64,000 nt of DNA from Ignavibacteria bacterium (GCA_025612375.1 JAAXKN010000006.1:124001-188000), one strand, 5' to 3'; shown: positions 1 through 64,000, numbered from the stretch's first letter. The notes: a model not told the origin generated them from the letters alone. Made by a program: numbers and translations.

Positions 1-2
1 AG

Positions 3-149
3 AACGACAGGACGGACCTCATTCTTGGTGCCGTTGACTTCCAGGTTGACAAAAACGTAAGCATTATGCCTAACCTGGAGTCCGTAAAGTACTCGGGCAT
101 TAAGGCAGGGGATCTTATTGGAAGAGTAACATTTTCTTATCAGTTCTAA
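3..149 (+). CDS. C-terminal end of an outer-membrane barrel protein (partial)
   Basis: The window opens inside a reading frame that stops at 147-149. The 48 visible residues alternate polar and hydrophobic positions and end in Tyr-Gln-Phe, the terminal aromatic residue typical of outer-membrane beta-barrels recognised by the BAM complex. It lies 29 bases upstream of pstS on the same strand, so a phosphate-related porin (OprP/O type) is possible, but that is inferred from position only. The N-terminal part is outside the window. Confidence 0.55.
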   Translation, partial: NDRTDLILGAVDFQVDKNVSIMPNLESVKYSGIKAGDLIGRVTFSYQF

Positions 150-178
150 ATATTCCCAAAAACATTAAAGGAAAAACA

Positions 179-1204
179 ATGAAATCAAAGTTTTTAATAA
201 TTCTCGGTATACTTCTGGTCTCATCTGTAATGAACGCACAGATGAAGCTTAACGGCGCAGGGGCTACTTTCCCATACGTTATTTATTCAAAATGGTTCGA
301 TGTCTACCATCAGAAAACAGGCATTCAGTTTAACTACCAGTCGATTGGAAGCGGCGGAGGCATTAAGCAGGTAATTGAAGGCACAGTGGATTTCGGCGCC
401 TCGGATGCCCCGATGTCGGACGAACAGCTGAAGGAAGCCCGTTCAAAGCAGGGCAGCGAAATTCTCCACATACCAACTGTAATGGGCGCTGTGGTTGTAA
501 CTTACAACCTGCCTCAGACTGGCAAGGGTCTGAAACTCTCTCCTGAAGTGCTTGCAGACATTTTCCTTGGAAAAATCAAAAAGTGGAACGATTCCAGGAT
601 CACCTCTATTAACAAGGGCATGAAGCTGCCCGACAAGGCAATATTTGTTGCCCACCGCTCCGACGGCAGCGGGACTTCAAACATTTTTACCGGATACCTT
701 TCAAAGGTCAGCGGCGAGTGGAAAAGCAAGGTTGGACAGGGTACTTCTGTTAACTGGCCCGCCGGACTCGGCGGCAAAGGCAACGAAGGCGTTGCCGGAC
801 TTGTAAAGCAGACACAAGGCGCAATTGGCTACGTTGAACTGGCCTACGCCGTGCAGAACGGACTGCCCTATGCGGCACTTAAGAATAAAGCCGGGAATTT
901 TGTAGAACCAAATTTTGCCAATGTTTCTGAGGCCGCTGCAGGTTTTATCAAGAAAATGCCCGCGGACCTGAGAGTTGAAATAACAAATGCCGACGGGAAA
1001 AACTCCTATCCGATTTCAGGATTCACATGGCTTTTAATCTATAAAAATATGAAAGATAAAAACAAAGCAAAGGCCATTGCAGACTTCCTTAAATGGGCTG
1101 TTACAGAAGGGCAGAAATTTGCTCCTGGACTTTACTACGCTCCACTTCCAAAGGAAGTTGTAAAACTGGATGAAAAGAAAATTTCAAGCATCGCGGTGAA
1201 ATAA
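179..1204 (+). CDS. pstS: Phosphate ABC transporter substrate-binding protein PstS
   Basis: Periplasmic phosphate-binding protein of the high-affinity Pst transporter, 341 residues, usual for the family. It starts with a signal peptide of about 20 residues (MKSKFLIILG... ending in NAQ), then the PstS opening LNGAGATFPYVIYSKWF, the IGSGGG loop and the DFGASDAPMS phosphate-binding loop; HRSDGSGTSNIFTGYL is also present. An AAAGGA ribosome site stands just before the ATG. pstC follows after 2 bases, so the genes are co-transcribed. No Pho box was recognised upstream. Confidence 0.96.
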   Translation: MKSKFLIILGILLVSSVMNAQMKLNGAGATFPYVIYSKWFDVYHQKTGIQFNYQSIGSGGGIKQVIEGTVDFGASDAPMSDEQLKEARSKQGSEILHIPTVMGAVVVTYNLPQTGKGLKLSPEVLADIFLGKIKKWNDSRITSINKGMKLPDKAIFVAHRSDGSGTSNIFTGYLSKVSGEWKSKVGQGTSVNWPAGLGGKGNEGVAGLVKQTQGAIGYVELAYAVQNGLPYAALKNKAGNFVEPNFANVSEAAAGFIKKMPADLRVEITNADGKNSYPISGFTWLLIYKNMKDKNKAKAIADFLKWAVTEGQKFAPGLYYAPLPKEVVKLDEKKISSIAVK

Positions 1205-1206
1205 CT

Positions 1207-2235
1207 ATGAACGTGAAAAACAGGGGCCGGGAGGAAATAAGCCTTGAGCTGAAAGCAACCGGTCCCTTCAGGGGTAAATCTGACCTTGAGTCCATGCCTG
1301 GATTCAGGGGCGGTATTATTTTCAGGAAGAACCGCGGCGACTTTATCTTTGAAAACCTAACCAGGTTCTTTGCCTTTTTGATTTTTGTACTCGTATTCCT
1401 AATGGGCTACCATATGATCGTACAGTCCCTGCCCTCAATAAATAAGTTCGGCTGGAGTTTTATTACCTCAGAAACCTGGGACCCGGTTAAGGAAAACTTT
1501 GGCGCACTGCCCTTTATATTCGGTACACTTTTTTCATCACTTCTTGCCCTTATCATCTCTATTTTCTTAAGTATAGGCACTGCAGTATTCCTTTCCGAAC
1601 TTGCCCCGGCGTGGCTTGAAAAAACGGTATCCGTACTCATTGAGCTCCTGGCGGCAATACCAAGCATTGTATATGGACTCTTCGGCATCTTTGTCCTTGC
1701 CCCATGGCTCAGAGATTCGGTTGAACCGTGGCTTGGAGACCGCCTTGGTTTTCTCCCTCTTTTTAACGGGGCACCTTACGGATTCGGGATGCTTTCGGCA
1801 GTCCTTATTCTGACAATAATGATTCTGCCTATAATAACCTCAATTTCGAGGGACATTATGCGCTCAATCCCCATGGCGCAAAGAGAAGCAGCCTTTGCTC
1901 TTGGAGCCACCAAATGGGAAGTCGTGCTCGTCGTCTTATCAGCCGCGAAGTCGGGCATTCTTGGCGCTGCCCTTCTTGGCCTTGGACGCGCTCTGGGCGA
2001 GACTATGGCAGTTACAATGGTAATCGGAAACACTCCTCAGATTTCCCTTTCCCTTTTCGATCCGGCTTATACGATGGCCAGCGTGCTGGCAAATGAGTTC
2101 AGTGAGGCAACCTCCCAGCTTTATACAAGCGCGCTTATAGAAATTGCGCTTTTACTTTTTGTTATGACTTTTATCTTAAATGCCACTGCAAGGCTTGTAG
2201 TATGGAGTGTAACAAGAAAATACTCAAAGGTGTAA
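1207..2235 (+). CDS. pstC: Phosphate ABC transporter permease PstC
   Basis: Inner-membrane permease that pairs with PstA to form the phosphate channel. It has 342 residues, with a cytoplasmic head of about 55 residues before the first membrane helix, six hydrophobic helices, and the EAA-type coupling loop REAAFALGATKWEVV at about residues 222-236 that docks on the ATPase. The start lies 2 bases after the pstS stop, which implies tight coupling. The first 40 residues have no clear counterpart in short PstC proteins, so a later start cannot be excluded. Confidence 0.94.
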   Translation: MNVKNRGREEISLELKATGPFRGKSDLESMPGFRGGIIFRKNRGDFIFENLTRFFAFLIFVLVFLMGYHMIVQSLPSINKFGWSFITSETWDPVKENFGALPFIFGTLFSSLLALIISIFLSIGTAVFLSELAPAWLEKTVSVLIELLAAIPSIVYGLFGIFVLAPWLRDSVEPWLGDRLGFLPLFNGAPYGFGMLSAVLILTIMILPIITSISRDIMRSIPMAQREAAFALGATKWEVVLVVLSAAKSGILGAALLGLGRALGETMAVTMVIGNTPQISLSLFDPAYTMASVLANEFSEATSQLYTSALIEIALLLFVMTFILNATARLVVWSVTRKYSKV

Positions 2236-2237
2236 AC

Positions 2238-3080
2238 ATGACAGGAAAACTTAATTCAAAGTTAAGGAAAATAAAAAGCCGGGTAATGACACTTATTTGC
2301 ATACTCAGTGCGGTCGTGGTTATGGTTCCCCTTTTTATAATCCTTTTTTATACTTTAAAACAGGGCTTTAGCTCCATCAGCTGGTCCTTTTTCACCCAAA
2401 TGCCTAAGCCTGCAGGTGAAGCCGGCGGAGGAATGGCAAATGCCCTTATGGGATCATTCATTTTAATCGGCCTGGGCAGCCTGATAGGAATTCCCGTGGG
2501 CATTTTTTCAGGCATATATCTTTCCGGTGAGAATTCATCACTTTTTTCAAAAAGCATCAGGTTTTTAACCGAGGTCTTAAATGGAATTCCGTCCATTGTA
2601 ATCGGTGTTGTAGCCTATATAATAATTGTAATACCGATGAAAAAGTTTTCTGCCCTGGCCGGAGGCTTTGCGCTGGGTATTCTTATGATTCCGCTTATTA
2701 CAAGAACGACAGAGGAGATGCTGAGGCTTGTGCCGGAAACTTACCGCGAAGCCGCCCTGGCCCTTGGTGCCCCGCGCTGGAAAGCAACGCTCTTTGTCGT
2801 TCTGCCTGCGGCATTTAAGGGAATTTTTACCGGCATTCTTCTTTCCATAGCAAGGGCTGCGGGTGAAACAGCCCCCTTACTCTTTACGGCGCTTGGTAAC
2901 CGTTTCTGGTCAACAAGGCTCGATGAGCCGATTGCATCTCTTACAGTATTCATATACGACTACTCAAAGGCCCCCTTCGAGGACTGGAACCGCCAGGCCT
3001 GGGCAGCGGCCTTGGTCCTGATACTTATTGTAACCCTCGTCAACCTATCTTTCAGAGCCATCACCAGAAAAAGGATTTGA
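2238..3080 (+). CDS. pstA: Phosphate ABC transporter permease PstA
   Basis: Second membrane subunit of the Pst phosphate transporter, about 280 residues. Six predicted helices are visible, with the EAA loop REAALALGAPRWKATLF and the RAAGETAPLL segment typical of PstA. The ATG at 2238 is chosen because AAAGGTG at 2226-2232 gives well-spaced Shine-Dalgarno pairing; an upstream start at 2202 would overlap pstC by 34 bases. The usual next genes, pstB (ATPase) and phoU, are absent: a terminator and an opposing gene follow directly. Confidence 0.94.
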   Translation: MTGKLNSKLRKIKSRVMTLICILSAVVVMVPLFIILFYTLKQGFSSISWSFFTQMPKPAGEAGGGMANALMGSFILIGLGSLIGIPVGIFSGIYLSGENSSLFSKSIRFLTEVLNGIPSIVIGVVAYIIIVIPMKKFSALAGGFALGILMIPLITRTTEEMLRLVPETYREAALALGAPRWKATLFVVLPAAFKGIFTGILLSIARAAGETAPLLFTALGNRFWSTRLDEPIASLTVFIYDYSKAPFEDWNRQAWAAALVLILIVTLVNLSFRAITRKRI

Positions 3081-3132
3081 CAGCTAAAAAGAGAAATATC
3101 TTTATTCAAATTTTTATCATTCTGTTAAAAAC

Positions 3133-3167
3133 AAAAAAGCCGTGATCTGTATGACCACGGCTTTTTT
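3133..3167. terminator. Bidirectional terminator between pstA and ppiD-like gene
   Basis: AAAAAAGCCGTG at 3133-3144 pairs perfectly with 3156-3167 across an 11-base loop. The flanking A and T runs give U-tracts on both strands, so it can end both pstA (plus) and the convergent chaperone gene (minus). Confidence 0.9.
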
Positions 3168-3192
3168 ATGTATCAACTTTTTTTAAGATCAA

Positions 3193-5283
3193 CTATCTTG
3201 AGTAGAACTGCCTTCTGTTATCTACTATCTTGGCATCTTTCTTTAACTGGTTGATCCACTGGCTGAAGAAATAAGATTTCTTCTGCTGAAGGATGTTGTC
3301 TCTTACAGAGTTCCTCTGCATTGCATACTGTGACTGCTGGAAAGGAGTTCTGTTTGTAACCTGGATCAGGTAAACGCCTCTCTGACCCCTTACAGGCTCT
3401 GTAATCTTGTTAACATCTGCATTGAGCGCTTTCTGCATGAAAGCAAAATCGCGTCCGATATTCGGAACAGACTGTGCAGGTGTAAAGGTACCTGTTGTGT
3501 CAAACCTGGCCTGTCCGCCGAAGTTCATTGCAGCCTGCTGCAGTGAAGAACCCGAGGCCTGTTTCCTGATCTGTTCAGCAATCTTGGTTGCCTTCTGAAG
3601 CTTCTTCTCGCGGATAACCATCGGCTTAAGTGAAGCTTTTACTTCTTCATATTTCCTTACACCAGGCTTAACCACCTCAGAAACCTGTGCCACGACGTAT
3701 CCGCTCTGAGCTTTGTAAACATCGCTTAAGTCACCCTTGTCGCTGTCAAAAGCCCAGTCAACCATTGCCTTGTTGGCGCCGACGCCGGGAACATAACTTG
3801 CATCCTGGTTGAATAATGGGGTTTCCATTATCCTGTAGTTCATAGTCTTTGCTTCCTGATCGAAGTTCGACTTCTTTGCAAGATAAACAAAATCGTTGGC
3901 TGCCTGGTATGCATTGTCTGCAGTTGAAGCTGAAGCCTTGATCTTGTTGACTATTCTTTCAACAACATACTTGCCTGAAGTCTTTCCGGTAACCTTTACA
4001 ATGTGATATCCGAAATTGCTCTTGAAAGGCTTCTGTACAACGCCAACGGGACCGTTAAAGCTTGCGTCTTCAAATTCCTTTACCATCTGTCCTTTTCCGA
4101 ACCATCCCAGGTCACCGCCCTTTCTTGCGCTTGCAACGTCGTCAGACTTTTCTTTTGCCATCTTTGAAAAATCGGCACCTGCCTGAAGCTGGCTGTAAAC
4201 GTTCATTGCTTCCTGCTGAGCCTTGGCTTCATCACCCTTGAAAGGAATGAGAATGTGTGAGGCTCTTACAAATGTTTCACTTGAAGGAGCTTTTCCAAGA
4301 AGCTTATAAACCACGTAGCCTTCAAATGAGGCATAAGGGCCTAAGAGGCTTCCGGGAGCAGCATTTGCAAATGCTTCAACAGCTTCCGGAGGAAGCATGT
4401 TTGGACTTAAAGTATCCTTTGTTGCGGGGGCTTCTGAATAGATCTGAACATAACTCTTGAAGTCTGCTGTATCGTTCTTTGCTTTATTTATAAGAGCAAT
4501 AAGATTGTTCTTTATAGAAGCGGAATCTTCTCTTGAAGCAGCCTTTGAGAACACTACATATCTCAGCTTCCGCTGTGCATCAACCTTGAAGCGGTCCTGG
4601 TTGTCATTGTAGAACTTCTTCAGGTCGTCCTCGTTTACTGAAACTGAATTATCGGGTATTGTATTCAGGTCAACCAGCACGTAGTTGGCATTGATTTTTG
4701 TAGCCTGATCAATATACCTGCGTTTGATTTCCCCTTCGCTGACCGTCAGGCTGGCAAAGAGATAATTCTGAAGTTTTTCCTGCAGCCTCATCTGTCTTAT
4801 ATTGTCTTCAAGACCAAGGAGAACTTCTTTCTTCTGTGCACGAAGCGTCTGCTCGTAGAGCTGCCTGTTGAATCTGCCAGTAGAATCCGTAAACTGTCTT
4901 CTCAGAGCTTCGGGAGGGTTGGGCCCGAGCAAAATGTCCTGTACTTCCTGGTCAGAAACTTTAATACCCAGCTTGTCGTACTGTTCTTTTACCAGTTCCT
5001 GAGTAACCATAGCGTCCCAGACCTGGTCATTGAAGGCATCCATCTGATCTTCGTCAATGTCCTTGCCTGTCTGTTCTTTTTGCCTTTGTCTGGCCTGATC
5101 TAAAAATGCAGAAAACTGCTGATAAGAAATATCCTGACCGTTGACTGACCCCACGTTATTCTTTCGCTGACCGAAGATTTCGATCACTCTGGAATCTGAA
5201 AGGACCATAAAAAGGACAAATATTCCACCAATCGTAATAATAAATGCCGGAGCAAGACTCCTCATTTTGGCCATCATAGCCAT
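3193..5283 (-). CDS. PpiD/SurA-type periplasmic peptidyl-prolyl isomerase chaperone
   Basis: Membrane-anchored periplasmic folding factor of the PpiD type, 696 residues, slightly longer than Escherichia coli PpiD. One N-terminal membrane helix (about residues 10-28) is followed by a SurA_N-like helical domain, and a parvulin (PPIC) domain begins near residue 340 (RASHILIPFKG; GGDLGWFGKGQMVKEFEDA; FGYHIVKV). A long C-terminal region follows. It likely assists outer-membrane and secreted protein folding after Sec translocation. A GGGAGG site lies 11 bases before the ATG, and a good promoter stands upstream at 5333-5363. Confidence 0.9.
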   Translation of the reverse strand: MAMMAKMRSLAPAFIITIGGIFVLFMVLSDSRVIEIFGQRKNNVGSVNGQDISYQQFSAFLDQARQRQKEQTGKDIDEDQMDAFNDQVWDAMVTQELVKEQYDKLGIKVSDQEVQDILLGPNPPEALRRQFTDSTGRFNRQLYEQTLRAQKKEVLLGLEDNIRQMRLQEKLQNYLFASLTVSEGEIKRRYIDQATKINANYVLVDLNTIPDNSVSVNEDDLKKFYNDNQDRFKVDAQRKLRYVVFSKAASREDSASIKNNLIALINKAKNDTADFKSYVQIYSEAPATKDTLSPNMLPPEAVEAFANAAPGSLLGPYASFEGYVVYKLLGKAPSSETFVRASHILIPFKGDEAKAQQEAMNVYSQLQAGADFSKMAKEKSDDVASARKGGDLGWFGKGQMVKEFEDASFNGPVGVVQKPFKSNFGYHIVKVTGKTSGKYVVERIVNKIKASASTADNAYQAANDFVYLAKKSNFDQEAKTMNYRIMETPLFNQDASYVPGVGANKAMVDWAFDSDKGDLSDVYKAQSGYVVAQVSEVVKPGVRKYEEVKASLKPMVIREKKLQKATKIAEQIRKQASGSSLQQAAMNFGGQARFDTTGTFTPAQSVPNIGRDFAFMQKALNADVNKITEPVRGQRGVYLIQVTNRTPFQQSQYAMQRNSVRDNILQQKKSYFFSQWINQLKKDAKIVDNRRQFYSR

Positions 5284-5332
5284 ATTTTACACTGCCTCCC
5301 GTAAAAAATTTGGATTTTTACACTAAGAAATG

Positions 5333-5363
5333 CAAATTTACCCACACTTACTATCAAAAGCAA
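5333..5363 (-). promoter_or_regulatory. Bacteroidota-type promoter of the PpiD-like gene
   Basis: On the minus strand the -33 TTG (5361-5363) is followed by exactly 20 bases and then TAAATTTG (5333-5340), a full match to TAnnTTTG. The implied start of transcription is about 40 bases before the ATG at 5283. The same spacing recurs upstream of enolase and of the lipoprotein at 35104-36330. Confidence 0.65.
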
Positions 5364-5424
5364 TTACTTTTATTTTGGGATTTGTGTATTTTTCTTTCCA
5401 CATTTCCCTTAAGAATGGCACTAA

Positions 5425-6030
5425 ATGAAAAATAACCCAAAAAAATTTAACATTGTCAAGGCCGCACAGAAAAGATTTGCCCGACACGGCCTTGCAAAGA
5501 CCACAATTGAGGAAATTGCACGCGATCTCAGGATCGGCAAAGCCTCAATTTATCACTATTATGCCTCAAAAGAAGACATATATTATGACGTCATCGGCTT
5601 CGAAATTGACAGATTTATTGCGGAAATCAGGGAAACGCTCTCTAACCCGGAAATCCCGGAGGCTGAGAAGAAACTTTACGGCTATCTGGACCTGAAGTCA
5701 AAGACGCCGGAAAAATATTCTTTAATATATGAGCTCGTAAAACTGGCATTCAGGGATTTTCCGCTGGAAAGGGACCTGGAAAACCTCCAGAACCTGATGA
5801 AAAATGAAGAATCCGCCCTTATGGAGTTCCTGAAGAATAATATGGATAAAAAGAAGCTTACACCTTCACTTCCCGGAATGATAATTAAGCAGACCTGGGC
5901 TTTTGTGCTCGCCGAGGCGTTTAATAAAACCTTTTTTGGCGAAACTGAAGCAGGCTCCATTCTTCCCATAATGAATATGGAGGAAGCCGCCCCGTTCTGG
6001 GAAGCCTACTTCAGGCAGCTGCTGCTTTAA
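5425..6030 (+). CDS. TetR/AcrR family transcriptional regulator
   Basis: Probable DNA-binding repressor of 201 residues. The N-terminal helix-turn-helix is clear: AAQKRFARHGLAKTTIEEIA followed by LRIGKASIYHYYASKEDIYYD. The C-terminal ligand domain is divergent and its ligand unknown. It is divergent from the PpiD-like gene and convergent with phnE, whose stop it overlaps by 4 bases. Its target cannot be told from sequence; the upstream chaperone or an unlinked efflux system are possible. Confidence 0.88.
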   Translation: MKNNPKKFNIVKAAQKRFARHGLAKTTIEEIARDLRIGKASIYHYYASKEDIYYDVIGFEIDRFIAEIRETLSNPEIPEAEKKLYGYLDLKSKTPEKYSLIYELVKLAFRDFPLERDLENLQNLMKNEESALMEFLKNNMDKKKLTPSLPGMIIKQTWAFVLAEAFNKTFFGETEAGSILPIMNMEEAAPFWEAYFRQLLL

Positions 6031-7133
6031 TAGATCGCTTCCCTGATCTTTGCGCTTATATAATCCATTACCCAGACTACAAAGGCGATCATGATAACAA
6101 TGAGGCCCACCTCATTCCATCTTGCAAGCCCCTGATACTGCATGAGCATTGTGCCTATTCCGCCGCCTCCAACCAGGCCGATAATCGTTGCCATCCTGAC
6201 GTTAATGTCCCATCTGTATATTGTAAAGGAAAGAAAAGGAAGAGTTATCTGCGGCACAACGGCATACCAGACCACCTGTATCTTGTTTGCCCCTGTTGCA
6301 ACTATTGCCTCAACCGGGCCCTGCTCAATTCCTTCAATAGCTTCGGAATAAAGTTTTGCATTTGATGCTATGGAATGAACCAGGAGCGCTATCATACCGG
6401 CATAAGGACCAATACCCACCCAGACAGAAAAAATAATTGCCCAGATTAGAGGCTCAATTGAACGAATGAAGTTAAAAATTATCCTCAGCACGTAGTAAAT
6501 GGCAAATGTGATTTTATTATCCCTCATCAGGTTGCGCGCCGTTAAAAAACTTAAAACAAACGTAGGCGGAATTGACAGAAGCGTTGCAATTAAAGCCAGG
6601 TAAATTGTTTCTATAATGGCCGAAAGTGCGTCGTCAAAAATGGCCATATTCGGGTGAAACATGGCCCCGAAAATCCTCTCTGCACCACGGATCCCCTCAG
6701 CGCTGAAAATGTCTATAATAGAGATCTTTGTGACCACCCAGCCTGCAATAAAGGTCAGGTCGAAAAGAAGCCATGCAAATATTTCAACCGACCACTTTGT
6801 AACTTTATTATCCTTATGAAGCTTGAAAAGCCTCATTGAAAGTGATGTCCCTGTAAATGCCCACACGGTTCCAATTACTATGCTTAGAGCAAGAACAGAG
6901 GCAATCTGATACCACGAAAAAGGGGTTTCACGCAGGCTCAGTATAAATTTATAATAGATAACCCTTTGAAGTAAAAGCAGTGTGTAGAAGACAAGAAAAA
7001 TATCGAGTAAAACGGCTTTTACGAAATTAATTCTGGCCTGCTTTTCCTTATCTCTGGAAATGATTTCCTGCGGTTTCAGATTTTCAGCTTCGGTTATTTT
7101 CATTCTGGTTTCTTTGGTGTTATTCACTGGCAC
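6027..7133 (-). CDS. phnE: Phosphonate-type ABC transporter permease PhnE
   Basis: Membrane permease of a PhnCDE-type transporter. The C-terminal ~265 residues hold the PhnE permease with its EAA coupling loop (VEAIVATGANKIQVVWYAV) and IIGLVGGGGIG. About 100 extra N-terminal residues carry two further hydrophobic segments, making it 368 residues against roughly 260-280 usual. The GTG at 7133 starts 8 bases after the phnC stop; an ATG at 7103 is an alternative giving 358 residues. Last gene of the phnD-phnC-phnE operon. Confidence 0.88.
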   Translation of the reverse strand: MPVNNTKETRMKITEAENLKPQEIISRDKEKQARINFVKAVLLDIFLVFYTLLLLQRVIYYKFILSLRETPFSWYQIASVLALSIVIGTVWAFTGTSLSMRLFKLHKDNKVTKWSVEIFAWLLFDLTFIAGWVVTKISIIDIFSAEGIRGAERIFGAMFHPNMAIFDDALSAIIETIYLALIATLLSIPPTFVLSFLTARNLMRDNKITFAIYYVLRIIFNFIRSIEPLIWAIIFSVWVGIGPYAGMIALLVHSIASNAKLYSEAIEGIEQGPVEAIVATGANKIQVVWYAVVPQITLPFLSFTIYRWDINVRMATIIGLVGGGGIGTMLMQYQGLARWNEVGLIVIMIAFVVWVMDYISAKIREAIY

Positions 7134-7140
7134 GTGTTTT

Positions 7141-7902
7141 TTACCCTATTTCCACTTCTTCGGCATCTTCGCCGTAGATTGTCCTGAACCATTCCTGGTT
7201 TATGCTCTTCGGATCCCCCTCATAAACAATATTTCCTTCTCTTAGAGCAATAACGCGTGAGGCATAGCGCCTTACAAGGCTTAAAAAGTGGAGATTGCAG
7301 ATTACAGTTGTACCCAGCTCCCTGTTTACTTTCTCAAAATACTGCATAACTGAATTTGATGTTGCCGGATCCAGCGACGCCACAGGCTCATCTGCCAGAA
7401 GAAGCTTCGGGTTCTGCATAAGGCTGCGCGCAATTGCAACCCTCTGCTGCTGCCCACCGCTTAATGTATCGGCCCTTAAAGCGGCTTTGTCTTCAATACC
7501 TACAATCCTCAGGCACTTATAGGCATCCTCGCAGATTCCGGGAGAGAACTTCTCCAGAACTGAATCCCACGTGCTTATGGAGGCCAGGCGCCCTGTTATA
7601 ACGTTCGTAAGAACAGACCTTCTTCTTACAAGATTAAAATGCTGGAATACCATTCCAATCTGCTGGTGCACACTTCTGAGCTCCGTGCCTTTTACGTGTG
7701 TTATGTCTTTACCCATAAATTCAATTGTACCCTGCGTAGGCTCAAGCAGGCGGTTGATGCACCTGAGGAGCGTGGATTTCCCTGAACCGCTCAGGCCAAT
7801 AACCACCAGGAATTCCCCCTCCTTAACCTCAAAATTAACTCCTTTTAAGGCATGGGTTCCGTCTTTATATATCTTATGCAGATCCTTAATTTTCAGCAGC
7901 AT
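7141..7902 (-). CDS. phnC: Phosphonate-type ABC transporter ATPase PhnC
   Basis: Cytoplasmic ATPase of the PhnCDE importer, 253 residues, typical length. It carries Walker A GLSGSGKSTLLR, the Q-loop region, the signature LSGGQQQRVAIARSL, Walker B LLLADEPVASLD and the switch His in NLHFL. It lies between phnD and phnE on the same strand. No C-P lyase or phosphite dehydrogenase gene is present nearby, so the imported compound (phosphonate, phosphite or another oxyanion) is not settled. Confidence 0.93.
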   Translation of the reverse strand: MLLKIKDLHKIYKDGTHALKGVNFEVKEGEFLVVIGLSGSGKSTLLRCINRLLEPTQGTIEFMGKDITHVKGTELRSVHQQIGMVFQHFNLVRRRSVLTNVITGRLASISTWDSVLEKFSPGICEDAYKCLRIVGIEDKAALRADTLSGGQQQRVAIARSLMQNPKLLLADEPVASLDPATSNSVMQYFEKVNRELGTTVICNLHFLSLVRRYASRVIALREGNIVYEGDPKSINQEWFRTIYGEDAEEVEIG

Positions 7903-7923
7903 TTAATTAATAAACCTTTCGCA

Positions 7924-7954
7924 ATTCAGCATTAAGCATTCAACATTAAACATT
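7924..7954. repeat. Heptanucleotide tandem repeat, ATTnAnC type
   Basis: Four consecutive 7-base units (ATTCAGC, ATTAAGC, ATTCAAC, ATTAAAC) plus a partial fifth fill most of the phnD-phnC spacer. They share the same 7-base period as unrelated-sequence repeats at 10397, 50521 and 51473. Confidence 0.75.
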
Positions 7955-8880
7955 TATTTTATTACCCCGCTTAAGGAGATGTTCTGTTCCTTCAGCATCT
8001 GTCTGAGTCCGTCATAATCGCGGTCACTGGTCTTAATAAGTCCCACGATATCTGCAATTTCAAACATAGCCTTCTGCCCTTTGGGAGTAGACACAAATTT
8101 CAGGAATGCATTTACAATTTTTCTTTTCATCTCCTCCGGCATATCCTTCCTGAATACATAAGGATCATTAGGGATCGATTCTGTAAAACCTATAATCTTA
8201 ACCTTCTTTACAACGTCCGGAAACTGCGGCAGTACCCTCATCCTTGCATCCATTACAAGGCCTGTTTTGGGATTTGGGTCGGAATAATAGACTGCACCGG
8301 CATCCACCTGCTTCTGATAAATCATTGTTACAACGTTGTCATGCTTCATGGCAAAAACTTCTTCCGATGGCTTTATTCCTCTTCTTTTAAGTATGGCCTT
8401 GGGAAGAATGTAGCCGGAGGTTGACGAAGGATCCACATAGGCAATCTTTCTGCCCTGGAGGTCACTCAGGCTGTCGATTCCGGAGCCCGCGCGTGCAAGG
8501 AAGCATCCCTTGTAGGTCGTCTCTCCCCCTTCCCTTACAATCCTGAGCCTTGCCTCGGCTCCGTACTTCTCATGAGCCATAAGGTAGGAGAAAGTATTTA
8601 TTCCGGCAATATCGCATTTATTTGTCCCGAAGGCCTCCACAACAGCAATATAGCTCTGTGGAACTGCGGTTTCAAAATAATAGCCGGTTTCCTTTTCAAG
8701 GAAGTCCACCAGCTCCTTTGCATTTGCAGTTATCCTGTCGGCGTCCAGCGCAGGTGTAAAGTAGAGCTTTACAGGGTTGCTTTTTGTTCCAAGATCCCTT
8801 TTATGGAGGTCGTGAAACGTGGAAATCCCTATAAAAATAAGGATCGGGGAAATATAAAGTAAATATTTTAATAATTTCAT
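7954..8880 (-). CDS. phnD: Phosphate/phosphite/phosphonate-binding protein PhnD
   Basis: Substrate-binding protein of the PhnCDE importer, 308 residues. An N-terminal hydrophobic segment (about residues 5-20) without a lipobox Cys suggests a signal peptide or membrane anchor. Family features include NPVKLYFTPALDADRI, the YVDPSSTSGYILPKAIL loop of PhnD-type proteins and SIPNDPYVFRKDMP. It is the first gene of the transporter operon. The substrate cannot be read from the sequence. Confidence 0.9.
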   Translation of the reverse strand: MKLLKYLLYISPILIFIGISTFHDLHKRDLGTKSNPVKLYFTPALDADRITANAKELVDFLEKETGYYFETAVPQSYIAVVEAFGTNKCDIAGINTFSYLMAHEKYGAEARLRIVREGGETTYKGCFLARAGSGIDSLSDLQGRKIAYVDPSSTSGYILPKAILKRRGIKPSEEVFAMKHDNVVTMIYQKQVDAGAVYYSDPNPKTGLVMDARMRVLPQFPDVVKKVKIIGFTESIPNDPYVFRKDMPEEMKRKIVNAFLKFVSTPKGQKAMFEIADIVGLIKTSDRDYDGLRQMLKEQNISLSGVIK

Positions 8881-8958
8881 ATAAAACTGAGTTTGCCGCC
8901 TTAAAATAACAAATAAAAGGCTTCTTTTACCCCTGCATGGCCTGTTTTAATCATAATT

Positions 8959-9387
8959 TTACCTCTTTTCCCCCATAATTGTTGCAACAAGATGCCTTCT
9001 GCCTCCATGGTTACGGTGCTCACAAAGGTAAATGCCCTGCCACGTCCCCAGGTTAAGCCTCCCCTGCGTTACAGGTAAAGTGATGCTGCTTCCAAGAATG
9101 GAGCTTTTTATGTGTGCCGGCATGTCATCGCTCCCTTCAGTCGTATGCTCAAAATAGGGGGCGTTCTCCGGCACTACCCGGTTAAAATACTCTTCCATAT
9201 CACGCCTTACGTCGGGATCCGCATTTTCATTTACAGAAAGGGAAGCCGAAGTATGCTGAATAAAAAGGTGGAAAATGCCCGCTGAAAAATTCCTTAGTTC
9301 CGGGATCTGGCTTAAGACCTCATCAGTTATAAGACTGAAGCCCCGGGCCTTTGCAGAAAGAACAATTTCCTTTTGAAAACAATTCAT
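8959..9387 (-). CDS. YjbQ/UPF0047 family protein
   Basis: Small soluble protein of 142 residues in the YjbQ (UPF0047) family, often annotated as a secondary thiamine-phosphate synthase. Family landmarks are LFIQHTSASLSVNENADPDV, the segment HTTEGSDDMPAHIKSSILG and the C-terminal GTWQGIYLCEHRNHG. The gene begins 16 bases after the thiamine-binding family gene at 9404-9712 and is probably co-transcribed with it; both families have reported links to thiamine, though the biological role of YjbQ is weakly established. Confidence 0.88.
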   Translation of the reverse strand: MNCFQKEIVLSAKARGFSLITDEVLSQIPELRNFSAGIFHLFIQHTSASLSVNENADPDVRRDMEEYFNRVVPENAPYFEHTTEGSDDMPAHIKSSILGSSITLPVTQGRLNLGTWQGIYLCEHRNHGGRRHLVATIMGEKR

Positions 9388-9403
9388 TTTAAGCCTTTTT
9401 AGT

Positions 9404-9712
9404 TTAAGTTGAAAGTTTCTTATTCAGTATTTTTTCAACTTTCTGAATCTTGCTCTCAAGGCGGCTTTCTTCCCCTGCACGGTAATCCACCTTCAGGTTT
9501 ACGCTTATTCTCCTTGAATCCTGCTGCATCAGCTTAAAGCAGCCCGTTACAACCGATATTACATCGTCCCACTCCCCTTCTAGTATTGTGCCCATAGGTG
9601 TAAGCTTATACTTTACGCCGCTTTCATCTATATAGTTCAGTATTTTGGCCACATAGCTGCTCAGGCTTTCACCCTTGTCCGTCGGACTCATGCTGAATTC
9701 CAGTAAAACCAT
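9404..9712 (-). CDS. MTH1187 family thiamine-binding protein
   Basis: Protein of 102 residues in the MTH1187/YkoF-like family (DUF77), small alpha-beta proteins that form oligomers and bind thiamine. Visible features are the opening VLLEFSMSPTDKGESLSSYV and YKLTPMGTILEGEWDDVISV. A GGGAG site precedes the ATG by seven bases. It is the first gene of a two-gene unit with yjbQ. No TPP riboswitch was recognised upstream. Confidence 0.85.
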   Translation of the reverse strand: MVLLEFSMSPTDKGESLSSYVAKILNYIDESGVKYKLTPMGTILEGEWDDVISVVTGCFKLMQQDSRRISVNLKVDYRAGEESRLESKIQKVEKILNKKLST

Positions 9713-9919
9713 CTTAGCTCCCTTAAAAAAATTTCACAAACAATAAAAAATAAAATATTACGGGTAATTTTCCGAAAAAAATATTATCTATTATATAATA
9801 AGCCTTGGAAAGCCGGGAATGGGGGGACAAAAAACAATATGGCAAAAGTGAAAATTTCCTGAATCCGTTTATAATTTGCTGCATCTAACTGATATAAAAA
9901 ATAAGGAAGAAGGGAAACT

Positions 9920-10288
9920 ATGTTAGAACATTTAACCAAAGAAACTTTTCTCAATAAAGTTTTTGATTACGAAAAAAGCAGGGAATGGACGTATGCCGGT
10001 GAACTCCCCTGTCTGATCGATTTTTATGCCGACTGGTGCGGGCCGTGCAAGATGGTCGCCCCTATACTCGAGGAGCTTGCAAAGGAGTATGAAGGGAAAA
10101 TTAACATCTACAAGATAGACACTGAAGCCGAGCAGGAGCTTTCAGCAGTCTTTGGAATAAGAAGCATTCCTTCGCTGCTTTTCTGCCCCAAAGGCGACAA
10201 GCCTCAGATGGCGCAGGGTGCGCTTCCAAAAGACGTCTTAAAAGACGCCATTGAGAAGGTTCTCCTCACCTCAACAGTTGAAAAGTAA
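9920..10288 (+). CDS. Thioredoxin-fold protein
   Basis: Cytoplasmic thioredoxin of 122 residues, slightly longer than classic TrxA because of an N-terminal stretch of about 20 residues. The active site is WCGPCK (DFYADWCGPCKMVAPILEEL), and the cis-Pro loop is RSIPSLL. It has no signal peptide. It is a single-gene unit closed by a strong hairpin at 10306-10360. Confidence 0.92.
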   Translation: MLEHLTKETFLNKVFDYEKSREWTYAGELPCLIDFYADWCGPCKMVAPILEELAKEYEGKINIYKIDTEAEQELSAVFGIRSIPSLLFCPKGDKPQMAQGALPKDVLKDAIEKVLLTSTVEK

Positions 10289-10305
10289 TAAAGTCAATCT
10301 TTGAC

Positions 10306-10361
10306 AAAGCAGGCGGTATATCATTCCGGACCTTCCGGAACCTTATACCCCCTGCTTTTTT
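10306..10361 (+). terminator. Terminator after thioredoxin gene
   Basis: A 15-base arm (10306-10320) pairs with 10344-10358 with a single mismatch, enclosing a second hairpin built on TTCCGG/CCGGAA. A T-tract follows. Confidence 0.85.
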
Positions 10362-10396
10362 ATTATACTCAGTATCTTTTTCCGAATCTGGCTTTC

Positions 10397-10428
10397 CGTT
10401 GAACGTTGAACGTCGCACGTCGAACGTT
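10397..10428. repeat. Heptanucleotide tandem repeat, CGTnGnA type
   Basis: Four 7-base units (CGTTGAA twice, CGTCGCA, CGTCGAA) and a partial CGTT. The array is also an imperfect palindrome around AACGTT ends, so an operator for the kinase gene downstream is an alternative reading. Confidence 0.7.
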
Positions 10429-10539
10429 ATTTATTTCAATTACTTACCATTATTTACTTTTATTCTGTCCCCTTTTTTTTATATTTTAGCATACTTTTAT
10501 CCAATTAACATTTTTAGCTGTATTTATCCAGGATTATAA

Positions 10540-11463
10540 ATGAAATATTTAGTCGGAATGGATGGCGGTGGCACAAAAACCGCCTGTGTTGTTACAGATT
10601 TAGAAGGCAACAAACTTTATGAATGCACCGGCGGCCCGTCGAACTTTCTTATTATTGGTGCCGATACGGTTGCTCAGACACTTTTTAATCTCATTTCAGA
10701 GAGTAAAGAAAAATTAAAGGCCGAATATTCGGATTTTATATCCATTGTACTCGGCACAACAGGCGCCGGAAGACGCCCTGACGCCGAAAAAATGGAACAG
10801 GCTTTCTGCCAGTACGCTAAGGAAAAAGGGGTCACATTTAACTCATTTTATGTTGACAGCGATGCCCGCATAGCTCTTGAAGGCGCTTTTTCAGGTAAAC
10901 CGGGAAGCATTCTTATTGCCGGAACAGGATCAATCATGTTTGGTAAGGATGCAAAAGGAACGATCCACCGTGTCGGAGGATTCGGCAGGTTTATCGGCGA
11001 CCAGGGAAGCGGATACGTCATTGGCCGCCGCGGCCTTACTCTGGTGGGAAAGGATTTTGACGGACGGGGCGAAAAAACACTCCTTACCTCCTTAATTGCT
11101 GAAAATTTCGGCATATCAACCCCCGAAATCCTTATCAGCGAAGTTTATAAGAATAACTTTGACATCGCCAGGGTGGCTCCCTTTGTAATTAAGGCTGCTG
11201 AAATGGGTGACGAGGCCTGCCAGAACATTGTTGAAGAGGAAAGCTACGAACTCGTGCTCCATATCCACGCAATGCTGAAGAAAATGCAGCAGGAAGAGCT
11301 CGATCTGAGCCTTATCGGCGGAATTGCAAGCTCGGATAACTTCCTCTCAAAACGCTTCCGCAGCCAGGTTGAAAAGAAATTCCCAAAGGTGAATATAAAA
11401 AATCCCGACTTCCCCCCTGCAATGGGTGCGGTAATTATGGCAAAAGAAAAGGCCGGAATTTAA
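10540..11463 (+). CDS. BadF/BadG-type N-acetylglucosamine (or MurNAc) kinase
   Basis: Cytoplasmic sugar kinase of the BadF/BadG/BcrA ATPase family, 307 residues, related to eukaryotic NAGK and bacterial MurK-type kinases. The actin-fold phosphate loop opens the protein (GMDGGGTKTACVVTDLEG); SILIAGTGSIMFG and GGFGRFIGDQGSGYVIGRRG are further family motifs. Next come an AmpG-like permease and a NagZ-type glycosidase, so it probably phosphorylates amino sugars released from recycled peptidoglycan. Whether GlcNAc or MurNAc is preferred cannot be read here. AGGA precedes the ATG. Confidence 0.85.
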   Translation: MKYLVGMDGGGTKTACVVTDLEGNKLYECTGGPSNFLIIGADTVAQTLFNLISESKEKLKAEYSDFISIVLGTTGAGRRPDAEKMEQAFCQYAKEKGVTFNSFYVDSDARIALEGAFSGKPGSILIAGTGSIMFGKDAKGTIHRVGGFGRFIGDQGSGYVIGRRGLTLVGKDFDGRGEKTLLTSLIAENFGISTPEILISEVYKNNFDIARVAPFVIKAAEMGDEACQNIVEEESYELVLHIHAMLKKMQQEELDLSLIGGIASSDNFLSKRFRSQVEKKFPKVNIKNPDFPPAMGAVIMAKEKAGI

Positions 11464-11545
11464 GGCTTAAAAACAAGGCTAAAAGCACACGGGATTTAAG
11501 AGGAATTTTTTGTTCCGATTGAAAATTTTAACACAGGAGATTTTA

Positions 11546-12898
11546 ATGTCAAAAGAAAAAACAGATTTAGCAGTTGAAAATGAGGCCCCTGCGGCTTCAT
11601 CTTCTGCCAAAAATGGAAAGTCCGGGTTCAGAAACCCATGGGCATGGGTCCCATCCCTCTATTATGCCGAGGGTATTCCTTATGCAATAGTTATGCTGGT
11701 TTCAGTAATTATGTATAAGGATATGGGCATTTCCAATACAGATATAACATTCTATACAGCCTGGCTGAACCTGCCATGGGTAATTAAGCCGCTTTGGAGC
11801 CCGTTCCTTGATATGTTCAGGAAAAAACGCTCCTGGATTATTTCCATGCAGTTCTTAATAGGAGTCGGCCTTGCGGGTGTTGCACTTACAATACCCGCCT
11901 CTGCATTCTTCCAGTATACAATAATGTTCTTCTTCCTCCTTGCATTCAGCTCTGCTACGCATGACATTGCAGCCGATGGATTCTATATGCTGGGACTCGA
12001 TAAACATAACCAGGCTCTTTATGCAGGAATAAGAAGCACATTCTACAGAATAGCAATGATTACTGCCCAGGGCATACTGGTTGTTATTGCCGGCACACTG
12101 TCCAAAACAATGGGAGTTGCAGGCGCCTGGACAATAGTATTTTACATTGTTACGGCTCTTTTCGGCCTTTTTGCTGTTTATCATTTCTTCATGCTCCCGC
12201 GCCCTGCAAGCGACAAGCCTGCCGTAGTTGACGGTTCAGGAAGCGTAATGAAGAACTTCGTTAAGACATTTGCACTTTTCTTCCAGAAAAATAAAATTGT
12301 ACTTATTCTTGCTTTCCTTCTTACATACAGACTGGGAGAAGCCTTGCTTTTAAGCCTTGTTGCTCCATTCTTAAAAGACCCCCGCGCTTTGGGCGGACTT
12401 GGCCTTACAACAGAACAGATCGGTATTGTCTCGGGTACGGTAGGCGTTGCCGGACTTCTTTGCGGAGGGATTATTGGCGGCATCTTTTCAGCACGCGTGG
12501 GACTTGGCAAAGCGCTCTGGTGGATGTTTGCCGCAATAAACCTTCCTGCCTGGGTGTATGTTATGCTTTCGTTTACACAGCCTGAAAGTATTTATGCAAT
12601 ATGCGTGGCTGTCGGTTTTGAACAGTTCTGCTACGGCTTCGGTTTTACAGCCTACATGCTTTTCATGATGTATGTTTGCCAGGGCGAGCTTAAAACGTCG
12701 CATTACTCCATTGCAACCGGCTTTATGGCACTTAGCATGATGATACCAAGAATGTTTGCAGGCAAGATAGAAGATATGTTGGGTTACCAGACATTCTTTA
12801 TCATTGCAGCTCTGGCTGTTGTTCCGGCATTCTTAATTACCAGGATGCTCCCTTATGATCCGGATTTCGGAAAGAAAACAGCTGAGGATGCTAAATAA
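11546..12898 (+). CDS. AmpG-like MFS permease (muropeptide uptake)
   Basis: Inner-membrane transporter with about 12 helices, 450 residues. The N-terminal motif FRNPWAWVPSLYYAEGIPYA and HDIAADGFYMLGLD match the PAT/AmpG branch of the MFS, which imports anhydromuropeptides. The ATG at 11546 has a good site, AGGAGA at 11535-11540; an in-frame TTG at 11510 has none. It is 82 bases after the sugar kinase. The role in peptidoglycan recycling is inferred from family and neighbours. Confidence 0.85.
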   Translation: MSKEKTDLAVENEAPAASSSAKNGKSGFRNPWAWVPSLYYAEGIPYAIVMLVSVIMYKDMGISNTDITFYTAWLNLPWVIKPLWSPFLDMFRKKRSWIISMQFLIGVGLAGVALTIPASAFFQYTIMFFFLLAFSSATHDIAADGFYMLGLDKHNQALYAGIRSTFYRIAMITAQGILVVIAGTLSKTMGVAGAWTIVFYIVTALFGLFAVYHFFMLPRPASDKPAVVDGSGSVMKNFVKTFALFFQKNKIVLILAFLLTYRLGEALLLSLVAPFLKDPRALGGLGLTTEQIGIVSGTVGVAGLLCGGIIGGIFSARVGLGKALWWMFAAINLPAWVYVMLSFTQPESIYAICVAVGFEQFCYGFGFTAYMLFMMYVCQGELKTSHYSIATGFMALSMMIPRMFAGKIEDMLGYQTFFIIAALAVVPAFLITRMLPYDPDFGKKTAEDAK

Positions 12899-13000
12899 TG
12901 GATTTCTAAACAGACAGAATTAAAGCAGTCAGACACGCCTTCAAGGGGAATACTCAGTTCTGATTTAATTTTTTTCTTCTTACTGATACGATTTTTTGGG

Positions 13001-13049
13001 GACCTCTTATGTTTCTCATCCAAAGTGGGAACATAAGAGGCTTTTTTTT
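13001..13049 (+). terminator. Terminator after AmpG-like gene
   Basis: CCTCTTATGTT at 13003-13013 pairs with 13030-13040, the inner bases extend the stem, and eight T follow. It separates the kinase-permease unit from the NagZ-fusion gene. Confidence 0.88.
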
Positions 13050-13116
13050 AGTTGTTAATGTAAATAGCTTATTTTATTGTGAGTACGTTCGATAATGTGC
13101 CTAAGGAGAGTATAAA

Positions 13117-16029
13117 TTGAAGAAAATAACTTTACTTTTGCTGATTTCAGGCCTGACTTTTTCTTTTTCCGTTAAAACAACTTCTTCTGAAAAATCCGCT
13201 AAACATATTGCACATAAAACCGAACCTGAAATGTTAAAAAAAACTCCGGAAGCCCTGAGCCCCTATTCCGCATTCGACCTTAAGAGCGCCGATGTCCGCT
13301 GGGTTGAAAATAATCTGAACCATATGACGCTTTATGAAAAATGCGCACAGATGGTTATGCCCTGGGTTGAAGCTGAGTTTATGAACGAGGATGACCCGAA
13401 ATATAAAAGACTAGTCCACCTGGTGCGCGACCTTAAAGTAGGAGGCATCATTTTCTTCGAGGGAGACATAATTAACCAGGTTCTCCTTACAAATAAGCTT
13501 CAGAAGCTCTCTGAGGTGCCTCTGCTGGTTTCAGCCGACTATGAAAGAGGCGTCGGCATGAGGCTTAAAGACGCAGTTGAATTCCCTTACAATATGGCTA
13601 TTGGCGCTGCCGACGATACCACGCTTACTTATATGATGGGTAAGATCGTTGGGCAGGAAACCCGCTCAATAGGCGTTCAGCAGAACTACGCTCCTATGGT
13701 TGACATAAATAACCACGCAAAAAATCCCATCATTAACATCAGATCTTATTCAGAGGATAAGGATATAATTGACCGCCATATGCTGGCTTTTATGAGGGGA
13801 ATGGATGAGGAAAACGTACTTACAACAGCCAAGCATTTCCCGGGACATGGAGCAACAGACCTGGACTCACATAAGGACCTTCCACTTCTTAGCCAGAGCA
13901 AAAGCTCATTTGAAAAAAATGACCTCGTGCCTTTTGAAAAGGCAATTACAGCAGGCGTCAAATCCGTTATGGTAGGCCACCTTGAGGTTCCGGCATATGA
14001 ACCCAAACGGGGGCTTCCGGCAACGCTTTCAAAAAATATTATTACCAATCTCCTTAAAAACCAGCTCGGCTTTCAGGGGCTGGTTATAACAGATGCCATG
14101 AATATGCACGGCGTTACAAAGCATTTTAAGACCGGCCCGGCAACTTTGAAGGCTGTCCAGGCAGGAAACGACATCATACTCTTTCCCCCCGACGAGGCAG
14201 CCGCAATTTCAGCTATTTATAACGCCGTTGAAACAGGAAAGATTTCAGAAAGCCGTATTGACTACAGCGTGCGTAAAATCCTGGCGGCAAAAAAATGGCT
14301 GCACCTGGATAATAACAGGTTTGTTAACATCGATAGCGTCACAAACTTACTGAATAAAAGGTCACACATACGCCTTGCGCAGGACATTGCCGATAAATCC
14401 ATAACAATGGTTAAAAATGAGGGGAACCTGATTCCCGTGGATCCCTCAAAATACTCCAGCGTGGCATGCATTACGCTAAGCGACGTAAGCGCCCCGGCCC
14501 CGTACTATTTTGAGAACCTCGTAAAAGAAAAGTTTAATAACGTTAAACGGGTTTCACTCGGAAAGAAAAGTACCGGACGCGAATTTAACGAAGCCATGGA
14601 AGCCGTCAGGACTTCAGACCTGGTGCTGGTGCCGATATTTGTCAAGGTAAGGGCATTTACCGGTTCCGTCGATATGCCCGAAGAAGAAGTTAAACTTGTA
14701 AAGGCCCTGTCAGAGATAAATAAACCCGTCATTTTCATGAGCATGGGGAACCCCTACATTCTTTCAAACTTCCCCCAGGCCCCAAATTATCTCTGCAGCT
14801 ATGGCGAGCCTAAGGTCTCTCAGCTTGCAATGCTGAAGGCTCTGACGGGTGATATAGATATTACGGGAAGACTGCCGATTTCAATTCCTAATACACCATA
14901 CAAGGTGGGTGACGGCCTCAGCTATGAAAGGCCCCTGCTTAAAGACATTTCCGCTGAGGCCGATACGGCATTTGACTTTTCAGGCGTTGATTCTGTAGTG
15001 AAGGAAGGGCTTGCTGACAGTGTATTCCCGGGCGCCGTAGTCTATGTCGGCTACAAAGGAAAAGTAATCTATAAAAAACCTTTCGGGAATTATACCTATG
15101 GCCCCGGTGCGCAGCCGATGACAACCAGTGCCATGTTCGACCTGGCTTCGGTCTCTAAGGTTATTGGCACCACAACAGCAGCCATGATTTTGTATGACGA
15201 GGGCAGGCTTTCTCTGGATAAAAAAGTAGCCGACTACCTCCCTGAGTTCGCAAACCACGGCAAGGAGGATATTACCGTCAGAAATCTCCTGCTTCATAAC
15301 GCAGGTTTTCCGGCAGACAAGCCTTTTTATAAAATGTATAAAACCCACGACGAGGTTGCCCGTGACATTATGAATACCGCCCTGGAATACCCCACAGGCA
15401 CAAAATTCCTCTACAGCGACCTCAGCATGATCACGCTTCAGCTGGTTATTGAGAAAATCTCAGGCATGCCTTTAGACCAGTTCCTGAAGAAAAGAGTCTT
15501 TGAGCCTTTGGGTATGACACACACTATGTATAACCCTCCCAAGAACCTCAGGAGCCTGTGCGTACCTACTGAGGTGGATAATTACTGGAGGATGGATACG
15601 GTAAGAGGAACCGTGCACGATGAAAATGCGGCCGCTATGGGCGGCGTTGCAGGCCACGCAGGGCTCTTTTCAACTGCAGGCGACATTTCCATATTCCTGC
15701 AGATGATGCTTAACCAGGGACGCTACGACCACAAGCAGCTAATAAAGCCTTCCACGGTGGAACTCTTTACTTCAAAAATTTCTGGCCAGAGCTCACGCGG
15801 GCTCGGCTGGGATACAAAAGCTCCCACGGGTTCTTCAGCCGGAAGCCTCCTGAGCCCCGAGTCTTTCGGACACACAGGTTTTACAGGCACATCCGTCTGG
15901 GCCGACAAGAAAAGAGACCTTTTTGTTGTGCTTCTTACAAACAGGGTTTTCCCTACAAGAAAAAACAACAAGATCATTAAATTCCGCCCCAAACTTCACG
16001 ATGCCGTAGTAAAAGCAATTTCCTATTAA
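13117..16029 (+). CDS. NagZ-type GH3 hexosaminidase fused to a beta-lactamase-fold domain
   Basis: A two-enzyme envelope protein of 970 residues. After a signal peptide, the GH3 domain carries the NagZ signature KHFPGHGATDLDSHKDLP near residue 240, which holds the His/Asp acid-base pair, and VITDAMNM near 323 with the nucleophile Asp; it should remove GlcNAc from muropeptides. After a GH3 C-terminal domain, a serine beta-lactamase/DD-peptidase domain begins near 630 with SVSK (about 677), YSD (about 765) and HTG (about 918). The TTG start is supported by AAGGAGAG at 13103-13110. Confidence 0.93.
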   Translation: MKKITLLLLISGLTFSFSVKTTSSEKSAKHIAHKTEPEMLKKTPEALSPYSAFDLKSADVRWVENNLNHMTLYEKCAQMVMPWVEAEFMNEDDPKYKRLVHLVRDLKVGGIIFFEGDIINQVLLTNKLQKLSEVPLLVSADYERGVGMRLKDAVEFPYNMAIGAADDTTLTYMMGKIVGQETRSIGVQQNYAPMVDINNHAKNPIINIRSYSEDKDIIDRHMLAFMRGMDEENVLTTAKHFPGHGATDLDSHKDLPLLSQSKSSFEKNDLVPFEKAITAGVKSVMVGHLEVPAYEPKRGLPATLSKNIITNLLKNQLGFQGLVITDAMNMHGVTKHFKTGPATLKAVQAGNDIILFPPDEAAAISAIYNAVETGKISESRIDYSVRKILAAKKWLHLDNNRFVNIDSVTNLLNKRSHIRLAQDIADKSITMVKNEGNLIPVDPSKYSSVACITLSDVSAPAPYYFENLVKEKFNNVKRVSLGKKSTGREFNEAMEAVRTSDLVLVPIFVKVRAFTGSVDMPEEEVKLVKALSEINKPVIFMSMGNPYILSNFPQAPNYLCSYGEPKVSQLAMLKALTGDIDITGRLPISIPNTPYKVGDGLSYERPLLKDISAEADTAFDFSGVDSVVKEGLADSVFPGAVVYVGYKGKVIYKKPFGNYTYGPGAQPMTTSAMFDLASVSKVIGTTTAAMILYDEGRLSLDKKVADYLPEFANHGKEDITVRNLLLHNAGFPADKPFYKMYKTHDEVARDIMNTALEYPTGTKFLYSDLSMITLQLVIEKISGMPLDQFLKKRVFEPLGMTHTMYNPPKNLRSLCVPTEVDNYWRMDTVRGTVHDENAAAMGGVAGHAGLFSTAGDISIFLQMMLNQGRYDHKQLIKPSTVELFTSKISGQSSRGLGWDTKAPTGSSAGSLLSPESFGHTGFTGTSVWADKKRDLFVVLLTNRVFPTRKNNKIIKFRPKLHDAVVKAISY

Positions 16030-16050
16030 TAATTCCCCATTATTAAATGT

Positions 16051-16088
16051 GGCGGCTATGGAGACAAAATCCATAGCCGCCTTTTTTT
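16051..16088 (+). terminator. Terminator after NagZ-fusion gene
   Basis: GGCGGCTATGGA at 16051-16062 pairs perfectly with 16070-16081 and is followed by seven T. Confidence 0.92.
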
Positions 16089-16248
16089 ATGTCCATTACT
16101 GCGGGCTGGCTTAAAAATCGAACTTTCCCCCTTCCAGGAGAGTCTAAACATGTAAATGGCGGTTTAATTTCCTCTATGGTTCAATTAAACCAAAAAATTA
16201 TTAACTTGGTCTTTATTTTATATTTGTTTCAACAACGTGGAGTCTTGC

Positions 16249-17169
16249 TTGAATTCTGAACAGGTTATTGAAGTAAAAGGACTTACAAAACAGTTCAGGG
16301 AAGTGCGCGCCGTTAATAATCTCGACCTGAATGTGTATAAAGGCGACGTCTTCGGCTTCCTGGGCCCAAACGGAGCAGGCAAAAGCACTACAATCCGAAT
16401 GCTCATGTCGCTAATAAAACCCACTTCCGGGTCAATTAAAATTTTCGGATTGCCCCTTGAACATCACCGCAGGGAAATCCTAAGGAAAGTTGGCGCAATT
16501 GTAGAGAAACCCGACTTTTACCTATATCTTACGGCATACAAAAATCTTGAGCTCCTGGGCAGGATCTCCGGGACCGATACATCTAAAAAAAGAATTATGG
16601 AAATGCTGGAACTAGTGGGCCTTGAGAAAAGATTTAACAGCCGCGTTAAAACATTTTCTCATGGAATGAAGCAGCGCCTGGGGCTTGCGCAGGCACTTTT
16701 GCACGACCCGGATCTTATCGTTCTGGATGAGCCGACTACAGGACTGGACCCTCAGGGCATGAAGGAAATACGCGACCTTATACTTTACCTCAGCCGTGAA
16801 AAAGGGAAAACTGTGTTTCTTTCATCACATATCCTCTCAGAAGTAGAAATCATCGCAACAAGAATGATCATTATAAATAAGGGAACGGCAAAGGTTGAAG
16901 GAACGGTTGATGAGCTCCTTAATTCGGGCGTGCTGAAGGTTACTGTTCAGGTTAATGAACCGGCAGGCGCCTTAAGCCTCCTTCAGAGCTCGCGCTGGGC
17001 CGGGTACCTTGAAAGCCACGCAAACAGCGATCTCTTCTTTAACCTGCGCAAGGAGGAAATCCCAGAGCTGAATAAATTCCTTGTTGAAGGCAATGTGGCC
17101 GTAAACGCTTTAATTCCGATGAGGTCTCTTGAAGACTATTTCCTGGCAATAACGGAGGGGAAAGAATAA
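16249..17169 (+). CDS. ABC transporter ATP-binding protein
   Basis: Cytoplasmic ATPase of an ABC-2-type exporter, 306 residues from the start used here. It has Walker A GPNGAGKST, signature FSHGMKQRLGLAQALLHDPD, Walker B LIVLDEPTTGLDP and the switch region FLSSHILSEVE, then a C-terminal extension of about 90 residues as in NatA/BcrA-type subunits. I prefer TTG at 16249, preceded by GGAG at 16239-16242; a GTG at 16237 would add four residues but has no ribosome site. The permease overlaps its stop by one base. Confidence 0.9.
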   Translation: MNSEQVIEVKGLTKQFREVRAVNNLDLNVYKGDVFGFLGPNGAGKSTTIRMLMSLIKPTSGSIKIFGLPLEHHRREILRKVGAIVEKPDFYLYLTAYKNLELLGRISGTDTSKKRIMEMLELVGLEKRFNSRVKTFSHGMKQRLGLAQALLHDPDLIVLDEPTTGLDPQGMKEIRDLILYLSREKGKTVFLSSHILSEVEIIATRMIIINKGTAKVEGTVDELLNSGVLKVTVQVNEPAGALSLLQSSRWAGYLESHANSDLFFNLRKEEIPELNKFLVEGNVAVNALIPMRSLEDYFLAITEGKE

Positions 17170-18005
17170 TGCTTACACTTATCTCGATAGAATTATATAA
17201 GATTTTTAAGAAGTGGAGAGCCTATATCGGTTTTATTGCCATTACACTCCTGGCTTCTTTAATTAACGTTGCAATTTATTTAACCGCCGATAACAACCCC
17301 AGCTTTGCTCTTAGAAGCCTGGGCGACCAGTTCGTATTTGCCGGCAACCTGTTAAACGGATACGCCATTGCAAACCTCACGCTTCAGGCGCTCTACATAC
17401 ATATCCCCTTCCTCATTGTTCTTGTGGGGGGAGATCTGCTGGCCGGAGAGGCAACAGGCGGAACATACCGAATGCTTGTAACAAGGCCTGTCTCGCGCTT
17501 TGAGATCGTTACCTCAAAATTTATTGCGGCTGTTATCTATACCGGACTCCTAATTGTATGGCTGGCGGTAATGACACTTGGACTTGGACTGCTTATTTTC
17601 GGCACCGGGCCTCTTGTTGCATTTAAGACAAAAGTGGTAATCTTTGCTGCAAACGACGTCCTCTGGCGTTTTATGGCAGCTTACGCCTTTGCGACTCTGA
17701 GCATGACAGTTGTTATTACACTGGCGTTCCTTTTTTCTTCACTCGTTGAAAATGCCATCGGTCCTATTGTTACAACCATGGCCGTTATAATCATTTTCCT
17801 GATTATTTCCGTAATCGACATTGATTTATTTGATGCCGTAAAGCCTTATCTCTTTACGAATTATCTTACAGGATGGTCTTACTTTTTTGACGACCCTGTA
17901 GACTATCACGCCTTAATGAAAGATGCTGGCGTACTGGCATTACATATAGCCCTGTTCTACGGCGCGGCATTATACATTTTTTCAAAGAAAGACATTTTAA
18001 GCTAG
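17169..18005 (+). CDS. ABC-2-type transporter permease
   Basis: Inner-membrane subunit of 278 residues with six hydrophobic stretches, a long extracytoplasmic loop after the first helix, and GGDLLAGEATGGTYRMLVTRPVSR, the coupling-helix region typical of ABC-2 permeases of the NatB/GldF kind. It overlaps the ATPase stop and precedes the LolA-like gene by 9 bases, so the three genes form one operon. The exported substrate is unknown. Confidence 0.87.
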   Translation: MLTLISIELYKIFKKWRAYIGFIAITLLASLINVAIYLTADNNPSFALRSLGDQFVFAGNLLNGYAIANLTLQALYIHIPFLIVLVGGDLLAGEATGGTYRMLVTRPVSRFEIVTSKFIAAVIYTGLLIVWLAVMTLGLGLLIFGTGPLVAFKTKVVIFAANDVLWRFMAAYAFATLSMTVVITLAFLFSSLVENAIGPIVTTMAVIIIFLIISVIDIDLFDAVKPYLFTNYLTGWSYFFDDPVDYHALMKDAGVLALHIALFYGAALYIFSKKDILS

Positions 18006-18014
18006 GGACAATAC

Positions 18015-18698
18015 ATGAAAAAGATAATCCTTCTTTTAGTTATATTTTCGGCAGCTCTTTATGCACAGAAACAGGATCCGAATAAGCTGCTGGAAAGGGT
18101 AAAACAAAAATTCACATCGACAGTTAACGACTATGAGGTAAAGGCTCACATTAAAGTTGACGTAAGTTTCCTTAAGGTCCCTGAGATGGATGCTAAAATT
18201 TATTTCAAGAAGCCCGACAAGATGAAAATGGATACAGACGGCTTTGCAATGCTGCCAAAGCAGGCATTTAATTTTTCTCCCGCGAATATGATCAAAGGCG
18301 ACTACAGCGCAATCTACGTTAAGCAGGATAAAATAGGAGGCACGCCGGTAGATGTTATTAAGGTAATACCTAATGATCCAAACAGCGAAATTGTCCTCTC
18401 AACGCTCTGGATCGATCCCATGAAGGACGTTATAAGAAAGGTTGAATCGACTCCAAGAAGAGGGGGCTCATTTGAGATAACGTTTAATTATAATGGTAAC
18501 ATGAACTACCCCCTGCCATCTTCAATCCTGTTCAGTTTTGACGTACCCAATCCCCCAAGAGGTTCAGGCGGCCCCGGAAGCCAGCAGAAAGCAAAAGCAA
18601 ACGGGCCCGTGCGCGGAAACGTGAGCGTCACATATTCAGATTACAAGGTAAATAAGGGTATTCCGGACAGTAAATTTTTAGAAAAAAAGAAAAAATAA
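18015..18698 (+). CDS. LolA-like periplasmic outer-membrane lipoprotein carrier protein
   Basis: Periplasmic protein of 227 residues with a signal peptide (about residues 1-18, ending in LYAQ). The half-barrel pattern of paired strands (VKAHIKVDVSFLKVPEMDAK, IYFKKPDKMKMD, LWIDPMKDVIRKVE) fits the LolA/LolB-like or DUF4292-type superfamily that carries lipidated cargo. The C-terminus is Lys-rich. It is the third gene of the ABC exporter operon, so it may hand on the exported substrate; that is an inference. Confidence 0.72.
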   Translation: MKKIILLLVIFSAALYAQKQDPNKLLERVKQKFTSTVNDYEVKAHIKVDVSFLKVPEMDAKIYFKKPDKMKMDTDGFAMLPKQAFNFSPANMIKGDYSAIYVKQDKIGGTPVDVIKVIPNDPNSEIVLSTLWIDPMKDVIRKVESTPRRGGSFEITFNYNGNMNYPLPSSILFSFDVPNPPRGSGGPGSQQKAKANGPVRGNVSVTYSDYKVNKGIPDSKFLEKKKK

Positions 18699-18715
18699 AT
18701 TTTCTTTATGACTTG

Positions 18716-18735
18716 CCCCGGACCTTGGTCCGGGG
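18716..18735. repeat. 20-base perfect palindrome between convergent genes
   Basis: CCCCGGACC at 18716-18724 and its complement at 18727-18735 are separated by TT. It stands between the stops of the LolA-like gene and the SpoU methyltransferase gene and has no clear T-tract, so a rho-independent terminator is only one possible reading. Confidence 0.6.
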
Positions 18736-18744
18736 TGCTGATAT

Positions 18745-19473
18745 TTATTTGCTCCTCTGCCTCAAGACCTCAAAAAGAAGCACACCTGTGGCAACAGAAA
18801 CGTTCAGTGACTGTATCTTCCCTTTCATCGGTATCTTGATTAAGAAGTCGCAGCTTTCAGCCGTAAGACGCCTCAGGCCCTTTTCCTCGTTCCCAACTAC
18901 AAGCGCAAGGGGAAGCTTGTAATCGGTCTCTGAATAATCCTTTGCGCCTTCAAGGTAGGAGCCCATTACCCAGAAGCCCTCTTCCTTTAATGTCTTTAAC
19001 GCCTGGCTGAGGTTGCTTACCTTGCATATCCTCGCGTGCTCTGTTGCGCCGGCCGAGGTTTTGACCACGGTTTCTGTTACTGTGGCACTATTGTGCTTTG
19101 TAACTATTATTCCGTCAACACCTGCACATTCGGCAGAACGTATGATTGCTCCAAGGTTGTGCGGGTCCTGTATGGAATCAAGCACCAGCAGGAAAGGCAG
19201 CGGGGATTTTTTTGCCTCACGTATCAGTTCATCAAGCTCAAAATATTTCTGTGAGCTTTTAATTGCAATTACCCCCTGCGTATGCGGGTCCTGCGAAATG
19301 GCGCTGAACTTCGCCTGCGGAAGTTCCACAATCTTAATCCCCTTCTGGCGCGCCATTTTCTGTATTTCGTATATGGCAGGACTCTTCTGCCCGAAGAGTA
19401 CATATATCTGCTCAATTACCTCTCCTGAAGAAAGGGCTTCAAGGACAGGTTTTCTTCCAATAATTAAATTCAT
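18745..19473 (-). CDS. TrmH/SpoU family RNA 2'-O-methyltransferase (RlmB-like)
   Basis: SPOUT-fold methyltransferase of 242 residues, RlmB length. The N-terminal substrate-binding domain opens with IIGRKPVLEAL; the catalytic knot region has LDSIQDPHNLGAIIRSAECAG, LALVVGNEEKGLRRL and the end IPMKGKIQSLNVSVATGVLLFE, the three SpoU motifs with Asn/Arg, Gly-Glu and Asn-Ser-Val-type residues. It probably methylates 23S rRNA or a tRNA. Last gene of the hisS-unknown-lgt unit. Confidence 0.92.
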   Translation of the reverse strand: MNLIIGRKPVLEALSSGEVIEQIYVLFGQKSPAIYEIQKMARQKGIKIVELPQAKFSAISQDPHTQGVIAIKSSQKYFELDELIREAKKSPLPFLLVLDSIQDPHNLGAIIRSAECAGVDGIIVTKHNSATVTETVVKTSAGATEHARICKVSNLSQALKTLKEEGFWVMGSYLEGAKDYSETDYKLPLALVVGNEEKGLRRLTAESCDFLIKIPMKGKIQSLNVSVATGVLLFEVLRQRSK

Positions 19474-19501
19474 TTCTTGTGCCGGGACTTGGGTAAAAAT
19501 A

Positions 19502-20377
19502 TTATTTAACGCTCGTTTTTTTTGCTAGCTTCGGTTCAGCTTCCTTCTGAGGCGGAGCCCATTTCTTCAAAGCGGGATGATTCCGGAAGAATATAAGTCC
19601 CGTCACGCCGCCAATTATAAGCGCAGCTGCAATGAGCTGTGCTTCGGTAAGGCCAAAAAGGTACTTCGGGTTAAGCCTGATAAATTCCACACTGAGGCGT
19701 GCCGTTCCGGTAAAGATCAGGTAGAACATAAAAAGTTTGCCGTCGGGCCAGTTCGACTTTTTCCTAAGCTTCCAGAGTATGCCGAAGATGATCATAGCTA
19801 TGAAAAATTCGTACACGGGTGCCGGATGAAGAGGAGTGTTATCCGGTACAACGCCGCCCGGGTAATGCTTTGCTATTTCCGATCCCCTGAATGCATACGA
19901 AGGAGGCACGGTGCCATTTTCATAGTTTGTACCCCATGGCAGGTTTGTAGGAATCCCGTAGTCGCCATCGCCGGCCAGGTGGCAGCCGATTCTGCCTATG
20001 CCATATGCAAGTGCAAGTGAAGGCGCAGTGGCGTCAGCTATTACAAGAAATGGAATCTTTTTACGCCTGATTGTAAAAAATATCGCGGCCAGTGCCAGGA
20101 GGAATCCGCCGTAGAATGTGAGGCCTCCGGGAGAGAAGAACTCGCCCAGGGGGTTTGCTGCAAATGCATCCCAGTTTTCAAAAACATAGAAAAGCTTGCT
20201 TCCGATCAGGCCGAAAATAATTGCATAAAGCGTAATTTCGGTAGCAATGTTCGGATCCATCTTTCTTCTTTCAAGTTCCTTTGTAAGAACATAGCTGGCA
20301 ATAATAAAAGCGATACCCAGCATTAAACCATAACTATAAACTGTAAAGGGACCTATCTGGAAAAGTCTTGGCATCAT
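19502..20377 (-). CDS. Prolipoprotein diacylglyceryl transferase family protein (divergent Lgt)
   Basis: Polytopic membrane protein of 291 residues with the Lgt fold pattern. Lgt adds diacylglycerol to the lipobox Cys of prolipoproteins. The family segment GGLTFYGGFLLA is present, but the signature reads GRIGCHLAGDGDYG (about 128-141) where classical Lgt has GR-x-GNF-x-NGE, and the His of the classical FHGG segment is Tyr. The window has many lipoproteins, so an Lgt is needed, but this may be a divergent subfamily or paralogue. The C-terminal 25 residues are Lys/Ala/Pro-rich. Confidence 0.82.
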   Translation of the reverse strand: MMPRLFQIGPFTVYSYGLMLGIAFIIASYVLTKELERRKMDPNIATEITLYAIIFGLIGSKLFYVFENWDAFAANPLGEFFSPGGLTFYGGFLLALAAIFFTIRRKKIPFLVIADATAPSLALAYGIGRIGCHLAGDGDYGIPTNLPWGTNYENGTVPPSYAFRGSEIAKHYPGGVVPDNTPLHPAPVYEFFIAMIIFGILWKLRKKSNWPDGKLFMFYLIFTGTARLSVEFIRLNPKYLFGLTEAQLIAAALIIGGVTGLIFFRNHPALKKWAPPQKEAEPKLAKKTSVK

Positions 20378-20386
20378 AAAAAAAAG

Positions 20387-20908
20387 TCACTCCTGCGGGA
20401 AAGAAAATTCACTTTCATCCACCTCAAAATCACAGAAGAGCCTGTTATTCTTCTTTGGAGGCATGAATTTCTCCACCAGTTTAATCTCTTTCTTGTAAAT
20501 ATTAAAATTGAAAACCGCACTGTTAATGGCGCCGTCCTGCTTAATTACATGCACGGTATATTCGCCTATGAGGTCCTCAAAAAGGCAGTCAGCCTTTGCG
20601 CGCGCGATATTCGGCAGATAACTCATATTTGTCTGAAGGCCGAGAATTGTAATTTCAATTTCCCTTTCCTTCCTGTCAATATGGGAATCCACACTAATTT
20701 CATATGCAAAGCTTGTAAACTCTGCAATTGTTTCGAGCCTTACCAGGTAGAACAGCTTTCTTAAGGTCTCGTCGTACTTAAAAGCCGGTTTGCAAACGTA
20801 CTCAATTTTATCTTCTTTTTTCTGCGGAATTGCTGCCTTTGCAGCTTCCGGTCTTTTCTTTCTTGTCTTAGGAATCTTCGGAATATCTTCAGGTTTTTTA
20901 AGAGGCAT
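20387..20908 (-). CDS. Hypothetical protein between hisS and lgt
   Basis: Unrecognised protein of 173 residues. The first 35 residues are rich in Lys, Pro and Ala and look disordered; the rest is a compact mixed alpha-beta region containing EFTSFAYEISVDSHIDRKE, IEITILGLQTNMSYLPNIAR and a Phe-rich end. No signal peptide or membrane segment. The start is 3 bases after the hisS stop, and lgt follows 9 bases later, so it is translated with housekeeping genes. Confidence 0.75.
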   Translation of the reverse strand: MPLKKPEDIPKIPKTRKKRPEAAKAAIPQKKEDKIEYVCKPAFKYDETLRKLFYLVRLETIAEFTSFAYEISVDSHIDRKEREIEITILGLQTNMSYLPNIARAKADCLFEDLIGEYTVHVIKQDGAINSAVFNFNIYKKEIKLVEKFMPPKKNNRLFCDFEVDESEFSFPQE

Positions 20909-20911
20909 TCT

Positions 20912-22171
20912 TTACCCCGCAAATTTATTGGCAATATACTCCATATTATCCAATGAAACATTTTCCTGTGTACCGTCAAGCATATTCTTCAGGACGAGTT
21001 CGCCCTTATTATATTCCTCGCCGCCAAGTATAATAACATAGCGGGCGTTCATTTTGTTTGCTTCCCTCATCTGCGCTTTAACGCTGCGCTCAAGATAGTC
21101 GAATTCGGCCGGGATGCCCTTGCGCCTGAAATAAAGGCCCAGGTCAAATACTTTCGGCAGGAAGCCGTTTTCGAGCCTGACAATATATAAATCTATACTT
21201 TCTGCGGGAATATTCAAACTGTTTTCATTTTCGCATGCAAGAAGTATTCTTTCAATTCCGGCGGCAAAACCCACTCCCGGCGTCGGCTTTCCCCCGAGCT
21301 GTTCAACAAGCAGGTCATACCTTCCGCCCCCGCAAAGAGCGCTCTGCGAGCCTACGGAGCCGGAGACAATTTCAAAGGTGGTCTTTGTATAGTAATCCAG
21401 CCCCCTGACAAGCTTCGGGTCCACTTCAAAAGGCACCCCGGCCTCTGATAAAAGATTTTTTACGCTTTCAAAGTGCTGCAGGCTTTCCTCATCCAGGTAA
21501 TCAATCAGAAGCGGAGCCTGTTCCATGATCTTCTGGTCGCCTTCTTCCTTGCTGTCGAAGATGCGGAGTATATTTGTCTCAAACCTTTTGCGGCTGTCCT
21601 CAGAAAGGCCCTGGACCTTATCCTGGAGGTACTCCCTGAGTTTCATTTTGTAGTTCTCTCTCGACTCCGGAACGCCGAGTGAATTTATCTTCACTAAAAT
21701 ATTCTTAAGCCCGAAAGACTTTAGGATGTCAAAAGCCATTATTATCATCTCGGCATCAAGTGCCGCTGAGGTGCTTCCGATGGCTTCGGCCCCGAACTGG
21801 TGGAACTGCCTCAGGCGCCCTGCCTGCGGACGCTCCTGGCGGAACATGGGTGCAATATAATAAAGTTTGTTAAGATTCTGTTTTGCCGCAAGGGAGTGCT
21901 CAACAAAGGCTCTTACAACAGAAGCCGTCATCTCGGGCCTCAGTGTCAGGCTTGTACCCCCCTTGTCCAGGAAGGTATACATTTCCTTACTTACAATGTC
22001 TGTGGCTTCTCCGATCCCCCTTGAAAAAAGGGCCGTTTCCTCGAATACAGGAGTCCTAACCTCCTTGTAGTTGAAGCCCTGCATCGTCTTATTGATAATG
22101 CCTTCTGCAAATTTCCACTTTGAAATGTCTGAGGGGAGGATATCTTTAGTACCGGTAATTGCTTTAATCAT
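20912..22171 (-). CDS. hisS: Histidine-tRNA ligase HisS
   Basis: Class II aminoacyl-tRNA synthetase charging tRNA-His, 419 residues, normal size. Motif 1 lies around YKEVRTPVFEETALFSRGIG, motif 2 is MFRQERPQAGRLRQFHQFGAE, the histidine-specific loops are VRGLDYYTKTTFEI and CGGGRYD, and motif 3 is PGVGFAAGIERILLA. A C-terminal anticodon-binding domain follows (YIVRLENG onward). First gene of a four-gene minus-strand unit. Confidence 0.97.
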   Translation of the reverse strand: MIKAITGTKDILPSDISKWKFAEGIINKTMQGFNYKEVRTPVFEETALFSRGIGEATDIVSKEMYTFLDKGGTSLTLRPEMTASVVRAFVEHSLAAKQNLNKLYYIAPMFRQERPQAGRLRQFHQFGAEAIGSTSAALDAEMIIMAFDILKSFGLKNILVKINSLGVPESRENYKMKLREYLQDKVQGLSEDSRKRFETNILRIFDSKEEGDQKIMEQAPLLIDYLDEESLQHFESVKNLLSEAGVPFEVDPKLVRGLDYYTKTTFEIVSGSVGSQSALCGGGRYDLLVEQLGGKPTPGVGFAAGIERILLACENENSLNIPAESIDLYIVRLENGFLPKVFDLGLYFRRKGIPAEFDYLERSVKAQMREANKMNARYVIILGGEEYNKGELVLKNMLDGTQENVSLDNMEYIANKFAG

Positions 22172-22299
22172 ATGTGAGTTGTCATTCCTTCATATTAAAT
22201 GTCAAATTCTCAAAGTAAGATTGTAAGAACTATCTTTCATTGAGAATTTAACAACGTGAACGTTCATATTGTTCTGAAAACTTTTTCCCAGAGAGGGCC

Positions 22300-22773
22300 T
22301 TAGGAAATTTCGAAATACTTGGTTTCCTCTTCCTGGAAAATTGAATAAATCTCATCCGCACTTTTGGCGTTCATAAGGCTTTCCCTGAACTCATCCTTAT
22401 TCATCATCCTGGAAATACGGCTAAGAAGTTTAATATGAGGTCCTACGAGGTTATCTTTTCCAACCAGAAGGAAAACAAGATGCACAGGCTGTTCGTCGAG
22501 CGCGGCAAAATCTATCGGCTTCTTGCTTCTGCCGAAAGCAGCTATGATTTCAGTAATTGAATCTGTCTTAGCGTGAGGAATTGCAAAGCCTTTGCCGACA
22601 CCGGTTGACATTATTTTCTCTCTTTCGAGGACTGCGGAGCGGACCTTTTCTATATTGCTGACGCGGGGGTCATCCTTGAAAAGATCTATCAGTTCATTAA
22701 TAATATCTTCCTTTGAGCCGCCTTTTAATTCTGCAACAATTTTATCTGGTTTAATTATGTCACAAATCTTCAT
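22300..22773 (-). CDS. PTS EIIA type-2 domain protein (PtsN-like)
   Basis: Cytoplasmic EIIA of the fructose/mannitol family, 157 residues, single-domain. The phosphorylatable His is His67 in GKGFAIPHAKTDSI; VHLVFLLVGKDNLVGPHIKLLSRIS is the usual second motif. No membrane PTS permease is nearby, so a regulatory (nitrogen-PTS, PtsN-like) role is more likely than sugar uptake; this is inference from the context. Confidence 0.9.
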   Translation of the reverse strand: MKICDIIKPDKIVAELKGGSKEDIINELIDLFKDDPRVSNIEKVRSAVLEREKIMSTGVGKGFAIPHAKTDSITEIIAAFGRSKKPIDFAALDEQPVHLVFLLVGKDNLVGPHIKLLSRISRMMNKDEFRESLMNAKSADEIYSIFQEEETKYFEIS

Positions 22774-23049
22774 CTTTCTTCAGAAAAACCTAAGTTATTA
22801 ATAAAATATACACCTAATTTACTAATTAAGTAACTGTTTATCAATTTTCCCTGAGCATTTTTCATATATGCTAAAATTGCCCTTTTACCCCCGAAATATG
22901 ATTTTTTATCCTGTTATTCTGTTCCCGCGAACCCCAGGATCAGGGCCCTTATCCCGCCTTTTTGCGGCATTCTTATTTGCTTGCCAAATGATGTAATAAA
23001 CAGTAATTTTCATGCATAGTTCTTCATCAAAAAACTAAATGAGGATTTT

Positions 23050-24750
23050 ATGGATATTCAGAACAAAACCGTGCTCGTCCTGGGAGCATGGGGATTAGTA
23101 GGTAATGCAGTCACCCGTCAGTTAGTTCCACAAAAGCCCCGGCAGATAATTCTAACATCTCTCAAACAGTCGGAAGCCGAAGATGAAGTCATTAAATTAA
23201 GAGAGGAATTCCCCGGTCTTCCACAGGATTATTTTGTGCCGTGGTGGGGAAATATTTTTGTACGAAATGAGTTCAAGGATACCGACAGGTTTGCACTTCT
23301 CGCTGATGCCGAAAAGCGCAGAACACTCATTAAAGACGTAATGGAAGAGCTGGACGAAGAGATCTTAAAGAGCTCATCCATTTACCAGCTGGTCTGCAAG
23401 TTTAAGCCGGACATCATTGTCGACTGTATTAACTCGGCAACGGGAATAGCTTATCAGGACGTCTATACCACCTACAGAAATATCAAGAAGACCATAGCCG
23501 CTCAGCCAACGGTTGAATCGCTGGCCGAGGAAACAGAAAAGCTCCTCTGCACGCTTTACATACCGCAGCTAATCAGGCACGTGCAGATCCTCTACGGTTC
23601 AATGCGCGAGGCCAGCACAAAAATTTATATTAAAATAGGCACAAGCGGCACCGGCGGTATGGGCCTGAATATACCTTATACACACAGCGAGGAAAAACCC
23701 TCACGCGTTCTTTTAAGCAAATCCTCGGTTGCTGGCGCACATACGCTTCTTCTTTTCTTAATGGGAAGAACACCTGAAGGCCCCATTACAAAGGAAATTA
23801 AACCTACGGCTGCAATTGCATGGAAGAAGATCGTGTTCGACGAAATTAAAAAACGCGGACTGCCTATAGACATACTCAACATTCCGCTTGAATCGGCACA
23901 GAAGCTTAACGGAAAGCTTAAGCTGAAACTGGACAAACCCTTCGACAAAACAGGCGAGACACTTAAATCGGTCTTTATCGATACGGGTGAAAATGGGACC
24001 TTCTCAAGAGGTGAATTTGAAGCCATTACAGGGCAGGGCCAGATGGAATTTGTTACTCCTGAAGAAATTGCCGAAGACGTGATCTATGAGATCAGAGGCG
24101 GCAATACGGGACACGATATTATTAATGCCCTCGACAACGCTACACTTGAACCCTCATACAGGGCAGGCTTCCTGCAGCATGCGGCAGTTGAAAAACTGGC
24201 GGAGCTTGAAGAGGAGCATAATGTAAACAGCGTGGCATTTGAACTCCTGGGCCCGCCAAGACTTTCAAAACTGCTCTATGAAATCGATCTGCTGCGCCGG
24301 GCCGCAGGCACTATGAAGGATACCGCTTCGGAAAAACCTGAGACACTCTCATCCAGGTGCTGCGAACTGATTTCAAAGAATGAAAAGCTCAGAAATGAAA
24401 TCCTTTCAATCGGCATTGCCATACTCATGCCCGACGGCACATCGCTTCTGAGAGGAAATGAAATGAAAATTCCGCCTTACAGGGGTGAAGATGAGCTTGA
24501 AATCAATGAAGACTCAATTAATCATTGGGCAAAAGACGGATGGGTTGATCTAAGAGTATCAAATATGGCCGTATGGCAGTCGAGGCTTAACGCCATAATG
24601 GCAGAGGCACAGAGTATTCCTTTGCATGATACGAGTTCAAATCACGTCAGGACCAAATCGTACTGGAATAACTTTGAGAAAATTGACATCGGCAAAGTGG
24701 TAAGCTGGATCTTCATACATGAAGAAAAAGGAATGAGAATGAAGTCCTGA
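23050..24750 (+). CDS. Large NAD(P)-binding Rossmann-fold protein (SDR-like)
   Basis: Cytoplasmic protein of 566 residues. The N-terminus has an extended-SDR nucleotide loop, VLVLGAWGLVGNAVTRQL (about 8-25), and VCKFKPDIIVDCINSATGIAY follows. The middle part has TSGTGGMGLNIPYTHSEEKP, compatible with a substrate-binding extension, and the C-terminal 200 residues are helical and unfamiliar. It is about twice the usual SDR length. GAGGA precedes the ATG. It stands alone between terminators. The reaction is unknown. Confidence 0.75.
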   Translation: MDIQNKTVLVLGAWGLVGNAVTRQLVPQKPRQIILTSLKQSEAEDEVIKLREEFPGLPQDYFVPWWGNIFVRNEFKDTDRFALLADAEKRRTLIKDVMEELDEEILKSSSIYQLVCKFKPDIIVDCINSATGIAYQDVYTTYRNIKKTIAAQPTVESLAEETEKLLCTLYIPQLIRHVQILYGSMREASTKIYIKIGTSGTGGMGLNIPYTHSEEKPSRVLLSKSSVAGAHTLLLFLMGRTPEGPITKEIKPTAAIAWKKIVFDEIKKRGLPIDILNIPLESAQKLNGKLKLKLDKPFDKTGETLKSVFIDTGENGTFSRGEFEAITGQGQMEFVTPEEIAEDVIYEIRGGNTGHDIINALDNATLEPSYRAGFLQHAAVEKLAELEEEHNVNSVAFELLGPPRLSKLLYEIDLLRRAAGTMKDTASEKPETLSSRCCELISKNEKLRNEILSIGIAILMPDGTSLLRGNEMKIPPYRGEDELEINEDSINHWAKDGWVDLRVSNMAVWQSRLNAIMAEAQSIPLHDTSSNHVRTKSYWNNFEKIDIGKVVSWIFIHEEKGMRMKS

Positions 24751-24768
24751 GCTTTCAGGAAAAGCTTC

Positions 24769-24798
24769 AAAAGGCGGGAGAAAAGACCCGCCTTTTTT
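24769..24798 (+). terminator. Terminator after Rossmann protein gene
   Basis: AAAAGGCGGG at 24769-24778 pairs with CCCGCCTTTT starting at 24787; six T follow the stem. Confidence 0.9.
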
Positions 24799-24809
24799 AT
24801 TTTAAGAAA

Positions 24810-25511
24810 TTAGAAATTAGGTGTAAACCTTTTTCCCTTATGGAAATCCATAATCAGTTCAGCAGCTTCTTCGGCGTCATCTGTAACTGAGAAGAGATTC
24901 AGGTCCTTCTCCGAGATCAGCTTATTTTTCAGTATTGTGCCGGTTATCCATTCCAGCCCCGGTTTCCAGAATTCCCTGCCCATAAAGACAACCGGCACGC
25001 GCTGCGTCTTGCCCGTCTGTATGAGGGTTAAAACCTCGAAAGATTCATCCAGCGTTCCAAATCCGCCCGGCATCATTATATAGCCCTGAGAGTACTTAAA
25101 GAACATGAGCTTACGGATAAAGAAGTAGCGGAAAGTTAAAAGCTTGTCGCGGTCAATATAAGGGTTTGCGCTCTGTTCAAAAGGAAGTTCAATATTAACT
25201 CCCGTGGAGCTTCCCCCTGCTTCAGTTGCTCCCCTGTTTGCAGCCTCCATTATGCCGGGGCCTCCGCCGGTAATAACACCCATCCCCTTTTCAACCAGCC
25301 TGCGGGCAACTTCACGGGCCATCTGATAGTAGCAGTCATCTTCATTTATTCTTGCCGAGCCGAAAATTGTCACGCTCGGCTTAATTGAGGCCATTTTTTC
25401 AAACCCTTCAACGAATTCAGCCATAATCCTGAAGAGCCGCCACAGGTCCTCCTGCGAGTTAATAAGGCGGGCCTCAATCATGCTGGCCGGGTCAATATCC
25501 TGAAAGTGCAT
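24810..25511 (-). CDS. LOG family protein (TIGR00730-type)
   Basis: Cytoplasmic Rossmann-fold protein of 233 residues in the LOG/'lysine decarboxylase-like' family; characterised members are nucleoside 5'-monophosphate phosphoribohydrolases. The diagnostic motifs GVITGGGPGIMEAANRGA and MPGGFGTLDESFEVLT (PGGxGTxxE) are intact. The substrate here is not known. The last codons overlap a double AATTTCT heptamer. A weak promoter match (ATG-N20-TATATTTG) ends at 25564. Confidence 0.9.
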   Translation of the reverse strand: MHFQDIDPASMIEARLINSQEDLWRLFRIMAEFVEGFEKMASIKPSVTIFGSARINEDDCYYQMAREVARRLVEKGMGVITGGGPGIMEAANRGATEAGGSSTGVNIELPFEQSANPYIDRDKLLTFRYFFIRKLMFFKYSQGYIMMPGGFGTLDESFEVLTLIQTGKTQRVPVVFMGREFWKPGLEWITGTILKNKLISEKDLNLFSVTDDAEEAAELIMDFHKGKRFTPNF

Positions 25512-25671
25512 AGTTTTTAATTTCCTGAATCAGTTTTCTTAAAATTTTATCATTAATGGGGGACAAATATACGTCCTCCGGCAATAACATGCATGATAAT
25601 TATCGGAAAGAAATAATTTAATTTGAGCATAAAACGGGGGTAAAACCGGGTACCGGGTCTTCTGCGGGCAT

Positions 25672-25708
25672 AAAAAAACCGGCTTTGGGGTTAAATCCAT
25701 GGCCGGTT
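25672..25708 (-). terminator. Terminator after TPR gene
   Basis: On the minus strand AACCGGC (25702-25708) pairs with GCCGGTT (25677-25683), then six T follow. It lies about 30 bases past the stop of the TPR gene at 25737. Confidence 0.88.
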
Positions 25709-25736
25709 AAATATTTTGGAATACCATCCGGGATGT

Positions 25737-26225
25737 CTAATTAAGCAGGGTTGTGACCCTGATAATGGCCTTTTTGGCCGGATCGAAGTCGGGACTCAGG
25801 TGTACAGCATCCTTATAATAGCTGAGCGCCTTAAACCATTCCCCCTTCTTCTCATAAATTCTGCCCAGGTTGTAATAAGGGAAGTGGCGCGATGAATAGC
25901 GCGGAGCATTTATCGCCTTTTCCAGCCATATTATCGCCTCTTCGTACCTTGAAAGGCTGATGAGGTACTCGCCTATGTCGTTATAAGGGTTTCCGTAATC
26001 CTCATCTATTTCAATGGCGATGTAGCACTCGTCAATAGCATCTTCATACTTGCCCTTTACACTATAAGCCCAGCCCAGAAAGGTATGAGCCTCGGCCGTG
26101 GGGAACAGATCTATAGAAATTTTATAATAATCGATCGCCTCGTCAAGCCTTCCTTCCATCTGGGACTTATACGCCTTATTAAAGTACTCCTGAGCAATAT
26201 CCAGTCTGTTGCTATTGTTAATCAT
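25737..26225 (-). CDS. Tetratricopeptide-repeat protein
   Basis: Protein of 162 residues made mostly of TPR motifs: AQEYFNKAYKSQMEGRLDEA, AHTFLGWAYSVKGKYEDAID, NDIGEYLISLSRYEEAIIWL and YYNLGRIYEKKGEWFKALSY show the 34-residue spacing. No signal peptide, so a cytoplasmic interaction scaffold. The ATG at 26225 is preferred because AGAGG stands seven bases upstream; an in-frame TTG at 26264 has no such site. Partner proteins are unknown. Confidence 0.85.
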   Translation of the reverse strand: MINNSNRLDIAQEYFNKAYKSQMEGRLDEAIDYYKISIDLFPTAEAHTFLGWAYSVKGKYEDAIDECYIAIEIDEDYGNPYNDIGEYLISLSRYEEAIIWLEKAINAPRYSSRHFPYYNLGRIYEKKGEWFKALSYYKDAVHLSPDFDPAKKAIIRVTTLLN

Positions 26226-26385
26226 CCTTATGCCTCTTTCTCTAGATGAAAGGATCAAGGTCAAATTTTAATAATCCGAACATCCTTCCCGTTGAATAGA
26301 TACCTAATTTTTCCCAAAAAGTCAATGGATGATTGGGTATTGTAAACTACTGCAGGTATCTGAGTAATTGAATTACCTTTATTGG

Positions 26386-26952
26386 TCACTCAGCCAGCTT
26401 CTTTAGAGCTTCCAAATCCTGTATAAATACAGTTCGTTCGTGCATTCTGATCACACCCTGCTCCCTCATTTTTCTGAATGCGCGCGATATTGTTTCTGTT
26501 ATTGTACTCAGGTACGCTGCCAGCGTGGGGTTGGATAAGGTAAGTTTTACGTAAGGCTCGGGTAAGCCTGCAGTGCCAGCACTTTCTGCCTCCTTGACAA
26601 GATAATCCGCAAGGCGGTTTACCACCTCCTTTAGAGTTTCATCTTCGGCTTTAACTGAAATGGATTTAAGGCGCTTTGCAAAGCCCGCCATTACCTTCAT
26701 GCTTAAGTGTGAGTTGCTTTCCAGGAGCTTCAGGAATTCATTTTTGGGAATAAACAAAAGCGTACTGTCCTCCAGGACCTGCACGCTTGCCGGGCAGTCG
26801 CCTCCGGTAAATAAAGGGACGTCGCCGAAGAGCTGCATTTCCCTTAAAAGGTGCAGTATGTACTCCTTGCCGTGAGGTGAAATCTTGAAGATCTTAACCG
26901 AGCCTTTAAGTACAATCTGGCATACGGGTACCTGGTCTTCTTCGGATTTATA
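26386..26952 (-). pseudogene. Crp/Fnr-family regulator lacking its 5' part
   Basis: A Crp/Fnr transcription factor frame. The C-terminal helix-turn-helix is intact (TLAAYLSTITETISRAFRKMREQGVIRMHE) and the later half of the cyclic-nucleotide-type beta-roll is present (QIVLKGSVKIFKISPHGKEY, then LFGDVPLFTGG). The frame is open from 26952, just inside an in-frame TGA at 26953-26955, so about 40-50 residues of the sensor domain are missing. The only in-frame ATG (26838) lies inside the beta-roll. The missing 5' part abuts the equally truncated gene on the plus strand. Confidence 0.7.
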
Positions 26953-27231
26953 TCAATGCTGATAGTAGGACAGATGTACAAGATACTTCCCTTCCTTACC
27001 TGGTATCACAAGTACAGCAGCAAGGCCGGGCTGGAGAAGGTCCCAATGCTAAAGGAGATGTATAATGAAAGCCTCGCACGGGCAGAGTATTACATGATGA
27101 TTGCCAGCCTTGCAGGAGCCGTAGTTTCACTCATACTGGACTCAGCCCTGATGGTAGAGATATTCTTTATACTGATGCTTTTGAGCGTTTTAATTTTTGT
27201 TTTTAATATGATAAAAATAATGGTGAAGTAA
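26917..27231 (+). pseudogene. C-terminal fragment of a heme-copper-oxidase-like membrane protein
   Basis: The plus-strand frame reads LAYGYLVFFGFISMLIVGQM then KILPFLTWYHKYSS and ends with two hydrophobic helices (about 90-105 residues in all). The first part resembles the last third of the cytochrome oxidase subunit I-like proteins found in Bacteroidota nitric-oxide/oxidase loci; I assign this from motif memory, with moderate certainty. There is no full-length N-terminus: the frame runs into the truncated crp/fnr gene. An ATG at 26956 could yield a 91-residue remnant. Confidence 0.55.
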
Positions 27232-27233
27232 GA

Positions 27234-27533
27234 ATGGTTTTAAGTGAAAGTGAAGTAATGCAGGCTCTTAAGTCTGTTATAGATCCTGAGATTGGAATTA
27301 ATATTGTTGACCTGGGGCTCGTCTACGGCCTTGAGATAAAAGAGCATTTTGTAAAAGTAACAATGACTCTTACAACTCCCTGATGCCCGATGCATGACAG
27401 CATGACAAAGTGGGCCGGGAAAAGCTTGCGGGCGCTGGACCCCGGAATGGAAGTAGCAATTAACCTTGTATGGAGCCCCCGCTGGTCGCCCGAGAAGATG
27501 AGCGACCAGGCAAAAAGCGAACTGGGATATTAG
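27234..27533 (+). pseudogene. MIP18/DUF59 iron-sulfur assembly factor with an in-frame TGA
   Basis: A 99-codon frame with the complete MIP18 (PaaD/SufT-like) domain: SVIDPEIGINIVDLGLVYGL, VTMTLTTP, then CPMHDSM and a C-terminus through WSPRWSPEKMSDQAK. One TGA at 27381-27383 takes the place where relatives commonly have Gly just before the conserved Cys (TTPGCP-type motif). All else is open to the TAG at 27531. GGA to TGA is a single base change. A recent nonsense mutation or read error is the simplest reading; selenocysteine is possible but poorly supported. It starts 2 bases after the preceding fragment's stop. Confidence 0.7.
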
Positions 27534-27551
27534 ACACAGTGTATTCTTAAG

Positions 27552-28739
27552 CTACTTCCTTTCCTTAAGAAGTATGTAAAGAATAAGTAAGCTGAATATT
27601 AGCATTTGTACTGTTACACCCGTCCAGCCGCCGTGGCGCCAGCTGAGGACACCGGCTAAAGTCCCCACGGATCCCCCCAGAAAAACCGAGGTCATAAAAA
27701 CCGTATTTATTCTGCTGTGCGACTTTTCATCCAGCGTATAGATCAGCGCCACATTTGTCACCTGCATTGCCTGCACGCCTACGTCCAGGAGCAGGACCCC
27801 CGTAACTAGTGCAATTACAGAAGTCTGGACAACCATCATAAGAACAATGCTGAAAATTATGAGTGCAATTGCCACAAAGCGGACCCTGCGGCTTCCTCCC
27901 CTGTCGGCATGCCTGCCAAGAACGGGGGCCATCAGGGCTCCTGCAATTGCAACGAGGCCGAAAAGTCCTATCGTGTCGCTGTGGTAATAAAACGGCTTTC
28001 CGCTCAGGTGGAATGTAAGCGTTGTCCAGAATGAGCTGAATACTCCGAACTGAAGCGCCCCTATTGCACTGACGGAGCGTAGAAGAGGAAACCGTTTGAC
28101 CTGTTCCAGTGCAGAGGCGAGCAGTTTCGGATAACTCCCTTTGAAGTAATTCTTAACCTCAGGCAGGGATATCTGCAGAAGGACTATCATTAAAAGGATG
28201 GCAAAAGCCGATATGCCGTAAACGTAGCGCCAGCCGAACCACTCTGCAATTGAGCCACTGAAGACCCTGGCAGCAAGTATGCCTATCAGTACGCCTGTAA
28301 ATATTGTACCTACCGTCTGCCCCCGGTTCTCAGGATCTAACCCCGCAGCCATCGGCATTATTACCTGCACGGAAACGGAGAATATGGCAATGAGAAGGCT
28401 TAGGGCCCAGACCTGAAAAATATTGCCCGCAACTGTTATTAAAAGCAGTGCCAGGAATAGAAATGCCTGCAGGACAACGATCAGTTTCTTTTTATTTATC
28501 TTGTCGCCAAGCGGCGTTATAAAGAAAAGTCCAAGCCCGTAACCCACCTGTGACAGTATGGAAATGAAGCCTGCGCTTGTTTCATTGATATTAAGCGAGG
28601 CGCTGATCTCAGTTAAGATCGGCTGGTTATAATATATATTGGCAACTGCCACGCCCGCGGCAACTGACATCAGTATTACCTGGAAGCGTGAAAGCGATTT
28701 TTTTGGTTCTTCTTCTGTTTTTTCCTTGTACACACCCAC
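27552..28739 (-). CDS. MFS transporter (drug/sugar efflux type)
   Basis: Inner-membrane major-facilitator protein with about 12 helices, 395 residues. The loop 2-3 motif is GYGLGLFFITPLGDKINKKK and the equivalent in the second half is APVLGRHADRGGSRRVR. The best-fitting relatives in memory are YnfM/arabinose-efflux-type permeases; the substrate is unknown. The GTG at 28739 is the first possible start; no better ATG stands near it. Confidence 0.85.
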   Translation of the reverse strand: MGVYKEKTEEEPKKSLSRFQVILMSVAAGVAVANIYYNQPILTEISASLNINETSAGFISILSQVGYGLGLFFITPLGDKINKKKLIVVLQAFLFLALLLITVAGNIFQVWALSLLIAIFSVSVQVIMPMAAGLDPENRGQTVGTIFTGVLIGILAARVFSGSIAEWFGWRYVYGISAFAILLMIVLLQISLPEVKNYFKGSYPKLLASALEQVKRFPLLRSVSAIGALQFGVFSSFWTTLTFHLSGKPFYYHSDTIGLFGLVAIAGALMAPVLGRHADRGGSRRVRFVAIALIIFSIVLMMVVQTSVIALVTGVLLLDVGVQAMQVTNVALIYTLDEKSHSRINTVFMTSVFLGGSVGTLAGVLSWRHGGWTGVTVQMLIFSLLILYILLKERK

Positions 28740-28857
28740 CCGTATTTAGTTAACCTTTAATTTATTAGTTTAAGAATTTTTAATTTCACATTTGATGCAT
28801 ATTTACGTGCACGCTGATGAGGATTGCAAATGTAAGAAGAATTAAAGAATTGATAAA

Positions 28858-28901
28858 ATAAAAAAGCCCGGAGACTGCTTCAAAAAGCTTTCTTCGGGCT
28901 T
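28858..28901 (-). terminator. Terminator of the first PorV-like gene
   Basis: On the minus strand AAGCCCG (28895-28901) pairs with CGGGCTT (28864-28870) and is followed by a T-run. It ends the operon whose last gene stops at 28924. Confidence 0.82.
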
Positions 28902-28923
28902 CATCTTTTTCGGAGTATTATTC

Positions 28924-30624
28924 TCAGAACCTGTAGCCGGCTTTTACGGCAAGGGCTATCTGGTTTTCACCGCCAAGCCTGGGTGCTTTTGATGCATTGA
29001 GCGGGACAAACATCAGCTGATAATTAAGTTCCGGGGTTATGAGTACGTTGTTGTTAAACAAATCCAGATTGGCACCTGCGGCCATATTTAGTGATGCCTG
29101 ATACTGGTATCTTGGAGAGTAATTTACTACAGGATTTAATCTTACAATACCCGGGCCGCCCTGGACGTACAGTGCCTGAAAGGCATCAAGCGGATGATAC
29201 CTGTAAGCAGAGTAAATGCCAAATGTTTCCAGATTATCCTTATTTATAACTCTCCCCCAAAATCTCTCATATTCAAATTCAAAAGGTATATTAGTGTAAT
29301 ATAATGCTGAAATTAGGGCGTTGCTGCTGTTCATGTAAAAGGCAGCTTCCAATAAATATGAAATGCCGTTTCTGGATTTAACGGACATATCATAGTGAGG
29401 CGGAATCAAATGCCCTGTTCTGAAATTGTATCCGCTGCCAAGTGAGACTATTATATTCTTCAGGGCCGAGGGAGCTCTGCTGCCGGATTCCTTATGGACA
29501 TATTTATTCATGTCCCACTCCAGGCTGAACTGGAAAGATTCCCAGGGGAATGCCATGATTCTGTTGTAGGCAAGGTCTACGTCATGCCACCTTCCGGAAT
29601 ATCCCATCAAAAATGTAAATTCCTTATACCCTATTCCTATTTCAGCCCCATGTGTATAAAAATTGTTAAAAGACCGTATCTTCTGGCCAGGAGAAATTGC
29701 TCCCAGAAAAAAGTTCTGATAGAACGATAAACCATGTCCCAAATCAAGGGGCTTCCATTCGAATGCCACGCCTGTAGAGAGGCTTGCATCACTGGGGAAA
29801 TCCTTCCAGTCATTGAAGAGTGCATTAAAGGATGACTTTGCCTCTTTTCCTTCTATTTTACTTACAAGATACTTTGACAGGCCAAGCTGAATTTCAGCCG
29901 ATACGTAATCAGTCTCAAGTGGTGCTGCACTCAGGCCCAAATGCATCATAGATGGAACAGGCCAGCTATATTCCAGATAAAAAGGATAATTCTCTTCATA
30001 CCTGTAACTTTTTACCGATTCATCCACCTTAAATTTAACCGGATTTCCCATGTTCATGAGTGAAAAGCCCAGGTCAACTCTTTTGTTAAATACGGCGGGT
30101 TCATAATTCAATCCCATGCTGAGAAGCAGGGCATCCATGAACAAGTTTGCCTGAACCTGCTTTCCATATTTAAGCGAAAGGCCCAGTGAGAGTCCGTCTG
30201 CAACTTCTGCGGCATAGCCAAGCGACAGAGCATAACCGTAGGAAGGAGCATTTACAAAACGTAGCGGATTATCAGAAGTCCTGACAGCAACGTCCATAAA
30301 ATCTTCTCTTATGAACTGCAGCCCGAATGAGCCAATCCCTTTGAGTTTGAAAGCGGCAGTCAGATTATTCATAGGCAGACTCTCTATGACCTGCCACGGG
30401 TTGTGGAAAAAAGAAAGTCTGATGGTCTTCGAAAATGTCAGGTTGGCAGGGTTATAGGTAAATGCATCCTGCCCGTTTCTTAATGCAACCCCCTCTTCTC
30501 CCATTCCATAAGTCGAAGTGCTGCCGGCATCATTTGCAAAACCCAAAATTCCCTGGGCCGGAAGTTCTGAGGCAAATATCAGAATTAAGAAAAAAGAAAA
30601 GTAAAAGAACCTTTTGAAATGCAT
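28924..30624 (-). CDS. PorV/FadL-superfamily outer-membrane barrel protein, copy A
   Basis: Outer-membrane protein of 566 residues with a signal peptide (about 1-23). The mature start holds the PorV/UPF0164-type motif YGMGEEGVALRNGQDAFTYN followed by PANL, then many alternating strands, ending in Tyr-Arg-Phe. Copy B at 33340-35040 has the same length and near-identical segments (FNDWKDFPxDASLSTG, LETFGIYSAYRYHPLDAF, PRLGGENQIALAVK). It follows a BNR-repeat protein and a lipoprotein in one unit. PorV proteins act in type IX secretion, but a role in transport or as a general porin is equally open. Confidence 0.8.
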   Translation of the reverse strand: MHFKRFFYFSFFLILIFASELPAQGILGFANDAGSTSTYGMGEEGVALRNGQDAFTYNPANLTFSKTIRLSFFHNPWQVIESLPMNNLTAAFKLKGIGSFGLQFIREDFMDVAVRTSDNPLRFVNAPSYGYALSLGYAAEVADGLSLGLSLKYGKQVQANLFMDALLLSMGLNYEPAVFNKRVDLGFSLMNMGNPVKFKVDESVKSYRYEENYPFYLEYSWPVPSMMHLGLSAAPLETDYVSAEIQLGLSKYLVSKIEGKEAKSSFNALFNDWKDFPSDASLSTGVAFEWKPLDLGHGLSFYQNFFLGAISPGQKIRSFNNFYTHGAEIGIGYKEFTFLMGYSGRWHDVDLAYNRIMAFPWESFQFSLEWDMNKYVHKESGSRAPSALKNIIVSLGSGYNFRTGHLIPPHYDMSVKSRNGISYLLEAAFYMNSSNALISALYYTNIPFEFEYERFWGRVINKDNLETFGIYSAYRYHPLDAFQALYVQGGPGIVRLNPVVNYSPRYQYQASLNMAAGANLDLFNNNVLITPELNYQLMFVPLNASKAPRLGGENQIALAVKAGYRF

Positions 30625-30735
30625 TTAATCTCCGTAATATGTGAACTATGCAGCAATGTATTTTTCTTTGGCTAAACTAATAAAACTTTTATCAAAAACG
30701 GAAGCATTTATGAAGAATTTCCCTCAATTCCCGAA

Positions 30736-32256
30736 TTACAAAACTACCATAATCTTTCCAAATAACGGCTGGCCGCCATCAATATCGATTCTGTAGAAGT
30801 AGACTCCGTTTGGAACAATACTTCCCCTTTCGTCTTTTCCATCCCAGAAGTCAATAGCAGTGCCCTCATGCGTACTGCCCCTTTCGGCATTCTGAATTAC
30901 CGTTCTTACAAGATTCATCCCGAAATCGAATATTCTGATTGTAACACCTGATGCCTTGGCTCCCGTGGAATACTTTATTCCTACAGTTTCAACGTCGGGA
31001 GAAAAGGGATTCGGGAAAGCATAAGTCTCAGACTCAGTCCTCAGAGCCTGACTTGCCAGATATATCCTCCAGTCCCCGCTCCACATTGAACCGTTTTCTT
31101 TCAGTCTTACCAGGCCGGAACCGGTACCGAGCCATATGTCATTACCCTCGGAAGCTGCCGAATAAAACACGTTTGTTTTAAGTGAAAGCTTTGACCGGCT
31201 GTCGGTAATCCTGCCTGGAAGTATCCACGTTTTTCCCATATTGCCGGATCTGTAGGCTCCGTTTTCGGTTGCGGCAATAACGTCTTCACCCATAAACCCG
31301 ATTGCAAGAACCTTTTCTCCATCAAGAGCAGTTGTCCATGATTCACCGCCATCGGATGTAAAACTCAGGGCATAAAATTCACTGCTGCCTTCGGCCCTCC
31401 AGCTGGCTGCATATAGCGTTTTTGTGAGCTGGTTATAATTAAGGGATGTGACCCAGTTGCCGCTTATCGGTTTTGTCTGGTTAATATGGTTGAATTTCCG
31501 CCAGCTAAGACCACCATCAGTGGTCTTATTTATGCCGCCTGCTGAGCCCGCATATAATGTAAGGCTGTCAACTGCGGCAATTGAAAAAACCAACTCATTC
31601 AGGTCCTGCGACTTAACCGTAAAATTCAAGGTATCTTCCGGTGAAATCCTATCCAGACTGTCTGTAGGCAGTACAACCCTCTGCCAGGTTTTACCCATAT
31701 CGCTGCTCTTCCTCAGGCCCCCGGCCCAGGAAGCAATCCAGACAGTATTATCAGTAACTTCAATGTCATAGGAAATATTATTTACTTTTGTGTGAATCGG
31801 CACTATTTTGAGTATGTTTTTCCCATAATTGATCAGAGTGTCAGTTTTACTGTCAACAGGCTGGGGAATTGAAGTCCAGCTCGCGCCTCTGTCGGTTGAG
31901 TACATGAGGCCCGCTCCCGCAGGCTGCATTTCTCCCAGCTGCTCCACTTCAGTCTGGAAAGCCGCCCAAATTACTCCATTATGATATGCCAGTGCCGAAA
32001 TTGCCCTGTTGTCCGATGGGCTCAGGTTTAAGAAGTTTGTCCACGATTCACCTCTGTCGCTGCTGCGGCTTACACCTGCACCTGTTGAAATGACGACTGT
32101 ATCGCCAAGGGCAATAATGTCCCCGATATCGTTTCCCGCAGGAGAATCTGCAGACTCTTCATCTGTGCCGTTTAGCATGAATCTCTTTGGCAGTGACTGA
32201 GCAAGCAGGCTCTGTGAGATAAAAAACAAGAGTACAATAAATTTAGCTGTCTTCAT
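30736..32256 (-). CDS. Secreted BNR/WD-like repeat protein with type IX-style C-terminal domain
   Basis: Exported protein of 506 residues with a signal peptide (about 1-19). It has repeated sialidase-like Asp-box units (SSDRGESWTNF, STDRGASWTSI, SSDMGKTWQRV, TTDGGLSWRKF, TSDGGESWTTAL, GNMGKTWIL), consistent with a beta-propeller. The last ~90 residues (FPNPFSPDVETVGIKYS ... WDGKDERGSIVPNGVYFYRI) resemble FlgD-like/type IX sorting domains, implying delivery across the outer membrane. It overlaps the lipoprotein stop by 4 bases and precedes the barrel gene. Ligand unknown. Confidence 0.83.
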   Translation of the reverse strand: MKTAKFIVLLFFISQSLLAQSLPKRFMLNGTDEESADSPAGNDIGDIIALGDTVVISTGAGVSRSSDRGESWTNFLNLSPSDNRAISALAYHNGVIWAAFQTEVEQLGEMQPAGAGLMYSTDRGASWTSIPQPVDSKTDTLINYGKNILKIVPIHTKVNNISYDIEVTDNTVWIASWAGGLRKSSDMGKTWQRVVLPTDSLDRISPEDTLNFTVKSQDLNELVFSIAAVDSLTLYAGSAGGINKTTDGGLSWRKFNHINQTKPISGNWVTSLNYNQLTKTLYAASWRAEGSSEFYALSFTSDGGESWTTALDGEKVLAIGFMGEDVIAATENGAYRSGNMGKTWILPGRITDSRSKLSLKTNVFYSAASEGNDIWLGTGSGLVRLKENGSMWSGDWRIYLASQALRTESETYAFPNPFSPDVETVGIKYSTGAKASGVTIRIFDFGMNLVRTVIQNAERGSTHEGTAIDFWDGKDERGSIVPNGVYFYRIDIDGGQPLFGKIMVVL

Positions 32257-33032
32257 TTTATGTATATGTTGTGAGTAATAGTATTGCTCAAGGAATCGTT
32301 ATAGCTTACAGCCTGGAATATGAATTTTCTTGACTGGCCCTTTGCTGCCTCGCTGAAATAATTCTTAAATGAATAGATGCCGTCACCTGAAGCCTCATCG
32401 CCAAAGGTTTCAGCATTGCCATCGTCATGCATATCAAATAGATCCGAGGTAGTCCCATCCTGTCTTACGAACCTGAAGAACACTCTTTTTATATCTGCCG
32501 GCCCGGCGGCACTGAAGGCCTTTACGCTGAATACAAATACCTCTCCGGTACTGACGGTGTCAGGCATCTGAAGATTGAAAATGACCGGGGCGCTGTTCAG
32601 CTTCCCGTTGATAAAGTTAAATGTATGAACTCCGGCAGGAAATATTTCCCCGTCCGCATTCACGAAATAATTTACACGGTAGAGGCCGCTGAGGTTTTTG
32701 TCTGAAAGAAACACCCTGGCTGAGAATAAGTTGTCACCCTTTTGCAAGTCGCCATTTTGAAGATTTCCATCGTCAAGAAGGCTGATGTGATTAAAAACAA
32801 CTGACGCTCCGGAGTATGAAATATCCATCCAGATGTCTTTAAGGCACGAAGGATTTTCAATCCTTAAGGAAGTGGTAAATGAAGAATCGTTATAATAATT
32901 GACATCTGCCGGAGCTTCAATTTCTGTGATGTGAAAGCTTTCATCTGTTTTATCTACAACTCCGGTCGGGATCTTTTCACACCCTGCCAGAATAATGACA
33001 GAGATAAGAATAAAAAGTAATGTCCGCTGCAT
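32253..33032 (-). CDS. Lipoprotein with Ig/CARDB-like domains
   Basis: Predicted lipoprotein of 259 residues. The signal MQRTLLFILISVIILAGC ends at the lipobox Cys, which supports the ATG at 33032 (AGGA upstream) over the first in-frame start at 33068. Two beta-sandwich-like segments follow (ITEIEAPADVNYYNDSSFTT; MPDTVSTGEVFVFSVKAFS), each of ~100 residues, similar to domains that place a choice-of-anchor or CARDB fold at the surface. It is the first gene of the lipoprotein-BNR-barrel unit. Confidence 0.8.
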   Translation of the reverse strand: MQRTLLFILISVIILAGCEKIPTGVVDKTDESFHITEIEAPADVNYYNDSSFTTSLRIENPSCLKDIWMDISYSGASVVFNHISLLDDGNLQNGDLQKGDNLFSARVFLSDKNLSGLYRVNYFVNADGEIFPAGVHTFNFINGKLNSAPVIFNLQMPDTVSTGEVFVFSVKAFSAAGPADIKRVFFRFVRQDGTTSDLFDMHDDGNAETFGDEASGDGIYSFKNYFSEAAKGQSRKFIFQAVSYNDSLSNTITHNIYIK

Positions 33033-33075
33033 TGGTCCGTCCTGTTTGTTTTTTGATTTATATTCCAATTCTTAA

Positions 33076-33101
33076 CGCAATACCGCCGCAGCGGCATTGC
33101 G
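33076..33101. repeat. Stem-loop in the lipoprotein leader
   Basis: An 11-base arm (33076-33086) pairs with 33091-33101 with a single wobble-type mismatch and a CGCA loop. It lies about 45 bases upstream of the start used for the lipoprotein, inside the likely untranslated leader. Confidence 0.5.
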
Positions 33102-33339
33102 CAAAAAAGCGTTCAGAAATTAAAATCAATCAGCGGACAGGAAACGCAAAGCGAGACACAGGCAGACAGGCTGCTATTGGCTGAACAGGTCATTATTACT
33201 CCATTTATGTAGTATCAAAATAGAGTATAAATTTTCGATAGGACTCCGCTTTAATAAATTTTTATAAGAAGGTACAGGCAATTTAATAACTTAAATATAA
33301 AAATCCAATGCCCCGGGATTTTTCAATATTTTATTTAAA

Positions 33340-35040
33340 CTAAAACCTGTAGCCTATTTTTACAGCAAGGGCTATCTGGTTTTCACCGCCAAGCCTTGGG
33401 GCTGTTGACGTATTGATAGGGACAAACATCAGCTGGTAGTTAAGCTCAGGACTTATAATAATGTTATTGCTGAAGAAATCCAGATTGGCTCCTGTAACCA
33501 TATTTAAAGAAGCCTGATACTGGTAATTCGGAATGCTTGGTCCTACTGGATTTATTCTTACTATACCCGGTCCTCCCTGAATGTACAGTGTCGGAAATGC
33601 ATCAAGAGGATGATACCTGTAAGCAGAATAAATGCCAAATGTTTCTAAATCATTCTTGCTCGTATATTTCCAATATTCTAACTGGTATTCTACCACGACG
33701 GGTATTTGAGTATAATATAATGCCGCAACTAGTGCATTATTCTTGTCCAAATAAAATGCGGACTCAATTGAATATGCAATGCCGTTTCTGGATTTGCAAA
33801 ACTGCTCAAGCTCGCTTGGAACCAGATGCCCCGTTCTGAAATTATACCCGCTGCCAAATGAAACCAATATATTCTTCAGGGCTACAGGAGCTTTACTTTG
33901 AGATTCCCGGTTAAAATGCTTGTTTATATCCCATTCAAGGCTGAACTGGAAAGTTTCCCATGGGAATTCCGGGGGGAAATACATATTAAATCCCTGTGCG
34001 TTATGCCATCTTCCGGAATAGCCTGCTGAGAATGAAAATTCCTTATACCCGATTCCCATTTCAGCGCCATGGGTAAAACTATTATACATGGACAGCTCGG
34101 GACCCGGAGAAGTTGTTCCCAGGTAAAAGTTCTGATAAAACGAGAAGCCGTTACCCAAATCCAGAGGCTTCCACTCAAAAGCCAGGCCTGTACTAAGGCT
34201 TGCATCGCGCGGGAAATCTTTCCAGTCGTTAAAGAGTGCTGAGAAGGATGATTTGGAATCATCACTGCCGTTATTTATAAGATACTTCCCAAAGCCTATC
34301 TGCATTGAAGTTGACAGATAATCGGTTTCAAGAGGTACTGCACTTACTGCAAAATGAATCGTTGATGAGACCGGATAATCCTTGTCTATCCAGATAGTTT
34401 CATTCCTGTTTGCCGGGTTAAGATAAGGGGATCTGATTTTAACAGGAGCCCCCATATTCATAAGTGAAAACCCCAGATTGATTCTATTATTAAATATTTC
34501 AGGCTGATAGTTAATTCCGCCGCTATAAAGCAGTGATTTTTGGGATGGTGTTCCCATATGCATATAAGCATATTTAACTGCCAGGCCTACAGATAATCCT
34601 TCAGAAACTTTCATGGCATAAGCAAGCGCCAGAGCATAATTATAATAATGTTCGGTGTGTCCCTTCGTGCCGTCAGGGTCGTCCATCGAGGTGACAGGAA
34701 TATTTCCGAAATCCTGGTTCAGATACTGCACCCCTAATGTGCTGATTCCATTAAGTTTAACGGCGGCAGTGAAATTGTTTATCGGATAGCCGTAACCCGT
34801 ATACTGGAACTGGTTGTGATACAGTGAAAACCTGACCTTATCGGAATAGGTCAGATTTGCAGGGTTAAATGTGAATGCATCCTGACCGTTCCTTAAGGCT
34901 ACTCCCTCTTCACCCAGGCCGTAAGAGGAGGTGCTGCCCGAATAATTTGTAAAATCAAAAAATCCCCTCTGGGCAGAAAGCCTTGAAGCGGTAATGAAAA
35001 GAAACAATATTGAAAAAGTAATAAAACTTTTGAAACGCAT
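33340..35040 (-). CDS. PorV/FadL-superfamily outer-membrane barrel protein, copy B
   Basis: Outer-membrane barrel of 566 residues, exactly the length of copy A at 28924-30624 and clearly paralogous. It has a signal peptide (to about residue 23), the YGLGEEGVALRNGQDAFTFN-PANL motif at the mature start, long runs shared with copy A in the C-terminal third, and a final Tyr-Arg-Phe. It lies downstream of a different lipoprotein (35104-36330), 63 bases away. The pair arose by duplication and divergence; their cargo or partner is unknown. Confidence 0.8.
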   Translation of the reverse strand: MRFKSFITFSILFLFITASRLSAQRGFFDFTNYSGSTSSYGLGEEGVALRNGQDAFTFNPANLTYSDKVRFSLYHNQFQYTGYGYPINNFTAAVKLNGISTLGVQYLNQDFGNIPVTSMDDPDGTKGHTEHYYNYALALAYAMKVSEGLSVGLAVKYAYMHMGTPSQKSLLYSGGINYQPEIFNNRINLGFSLMNMGAPVKIRSPYLNPANRNETIWIDKDYPVSSTIHFAVSAVPLETDYLSTSMQIGFGKYLINNGSDDSKSSFSALFNDWKDFPRDASLSTGLAFEWKPLDLGNGFSFYQNFYLGTTSPGPELSMYNSFTHGAEMGIGYKEFSFSAGYSGRWHNAQGFNMYFPPEFPWETFQFSLEWDINKHFNRESQSKAPVALKNILVSFGSGYNFRTGHLVPSELEQFCKSRNGIAYSIESAFYLDKNNALVAALYYTQIPVVVEYQLEYWKYTSKNDLETFGIYSAYRYHPLDAFPTLYIQGGPGIVRINPVGPSIPNYQYQASLNMVTGANLDFFSNNIIISPELNYQLMFVPINTSTAPRLGGENQIALAVKIGYRF

Positions 35041-35103
35041 TTGAACTCCGTAATATGTGAAAATGCAGCAGTTTGTTTTCTCTTATAAAATTTTATGACA
35101 CGG

Positions 35104-36330
35104 CTATTCAACTATCAGAAGTCTGTTTATTGTCCTTAATACACCGGATATGTCGCTGTTGGACGACATCCCGATTTTCCATTCAGAGGGGCCTGAATTG
35201 CGCACGAGTGTTATCTCGTGGCTTGTATAGTTAAAGGCGTTTATCTTTACTGAACCGGGTACATTATCATTGTAAAATCTTTTAATTCTAACCTCACCTA
35301 AAGCGGTAAGCTGTGAGTTTATGGTCAGACGGTGATAAGCGTCTTCAGTGATGTTAAAGTATGCCGTATCGGGTCCGACAGATACACTATCCCCGGATGA
35401 TTGAATTTTATATCCTTCAAATATCTCACGCACGCCGTAGCGGGCAATCTTATTTTCATCCGGCCCGGATGCAGAGACTATTTCCCAGCTCAGATTTCCG
35501 GAGGTGTAGGCCGTTCCATAACTTCTCTCAGGGGCGAAGTAATAATAAAAATCCCAGCGGTTGCCTTTTAATAAAGGGAAGAAGTCTTTTGTCCCCCCTG
35601 TGGAAGGCGACTTATAGAGTGTAAGCGTTCCCAGATTTTCATATTCAAATTCGCTTTTTCCTTCTCCCTGCCTGTCATAGAAATAGAATTTATTATCCTT
35701 TATTTCATATGTCCCCTTAAATGAAACTTTTCTTCCGTGGAAACTGTATTCGTGCGAAATTGTGTTCCCCTCAGTGCTGTATGTAAATCTGATGGTATCC
35801 AGCGTACCGATAATATATAATCCCGTTTTATCATTGTTATATATGTATTTTACCGATTCGTCATAGATAGAGGGTGATATGTTAAATTCCCAGACTGTTC
35901 CGGTAAGGTTATTTGAACTGCCGGTATATATTCTTCCGGGAGAAAGCATAAGTTTACCGCCATCCAGCTTATAATGGAAATACATTGGTCCTGACTGCAG
36001 GTACTTGTTTACGTCGAGCGGATTTACTATAAGAAAAGAGTTGTCGGTTTTGAAGCTGTAGTTATATGATGACTGATAATCGAAAGCCAGTTGGCTTTCA
36101 GGGGTTTCCTTTTTATAATTTGACAGGTCCCAGGAGAGTTTATCACCTGAAAAATTCCACGCAACCTCTGTGTAGGGGCTGATCCATGAAACCAGGCCTT
36201 CTGACGAATAAATTCCATCTGGAGTGCCCTGGTCCCCGGGGCCAACGGGCATATTATTATCTTTCTTGCTGCATCCGTTCAGGCTCATGAAAAAAATAAC
36301 CGGAAATAAAAGAATAAGTATTTGCTTCAT
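35104..36330 (-). CDS. Lipoprotein of unknown function
   Basis: Predicted lipoprotein of 408 residues; the signal ends in FFMSLNGC with Cys20 as the lipidation site, followed by a flexible Gly/Pro/Asp stretch. The rest is rich in Tyr, Ser and beta-type segments (YSFKTDNSFLIVNPLDVNK; FNYTSHEITLVRNSGPSEWK), with no enzyme motif that I can see. It is translated ahead of barrel copy B and has a perfect TTG-N20-TATATTTG promoter at 36387-36417. Confidence 0.78.
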   Translation of the reverse strand: MKQILILLFPVIFFMSLNGCSKKDNNMPVGPGDQGTPDGIYSSEGLVSWISPYTEVAWNFSGDKLSWDLSNYKKETPESQLAFDYQSSYNYSFKTDNSFLIVNPLDVNKYLQSGPMYFHYKLDGGKLMLSPGRIYTGSSNNLTGTVWEFNISPSIYDESVKYIYNNDKTGLYIIGTLDTIRFTYSTEGNTISHEYSFHGRKVSFKGTYEIKDNKFYFYDRQGEGKSEFEYENLGTLTLYKSPSTGGTKDFFPLLKGNRWDFYYYFAPERSYGTAYTSGNLSWEIVSASGPDENKIARYGVREIFEGYKIQSSGDSVSVGPDTAYFNITEDAYHRLTINSQLTALGEVRIKRFYNDNVPGSVKINAFNYTSHEITLVRNSGPSEWKIGMSSNSDISGVLRTINRLLIVE

Positions 36331-36386
36331 TCTGGTTCCCTTATTGGTTCAGTTAGCATGCAAAAATGAACAAGTTTTTAGCTACA

Positions 36387-36417
36387 CAAATATATTGTTT
36401 TCCCGGCACCGGTTCAA
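36387..36417 (-). promoter_or_regulatory. Bacteroidota-type promoter of the lipoprotein/barrel B unit
   Basis: On the minus strand TTG (36415-36417), 20 bases, then TATATTTG (36387-36394), all consensus positions matched. The implied transcript starts about 50 bases before the ATG at 36330. Confidence 0.65.
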
Positions 36418-36459
36418 ACGTTCTGTTCCGGGCTAATCATTAGCCTGCCATCTGATATA

Positions 36460-37272
36460 TTATTTCGTTCCCAATTCCTTGAATTTGTCAGCCGGGAATT
36501 TGGTTATTTTACCATCCGGGGTTATTATAAAAACCCATTTTTCTGTCGATACATAATGCTGTGCCGGAAATTTTCTTGACAGAACATAAAGAATATCGGT
36601 TTCAACGGGTATACTTGTCATGATGGCAGTGCTGAACGTCCCGTTTATTTCCTGCGTTTTGTCTTTAACGTACGGCATGTTTAATATGGTCTTGTGAAGC
36701 GTTAATGTATCTGTAATTGAATTACTTTTAATACTGTATGTATATCTTGTGTCTCCGCCAAAACGGTAGGTACTGTAGGAGGCCTGTGCAGGATAAAAAT
36801 ACAAATATAAATTGTCCTTGCCTGCGGGAATTATGGCAAAGTTGTACGGCGGAGCCTCGGGCTTTACAGCTGCAAACATTTTTTCCAAAGCTTTCGCTGC
36901 ATTAAAATAGAAGCCTGTGTTTTTTTGGGGCTCTTTGAAGGAAGTAACTTTACACGTATTCTCCTTAGGGTTGTATACAGCCTCATGGAAAAGAAGAAAT
37001 AAATCAGAGTTATCACTTAATCTGCCGAAGCCCACTTTCCAGATGCCATTTTCCCTTGCTGCAAGGAATGTACCGAGAGTTGACTGATCTGGGTTTGAGG
37101 CCATCAGGGAGTCAGAGGCAACCCAGCAGGCCATGTCATATTCGTATAACTGCCTGCCCAGAGTTTCGACTTTCCTAAGCTCTGAATCATTAATTGTCTG
37201 GCAAAATAAACTACCGGCAAACAGAATGATTATAAATAGCAGATATCTGACTGAAGAGGAAAAAAGTTTCAT
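36460..37272 (-). CDS. Exported protein of unknown function
   Basis: Protein of 270 residues with a signal peptide ending near residue 25 (LFAGSLFCQ); the Cys there does not sit in a clear lipobox. The mature part contains segments such as TLGRQLYEYDMACWVASD, KVGFGRLSDNSDLFLLFHEA and KWVFIITPDGKITKFP. I do not recognise a family. It stands alone, upstream of the lipoprotein/barrel B unit on the same strand. Confidence 0.72.
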   Translation of the reverse strand: MKLFSSSVRYLLFIIILFAGSLFCQTINDSELRKVETLGRQLYEYDMACWVASDSLMASNPDQSTLGTFLAARENGIWKVGFGRLSDNSDLFLLFHEAVYNPKENTCKVTSFKEPQKNTGFYFNAAKALEKMFAAVKPEAPPYNFAIIPAGKDNLYLYFYPAQASYSTYRFGGDTRYTYSIKSNSITDTLTLHKTILNMPYVKDKTQEINGTFSTAIMTSIPVETDILYVLSRKFPAQHYVSTEKWVFIITPDGKITKFPADKFKELGTK

Positions 37273-37407
37273 TTATTGTTCCGTTATGGTTGAAAAACCT
37301 CCCGAAACATAATCATCAGTCTTTCAAGTGGCAAGATAAATTTAAGTCTGTATAATTTATGGCAGCAGGTTTTGCCGCCTGCTGCCGTATAATGGAAAGT
37401 TAAATAT

Positions 37408-38877
37408 TTACTTCATCTTCGACTGGCGTTCAAGCGCCTTCTGGTTCCATCCGGGCACAACATTTTTCAGGAATTCGGTCTTCATTCCAGTCATCTCTTC
37501 AATTTTAAGTCCCACGAAGTTCTGCGCTTTCTGCTTTGTTGAAATGTCAGGTATCGGAACTGCGTCCGTATAGCCGTGTTTTGCAAGAACACGCGTAATC
37601 TGAAGTCTTGCATCCTGAACCCTCTCCATGCATGTATTCAGTATCCTCTGCGATTCCACGGGTGAATGGAAGCTGTATGCGTTGGCCGCAGATACATAAT
37701 CCCACCTCCACTGCGCATGCCTGAGCGCCTGGAGGACAGGCTTCATCTCTTCTTCTGTAGCTCCTTTATCCCAGGCAAATTTTGCTTCAATATGTGCCTT
37801 TGCCAGATCCCTGAGAGCGGTTCTTTTTCCTTCTTCAAACTTATCCTGACGCTCGTAAACATTTCTCCTCAGCTCATCCTCGCTCTCCCTGTGGCAAACC
37901 TGGCAGGAATTTGCGATGTCGTTAAGCGGGCTCTGTATCTTGTGGTTCGTAAACTTAACTCCCCCTTCACTGCGGTAAGGCATGTGACAGTCGGCACAGG
38001 CGAGTCCCCTGGCTGCGTGAATGCCTGTTTTGAACATTTCATAATCAGGGTGCTGTGCTTTCAGCATCGGCGCCCGGCTCAGGCCGTGCGTCCAGTCGGA
38101 GAAGTTCACCTTGTCATAATACCCTTCAATTGAATCGACAATCATCCCCCTGTCCCATGGGAAGGTCAGGTAATGCTCCTCTTTTCCCTTAAAGTAATAT
38201 TCCACGTGGCACTGCGCACAGACCAGCGAACGCATTTCCTGGTGCGTGGCCTTTGTAATATCTTTTCCCTGACGCGCAAAGGCTTCTATGAGTGCCGGAC
38301 GCGTAACGCGGAGGTTCATTGTTTTGGGGTCATGACAGTCCTGGCATCCGATCGGGTTATATATTTCGGGCCCCATATCGAGCCATGTGCCCTTGTAGAA
38401 GTTGGCCACGCCGATCTGGTTCATCACCCTGGGCACGTCTGTACTCTTGCACGTCCAGCACGTTGCAGGCTGTGGAGCAGTTGTTCTTAGAATATTCCTG
38501 ATATCCTGAATTGCGTGGTAATGCCCCCGTCCCTGGTTATAGCCTTTTGAGAATGAGTATCCTGCCCAGATAACCACCAGCTCAGGATCTATATCCAGGT
38601 AATCTATCATTGCGCTGCCGCCGTATTTGCTCCTGAAGGTTGTATCCATTGTGCCAAGATAGCTCTGGTACTCCCGGGGGTAATTTTCGCCCCATTTTTC
38701 ATTTCTAGGCTCCCAGTCGGCAATCGGCTTTACCATCTGAAGAGCTGCCGATTCCTGCCTGCGTTCTACAATTGAAGCGGCCAGCATTCCGATTAGAAAA
38801 ACTATAACAACTGTACCCAGGAAAATCAGCCATCCGAGCCACGGCCTTCCTTTTATTATTTCCTGAATTGGTCTCAT
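37408..38877 (-). CDS. nrfA: Pentaheme cytochrome c nitrite reductase NrfA
   Basis: Periplasmic enzyme reducing nitrite to ammonium with six electrons, 489 residues. The catalytic heme site has the special CWTCK motif with Lys as ligand (140-144); four normal sites follow: CQDCH (178), CAQCH (220), CADCH (294) and CQVCH (325). KFTNHKIQSPLNDIANSC is the usual region before the last heme. The N-terminus keeps a hydrophobic helix (about 17-37) that may stay as an anchor. nrfH is 53 bases upstream, giving the standard quinol-linked NrfHA pair. Confidence 0.96.
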   Translation of the reverse strand: MRPIQEIIKGRPWLGWLIFLGTVVIVFLIGMLAASIVERRQESAALQMVKPIADWEPRNEKWGENYPREYQSYLGTMDTTFRSKYGGSAMIDYLDIDPELVVIWAGYSFSKGYNQGRGHYHAIQDIRNILRTTAPQPATCWTCKSTDVPRVMNQIGVANFYKGTWLDMGPEIYNPIGCQDCHDPKTMNLRVTRPALIEAFARQGKDITKATHQEMRSLVCAQCHVEYYFKGKEEHYLTFPWDRGMIVDSIEGYYDKVNFSDWTHGLSRAPMLKAQHPDYEMFKTGIHAARGLACADCHMPYRSEGGVKFTNHKIQSPLNDIANSCQVCHRESEDELRRNVYERQDKFEEGKRTALRDLAKAHIEAKFAWDKGATEEEMKPVLQALRHAQWRWDYVSAANAYSFHSPVESQRILNTCMERVQDARLQITRVLAKHGYTDAVPIPDISTKQKAQNFVGLKIEEMTGMKTEFLKNVVPGWNQKALERQSKMK

Positions 38878-38930
38878 ATTCTAAGCCCCTGAACTTGTGA
38901 AAGATATATTTTGATTTTTATTTTCTGATT

Positions 38931-39560
38931 CTATTTCGATTTATCTTTTTCCGGTACAGTAGTTCTCAGCCACTCCGGCACTGCCGGCGAGAGGTTAGGG
39001 ACCCTTGCATAAGGTGCCGAGGCCAGGCCTCGCACACGCCCGTGAGGGGTTTCCCTGTGGCAGCTCCAGCATACGGGGCCCTCACCTTTCAGGTAATCTT
39101 TATAAGTGATATTTCTTGCGTAAACCATCTGCACGCGGAAGTAGTGGCACCTTATGCAGTTTTCCTGCACCACCCCTGCCCCTGCTTCTTTGATTGTAAT
39201 TACCTGGGGCTCCAGCCTGAAGGTAAATATTGTTGCGTGCCTGAGGCCGTCGGACGCCTTGAAGAAATATTTGCGCACAAAATTGTCGTGCGGAACGTGA
39301 CAGCCGTTACACGTAGCAACGCGCCCGTGGCTGCTCTTCTGCCAGGTTGCATACTGAGGGTTCATGACGTGGCAATTTACGCACGTCTCGGGATTATCTG
39401 AAAGATAGGAAACTGCATTGGATATGACAAAAACATAAACTCCAAGCCCGGCAAATATGCCGAGCAGTACAATTACCGGCACTTTCCACTTATCGGGAGG
39501 AACAAAGGCATTAACTATTCTTTTTACAGCCGGGACTTTTTGACGGGGCTCTTCCTGCAT
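38931..39560 (-). CDS. nrfH: Tetraheme quinol dehydrogenase NrfH
   Basis: NapC/NirT-family membrane cytochrome that passes electrons from menaquinol to NrfA, 209 residues. One N-terminal helix (about 26-47) is followed by four CxxCH sites: CVNCH, CNGCH, CIRCH and CWSCH; CVNCHVMNPQYATWQKSSH is the quinol-site segment seen in NrfH. The N-terminal cytoplasmic stretch of about 25 residues is basic. A terminator lies upstream, so nrfHA has its own promoter in 39561-39740, where I could not place a consensus. Confidence 0.95.
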   Translation of the reverse strand: MQEEPRQKVPAVKRIVNAFVPPDKWKVPVIVLLGIFAGLGVYVFVISNAVSYLSDNPETCVNCHVMNPQYATWQKSSHGRVATCNGCHVPHDNFVRKYFFKASDGLRHATIFTFRLEPQVITIKEAGAGVVQENCIRCHYFRVQMVYARNITYKDYLKGEGPVCWSCHRETPHGRVRGLASAPYARVPNLSPAVPEWLRTTVPEKDKSK

Positions 39561-39737
39561 ACAGATGCTCCAATAGTTCTTCTTGTAAAGTTACTGTAAA
39601 TCCGCCGGGCGTAGAACTGCCGAGGCTTATCAAGTCAGTATATGTTCCTGGGTACCTTAAGATACGAATTTTGGAGAAAAAGTAAATACTTGAAGCTTAA
39701 ATTATTTAAATACATGCCGGACATGGCAAGCGGGGGA

Positions 39738-39769
39738 AAAAAAAGCCGGAAGGAACGATTCCCTCCGGC
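39738..39769 (-). terminator. Terminator of the small membrane protein gene
   Basis: GCCGGAAGGAA (39745-39755) pairs with 39759-39769 with one mismatch; read on the minus strand it is followed by eight T. It separates 39794-40219 from nrfH. Confidence 0.88.
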
Positions 39770-39793
39770 CTTAGAAACTACTTATGCGGCGGG

Positions 39794-40219
39794 TTACTTG
39801 AACTGCGCAAAAGCATTTGTATTTTTTGTTGGGGCAAACCTGTGCTTGTATCCCGAAGCGCGTTCGGGGTAGTATGCCTGTTTTTCGCCTGAGGCAGTTT
39901 CATTATAAACTACCGTATACCTGCCCTGCCTTGATGAATATTCATTCCTCGGGGCGGGCTGCGCCTGCAGCTGCTGGCTCTCCATCCCATTATATGACGG
40001 ATTGTACTCGTTATAAACACTCAAAGTCTGAGGATAACTCTGCTCCTGTCTCATTTCTGAATAATAGCCATGACTCATCTGCATGCCATATTCCGGCTGG
40101 ATCTGAGTTGTCTGTTCGCTCTTGTTCATCTTGAACACGATGTAGGATATAAGTAACACCAGCAGCAGGAGTCCTGAAAAAAGGGCTAAGCTGATCTGAA
40201 TAATTGGTACAAGTTCCAT
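39794..40219 (-). CDS. Small single-helix membrane protein, Gln/Tyr-rich tail
   Basis: Unrecognised protein of 141 residues. A strong hydrophobic helix spans about 10-31 (LALFSGLLLLVLLISYIVF), followed by a low-complexity tail rich in Gln, Tyr, Ser and Asn, probably disordered; AYYPERASGYKHRFAPTK is the most ordered-looking piece. GGGAG precedes the ATG. It is flanked by the respiratory two-component operon and nrfHA and may be under a sigma-54 promoter (40255-40269). Confidence 0.7.
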   Translation of the reverse strand: MELVPIIQISLALFSGLLLLVLLISYIVFKMNKSEQTTQIQPEYGMQMSHGYYSEMRQEQSYPQTLSVYNEYNPSYNGMESQQLQAQPAPRNEYSSRQGRYTVVYNETASGEKQAYYPERASGYKHRFAPTKNTNAFAQFK

Positions 40220-40254
40220 ACGTCTCCCGGCATTAAAAATTCATAAATAATAAC

Positions 40255-40269
40255 CCAATTATTGTGCCA
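40255..40269 (-). promoter_or_regulatory. Candidate sigma-54 promoter of the small membrane protein gene
   Basis: On the minus strand TGGCAC, five bases, then TTGGG: a full -24 match and a -12 element with one change (GC to GG), with the needed ten bases between the two dinucleotides. Transcription would begin about 25 bases before the ATG. The adjacent operon encodes a sigma-54 activator. Confidence 0.38.
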
Positions 40270-40280
40270 ATTCCGCAAAA

Positions 40281-40356
40281 TGTAAAAAAGCAGGATTTAC
40301 ACTAATCTGAGTGTCTTAAAATGAATCACAGAAGAAGAATGTCTTAAAATGAATCA
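40281..40356. promoter_or_regulatory. Possible activator sites: inverted repeat and a 17-base direct repeat
   Basis: TGTAAA-N9-TTTACA at 40281-40301, then two perfect copies of TGTCTTAAAATGAATCA at 40312-40328 and 40340-40356 (28-base period). The direct repeats lie about 70-110 bases upstream of the transcript start predicted for the sigma-54 candidate, the normal place for enhancer-binding sites. Confidence 0.4.
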
Positions 40357-40595
40357 TTGTGATTACTTCAGTCACTTAATTCATTTTACTTAGAAAATAA
40401 TTTATGCAGTATGATCTGAATCAATGAAAAGCCGGCCTGACCAGATGCAGACATATTTTTTATGATTTTTGAGCCCTGGACCTGAGATTTTATAAAAGGT
40501 AAAGATATTTCAGCCTATTTACAAACTGAATTTTTTGAATTTGAGACACAATTTGCGGGTAAAACGCTGCACCAAGGGTAAAGGCGGAAGTGGAC

Positions 40596-41156
40596 TTAAT
40601 CAGCCGGAAGAGCAACAAAACTGTCCTTAAAGCCGTTATTTGAAAGGATTTCCATGCAGTCGGGGCAGTAGAACTGCCCCTTGATGTCAATTTCTTCAAC
40701 TCCCTGCGAGGAATGCATTACACAATCCCAGCTCCTGCAGTGAATGAGGCCCATATTGTGCCCCAGCTCATGGAGTATTTCCTTAATTGTTCTATCAATG
40801 AAAAGCTTGTCGTTTGTCTTGCCCGAATAAAATTCCTCGTGCAGGCGGCAGACGGATACAATGGAGTGCTTTCCGTTAAGCTGTGCCTCACCGAAGACGT
40901 AGGTAAAGACGGGGACGAACAGATCAAATTCCACAAGCATAAGCACCTTGCCGTCGTAGCCTGAGGTAAGCTTAATGGCATCGGCAATAAGCTGTGTCGA
41001 AAAATATTGCCCCCTGTCCCTGGAGAATGCTGCAGCCGTGTTGACGGGCAGAGAAATGACTGAAACTTTATCCTTAAAGATGCCGGAAATATTTTTTACT
41101 ATGCTGTGTAATACCGAGACATTTGAAAATTCAACAGGAGCAATAAAAAAATTCAT
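40596..41156 (-). CDS. Archaemetzincin-family metalloprotease
   Basis: Zinc protease of 186 residues. The extended metzincin site HELGHNMGLIHC is followed by C(x)4CxM (HCRSWDCVM) and a CPDC pair, the four-Cys second zinc site diagnostic for archaemetzincins (AMZ). No signal peptide, so cytoplasmic. The start overlaps the stop of the sigma-54 regulator gene by a base, so it is translated with the two-component system; its target protein is unknown. Confidence 0.9.
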   Translation of the reverse strand: MNFFIAPVEFSNVSVLHSIVKNISGIFKDKVSVISLPVNTAAAFSRDRGQYFSTQLIADAIKLTSGYDGKVLMLVEFDLFVPVFTYVFGEAQLNGKHSIVSVCRLHEEFYSGKTNDKLFIDRTIKEILHELGHNMGLIHCRSWDCVMHSSQGVEEIDIKGQFYCPDCMEILSNNGFKDSFVALPAD

Positions 41157-42505
41157 CAGGATTTACGAAATCCATATTTATTGATTTTGTTGTACAAAGT
41201 AACGCGGTCGATCTGCAGGGCTTCTGCACTTTTAGAGATATTCCAGTTATTCATCTCGAGCACGTTCATAATATGCCTTTTCTCCATGCTCTCCAGGCTC
41301 TTGTCGCCGTCATCGTCAATCCTGTTGTTCGGAGTCACATGGAACGGCAGGTCCTCAATCTTAATTGAGTCGCCCCTGCCCACAACGAGTGCACGTTCAA
41401 TTGCGTTTTCAAGCTCGCGCACGTTTCCGGGCCAGCTGTAATTGACAAGAAAATCCATCGCCTCGTTGGAAATGTTCTTGATATTCTTGTTCATGGCCCC
41501 GTTAAACTTGTTCATGAAGTAGTAGGCCAGCACAGGAATATCATCGCGCCTTTCCCTCAAAGGAGGCAGGAAAATGGTAAATACATTCAGGCGGTAATAG
41601 AGATCCTCCCTGAATTTTCCCTCCTTGAGGAGGTTTTCCAGGGGCTCGTTTGTTGCGGCAATGACCCTGAAATCGCTTTTGATATTTTCATTTCCGCCGA
41701 CGCGCGTAAACTGCTTTGTTTCAATTACCCTTAAAAGCTCAATCTGCATTTTGGGAGAAACGGTTCCGATCTCATCTAAAAATATTGTTCCGCCGTCAGC
41801 CATTTCAAATTTGCCCTTGCGCTTGTAGTGGGCACCCGTAAATGCGCCTTTCTCGTGGCCGAAGAGCTCCGATTCCAGAAGTGTTTCAGCCAGGGCTCCG
41901 CAGTTTACAGTTACAATCGGGAAATACTTTCTCTTGCTGTTTATATGGATTGCCTTGGCCACCAGTTCCTTGCCTGTTCCGCTTTCGCCACGTATCATTA
42001 CCGTGGTATCCGTCTGGGCTACAGTATTGATAAGGTCGAAAATCTTAATCATCTGGCGGCTTTCGCCTATAAGGTTGTCGGGCTTTATTATCTCATCGAT
42101 ATTATCCTTGAGCTGCTCGTTTTCCTGCCTGAGCGCCCTCTGATGAATGGCCTTTTCAACAATGTGTGCCAGTTCGTCGGGATCTATAGGCTTTGTGATG
42201 TAATCGTACGCACCGTTCTTAAGGGCCTTGATGGCCGTAGGGACAGAGGCAAAGGCGGTTATTAGAATAAAGATGGTGTCCTTGTCAATTTCCTTTACTT
42301 TATCCAGCAGTTCGAGCCCGCTCATGCCCGGCATCTTCATGTCGACGAGCATCAGCTCATACTTGCCCTTATCTATTGTTCTGAGTGCTGCCTCAGCGTC
42401 CTCGGCAGTATCCACTTCGTAACCTTCTTCCTCAAACCAGTGTAACAGGGATTCTCTTACAATTTTTTCGTCGTCTACAATTAATATTCTGGTTTTATTT
42501 TTCAT
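41156..42505 (-). CDS. Sigma-54-dependent response regulator (NtrC family)
   Basis: Transcription activator of 449 residues. The receiver domain has the acidic pair DD (11-12) and phospho-acceptor Asp55 in [10 protein letters not shown]. The AAA+ domain holds Walker A GESGTGKE and the sigma-54 contact loop GAFTGA, and the C-terminal Fis-type helix-turn-helix reads [20 protein letters not shown]. It overlaps the histidine kinase gene by 11 bases and should be its partner. Likely targets are the neighbouring respiratory genes, especially 39794-40219. Confidence 0.93.
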
Positions 42506-44102
42506 GTTGATCTCTGCTGTTGTTTTTTCTTAACGGCAAACTTACCTTTATAGTTGTTCCCTTTGGGGAAGTGCTTTCAACTTCAATTTTTCCCTTGTGA
42601 TGTTCAATTATGCCATAGGCAACCGCAAGACCCAGGCCGGTACCCTTCTTCTGTTTTGTAGAATAGAAAGGTTCGAATATATGCGGCAGGTGTTCAGGCA
42701 TTATACCGCTGCCTTCATCTATAATTCTGATGGCCACATATTCTTTTTCATTTACAACCGATACCTTGATGCAGCCGCCGTGCGCCATGGCTTCAATGGC
42801 ATTAATGAGTAACGACATCAGAGCCTGCTGTATCTTCTGCGAATCCACGTTTATCTTTACGCATTCTTCGGGATAATCGGTTACAAGCTTAATTTTATGG
42901 ATCTCCAGGTGATGGTTGATCAGCTGTATGCATTTATCAATTATGGAAACAATGTTTTCCGAATTAAATTCATCCTCACCCCTGTGCGAGAATAGCAAGA
43001 GGTCCTTAACGATCCTTCCGCAGCGCGATGATTCATCTGAAATCAGCTCCAGGAATTCGAGCAGCTTCTTGTTCTCGTCGCTTTCGGGCTGTTTCTGAAT
43101 TTTCCTGGAAATCAGCTTGCTGTAAGTTAAAATGCCTTCCAGAGGGTTATTCAGCTCGTGGGCCACCGTAGCCGAGAGCTTTCCAAGTGAGGCCAGTTTT
43201 TCAATCTGTATGATCTGGTCGTAGATCTTCTTAAGTTCCTCAGTTTTTTCTTTTACCTTTTCGTTAAGAGTCTCCGACCACTCTTTAATTTCCTTATAGG
43301 CCAGGTCGAGCTTGCTTCCCATATCATTAAACTGGCCTGCCATTTTACCCAGCTCGTTCTGCGAGCGTACATCTATTTTGTAGTTCAGGTTTCCTTTTCC
43401 GAGCTCCTCGATCCCCTTTGTAATCTTCTTTACCGGGCGGTTAACGACAATTGAGATAAACAGCCATATGGCAATTGCAATGATTAAGGTAACAAGTATA
43501 GATGTGGCAACCACGTTTGAAATATTGCTCGATATAATGCTATCGGCTTCCTTCATTGAAATCACAACGTCCAGCACGCCCAGTATTTTTACATTCTTAT
43601 CGTGGGCATGGCAGCCGGAATTCCAGCAGTCGTCCTCATTGTAAATCGGGTTTATGAGTCCCAGTACCCTGGAGCCGTCATTTTTCCTGAAGAGCCTTAT
43701 TTTATCTTTTACAGGGAGGATTGAAACGTGCTTCCCATCGCTGTGGCAGGCAACGCAGGCCTCGGCGTTTTTATTCATCAGGGAGGAGATTTCCGTGCTG
43801 TCGGTTGAGAATATCACGCGGCCGAGCTTATTGTATATCCTGATCTTCTCCACGCCTGTTTCCGTTCCGATAGTCTTAATGATCTGATGCACATCATAGC
43901 TATGGTTTAAGAGCATGCTGTAGCGCGTGGATTTTTTTATAATATCGCTCATATTGTACGCATTCTGCGAATATGAGTTCGTAAGGTCTTTTTCAAGCGT
44001 GGTAAGGGTATAGATAGTCTGGAAGCCAAGGTTAACAAGCAGGATCAGCGATATTACTAATATCAGCTTGAAACTTAGTTTATTATAAAATTTGATCTTC
44101 AT
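42495..44102 (-). CDS. Histidine kinase with c-type heme motifs in the sensor domain
   Basis: Membrane sensor kinase of 535 residues. Helix 1 spans about 11-31, a periplasmic sensor domain 32-197, helix 2 about 198-220, then HAMP, a coiled coil, HisKA with phospho-His315 in [13 protein letters not shown], and HATPase with [20 protein letters not shown] and GTGLGLAV. The periplasmic part has CVACH (116-120) and CWNSGCH (159-165, CX4CH), both potential covalent heme sites. It probably senses redox state or a heme ligand. The minus-strand promoter may be TTG-N20-TAGTTTTT near 44128-44156. Confidence 0.92.
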
Positions 44103-44251
44103 GGAATATAGCTTAAAATTCTCACCAAAAACTATCTAATTATGCCGTGAATTGCAAGGAATTTCACAGGACAAGAGGGTGCTTTTAGAAGAATAATTTA
44201 GGCTCAGCAACAATTCCCGGAGCAGCAGGGAGAAGGAGGGCTTTAAGGCAA

Positions 44252-44288
44252 AAAAGCCTGCCGTCAGCTTTGAGACGGGCAGGCTTTT
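44252..44288 (-). terminator. Terminator of the GcvH-like/NrfCD/cytochrome operon
   Basis: AAAAGCCTGCC-GTC and its complement pair over 14 bases with a single bulge; on the minus strand six T follow. It ends the unit whose last gene stops at 44311. Confidence 0.88.
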
Positions 44289-44310
44289 GAGCAAATTTCC
44301 AGAAAGAGAA

Positions 44311-44805
44311 TTATGAATGCTTAACCATATTCCATTTTTTGTTGTAGTCGAACGGCTTGTATGTCGGGCTGTTCGGGTTATGGCATTTTTTGCACAAAGA
44401 GGCATCGCCTTTACCAAGAATGAGGCCTTTCTGTTTTGCAAGATTGTGATCTTTCATTACATTCATTGCCTTATAGTCGGAACCTGCTCCGTGGCAGCTT
44501 TCGCATGAAACGCCTTCGTCTTTCTTGGCAGTATTAGTAACATGGCAGTTGAGGCATTTATCTGAAGTAGTAGGATCTGAAATTTTCATTTTTGCAGCAA
44601 TGTCTTTTGACTTCTGGCTTTTCAGTGTTTCAAAAGCTTTTGCGTGGTCTGTTGACTGCCATTTTTCGAAAATATTTTTGCCTTTGGCACCCTTGTGGCA
44701 GGCTCCGCAGGTCTTAACGCCTGTAAAGCTTGGCCCTGCAAAACTGTTTGTGGAGAAAGAGAGCATAAGTAACAGGACAAGTAACATACTGAACTGGATT
44801 TTCAT
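44311..44805 (-). CDS. Periplasmic tetraheme cytochrome c (c554-like)
   Basis: Exported cytochrome of 164 residues with a signal peptide (about 1-23). Four heme sites are visible: CGACH, CLNCH, CESCH and CKKCH. The pattern, with FEKWQSTDHAKAFETL after the first heme and VSCESCHGAGSDY, fits the cytochrome c554 / 'cytochrome c family' (PF13435-like) group. It is the last gene of the operon with NrfD and the ferredoxin, so it probably accepts or delivers electrons on the periplasmic side. Confidence 0.9.
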   Translation of the reverse strand: MKIQFSMLLVLLLMLSFSTNSFAGPSFTGVKTCGACHKGAKGKNIFEKWQSTDHAKAFETLKSQKSKDIAAKMKISDPTTSDKCLNCHVTNTAKKDEGVSCESCHGAGSDYKAMNVMKDHNLAKQKGLILGKGDASLCKKCHNPNSPTYKPFDYNKKWNMVKHS

Positions 44806-44817
44806 CTTTTTACATCC

Positions 44818-45549
44818 TTATTTTGATTTATTGAACAATGAGTTTAGAATATTCAAATAATTATCCGTGCCTATTATCTGATAAAGGAACTGCAGCTTTA
44901 CGCCGCCGTCCATCATCGTATAGCCGACATCAGGATAATTCAATTGAATCTGTGTTATTTTTTTTGTCACCTTTACAATATCCCTGTGATAATCGGATAC
45001 AGGAAGTGTGTTTGCATTCATCTCCTCCTCAGAAGCCTTAATGAGGCTGAACCACCTGACCAGCGAATCCTCTTTTTCTTCAGTATTGATCTTACCCAGA
45101 CAGGTAAAACTCATTGGGGAAGTAATATCGACCGATCCCCAATCTCCTTTGATTTCGATTATTCTGTCCCCCTGAGACACGTTTCCCGGACCCACGCAGT
45201 ATTCAACCGAACTGTACTGGTCCAGCAGGTGCATTGCCAGAGGGCTTAAGCCCAGATAAAATGTATGATTAAAAAGATTCTTCAAGACCAAATGATTCTG
45301 CAGATAAGTGTAATTCGAGTTTAATTCCTCGCTGCCGATGTGATCTATAATACGCTGTATCACGTCGTTGCTTCTTGCCGGTTCGGCCTTGCTGGCAGGC
45401 TGAGCCGCGTTTCTGATCGCCTTATCGAACGAGCAGTTCTCACAGTCAAATCCCCTGTCGCAAAGTTTATAACCGACATTATTCGACTCCATCCAGATAC
45501 ATTTAATATCATGAAAGAGCCTTTTCCCCTTATCTTCTTGCTTTGACAT
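44818..45549 (-). CDS. GcvH-fold protein with Cys-rich N-terminus, no lipoylation motif
   Basis: Soluble protein of 243 residues. The head has a four-Cys pattern (CIWMESNNVGYKLCD, then FDCENCSFD) that could bind a metal. The middle (FYLGLSPLAMHLLDQYSSVE, GDRIIEIKGDWGSVDITSP) aligns by eye with the glycine cleavage H-protein core, but the ESVKA-type motif carrying the lipoyl-Lys is replaced. It lies between nrfD and the tetraheme cytochrome. The ATG at 45549 (GAGAA upstream) is used; an in-frame TTG lies at 45561. Exact role unknown. Confidence 0.75.
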   Translation of the reverse strand: MSKQEDKGKRLFHDIKCIWMESNNVGYKLCDRGFDCENCSFDKAIRNAAQPASKAEPARSNDVIQRIIDHIGSEELNSNYTYLQNHLVLKNLFNHTFYLGLSPLAMHLLDQYSSVEYCVGPGNVSQGDRIIEIKGDWGSVDITSPMSFTCLGKINTEEKEDSLVRWFSLIKASEEEMNANTLPVSDYHRDIVKVTKKITQIQLNYPDVGYTMMDGGVKLQFLYQIIGTDNYLNILNSLFNKSK

Positions 45550-45550
45550 T

Positions 45551-46723
45551 TTATTTCTCAAATATTATTTCTTTATCTTCCACAGCCTCTTCTGCTGAAG
45601 CATCACTGGAATCTTCATCCTCAAATACATTAAAATACTTAACAACTGTACTGAATCCCCACATACCGATCACTACCAGCATTGCGGTTATACAAATTTC
45701 ATCGAACGTCGGGAAATATGAAGTCTTACTTGAATCTGCCAGCCCCGTTATTGCAACATTCATTCTGTTAAAAACAAATCCCGACAGTACAAAAATGGAA
45801 GTAATGTACAGCCAGAACCTGTTAGTCCTGTATTTTTTCTGGCTGAGCAGAAAAACAGGGATGAACGTTCCGATAATTAATTCTGTATAGAACATGTAAG
45901 TTTCAGTACGGGGAATGAGTAAGTAAGGCAGTTTGCCTGCTGCAATCATATCCGTCATTCTGACAATAAAACCGATTGATAACGCATATAATACTATCTT
46001 GCCTAATCCTGAAAGGATATCAACCTTAAGACCCACATTGAAAGTCCTGGCATTCAGGTATGATTCAAAGATAATCATAGATAAACCGGCGCTGATACAT
46101 GAGATAAAGAAGTTAACCGGCAACAAATTTGAATACCACAGGGGATATAACCTTCCCGGAACAATAAGATACAACGAACCAAATGAAGACTGATGCAAAG
46201 TTGAAAAAAGGACACCCAAAATTACGACAGGAACAGAAATTTTCCTAAGAATTTTTATGGGGGCCTTCAAATGAAATTTCTCCAGAATTACCGGGGCAAA
46301 TTCAAGAGAAAGAATGGTTGAATAGCAGATAACGCACCATGTAATTTCAAACATTACCGAGTGAATATTCCACATTATGAGGGGATGCCAGAAGTTCTGC
46401 GGGCGCCCCAGATCAATTACCAGCAGGAGCACTACGAGCATGTAGCCGATAAAGGCGGTCAGTATTGCCGGACGGACGATCGGCTCATACTTATGAACAT
46501 TAAATACGTGTACCGTAACTGCAATCGTAAAACCTGCGGCTGCAAGGCCGACGCCCAGAAAATCGAAGCCGATCCATAAGCCCCAGGGAATCGCATCGCT
46601 TAAGCGCGTAGAGGCACCTAAACCCTTGAAGAATCTGATATAGCTGGAGTACAGGCCGAAAACCATGATAATAATACCTAGGGTTTTCCAAAACGTAAGT
46701 TTAAAAAAGTTAGTTTTTTTCAT
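45551..46723 (-). CDS. NrfD/HybB-type quinone-interacting membrane protein
   Basis: Polytopic protein of 390 residues with about ten helices, of the NrfD/PsrC/HybB superfamily that exchanges electrons or protons with the quinone pool. Typical features are a Gly/Trp-rich early region (AIPWGLWIGFDFLGVGLAA), ILTAFIGYMLVVLLLVIDLG and RPQNFWHPLIMWNIHSVMFE. It overlaps the upstream ferredoxin gene by a base and the GcvH-fold gene follows immediately. With the ferredoxin it makes the usual membrane module. Confidence 0.93.
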   Translation of the reverse strand: MKKTNFFKLTFWKTLGIIIMVFGLYSSYIRFFKGLGASTRLSDAIPWGLWIGFDFLGVGLAAAGFTIAVTVHVFNVHKYEPIVRPAILTAFIGYMLVVLLLVIDLGRPQNFWHPLIMWNIHSVMFEITWCVICYSTILSLEFAPVILEKFHLKAPIKILRKISVPVVILGVLFSTLHQSSFGSLYLIVPGRLYPLWYSNLLPVNFFISCISAGLSMIIFESYLNARTFNVGLKVDILSGLGKIVLYALSIGFIVRMTDMIAAGKLPYLLIPRTETYMFYTELIIGTFIPVFLLSQKKYRTNRFWLYITSIFVLSGFVFNRMNVAITGLADSSKTSYFPTFDEICITAMLVVIGMWGFSTVVKYFNVFEDEDSSDASAEEAVEDKEIIFEK

Positions 46724-47493
46724 TAGTGTTCATTCCTCTTTAATTGTTCATCCCTTTTCTCCCTGGCTATCTGATTTTTTCTTTTTGTAAGCCAGTGCAT
46801 CGAACCCAGAAATACACCGCCTGCGGCAACAATAGTAGGAATCTTTTCCATTACACGGCCCGTCAGCTCAGGCAGCGCTTCCTTCGGCAGATTCGGTGTA
46901 TAGCCTAATTTTTCAAACGGCACTGAAGCAAGTACCAGTACGTTGCCACCGCCGGCTTCCTCAAGCCCGTAAATGTGCTGATAGTAAGTATCGGGACTGT
47001 CTTTCAGCCTCTGCTTGGCTTCGGCAATCAGTTCATCCATATCTCCGAACTTCGTGGCGCCTGTGGGGCATGCTTCAGAGCAGGCCGAGGGAAGGCCTTT
47101 TGCAACCCTGTCGTGACACATGATGCACTTGCGGACCCTGGGATTTGTGCTGCTCCATTCATAACGCGGGATCTGATGAGGGCATGCCTGCATGCAGTAG
47201 CGGCAGCCTATGCACTTTTCGGCGTCATAAATTACGGCGCCTTCTTTAGATTTTTCAAATGCTCCGACCGGGCAAACCGAAGCGCAGGTCGGCTTTGTAC
47301 AATGCATACACATCTTCCTGGCATAAAGGTCTCCGTGCTGTTCAACAACCGTGTATGTATCTGCTGAAAGATGATCTTTTAAGAAATCTGAATTGGTATC
47401 TTTAAGCTTGTTCTGTTTTTTGCAAGCGTTATAGCATTCACCGCAACCGACGCACATGGTCGAGTCGTAAAGTAGTCCTTTCTGTTTACTCAT
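46723..47493 (-). CDS. Four-cluster ferredoxin subunit (HybA/NrfC-like) with C-terminal anchor
   Basis: Iron-sulfur electron-transfer subunit of 256 residues. Four Cys groups can hold four [4Fe-4S] clusters: CVGCGECYNAC, CMHCTKPTCASVCP, CIGCRYCMQACP and CIMCHDRVAKGLPSACSEAC. A hydrophobic segment near the end (TIVAAGGVFLGSMHWL) would anchor it, as in HybA. No Tat signal is visible at the N-terminus, so it likely faces the cytoplasm. The ATG at 47493 follows GAGGA; an in-frame TTG lies at 47505. Confidence 0.92.
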   Translation of the reverse strand: MSKQKGLLYDSTMCVGCGECYNACKKQNKLKDTNSDFLKDHLSADTYTVVEQHGDLYARKMCMHCTKPTCASVCPVGAFEKSKEGAVIYDAEKCIGCRYCMQACPHQIPRYEWSSTNPRVRKCIMCHDRVAKGLPSACSEACPTGATKFGDMDELIAEAKQRLKDSPDTYYQHIYGLEEAGGGNVLVLASVPFEKLGYTPNLPKEALPELTGRVMEKIPTIVAAGGVFLGSMHWLTKRKNQIAREKRDEQLKRNEH

Positions 47494-47508
47494 TATGGTC
47501 CTCAAAAT

Positions 47509-48171
47509 TTAGAAGGTTAAAAATTCTTTTTCAAAGTTTTCCATGCCTGATTGATCAATGTTGGCAATTGCGCCTTCAACGATGTTACCGCCATCGTGCA
47601 TTGTAACGCCTGCCAGCTCGGGTTTAACGGCACTTACTTCAATAAAATCTCTCATCCTTCTAAATTCTTCTTTCAGCCAAGCAGAAAGTGATTCTCCGGT
47701 TTTGAGCAACTTACTATTCTTCTCCCAGTCGGAAGGAGTGATAACCAGTCCCCAGCCATTTGTAAAAGGTTCTGTAAGAGTCTTGTTCAGAATTGAAGTG
47801 TTGACAAGTTTTACAGTGCCTTCAACGGGACTTCTGAATTTGAAAACATTTTTACTGCAGGAGCCTTCAAGAATGACATCTCCCTGTTTTACCTTAGTCT
47901 GTTCTGAAGCAATTTTGGTAACCGATAATCTTCCTAATGCCTTTAGCGCAAAATCATCTACCCCTACCTTAACAGTCCCGTCCTGAAGCTTCTGTGCCCA
48001 GGTATGGCCTTTTGAAACGTAGACCAATTCAGGATGAGCGAGGCTGCTTTTATTGAAAACAGCGCCGGGTGTTTTCTCCAGGGCCGGATGGTTCTTCCGC
48101 TGAGCTTTTAACACAAAAATGTCTATTACTATAAATAGAACAAATGTTGAAACTACAAATAAAGCGACCAT
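47509..48171 (-). CDS. Membrane-anchored GcvH-fold protein, no lipoylation motif
   Basis: First gene of the respiratory operon, 220 residues. An N-terminal helix (about 2-21) is followed by an H-protein domain: GHTWAQKLQDGTVKVGVDDF, ALKALGRLSVTKI and WGLVITPSDWEKNSKLL match GcvH. At the lipoyl site classical GcvH has ESVKA, here EGSCSK, with Cys where Lys is expected. A tail of 60 residues follows. The ATG at 48171 has GAGGA eight bases upstream and is preferred over the ATG at 48234, which falls within the operator. Confidence 0.82.
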   Translation of the reverse strand: MVALFVVSTFVLFIVIDIFVLKAQRKNHPALEKTPGAVFNKSSLAHPELVYVSKGHTWAQKLQDGTVKVGVDDFALKALGRLSVTKIASEQTKVKQGDVILEGSCSKNVFKFRSPVEGTVKLVNTSILNKTLTEPFTNGWGLVITPSDWEKNSKLLKTGESLSAWLKEEFRRMRDFIEVSAVKPELAGVTMHDGGNIVEGAIANIDQSGMENFEKEFLTF

Positions 48172-48222
48172 GATTTTATTCCTCGTTATGAATGTGTTTT
48201 TTGTATATAAATAATACAACAA

Positions 48223-48242
48223 ATTGTGTACCATTTCACAAT
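48223..48242 (-). promoter_or_regulatory. CRP/FNR-family operator upstream of the GcvH/NrfCD operon
   Basis: ATTGTG-N8-CACAAT is a perfect inverted repeat and matches TGTGA-N6-TCACA in all but one place. Its centre is about 62 bases before the ATG at 48171; with TATATA at about 48202-48207 as the -10 region it would sit near -41, the class II activation position. Confidence 0.55.
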
Positions 48243-48653
48243 ATCGAAACTCGCATTCTCATAACTAATTACAATGAAATAACTTATGTGAAATTAAGAC
48301 GGTAACGGAAAAACAGGCATAAAACGGCATATTTGTAGAAGATTTCTACATCAGTTCCGCGAAACCCCCATAAACCGCGTTTTTATTCCGTTTTGGGCAT
48401 TATTGAAGTGTTTAATTTCTCTACACCGTTATGTTGAGATTATTTACACTTTTTGCATAAAATTGATGAATTTTTCACATTTCCTTTGTTCCCGGTATGT
48501 AATTAATTCAACAGAAGGCACTCAGGAGTGATGAAAAATTAAATAGAGACAGACTGCAAAGCCCGGGGTAAAATGCCGGATTGATTTGAAGTGTCTTATT
48601 TTCGTAATTTATACAACTAACATTTTTGAATACCGGATAAATGGGGAGTTTAT
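48243..48653. other. Divergent intergenic region without a gene
   Basis: About 410 AT-rich bases between the respiratory operon and the macrodomain gene, holding the inverted repeat at 48334-48350 described separately. No protein or RNA gene is evident. Confidence 0.6.
48334..48350. promoter_or_regulatory. Inverted repeat TGTAGAA-N3-TTCTACA
   Basis: A perfect 7-base inverted repeat of 17 bases total in the divergent region between the respiratory operon and the macrodomain gene. It has the size of a dimeric regulator site. No second copy was noticed in the window. Confidence 0.45.
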
Positions 48654-49166
48654 ATGACGGATAAAATGACAGTTGAAGAAGGCGATATAACAAAGTTTCA
48701 CGTGGATGCCATTGTAAATGCCGCCAATACAACACTCCTTGGCGGAGGAGGCGTTGACGGCGCAATCCACAGAGCTGCGGGCCCCGAACTAAAAGAGGAA
48801 TGCAGGGCTCTCGGCGGATGCATTACAGGAGACGCCAAAATTACAAAAGGATACAAACTGCCTGCTAAATACGTTATACATACGGTGGGACCCGTATGGC
48901 GCGGCGGGGATTTTAACGAAGACAATCTTCTTGCCTCGTGCTACCGTAACTCACTTAAGCTTGCAAAACAAAACGGAGTTAAAACTATTGCTTTCCCTTC
49001 AATTTCCACGGGAGTCTACGGCTTTCCTTTTGAACGCGCAGCCGGAATTGCAGTAAAAGAGGTAAAGGAATTCCTTGAAGAAAACTCGTCAATCGAAAAG
49101 GTGATTTTCGTCTGCTTCAGCCGCGGCGACTATTCGACATACAGAAAGCTGCTTAACGGGAAGTAA
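48654..49166 (+). CDS. Macrodomain ADP-ribose / O-acetyl-ADP-ribose hydrolase
   Basis: Cytoplasmic macrodomain of 170 residues, close in length to YmdB. Family motifs are [43 protein letters not shown] and [17 protein letters not shown], which hold the Asn/Asp and Gly-rich loops of the MacroD class. It would hydrolyse O-acetyl-ADP-ribose or remove ADP-ribose from proteins. GGGGAG precedes the ATG. No ADP-ribosyltransferase or sirtuin is adjacent. Confidence 0.93.
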
Positions 49167-49238
49167 AGGGCTTGGATCGTATTTGAGGGAATAGTATTTT
49201 TCATGTCAGTTTATTAATCACTTACTACTACTTTAACC

Positions 49239-50480
49239 ATGAAAAAATACTTTTCCTTTATTACTTTATTTGTCCTTATTTCTTCAGGAGCAGCTTTTCC
49301 GCAGAATAAAAATGCAGCACTCCTGGACAGCCTTATAAAAGCACACAGCAGCCTGTTTCCTGAAGTGGCGGCAAACCCTTCAAAATACCAGGTCCAGATC
49401 CTTTATACGCAGGTTGACCGCGACAGGAAGAACAGGCCCCATTTTACCACGTATAAATACAATGTGAATAAGAACAGTTACTTCTATCCCGCAAGCTCGG
49501 TTAAAATAGCAGGCGCCGTGCTTTCGCTTCAGAAGTTAAATGAGCTTAATATGAAGGGGCTTGATAAATACACATCCCTCAGAATTGACAGCGCCTACTC
49601 CGGACAGTCGCGTGTTCTGAAGGACATGAGCTCAAAAGACGGGCTTCCTTCTATTGCCCATTATATAAAAAAGATCTTCCTTGCAAGCGACAACGACGCT
49701 TTTAACAGGACGTATGAATTTGTTGGACAGAAATACTTAAACGAAGAGCTCTGGAAGCGTGGGCTTAAGGACCTGAAGCTCCAGCACAGAGTTTCAGTTG
49801 CCCTGTCACCTGAAGAAAACAGGCACACAAATCCCTTTACATTCTACGACAAAGACAAAATTATTTATGAGCAGCCCGGACAGGTTAACCCGGTCCAGTA
49901 TCAGAATGACCTCCCTACCCTTTTCAGGGGAAACGGCTTTATGGCAGGAGACAGCCTTATAAATAAGCCAAAGGATTTTACATACAGCAATTACATCTCA
50001 GTTGAAAGCCTGCAGGGAATTTTAAGAAGAGTAATATTTCCTGAAAGCTTCCCTAAGGATGAAAGGTTTAACCTGACACAGGATGATTACAAATTTTTGT
50101 ATAAGTACATGCCGATGCTTGGAAGGGAAAGCGATTACCCGAAGTACGACTTAAAAGAGTACCCCGATGCAAATGTTAAATTCCTGATGTACGGGGGAAC
50201 GAAAGATACCATTCCGTCAAACATAAGAATTTTCAACAAGATAGGCCTGGCCTACGGATACCTTACTGACAACGCCTACATAGTGGATTTTGACAAAAAG
50301 GTAGAATTCTTTGTAACGGCTGTAATTTATGTAAACAGTGACGAGATATTTAACGATGACAAGTATGAATACGATCAGATAGGCCTTCCGTTCTTAAAAA
50401 ACCTTGGGAAGGTAATTTACAACTACGAGATTTCGAGACCCAGAAAATACAAACCCGATTTGAGCCTATTCAAAAACTAA
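49239..50480 (+). CDS. Exported class A beta-lactamase-like serine hydrolase
   Basis: Exported protein of 413 residues with a signal peptide (about 1-21). The class A-like motifs SSVK (PASSVKIAGAVLSL) and SDN (LASDNDAFNR) are present; a KTG equivalent is not clear (MYGGTKDT and FNKIGLAYGYLTDNAY lie in the right region). It is longer than true class A enzymes and more likely a peptidase or esterase of the serine-hydrolase fold than an antibiotic-resistance enzyme. Confidence 0.82.
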   Translation: MKKYFSFITLFVLISSGAAFPQNKNAALLDSLIKAHSSLFPEVAANPSKYQVQILYTQVDRDRKNRPHFTTYKYNVNKNSYFYPASSVKIAGAVLSLQKLNELNMKGLDKYTSLRIDSAYSGQSRVLKDMSSKDGLPSIAHYIKKIFLASDNDAFNRTYEFVGQKYLNEELWKRGLKDLKLQHRVSVALSPEENRHTNPFTFYDKDKIIYEQPGQVNPVQYQNDLPTLFRGNGFMAGDSLINKPKDFTYSNYISVESLQGILRRVIFPESFPKDERFNLTQDDYKFLYKYMPMLGRESDYPKYDLKEYPDANVKFLMYGGTKDTIPSNIRIFNKIGLAYGYLTDNAYIVDFDKKVEFFVTAVIYVNSDEIFNDDKYEYDQIGLPFLKNLGKVIYNYEISRPRKYKPDLSLFKN

Positions 50481-50487
50481 CCAATAA

Positions 50488-50520
50488 AAAAGCCCGGGGA
50501 TATCAGATGTCCGGGCTTTT
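50488..50520 (+). terminator. Terminator after serine hydrolase gene
   Basis: AAAAGCCCGG (50488-50497) pairs with 50511-50520; the T-run merges into the AATTTTT repeat array. Confidence 0.9.
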
Positions 50521-50566
50521 AATTTTTAATTTTTAATTTTTAATTTTTAATTTTTAATTTTTAATT
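50521..50566. repeat. Heptanucleotide tandem repeat, (AATTTTT)6
   Basis: Six perfect AATTTTT units and a partial AATT between a terminator and the end of the EamA permease gene. This is the most regular of the four heptamer arrays in the window. Confidence 0.9.
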
Positions 50567-50572
50567 GACTTC

Positions 50573-51463
50573 TCACCTGAGGAACAAAATTGCCACACCG
50601 CTTACGGCAACAAATGCCCCCAGTATAGACTTCCATGAAAGCTTTTCCTTGTAAAAATATTTTATCATCGGAAGCATGATAATTGGCGAAGTGGACATTA
50701 TGGTTGATGCTATTCCGGCATTTGTTTTTGCAACAGCTATAAGGCTGAATGTAATGCCGAGGTAAGGACCAAGAATGGAACCCGCAGTAGTGTATGCAAA
50801 GGCTTTCCTGTCAGATGAAAAAACCCTGAGAGGATTTTTATAACGCTTAAAGATTATTCCTGCCGGAAGTATTACCACAACTGAAGCAAATATTCTGATG
50901 AAAGTGGCAACAAATCCGTTTATATCCCCTTCCTGAAAGGCCAGTTTGGCAAAGATAATTCCAGCCGCCTGCCCCAGAGCCCCCATTATGCCGTAGAAAA
51001 TTCCGATCCTGCTGATAGTGTATTTGGCAATGGGCTGTTCGTTCTTCTCCATTACGACCATTGAGATGCCTGTAAGCGTTACAACAATTCCGACAATTCC
51101 CCAGACTGAAAAATGTTCACCCAAAAAGAAATAAGCCATGACTGCAGTCATTGCAGGCGAAGATGCCATCAAAAGCTGGCTTAGTCGCGCTCCTATATGC
51201 TGGTATGCCTTGAATAAATATGTATCGCCGAATATGAGCCCTATAAGTCCGCTTACGGCAAGATAGAATATCTGGGAGGCCGAAAGCATGAGAGACAGCC
51301 CCGTTAAAGCAATTGTGGCAATAAGGAATATGGACGCAAGGACGAGCCTTGTTATATTTACCTGGAATGATCCAACGCGAATTGAAGCTTCGGAAAAGAA
51401 TATTGACGTAAACGACCAGAGTATGGCAGTTATAAGAGCACTTAGTTCACCTGTGTACGACAT
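50573..51463 (-). CDS. EamA/DMT-family permease
   Basis: Inner-membrane drug/metabolite-superfamily transporter with ten predicted helices in two EamA repeats, 296 residues. Visible family features are ALITAILWSFTSIFFSEAS in the first helix, LIFGDTYLFKAYQHIGARLS, and AGIASTIMSTSPIIMLPMIK in the second repeat. The substrate is unknown (amino-acid or metabolite export is common). Heptamer arrays flank it on both sides. Confidence 0.88.
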   Translation of the reverse strand: MSYTGELSALITAILWSFTSIFFSEASIRVGSFQVNITRLVLASIFLIATIALTGLSLMLSASQIFYLAVSGLIGLIFGDTYLFKAYQHIGARLSQLLMASSPAMTAVMAYFFLGEHFSVWGIVGIVVTLTGISMVVMEKNEQPIAKYTISRIGIFYGIMGALGQAAGIIFAKLAFQEGDINGFVATFIRIFASVVVILPAGIIFKRYKNPLRVFSSDRKAFAYTTAGSILGPYLGITFSLIAVAKTNAGIASTIMSTSPIIMLPMIKYFYKEKLSWKSILGAFVAVSGVAILFLR

Positions 51464-51472
51464 CGGGGAAAT

Positions 51473-51505
51473 AATTATGAATTATGAATGTTGAATTATG
51501 AATTA
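51473..51505. repeat. Heptanucleotide tandem repeat, AATTATG type
   Basis: AATTATG twice, AATGTTG, AATTATG and a partial AATTA, upstream of the EamA gene. CCTCAA-type hexamers follow at about 51547-51570. Confidence 0.75.
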
Positions 51506-51571
51506 GAGGCCGAAGCAATAGATCTCCGGCCCGCTAATTTACTAAACCTCAACCTTAACCTCAACCTCTGC

Positions 51572-52951
51572 CTACAGATTAAAGTACATCTTATATTCAA
51601 ACGGATGCGGCATAGTGCCTATGGACTTGATCTCTTCCTGTTTGAGCTTTACCCACTGCTGAAGGAGCTCATCTGTAAAGACACCTCCGCGCTTCAGGAA
51701 TTCGTTATCGAGATCCAGTGCGTCGAGCGCTTCAGAGAGGTTTCTGGGCAGGAAGTGAATGCTGTCCTTGCAGCCTTCATCTATATTCTTGTCGTAAGGG
51801 CCGAAGCCTTCCTTGACCGGATCGATCTTATTTACCACGCCGTCCAGACCCGCAAGGAGCATTGCCGTGATGCAGAGATAAGGGTTTGCAGTTGCATCGG
51901 GCGGGCGGTATTCAAAACGGGTTTCTTCGGGGTTTGTAACGTACTTGGGTATTCTGATTGCACCGGCGCGGTTTCCCTGTCCATACGTGAGTGCCACGGG
52001 AGCCTCAAAGCCCGGCACGAGGCGCTTATAAGAATTGGTGCTGGGGTTTGTAAAGGCAGAAAGAGCAGGCCCGTGCCTGAGCATTCCGCCAATGAAAAAG
52101 CGCCCCAGTTCATTGATGTTTCCGTACTCGCCTTTTTTGTAGAAAGCGTTCTTCCCGTTTTTGGTTAGAAACATGTGCAGGTGCATGCCGTTGCCTGCCT
52201 GCTGGTACATCGGCTTCGGCATAAAAGTAATAAAAAGGTCCTTCTGGCGCGCGAGGTTAAAGAGCACGTATTTGCTTGTAACAATATTATCGCCCGTTGA
52301 AAGCAGGTCGTGGAAATAAGTTTCAATTTCCTGCTGACCGCGTTCGCCGGCCTCGTGGTGGTGGTATTTTACTTTAATTCCGAACCTCTGCAGAAGCTTC
52401 GAGGCCTCGTCACGGAAGTCGTCGTAAACATCAAACGGGTTAGCCGCATGGTAGGCTCTTTTATAGAATTCCTCTGCATGCTCCACCCTGTAGAATGAAG
52501 AAGAGGTGCGCGTATCGTATTCGACCTTGGAGAAGATATAAAATTCAAATTCAGGACCCCAGAGCGATTTATCGGCGCCCGTAATTTCCTTGAGCAGCTT
52601 TTCGGCTTTCTTGGCCAGGAAGCGCCCGTCCTGTGAAAACGGTGTGCGTTTGCCGTCAGTTAGAACTATGTGTGAATAAAAGCTTAAAGTCGGAGCCTCG
52701 CGGAAAGGATCAATAACAGCGGTTTCCAGGTCCGGTATCATGATCATATCGCTGTTTTCCACCTTGCTGAAGCCGAAGCTGGAGCCGTCGAAGCCGACGC
52801 CCTCGTTCATAAGTTTTGTTAAAAGTCCGGGATAAAAAGGAAGTGAAATGTGGTGCAGGCGACCCGAAAGGTCGATTGTTTTTAAGTCGATTATCTCAAT
52901 ATTATTTTTTTTGATCAGATTATTGCAGCTTTGAAGAACATTCTCTGGCAT
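51572..52951 (-). CDS. glnA: Type I glutamine synthetase
   Basis: ATP-dependent synthesis of glutamine from glutamate and ammonium, 459 residues. Motifs seen: VGFDGSSFGF, the MHLHMF metal/glutamate segment (GNGMHLHMFL), KRLVPGFEAPVALTYGQGNR and the EYRPPDATANPYLC end motif with RFEYR. At the place of the adenylylated Tyr of GSI-beta enzymes the sequence reads DSIHFLPRNLSEAL without Tyr, so regulation by adenylylation is unlikely. AGGGG precedes the ATG. It could assimilate the ammonium made by NrfHA. Confidence 0.94.
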   Translation of the reverse strand: MPENVLQSCNNLIKKNNIEIIDLKTIDLSGRLHHISLPFYPGLLTKLMNEGVGFDGSSFGFSKVENSDMIMIPDLETAVIDPFREAPTLSFYSHIVLTDGKRTPFSQDGRFLAKKAEKLLKEITGADKSLWGPEFEFYIFSKVEYDTRTSSSFYRVEHAEEFYKRAYHAANPFDVYDDFRDEASKLLQRFGIKVKYHHHEAGERGQQEIETYFHDLLSTGDNIVTSKYVLFNLARQKDLFITFMPKPMYQQAGNGMHLHMFLTKNGKNAFYKKGEYGNINELGRFFIGGMLRHGPALSAFTNPSTNSYKRLVPGFEAPVALTYGQGNRAGAIRIPKYVTNPEETRFEYRPPDATANPYLCITAMLLAGLDGVVNKIDPVKEGFGPYDKNIDEGCKDSIHFLPRNLSEALDALDLDNEFLKRGGVFTDELLQQWVKLKQEEIKSIGTMPHPFEYKMYFNL

Positions 52952-53036
52952 AGCGACCCCTGATTATTGGAAAATAATTTAGTGGGACAAAGAAGCTGTG
53001 TTATAAATTTTCAGTTTCAGCCGGTTTGTCCAGAGA

Positions 53037-53063
53037 CAAAAAAGCGCCTGATTGCTCAGGCGC
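53037..53063 (-). terminator. Terminator after enolase gene
   Basis: GCGCCTGA (53044-53051) and TCAGGCGC (53056-53063) form a perfect stem with a TTGC loop; six T follow on the minus strand. Confidence 0.93.
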
Positions 53064-53087
53064 CTCAAAGAACATATATTGTGTCAG

Positions 53088-55147
<2,060 letters not shown>

Positions 55148-55807
55148 ATGAAAACCGGCGCACTCAAGATTCTTTTAGCCTTAAGCACATTTCTTTTTCT
55201 CATTCCGGGATGTTCAAAAGATGAGCCCACAGGGCCCAAAGAAGCCCCACTCATTTCGGGCGATTACTTCCCTACTGATCAATCCAACACCTGGAGATAC
55301 TCATCGAACGCCCTAAGCAAAGACGGGAAAAGCCTCGTGACATTTTACATGAGCATCGGGACCTACTCATTCAGAAGAGGCGATTTCAAGGCTATTTTGG
55401 GAAGGATTGCCGACAGCACCTCGTATGCTTCAGTATTAGGTATAAAAGACAGCGCCGGAGTAATTTACTCACTGGGAGACAATCCCCCTGAAGGGCTCTT
55501 CCCCCTCTTTAAGCACCAGTACGCTGAAAATGAGGTTACCAGGGAAACAATAACGGTAAACGGAATAACTTATCAGACATTAAGGAGAGCAATGTCCCAG
55601 GGGAAGGATACGCTTACGCTGTGGTTTGCAGACAGTATAGGTCTGGTAAAGGAATTCAGCCGGCAGGGTATATCTCTTTTCAACGATGATTTCACGGGGC
55701 AGAATGTTACCATAACAACAGAACTTATATACCACGGCAAGTATAAAACTATCCAGCTTCCCGCCCCCTATGGAGGTGGGTCAGGTCCGGTGTGCTTTCC
55801 GGACTGA
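55148..55807 (+). CDS. Lipoprotein of unknown function
   Basis: Predicted lipoprotein of 219 residues. The signal ALKILLALSTFLFLIPGC with lipobox IPGC, followed by SKDEPTGPKE, fixes the ATG at 55148 (AAGGGA upstream), although the frame is open further back. The mature part begins SGDYFPTDQSNTWRYSSNAL, the kind of start seen in Bacteroidota lipoproteins with a 'DUF' beta-fold. No enzyme motif. It ends at a strong hairpin. Confidence 0.82.
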   Translation: MKTGALKILLALSTFLFLIPGCSKDEPTGPKEAPLISGDYFPTDQSNTWRYSSNALSKDGKSLVTFYMSIGTYSFRRGDFKAILGRIADSTSYASVLGIKDSAGVIYSLGDNPPEGLFPLFKHQYAENEVTRETITVNGITYQTLRRAMSQGKDTLTLWFADSIGLVKEFSRQGISLFNDDFTGQNVTITTELIYHGKYKTIQLPAPYGGGSGPVCFPD

Positions 55808-55815
55808 ATAGAAAG

Positions 55816-55853
55816 TTTCAAAGCCTGCCGCGAGTTTTCGGCAGGCTTTGAAA
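55816..55853 (+). terminator. Hairpin terminator after the lipoprotein
   Basis: A perfect 15-base stem (55816-55830 with 55839-55853) and an 8-base loop directly past the stop; there is no strong T-run. Confidence 0.7.
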
Positions 55854-55975
55854 TTTCAATTCTATAAGAATCCATTTTTTATTTTATTAATGCCCAAAAT
55901 TGGTTATATTAATAACCTGAATTAGAAAAATTCTGCAAAATACCCCCGTAATCAATGAAATTGACGGTTTCCCAA

Positions 55976-56005
55976 TCCCGAAAGCTTTCGGGACGGAGGT
56001 TCGAA
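55976..56005. repeat. 18-base palindrome next to a tRNA T-arm-like fragment
   Basis: TCCCGAAAGCTTTCGGGA at 55976-55993 is a perfect palindrome. CGGAGGTTCGAA follows at 55994-56005, which is identical to the T-arm segment of the tRNA-Arg gene at 56092-56103. Confidence 0.55.
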
Positions 56006-56043
56006 GGAGATTTCGAAGGGTTTACATTAAAATTTATCTATCT

Positions 56044-56117
56044 GCCCCCGTAGCTCAGCAGGATAGAGCGTCGGTTTCCTAAACCGCAGGTCGGAGGTTC
56101 GAATCCTCTCGGGGGTA
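56044..56117 (+). tRNA. tRNA-Arg (anticodon CCT)
   Basis: A full cloverleaf can be drawn. The acceptor arm GCCCCCG pairs with CGGGGGT (first pair a wobble), the D arm has GCTC/GAGC, the anticodon loop is TTCCTAA with anticodon CCT, and the T arm is GGAGG-TTCGAAT-CCTCT. The discriminator is A and CCA is not encoded. A hairpin terminator starts 6 bases later. An AbiE pair lies downstream, with the terminator duplicated beyond it. Confidence 0.95.
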
Positions 56118-56123
56118 CAACGA

Positions 56124-56145
56124 AAAAGCCCAGAAATGGGCTTTT
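56124..56145 (+). terminator. tRNA-Arg terminator; left copy of a duplicated hairpin
   Basis: AAAAGCCC-N6-GGGCTTTT, a perfect stem. The same 22 bases occur at 57883-57904, and the flanks (GGGG-TAC before, ATTTTAAA after) are also similar. Confidence 0.9.
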
Positions 56146-56294
56146 ATCATTTTAAAGCATACCTTTTTGTTTCCAACAAACTTTATATCTGGCATACTGT
56201 CAATTATCAATTTTTTAAATTGCACTTAAAATTATGATTCTTTTTTAAGGCATATTTCGTATATTTGCCTTGCAAACGCATCAAGCAGAACAAT

Positions 56295-56885
56295 ATGAAT
56301 AAGCTTCAAAATATTTTTATCCGCAACAATGGTTACTCCCGTATGGAAGAGCTGAAGAGATCTGGTATCCAAACACGCCAAATCTCAAAAGCAGTTCAAG
56401 AGGGACTGCTTACAAAAGTTTCTCCCGGTCTTTATAAACTTAACAATTATCCCTGGGATGAACACGAAAGTTTTGCCGATGTATGTAATGCTAATAAAAG
56501 AGCTGTAATCTGTCTGCTTTCAGCAGCTGCCTATTATGACCTAACCACATTCAATCCTTCCGAGATTTATGTAGCAGTGCCTCATAATACAAGTAAATTC
56601 AAGCTCGACTATCCTCCAACTAAAGTCTATTACTGGACTGATAAATTTTACAGTACCGGCATTGAAGAAATGAATACAAAAAGCGGCCTTATCAAGATCT
56701 ATAATAAAGAAAAAACTATAATAGACCTTTTTCGATATATAAATAAAACCGGCGAAGATGTTGCTATTGAATCACTTAAAAACTACATGCGTGAACGCAA
56801 GAAAGATATAAGCAGGCTCGCCCAGTATTCAGTTATTTGCGGCATAAAAGAAAAAATTGCTCCTTATTTAAAGGGTATGATTTAA
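56295..56885 (+). CDS. AbiEi-type antitoxin / transcriptional regulator
   Basis: Protein of 196 residues of the AbiEi antitoxin family (type IV toxin-antitoxin). The N-terminal winged-helix part includes NNGYSRMEELKRSGIQTRQI and TKVSPGLYKL, and the middle has LLSAAAYYDLTTFNPSEIYV and KEKTIIDLFRY, typical of AbiEi. The ATG at 56295 is used; an in-frame TTG lies at 56265. It normally represses its own operon and blocks AbiEii. The toxin frame overlaps its stop (TAATG). The operon lies just downstream of the tRNA. Confidence 0.9.
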   Translation: MNKLQNIFIRNNGYSRMEELKRSGIQTRQISKAVQEGLLTKVSPGLYKLNNYPWDEHESFADVCNANKRAVICLLSAAAYYDLTTFNPSEIYVAVPHNTSKFKLDYPPTKVYYWTDKFYSTGIEEMNTKSGLIKIYNKEKTIIDLFRYINKTGEDVAIESLKNYMRERKKDISRLAQYSVICGIKEKIAPYLKGMI

Positions 56886-57787
56886 TGAAATAACCGAGAT
56901 CAATAAGCAATATTCCTGCTTCCGTCCGGGAGCGACTAAGAAATGTTTCCCTTCAGTCTGGGAAGGAATTTCAAAGCATAATTAGACAATACGTACAGGA
57001 AAGATTTCTCTACCGACTTTCCAAGTCTGTTTATGGGAATAGTTTTATTCTGAAAGGAGCACTTCTTTTTATTGCTTATGATATAAGCCGCCTAAGGCCC
57101 ACCAAAGATATTGATTTTCTTGGCAGCTCGATTTCTAATGACGAGAAAGATATTAAAGCAATTTTCAAAGAGATATTACAAGTTGGATATGAGGACGGAC
57201 TGGTTTTTGATTATGAAAATATTAGAACAGAAATTATTGCCGAGGATGGGAACTATCATGGAGTAAGAGTAAAGATTGATGCATTTTTGCTGAATATACG
57301 GGAAAGACTTCAAATTGACATCGGGTTTGATGACAAGATAGTACCTGGTCCGGCAGATCTGATTTTCCCCGCTTTGCTTGACTTCCCTGCCCCACGGCTA
57401 AAAGCCTATTCAATTGAATCAGCTTTGGCAGAAAAATTTGAGGCTATGGTTTCTATAAATTTATTCACCAGCAGAGTTAAAGATGTTTATGATATAATCT
57501 ATTTTGCTGATTTCTATAATTTCAAAAAAGATAGCCTGAAGAATGCGTTAATGGCAACATTCAGTAACAGGGGAACAGATATTGAAAAGCGTGAATTAGT
57601 TTTCAGCAGTGAGTTTAAGGAGGATCCTCAGAGGAAGGATATGTGGAAAGTATTTCTGAGCCGGAGCAAATTGAACCCCGGCTATAATTTTTCGGAAGCG
57701 GTAAATAAAATCAAAATATTTATTGATCCAATATTTACAGAAGAAAATGCAAGCACATGGAATCCCTCGAAATGGAAATGGGAGTAA
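56885..57787 (+). pseudogene. AbiEii/AbiGii-type nucleotidyltransferase toxin, stop at codon 3
   Basis: The frame starting at the coupled ATG (56885) reads Met-Lys-stop and is then open for almost 300 codons to 57787. The open part starts PRSISNIPASVRERLRN and contains the AbiEii core KGALLFIAYDISRLRPTKDI followed by DFLG (nucleotidyltransferase metal site) and ALAEKFEAMVSINLFTSR with VKDVYDI. The TAA at 56891-56893 could be one base change from AAA. No in-frame ATG or GTG follows before the catalytic core, so the toxin is probably not made unless a rare start is used. Confidence 0.8.
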
Positions 57788-57882
57788 TACCCTATAGGAA
57801 ATCATTTCTAAATACATTTGGTAAATTTAATTCAACAGAAAGCAAACAGGTTCTAACGTCATATAATAGGGGATACCAGCAT

Positions 57883-57904
57883 AAAAGCCCAGAAATGGGC
57901 TTTT
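57883..57904 (+). repeat. Right copy of the tRNA-Arg terminator hairpin
   Basis: Identical to 56124-56145 for 22 bases, preceded by GGGGATAC (tRNA end: GGGGGTAC) and followed within a few bases by ATTTTAAA as in the left copy. The two copies bracket the AbiE pair, as expected for a tRNA-targeted insertion with an att-like duplication. Confidence 0.8.
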
Positions 57905-58051
57905 GCTATTTTAAAAGGGACAAAGGTTTCCTGCTGGCAAATGCTCTTCCATCCTATCCGGCGTATTTCAAATAAATCAACTCTGCCGTATAGCTTTAGA
58001 ATGCTATTATGCATATTATATATTATTCCAAACAAATACAGGAGAACATTT

Positions 58052-58498
58052 ATGGAAAAAGCATTGGCTGATCTTATTGCAAAGGACGAAATAATCCAAG
58101 TCATAAACTTAATGGTAATCAATACGGATAAGCGCAATTGGAACAAAGTCCGTGAGTGCTTTGCCCCAAGCGTCCTATTCGACATGACCGGCGAAGCACA
58201 GAGGGTCAGTCCCGGGCAAATAACAGATGGATGGGAAACAGGGCTGAAAGAGCTTAAGGCAATCCATCATCAAATGGGAAACTTTTTGATAGATCTCAAT
58301 GGAGATCAGGCTGATGTATTCTGTTATGGAATTGCTTACCACTATTTGCCGAACCCTTCAGAAAATAATACACGAGTTTTTGTGGGCAGTTATGATTTTC
58401 ATTTGTTAAAGCTGCAGGACGGATGGAAAATTGACAGTTTCAAATTCAATCTTAAATTTATTGATGGCAATAAAGAGCTTGAAAAATCCCGGCTCTAA
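58052..58498 (+). CDS. SnoaL-like/NTF2-fold protein
   Basis: Small cytoplasmic protein of 148 residues of the NTF2-like superfamily (SnoaL_4-type). It opens with LIAKDEIIQVINLMVINTDK, continues KRNWNKVRECFAPSVLFDMT and closes with VGSYDFHLLKLQDGWKIDSF. These families include hydrolases, isomerases and ligand-binding proteins; no catalytic assignment is possible. The ATG at 58052 has AGGAG seven bases upstream. A hairpin (CCCGGC/GCCGGG, 58488-58506) overlaps the stop. Confidence 0.85.
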   Translation: MEKALADLIAKDEIIQVINLMVINTDKRNWNKVRECFAPSVLFDMTGEAQRVSPGQITDGWETGLKELKAIHHQMGNFLIDLNGDQADVFCYGIAYHYLPNPSENNTRVFVGSYDFHLLKLQDGWKIDSFKFNLKFIDGNKELEKSRL

Positions 58499-58790
58499 CA
58501 GCCGGGTCATTATCCTCAATCTAAGATATTAAAAAAGCACTTTAATTGATTTACAGCCTGAAAAATGCCTTAAATATTATTCTGCATTTATCTGACAAAA
58601 TCACTATTTTCTCCTTTAATAAGTTAATAAAAATCTAAGGATACCTAATACTTCCGTCCTAATTATATCCCTCCTTTCCACTAAGAGGTATAATTTTATA
58701 GTTTCAACATTTAATCAATTACACGGAATTCTTGATACTTCCGTTGAATCTCCACTAAGCGAAGAAAAAGATTTCAGAATCACCTGAAAT

Positions 58791-60452
58791 TTGACTAAAT
58801 TCACAAACATTCTGAATTCCCATAGCCACAAATTTTATAAAATGTACAATATTAATGCAGCAATACTATCTGTCTTAAATCTAAAAAGATTTACCCGTAA
58901 ACATAAGCTGGAAAAGTTAAGATCTATCTGGGGCCTGCCACTGGAAAGAATTCCAAATTTCGATCTTATAAAAAATTATCATGAACTGGTCTGTAAGGAT
59001 TCCGGGGATGATTATGTGGATGATAAGACCTGGGCGGACCTGAATCTTAATGATGTCTACTCCGTAATTGACAGGAATATCAGCGGCCCGGGAAGACAGT
59101 ATCTCTATCATTTACTCCATAAATATGAGCAGAATGATGAAATACTCAATAAGCGTTACAAACAGATAAACCTGTTCAAAGAAAATCGGGCTGTCAGAGA
59201 AAAAATACAGCTTGCCCTGCTGAGAATCCGAAGTGACGATACTTACTTTATTATAAGTCTTCTCCTGGGTGAAAAGCCCGTCATTCCTAAGTATCCCCTG
59301 CTGATTTATTTGTCCTCAGCTCTTTCAGTTCTTTCTATTCTGGCAGCATTCTATAACAGCACTTTCTTTTTTGCTGTACTGTTTATGTCAGTTCTTAACC
59401 TGATAATAACCAAAACATATTCTTCAGGAATTGCTGAATCCTTTATCGGTTTTTCCAACCTGAAGAAGTTGATTGTTTCAGCTTATGAGCTTTCCAATAT
59501 GGTAACTGAATCAGAAATTGAACAGCTTTCCGTTCTTAAAGAGCATTCAGGGATTCTGAAAAAGCTTAACAAAAAAGTCTCTCACCTGGTAATTGATAAA
59601 ACGCAGCTTGATGCTTTTGCGCAAATAGTTATTGAATATTTAAACATGTTCTGCCTGTTCGATCTTGTGGCATATACTAAATCTGTAATTGAATTATACA
59701 GGTACAAAGCTGAACTTAAAGAGGTTTTTGACGCCGTGGCAAGCCTGGATGCCCATATCTCAATCGCGTCCTACATCAGCAGCATCCCTTTTTATTCAAG
59801 GCCTGAATTTATTTCAGGAAATTCAATATCCTTCGACGAGGTTTATCACCCTTTGCTTGATGAGGCGGTACCGAACTCCATAATCGGATTAAGCCGCTCA
59901 GCTTTGATTACGGGATCAAATATGGCCGGCAAAACCACGTTTATTAAATGCATAGGGGTTAACATTATTCTTTCCCAAACGCTTGGTTTTACTCTTTCCA
60001 AAAGAGCAGTAATCCCAAAACTGATTGTAAAATCTTCCATAAAGATCGAAGACAGCATTGAGAACTCAAAGAGTTACTATTTTGCGGAAGTTGAAGAGAT
60101 CCAAAAATTCATAAGGCTCAGCAAAACCGGGAAGAAATATCTTTTTATAATAGACGAGATTTTCAGAGGGACTAACACTGTTGAAAGGCTTGGGATCTCC
60201 GCCGCTGTACTTAAGCAGCTATCTGATAGTAACCTGGTACTGGTTACAACACATGATATTGAGCTTCAGGACCTGCTGAATAATAGTTTTTCGATGTATC
60301 ACTTTAATGAACAGGTGGAAGGCGAAAAGTATTATTTTGATTTCAGGATCAAGGAAGGTCCCTGCTCTTCCGGAAATGCCATAAAACTTTTGGAACTGAT
60401 GGGTTATCCCGAACAGATTACAACGGAAGCAAAAAGATCAGCAGCAAAATAA
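58791..60452 (+). CDS. Membrane-associated MutS-like ATPase
   Basis: Protein of 553 residues with the MutS C-terminal ATPase domain: Walker A ITGSNMAGKTTFIK (about 377-390), FAEVEEIQKFI, Walker B LFIIDEIFRGTN and VLVTTHDIELQDL. It has no mismatch-recognition or connector domain; instead the middle carries two hydrophobic helices (about 166-206). Such 'MutS-related' proteins are widespread in Bacteroidota and their function is unknown. The start is unsettled: TTG at 58791 or ATG at 58842, neither with a good ribosome site. Confidence 0.85.
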   Translation: MTKFTNILNSHSHKFYKMYNINAAILSVLNLKRFTRKHKLEKLRSIWGLPLERIPNFDLIKNYHELVCKDSGDDYVDDKTWADLNLNDVYSVIDRNISGPGRQYLYHLLHKYEQNDEILNKRYKQINLFKENRAVREKIQLALLRIRSDDTYFIISLLLGEKPVIPKYPLLIYLSSALSVLSILAAFYNSTFFFAVLFMSVLNLIITKTYSSGIAESFIGFSNLKKLIVSAYELSNMVTESEIEQLSVLKEHSGILKKLNKKVSHLVIDKTQLDAFAQIVIEYLNMFCLFDLVAYTKSVIELYRYKAELKEVFDAVASLDAHISIASYISSIPFYSRPEFISGNSISFDEVYHPLLDEAVPNSIIGLSRSALITGSNMAGKTTFIKCIGVNIILSQTLGFTLSKRAVIPKLIVKSSIKIEDSIENSKSYYFAEVEEIQKFIRLSKTGKKYLFIIDEIFRGTNTVERLGISAAVLKQLSDSNLVLVTTHDIELQDLLNNSFSMYHFNEQVEGEKYYFDFRIKEGPCSSGNAIKLLELMGYPEQITTEAKRSAAK

Positions 60453-60830
60453 TAAGCAGCACAGGATATACAGTCTGAACATTTTATAAGCTCGCAGGGC
60501 TTTAGGCGGAGGCTCAAATCCCTTCGGGTTATAAGAATATTTCAAAAAAATGGGCCGGTTCTGCCTGGAACCGGCCTTATGTCATATCATAAATCTGCAC
60601 TTTAGGAGATAATTTCTAATCATTTCCCCCTATAGCAAATGCTTACTGCCGCAAATTAACGAGGCATAAATACTTGACAATCATAAAACATATTTGAAGT
60701 TTTTTCAGATTAGTAGTAAAATTAAGGTCATAAAAAGATTGTTTACCTAACTCAATATCTTTTGGGGTGAACGTAAAAGCCCCGGTTATTATTTCATTAA
60801 CTTCTTATATACAATTAAATGAGGTATGCT
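60453..60830. other. Intergenic stretch with a terminator
   Basis: GGCCGGTTC (60553-60561) and GAACCGGCC (60568-60576) form a perfect 9-base stem past the MutS-like gene. Beyond it, AT-rich sequence with TTGACA (60674) leads into the OmpA gene. No gene was seen. Confidence 0.6.
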
Positions 60831-61499
60831 ATGAACTTGACGAAGAAAATTATGACATTATTTATTGCCGTATCTTTATTTGCATGGGCAGGGTGCGGAG
60901 CAAGCAACACTGTTAAAGGCGGTGCAATAGGCACTGGCGCAGGAGCTCTTATTGGCGGAATTATAGGCCACGCAGCAGGCAGCACAACTACAGGTGCCAT
61001 TATAGGCGGCGTTGTAGGCGGTACAGCCGGTGCTCTTATTGGCCATAATATGGACAAACAGGCCGAAGAACTGAAGAAAATTGAAGATGCAAAAGTTGAA
61101 CGCGTCGGTGAAGGCATCAACATAACTTTCGATTCAGGCATTCTCTTTGCTGTTAACTCTGCATCGCTGCAGCCAAAGGCAAAAGAAAGTGTCCAGAAAC
61201 TGGCCGATGTACTCAAGAAATATCCTGATACTAACGTAATAATTGAAGGAAATACAGACAATACAGGCTCGGAAGCGTTAAACCAGAAGCTTTCTGAAAA
61301 ACGCGCAAAGGCAGTTTCTGATTATGTAACCACACTGGGTGTTTCAAGCTCAAGGCTTACAACAGTAGGAAAAGGCGAAAGCAATCCTGTAGCTTCAAAT
61401 GACACTCCTGAAGGACGCGCAAAGAACAGACGTGTTGAAATAGGAATTGTTGCAAACGAAAAAATGAAAAACGATGCAGCAACAGGCAAATTAAACTAA
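60831..61499 (+). CDS. OmpA-family lipoprotein with glycine zipper
   Basis: Envelope lipoprotein of 222 residues. The signal ends in LFAWAGC (lipobox), and a Gly-zipper segment follows (GGAIGTGAGALIGGIIGHAA, and a second GAIIGGVVGGTAGALIG). The C-terminal OmpA domain begins near residue 90 with ITFDSGILFAVNSASL, then VIIEGNTDNTGSEALNQKLS, SEKRAKAVSDYV and AKNRRVEI, which bind peptidoglycan. The ATG at 60831 follows GAGGT by five bases and is preferred over that at 60819. Confidence 0.93.
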   Translation: MNLTKKIMTLFIAVSLFAWAGCGASNTVKGGAIGTGAGALIGGIIGHAAGSTTTGAIIGGVVGGTAGALIGHNMDKQAEELKKIEDAKVERVGEGINITFDSGILFAVNSASLQPKAKESVQKLADVLKKYPDTNVIIEGNTDNTGSEALNQKLSEKRAKAVSDYVTTLGVSSSRLTTVGKGESNPVASNDTPEGRAKNRRVEIGIVANEKMKNDAATGKLN

Positions 61500-61513
61500 T
61501 AAGACATTTCTTT

Positions 61514-61550
61514 ATACCCGGATCCGTTACTTACGGATCCGGGTATTTTC
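61514..61550 (+). terminator. Terminator after OmpA lipoprotein gene
   Basis: A perfect 14-base stem (61514-61527 with 61533-61546), 5-base loop TACTT, then TTTTC. Confidence 0.88.
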
Positions 61551-61673
61551 ACTAAAATTACACTGTATCCGGCTCTTTTACAGTTTTCAGCAGCGGGACT
61601 GCTGAAAATATGCCTCATGCCCCAAGGGGTCCTGCTCCGGCTAAATCTCCTCACTTTTCCTGAATAAATCCAG

Positions 61674-62480
61674 CTAGTTGGTTTTGGAGGCCAATGATGT
61701 GCCGCCCGAGGGCGCTGCGAGCTCCGAAATTTTGCAGAACCTGAAACCCAGGGTTTTAGCTTTCCGGATAATTTTAACAAGCCTGTCGATGCTGGTATAA
61801 AAACGCGGGGCTGCAAACGGCCTTACTGTCGGCGTATGCCCGAACAAAATTACGAACTGCCCTTTGTTATAATCGCGCTCAAGTTCTTTGAATATATAGT
61901 CAATCGGGAAGAAATTATCGTCTATACCCAGCCCGTTTACAATGTTGGATTGATTAAATTGCGGTCTCGGATACAGCGTTATTCCTCGAATGACCTTGAA
62001 GTAATCCTGAAGCGCTTTGTCCAGCTTCATATTCCTGCTGCCGTTGGGATAAGCAAATGAAACCGGATGGATGCCCGACCTGGCCATTGCCTTTATCTCA
62101 GGAATAATCTCATCTGCAATATATTTATCTATTCCATATTTGTTTACATAGCTCTCTGCATCAGCATGCGTTTTTGAATGGCATCCTATCTCATGGCCTT
62201 CCTTCTGAAGGGTTTTAAGCTCTTCAATCTCCCTTTTGTTAAGCATGCTGAACCCGGATACAAAGAATGTGCACTTAACTCCGTAATATTTAAGAGTATC
62301 CCTTATTTTATACCATTCGTCAATATAATTGTCATCGAACCCGATAACTATGGGGAGAGTATTTTCATAAGATTTTTTGGGACCTTTGTAATCAGCTATG
62401 CTGTTAGGCTGGCAGTAATTCTGAGCATATGTTAAAGCAATTAACAATATGATTGTATGTATTGTGCTGAATTGACGCAT
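61674..62480 (-). CDS. Exported polysaccharide deacetylase (NodB homology)
   Basis: Exported protein of 268 residues with a signal peptide (about 1-23). The NodB domain has the catalytic/metal FDD motif (IVIGFDDNYIDEW), the metal pair in GHEIGCHSKTHAD, SFAYPNGSRN and a later ILFGHTP segment. It would deacetylate a cell-wall or capsular amino sugar; family 4 carbohydrate esterase. It stands alone on the minus strand. Confidence 0.88.
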   Translation of the reverse strand: MRQFSTIHTIILLIALTYAQNYCQPNSIADYKGPKKSYENTLPIVIGFDDNYIDEWYKIRDTLKYYGVKCTFFVSGFSMLNKREIEELKTLQKEGHEIGCHSKTHADAESYVNKYGIDKYIADEIIPEIKAMARSGIHPVSFAYPNGSRNMKLDKALQDYFKVIRGITLYPRPQFNQSNIVNGLGIDDNFFPIDYIFKELERDYNKGQFVILFGHTPTVRPFAAPRFYTSIDRLVKIIRKAKTLGFRFCKISELAAPSGGTSLASKTN

Positions 62481-62673
62481 CGGTATTTTTATCCTGACTG
62501 GAAACTGCTTTCCGGGAATATGGATTTCTAATTTCTGATCAATTCGATAAACTTAAGGCCTTAATCTACAAAATACCTTTTATTTATGCCACAGCCCGAT
62601 CCGGATAAAAATGGGCTGGCTTTTTGGGGGAGCTTCCGGGGGAAATACTTTTCTGCCCACACACACCGGCACA

Positions 62674-63417
62674 TTAAAAAACTATGCGGCAATCTATACC
62701 CGATTTTCGTGCCTTAGCGGCAATGTCCTGGCTTACCGCCTCAAAATATTCATCATCCAAATACCTTTCTAAATTATTTTTCCTGTAAATAGCATTGGCA
62801 TAATCGTAATTCATACGGTCGACATAAATATAATCAACTTTTCCCTCCAGCATTTCAATAAGATTTTCAGCGCCCGGCAATATGGGCGCAATCATTGAAT
62901 AAGTCCTGACGCCCGCATCATGAAGTTCCTTCAGTGTATTGATCCTGTCCTTAATCGGAGTTGCCGTAGGCTCAAATATTTTTCTGATTTTATCGTCTGC
63001 CGTTGTTATTGACAGTCCCACGTGGCAGTCCTTCATCTTACTTATTATGTCAAGATCCCTGAGGACCAATTTTGAACGCGTCTGTATTACGACAGGCCAG
63101 TCGTTACCGGCCAGTATTTCTAAGCACTGCCTGGTTAATTTATATTTTGCTTCCAGCGGCTGATACGGGTCGCACACGCCGCTTATCCAAACCTGATCCT
63201 TCTTCTTTTTCTTAATTTCTTTTGCAAGCAGTTCCGGAGCGTTAATCTTGATGTCCACAAACTCGCCCCATGGTTCCGAATGCCCTGTGAATTTCTTCAT
63301 ATAACGCGCATAGCAGTACCTGCAGCCGAACTGACAGCCCACATATGGGTTTATGACATAGTTATAAATTTTTGATGGGGATAATATGGACTTTGAATTT
63401 ATTTCACGAATAATCAT
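62674..63417 (-). CDS. SPL-type radical SAM protein
   Basis: Radical SAM enzyme of 247 residues resembling the spore photoproduct lyase/Rv2578c group. The [4Fe-4S] motif is CQFGCRYC (CX3CX2C) in NPYVGCQFGCRYCYARYM; SKLVLRDLDIISKMKDCHVG, LSITTADDKIRKIFEPTATP and MIAPILPGAENL are further family motifs. Spores are not expected in this lineage, so the substrate is unknown; DNA lesion repair is one possibility. Single gene on the minus strand. Confidence 0.9.
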   Translation of the reverse strand: MIIREINSKSILSPSKIYNYVINPYVGCQFGCRYCYARYMKKFTGHSEPWGEFVDIKINAPELLAKEIKKKKKDQVWISGVCDPYQPLEAKYKLTRQCLEILAGNDWPVVIQTRSKLVLRDLDIISKMKDCHVGLSITTADDKIRKIFEPTATPIKDRINTLKELHDAGVRTYSMIAPILPGAENLIEMLEGKVDYIYVDRMNYDYANAIYRKNNLERYLDDEYFEAVSQDIAAKARKSGIDCRIVF

Positions 63418-63699
63418 ATAACAGCCTCACGCATTAACCGCCTGTGAATTATTTTCTTCTTAAGCCAATTGAAAAATATACATCATGTAAAATTAATACA
63501 ATACATTTCGGGCACAATTTCATCTTTTGGAAAAGAGCCCGCGAGGCCGGAATTTTGTCTGACATTTTTATATTTAATTATTATTTTTGTTGTACTGTTC
63601 TTTATTATTCCGCATCAACTGCCGGCAATTCCAGGCTCTGATTCTACGGGATTTTCTCTAAGACTGATGTTCCCAAATTAGAAAATAGACGGAGTTTAT

Positions 63700-64000
63700 A
63701 TGAATTCGGTCGTACTTATTATTATAGCTGCTCTTATACTTATAATTGCTTACAGGTATTACGGTGCCTTTATAGCGGCCAAGGTCCTTGTAGTCGACCC
63801 AAAGAGAAAGGTCCCTTCTGTAGCTCATAACGACGGAAGGGATTACGTCCCTACCAACCGCCTCGTTTTATTAGGCCATCATTTTGCCGCAATTGCAGGC
63901 GCCGGACCTCTAATAGGACCTGTACTTGCAGCACAGTTCGGATATCTTCCCGGCACGCTCTGGATACTGATTGGAGCTGTATTTGCCGGAGCCGTCCATG
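63700..64000 (+). CDS. CstA-family carbon starvation protein (partial, 5' end)
   Basis: The first 100 codons of a large membrane transporter. GGAG lies five bases before the ATG. After one N-terminal helix the sequence reads AYRYYGAFIAAKVLVVDPKR, HNDGRDYVPTNRLVLLGHHF and AAIAGAGPLIGPVLAAQFGY, the signature of CstA/BtsT, which import pyruvate or peptides. TATTTTTG at 63582-63589 could be the -7 element with CTG 20 bases ahead. The rest lies outside the window. Confidence 0.92.
   Translation, partial: MNSVVLIIIAALILIIAYRYYGAFIAAKVLVVDPKRKVPSVAHNDGRDYVPTNRLVLLGHHFAAIAGAGPLIGPVLAAQFGYLPGTLWILIGAVFAGAVH

Follow-up and report, generated by a model that had tools for sequence, protein, structure and literature searches.

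Two relatives of the H-protein of glycine cleavage that have lost the lipoylation site are encoded within a membrane electron-transfer operon in an Ignavibacteria genome, and because such lipoate-less relatives travel with a heme-sensing two-component system and an archaeal-type protease across many phyla, they suggest that a metabolic carrier protein has been turned into part of respiratory signaling. Judged by sequence, the conserved unit consists of the core of this operon together with a c-heme histidine kinase, a sigma-54-dependent response regulator, and an M54 archaemetzincin, and it occurs in Ignavibacteria/Bacteroidota and, wholly or partly, in several further phyla. The window, meaning the whole stretch of 64,000 nucleotides that was analyzed, belongs to a 5.2-Mb genome in 140 contigs. 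As the original prediction held, five co-directional, nearly touching genes lie on its minus strand at 44311 to 48171, with gaps or overlaps of 1 to 15 bp, and form one operon in the order GcvL1 (the first GcvH-like protein), four-cluster Fe-S protein, NrfD-superfamily protein, GcvL2 (the second GcvH-like protein), and tetraheme cytochrome. After a terminator come three more minus-strand genes, for the kinase, the regulator, and the archaemetzincin, and the conserved block reaches to 40596, beyond the five genes first noted. The features are as follows.

48334 to 48350, either strand: palindrome TGTAGAAATCTTCTACA, candidate UAS (enhancer) of the sigma-54 regulator, found by pattern search
48218 to 48233, minus strand: sigma-54-like promoter TGGTACACAATTTGTT, the window's single match to TGGYAYn5TTGYW, where 0.5 are expected
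47509 to 48171, minus strand: GcvL1 gene, encoding an N-terminal transmembrane helix and an H-protein domain (GCV_H match, AF2 model, Foldseek)
47851 to 47853, minus strand: codon for K107 of GcvL1, at the lipoyl-lysine column by alignment, not conserved in the family
46723 to 47493, minus strand: HmcB/HybA-like Fe-S protein with four [4Fe-4S] motifs, a hydrophobic C-terminal tail, and no signal peptide (NCBIfam HmcB, 251.6 bits; N-termini compared)
45551 to 46723, minus strand: HmcC/HybB-type NrfD-superfamily quinol membrane protein (PF03916, E 2e-24; NCBIfam HmcC/HybB)
44818 to 45549, minus strand: GcvL2 gene, encoding a soluble protein with a four-Cys head and an H-protein domain (Foldseek, VIA, hhalign)
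45433 to 45501, minus strand: Cys head CIWM...YKLCDRGFDCENC of GcvL2, with four Cys, invariant in 52/52
44311 to 44805, minus strand: tetraheme c554-family cytochrome, accessory (PF13435, E 5e-13; four CxxCH)
44250 to 44288, minus strand: intrinsic terminator 3' of the cytochrome gene (z -3.4 for the surrounding 77 nt)
42495 to 44102, minus strand: histidine kinase whose periplasmic sensor has CxxCH and CxxxxCH (PF00512, PF02518)
41156 to 42505, minus strand: sigma-54-dependent response regulator with REC, AAA+, and Fis HTH domains (Pfam domain search)
40596 to 41156, minus strand: M54 archaemetzincin (PF07998, E 1.5e-24)

A single scan of an 84,980-genome collection for the GcvL2 head returned 88 loci, distributed, by their record titles, over Ignavibacteria and other Bacteroidota, Myxococcota, Acidobacteriota, Planctomycetota, Calditrichota, KSB1, and Desulfobacterota. 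Among the 62 loci longer than 11 kb, 56 hold both kinase and regulator, 52 the Fe-S/NrfD pair, 51 two or more GcvL genes, 46 M54, and 3 the cytochrome. The last of these, correctly called tetraheme from its four CxxCH motifs, is thus not a core part, its gene being present in close kin and a few others. The two-component system, M54, and GcvL occur with no Fe-S/NrfD pair nearby in 9 of the 62 loci, mainly Desulfobacterota, and GcvL1-FeS-NrfD-GcvL2 is intact in seven loci without a local kinase and regulator. Across 96 relatives, M54 and GcvL2 were both present in 32, one only in 3 and 9, and neither in 52 (Fisher p 5e-14, a value inflated by shared ancestry). At further M54 loci, the protease gene adjoins kinase and regulator genes in 16/16, seven of these loci coming from genomes with GcvL2 on another contig.

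Other genes surround the unit. Nitrite reductase genes nrfHA (37408 to 39560, minus strand) lie 3' of the archaemetzincin, a position kept in two relatives (L035 and L037), and a 141-residue protein with one apparent transmembrane helix (39794 to 40219, minus strand) is conserved 3' of M54 in the window's family. Divergent from GcvL1 is a macrodomain gene (48654 to 49166, plus strand), which keeps this position in two close relatives and also falls within two other loci (L054 and L061). In staphylococci, GcvH-L and macrodomains are linked in operons, but we rejected a functional link by that analogy and take this neighbor as probable chance, because it is conserved only in close kin and those two loci.

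Structural models and profile searches both assign GcvL1 and GcvL2 the H-protein fold that had been predicted for them. GcvL1, whose conserved start is the ATG at 48171 (MVALF...), matches the GCV_H profile PF01597 (E 4.3e-14), and its AlphaFold model (pLDDT 88) aligns with the E. coli H-protein (Foldseek E 7e-9, TM 0.87 by target length). The window's GcvL2 has no Pfam or NCBIfam match of its own; its distant orthologues match GCV_H at E 4e-9 to 4e-25, and its model (pLDDT 83) superimposes on an H-protein (Foldseek E 1e-6; VIA Z 12.0 over 120 residues at 2.4 A). The two family profiles align with each other over 160 columns (hhalign probability 98.4), and a C-terminal GxTMxDGG motif is common to both proteins. 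In the TIGR00527 equivalog test, GcvL1 scores 45.3 bits versus a cutoff of 115.85 and GcvL2 is unmatched, while a canonical gcvH is encoded elsewhere in the genome, on contig C3 (E 1.7e-44). The domain of GcvL1 is predicted to be cytoplasmic because positive residues come after the transmembrane helix and because similarly anchored receiver-GcvH proteins would need their receiver inside; GcvL2 is predicted to be cytoplasmic as well.

Loss of the lipoylation site is, by alignment, a family trait of both proteins. The lipoyl column, read against 25 canonical GcvH proteins of the same order, holds lysine in 25/25 of the latter, versus 10/63 in the GcvL1 family (mostly N, D, or G), 1/79 in the GcvL2 family (mostly W or G; Trp in the window), and 2/8 among receiver-GcvH fusions. 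The claim that this lysine is replaced in both proteins therefore stands for GcvL2 and for the two families, but taken literally it fails for the window's GcvL1, because K107 sits at the column. This residue lies within SCSK, not EAVK, at the expected hairpin turn in the model, and a 79%-identical relative has Asn in its place. Lysine at the hairpin tip is absent from the invariant columns of either GcvL family, and on this ground we rejected lipoylation at another conserved lysine.

The Fe-S/membrane pair, first labeled NrfCD, is HmcBC/HybAB-like by its profile scores. The Fe-S protein does have motifs for the four clusters originally described, with 16 Cys in ferredoxin motifs, and it reaches 251.6 bits with HmcB (cutoff 420), 210.8 with HybA (263), and 105.5 with nrfC (377.6). 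The membrane protein reaches 267.7 bits with HmcC (cutoff 550), 265.7 with HybB (450), and 18.4 with nrfD (347.6), so the closest curated models are HmcB/HybA and HmcC/HybB, with all scores under the equivalog cutoffs. The proposed simple path from menaquinone to periplasm was not supported either: comparison of N-termini found no Tat or other signal peptide in the window's Fe-S protein, and the predicted location of both GcvL proteins is the cytoplasm. The Ignavibacteria/Bacteroidota form of the Fe-S protein has no Tat signal and keeps the hydrophobic tail, while a Tat signal is present at loci from Planctomycetota, Acidobacteriota, and Deltaproteobacteria (e.g., L117-L120, L136, and L141).

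By motif, the kinase is a c-heme sensor histidine kinase. Its extracytoplasmic sensor contains CVACH and CWNSGCH, and CxxCH and CxxxxCH recur at similar positions in 79/79 related kinases. The archaemetzincin, present in one copy in the genome, scores 87.5 bits with PF07998 (cutoff 24.4), and in its zinc motif, HELGHNMGLIHCRSWDCVM...CPDC, the last spacer is one residue under that of the published motif, HExxHxxGxxHC...CxM...CxxC (PMC3427221).

The four-Cys head seen on GcvL2 in the original prediction proved invariant in 52/52 proteins, across phyla; the AlphaFold model has low confidence in this region. Desulfobacterota proteins (L131, L132, and L137-L147) have the head twice, one copy after the other, ahead of the H-domain, and their genes lie beside those of a response regulator and M54. 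Two side observations concern this group: in the L132 kinase, the sole one checked, PAS/GAF domains replace the c-heme sensor, and large FAD/Fe-S oxidoreductases are encoded near the tandem-head genes.

Upstream of GcvL1, the palindrome at 48334 to 48350 is the sole perfect TGTWGAAnnnTTCWACA in the genome and the sole match in the window. The sigma-54-like promoter beside it is weak alone, with GT rather than GC at -12 and a score of 10.5, which one random 400-bp stretch in three attains. Across the family, palindromes like TGTTGAAnnnTTCAACA matching at least 12/14 occur 5' of GcvL1 at 45% versus a 2.8% background, and sigma-54 promoters scoring at least 12 at 34% versus 0.9%, counts that kinship may inflate since they take in related genomes. 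Both sites are also found where the kinase, regulator, and M54 genes are unlinked (L097, L099, and L100); in several same-order relatives, a good site near GcvL1 is missing. We rejected a wider regulon in the window's own genome, since the palindrome search there returned the single perfect site plus one-mismatch palindromes without strong promoters. A palindrome sweep in eight relatives led to a secreted MtrC/MtrF-like cytochrome with nine hemes and a type IX secretion tail, which in some relatives lies downstream of the same site pair, with a strong sigma-54 promoter (L236, 217 to 2586, minus strand; also L240 and L241). Both sites precede 6/29 homologues of this cytochrome (p 2e-6 versus ORF upstreams), in about four lineages, and M54 was undetected in two of those six genomes. 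Homologues in the window's genome and family have weak sites only. Sequence evidence gives good support to the conservation and regulation of the unit.

The strongest hint of a signaling role for the H-domain comes from fusions in which a receiver (PF00072) and GCV_H (PF01597) fall within one protein. Tandem pairs of GCV_H matches in frames of fusion size were found in 11/25 genomes. Many relatives have a second Hmc-like cluster encoding an Fe-S protein, an NrfD, a multiheme cytochrome, another c-heme kinase whose ATPase domain carries a zinc-ribbon insert, and two receiver-GcvH proteins (tandem genes at L090, 1572 to 3595; L093, 5889 to 7911; and L186-L190), one of them membrane-anchored as GcvL1 is.

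From the gene linkage, the fold, the family-wide loss of lysine, the fusions, and the DNA sites, we infer a direction of signaling, a set of adaptor contacts, a head cofactor, and a role for the protease. In this mechanism, operon 1 would supply an HmcBC-type quinol module along with membrane-anchored GcvL1 and soluble, Cys-headed GcvL2, and operon 2 the c-heme kinase, sigma-54 regulator, and archaemetzincin. With its two c-type hemes, the kinase would respond to a ligand or to the redox state of the periplasm, and the regulator would bind the palindromes 5' of GcvL1 and fire the sigma-54 promoter, so that the system switches on the quinol module it encodes and, in certain relatives, the secreted nine-heme cytochrome as well. 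The GcvL proteins, without lipoate, may serve on the cytoplasmic side as adaptors for docking: GcvL1 would do so at the membrane and GcvL2 by means of its Cys head, as a site for a metal or an Fe-S cluster, with putative contacts to the kinase, regulator, or Fe-S protein. By tying the quinol module to kinase, regulator, or protease, they would make the output track electron flow; as a guess, M54 perhaps turns over a partner.

We give roughly even weight to the core of this proposal, that cytoplasmic, non-lipoylated H-fold adaptors couple a quinol redox module to a heme-sensing phosphorelay. It draws on the linkage of two-component system, M54, and GcvL, on heme motifs kept in every related kinase, and on the fusions, upstream sites, and lysine loss. 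However, the two-component system may control an operon whose products stay outside signaling, the window's sigma-54 site is weak, several same-order relatives have no good site, neither the one-mismatch palindromes nor the cytochromes of the genome itself come with strong sites, and, given the Tat signal on the Fe-S protein of other phyla, the protein could lie on either side of the membrane here. Instead, the GcvL proteins could belong to the quinol complex alone, as subunits with a structural or assembly role, with the two-component system controlling the operon without a physical link, a reading that we regard as unlikely, if still a serious contender. Palindrome and sigma-54 control would be enough to account for the co-inheritance, and the seven loci that keep GcvL1-FeS-NrfD-GcvL2 together without a local kinase and regulator fit it, whereas the mainly Desulfobacterota loci without Fe-S/NrfD nearby, and the receiver domains fused to GcvH domains, do not. 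The original suggestion that both proteins belong to a respiratory complex, as structural or redox-sensing subunits, is compatible with these data, and its sensing half is strengthened by the fusions and by linkage to the two-component system and M54, in some lineages without NrfD nearby.

A more specific role, which strikes us as improbable, would make GcvL2 a redox relay whose Cys-head metal or Fe-S site receives electrons from the Fe-S protein and passes the information to regulator or protease. Invariance of the four Cys across phyla, the tandem heads of Desulfobacterota, and the signal-less, possibly cytoplasmic Fe-S protein of Ignavibacteria point that way, but the Cys spacing could hold a structural zinc, the head is modeled at low confidence, and in other phyla the Tat-bearing Fe-S protein would be across the membrane. 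Very hard to sustain is the idea that GcvL proteins are still lipoylated carriers, like LbpA of the sHdr sulfur-oxidation system: the H-fold is present and K107 of the window's GcvL1 falls on the correct hairpin turn, but lysine is rare at this column in both families compared with its universal presence in canonical GcvH, and a close GcvL1 relative has Asn. No Hdr-like partner genes were among the recurrent neighbor families of 80 loci.

If the adaptor reading holds, the H-protein fold, known from a lipoate carrier of central metabolism, gains a second career in signaling, and the little-known archaemetzincins of bacteria gain a testable genetic context. The findings also point to a regulator of respiratory, perhaps extracellular, cytochromes in the mostly uncultured Ignavibacteria. 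More tentatively, a broad class of bacterial phosphorelays may use a non-lipoylated H-domain, as stand-alone GcvL or receiver-GcvH, as a docking or output module that links quinol redox complexes to sigma-54 transcription and archaemetzincin, which would make the H-fold a general signaling adaptor in respiration, including extracellular electron transfer. A literature search, with most subscription journals outside its reach, found no description of the system; all of its parts belong to known families, and what is new, as far as checked, is their combination and the way in which the H-fold is employed.

Among known systems, an adaptor precedent, by analogy only, is pyruvate dehydrogenase kinase, which binds the lipoyl domain L2: a GHKL-fold kinase docks on a lipoyl-type domain, although it is a eukaryotic Ser kinase and its domain is lipoylated. 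GcvL proteins share fold and barrel sequence with GcvH but differ in the missing conserved lysine, the added transmembrane anchor or Cys head, the C-terminal GxTMxDGG extension, other partners, and scores far under the GcvH cutoff. The GcvH-like LbpA proteins of the sHdr pathway have likewise moved into an energy-metabolism gene cluster, but they bind lipoate (PMC6067878), whereas the GcvL families are without the lysine. Desulfovibrio Hmc (HmcB/HmcC) and E. coli hydrogenase-2 (HybA/HybB) also pair a tail-anchored four-cluster Fe-S protein with an NrfD-superfamily quinol protein; unlike them, the window's pair has no Tat signal, scores below the NCBIfam cutoffs, and is seen without HmcA/D/E/F or hydrogenase genes. 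A signal-less, tail-anchored Fe-S homologue that adjoins a HybB-like protein has been described beside a Tat-exported periplasmic Fe-Fe hydrogenase, with co-export proposed (PMC10924467); there the presumed export partner is the Tat-bearing hydrogenase, whereas the window's operon has no obvious Tat partner. Finally, the window's M54 protein shares the motif of other archaemetzincins (PMC3427221) but differs from them in being bacterial and fixed in an operon with a two-component system.
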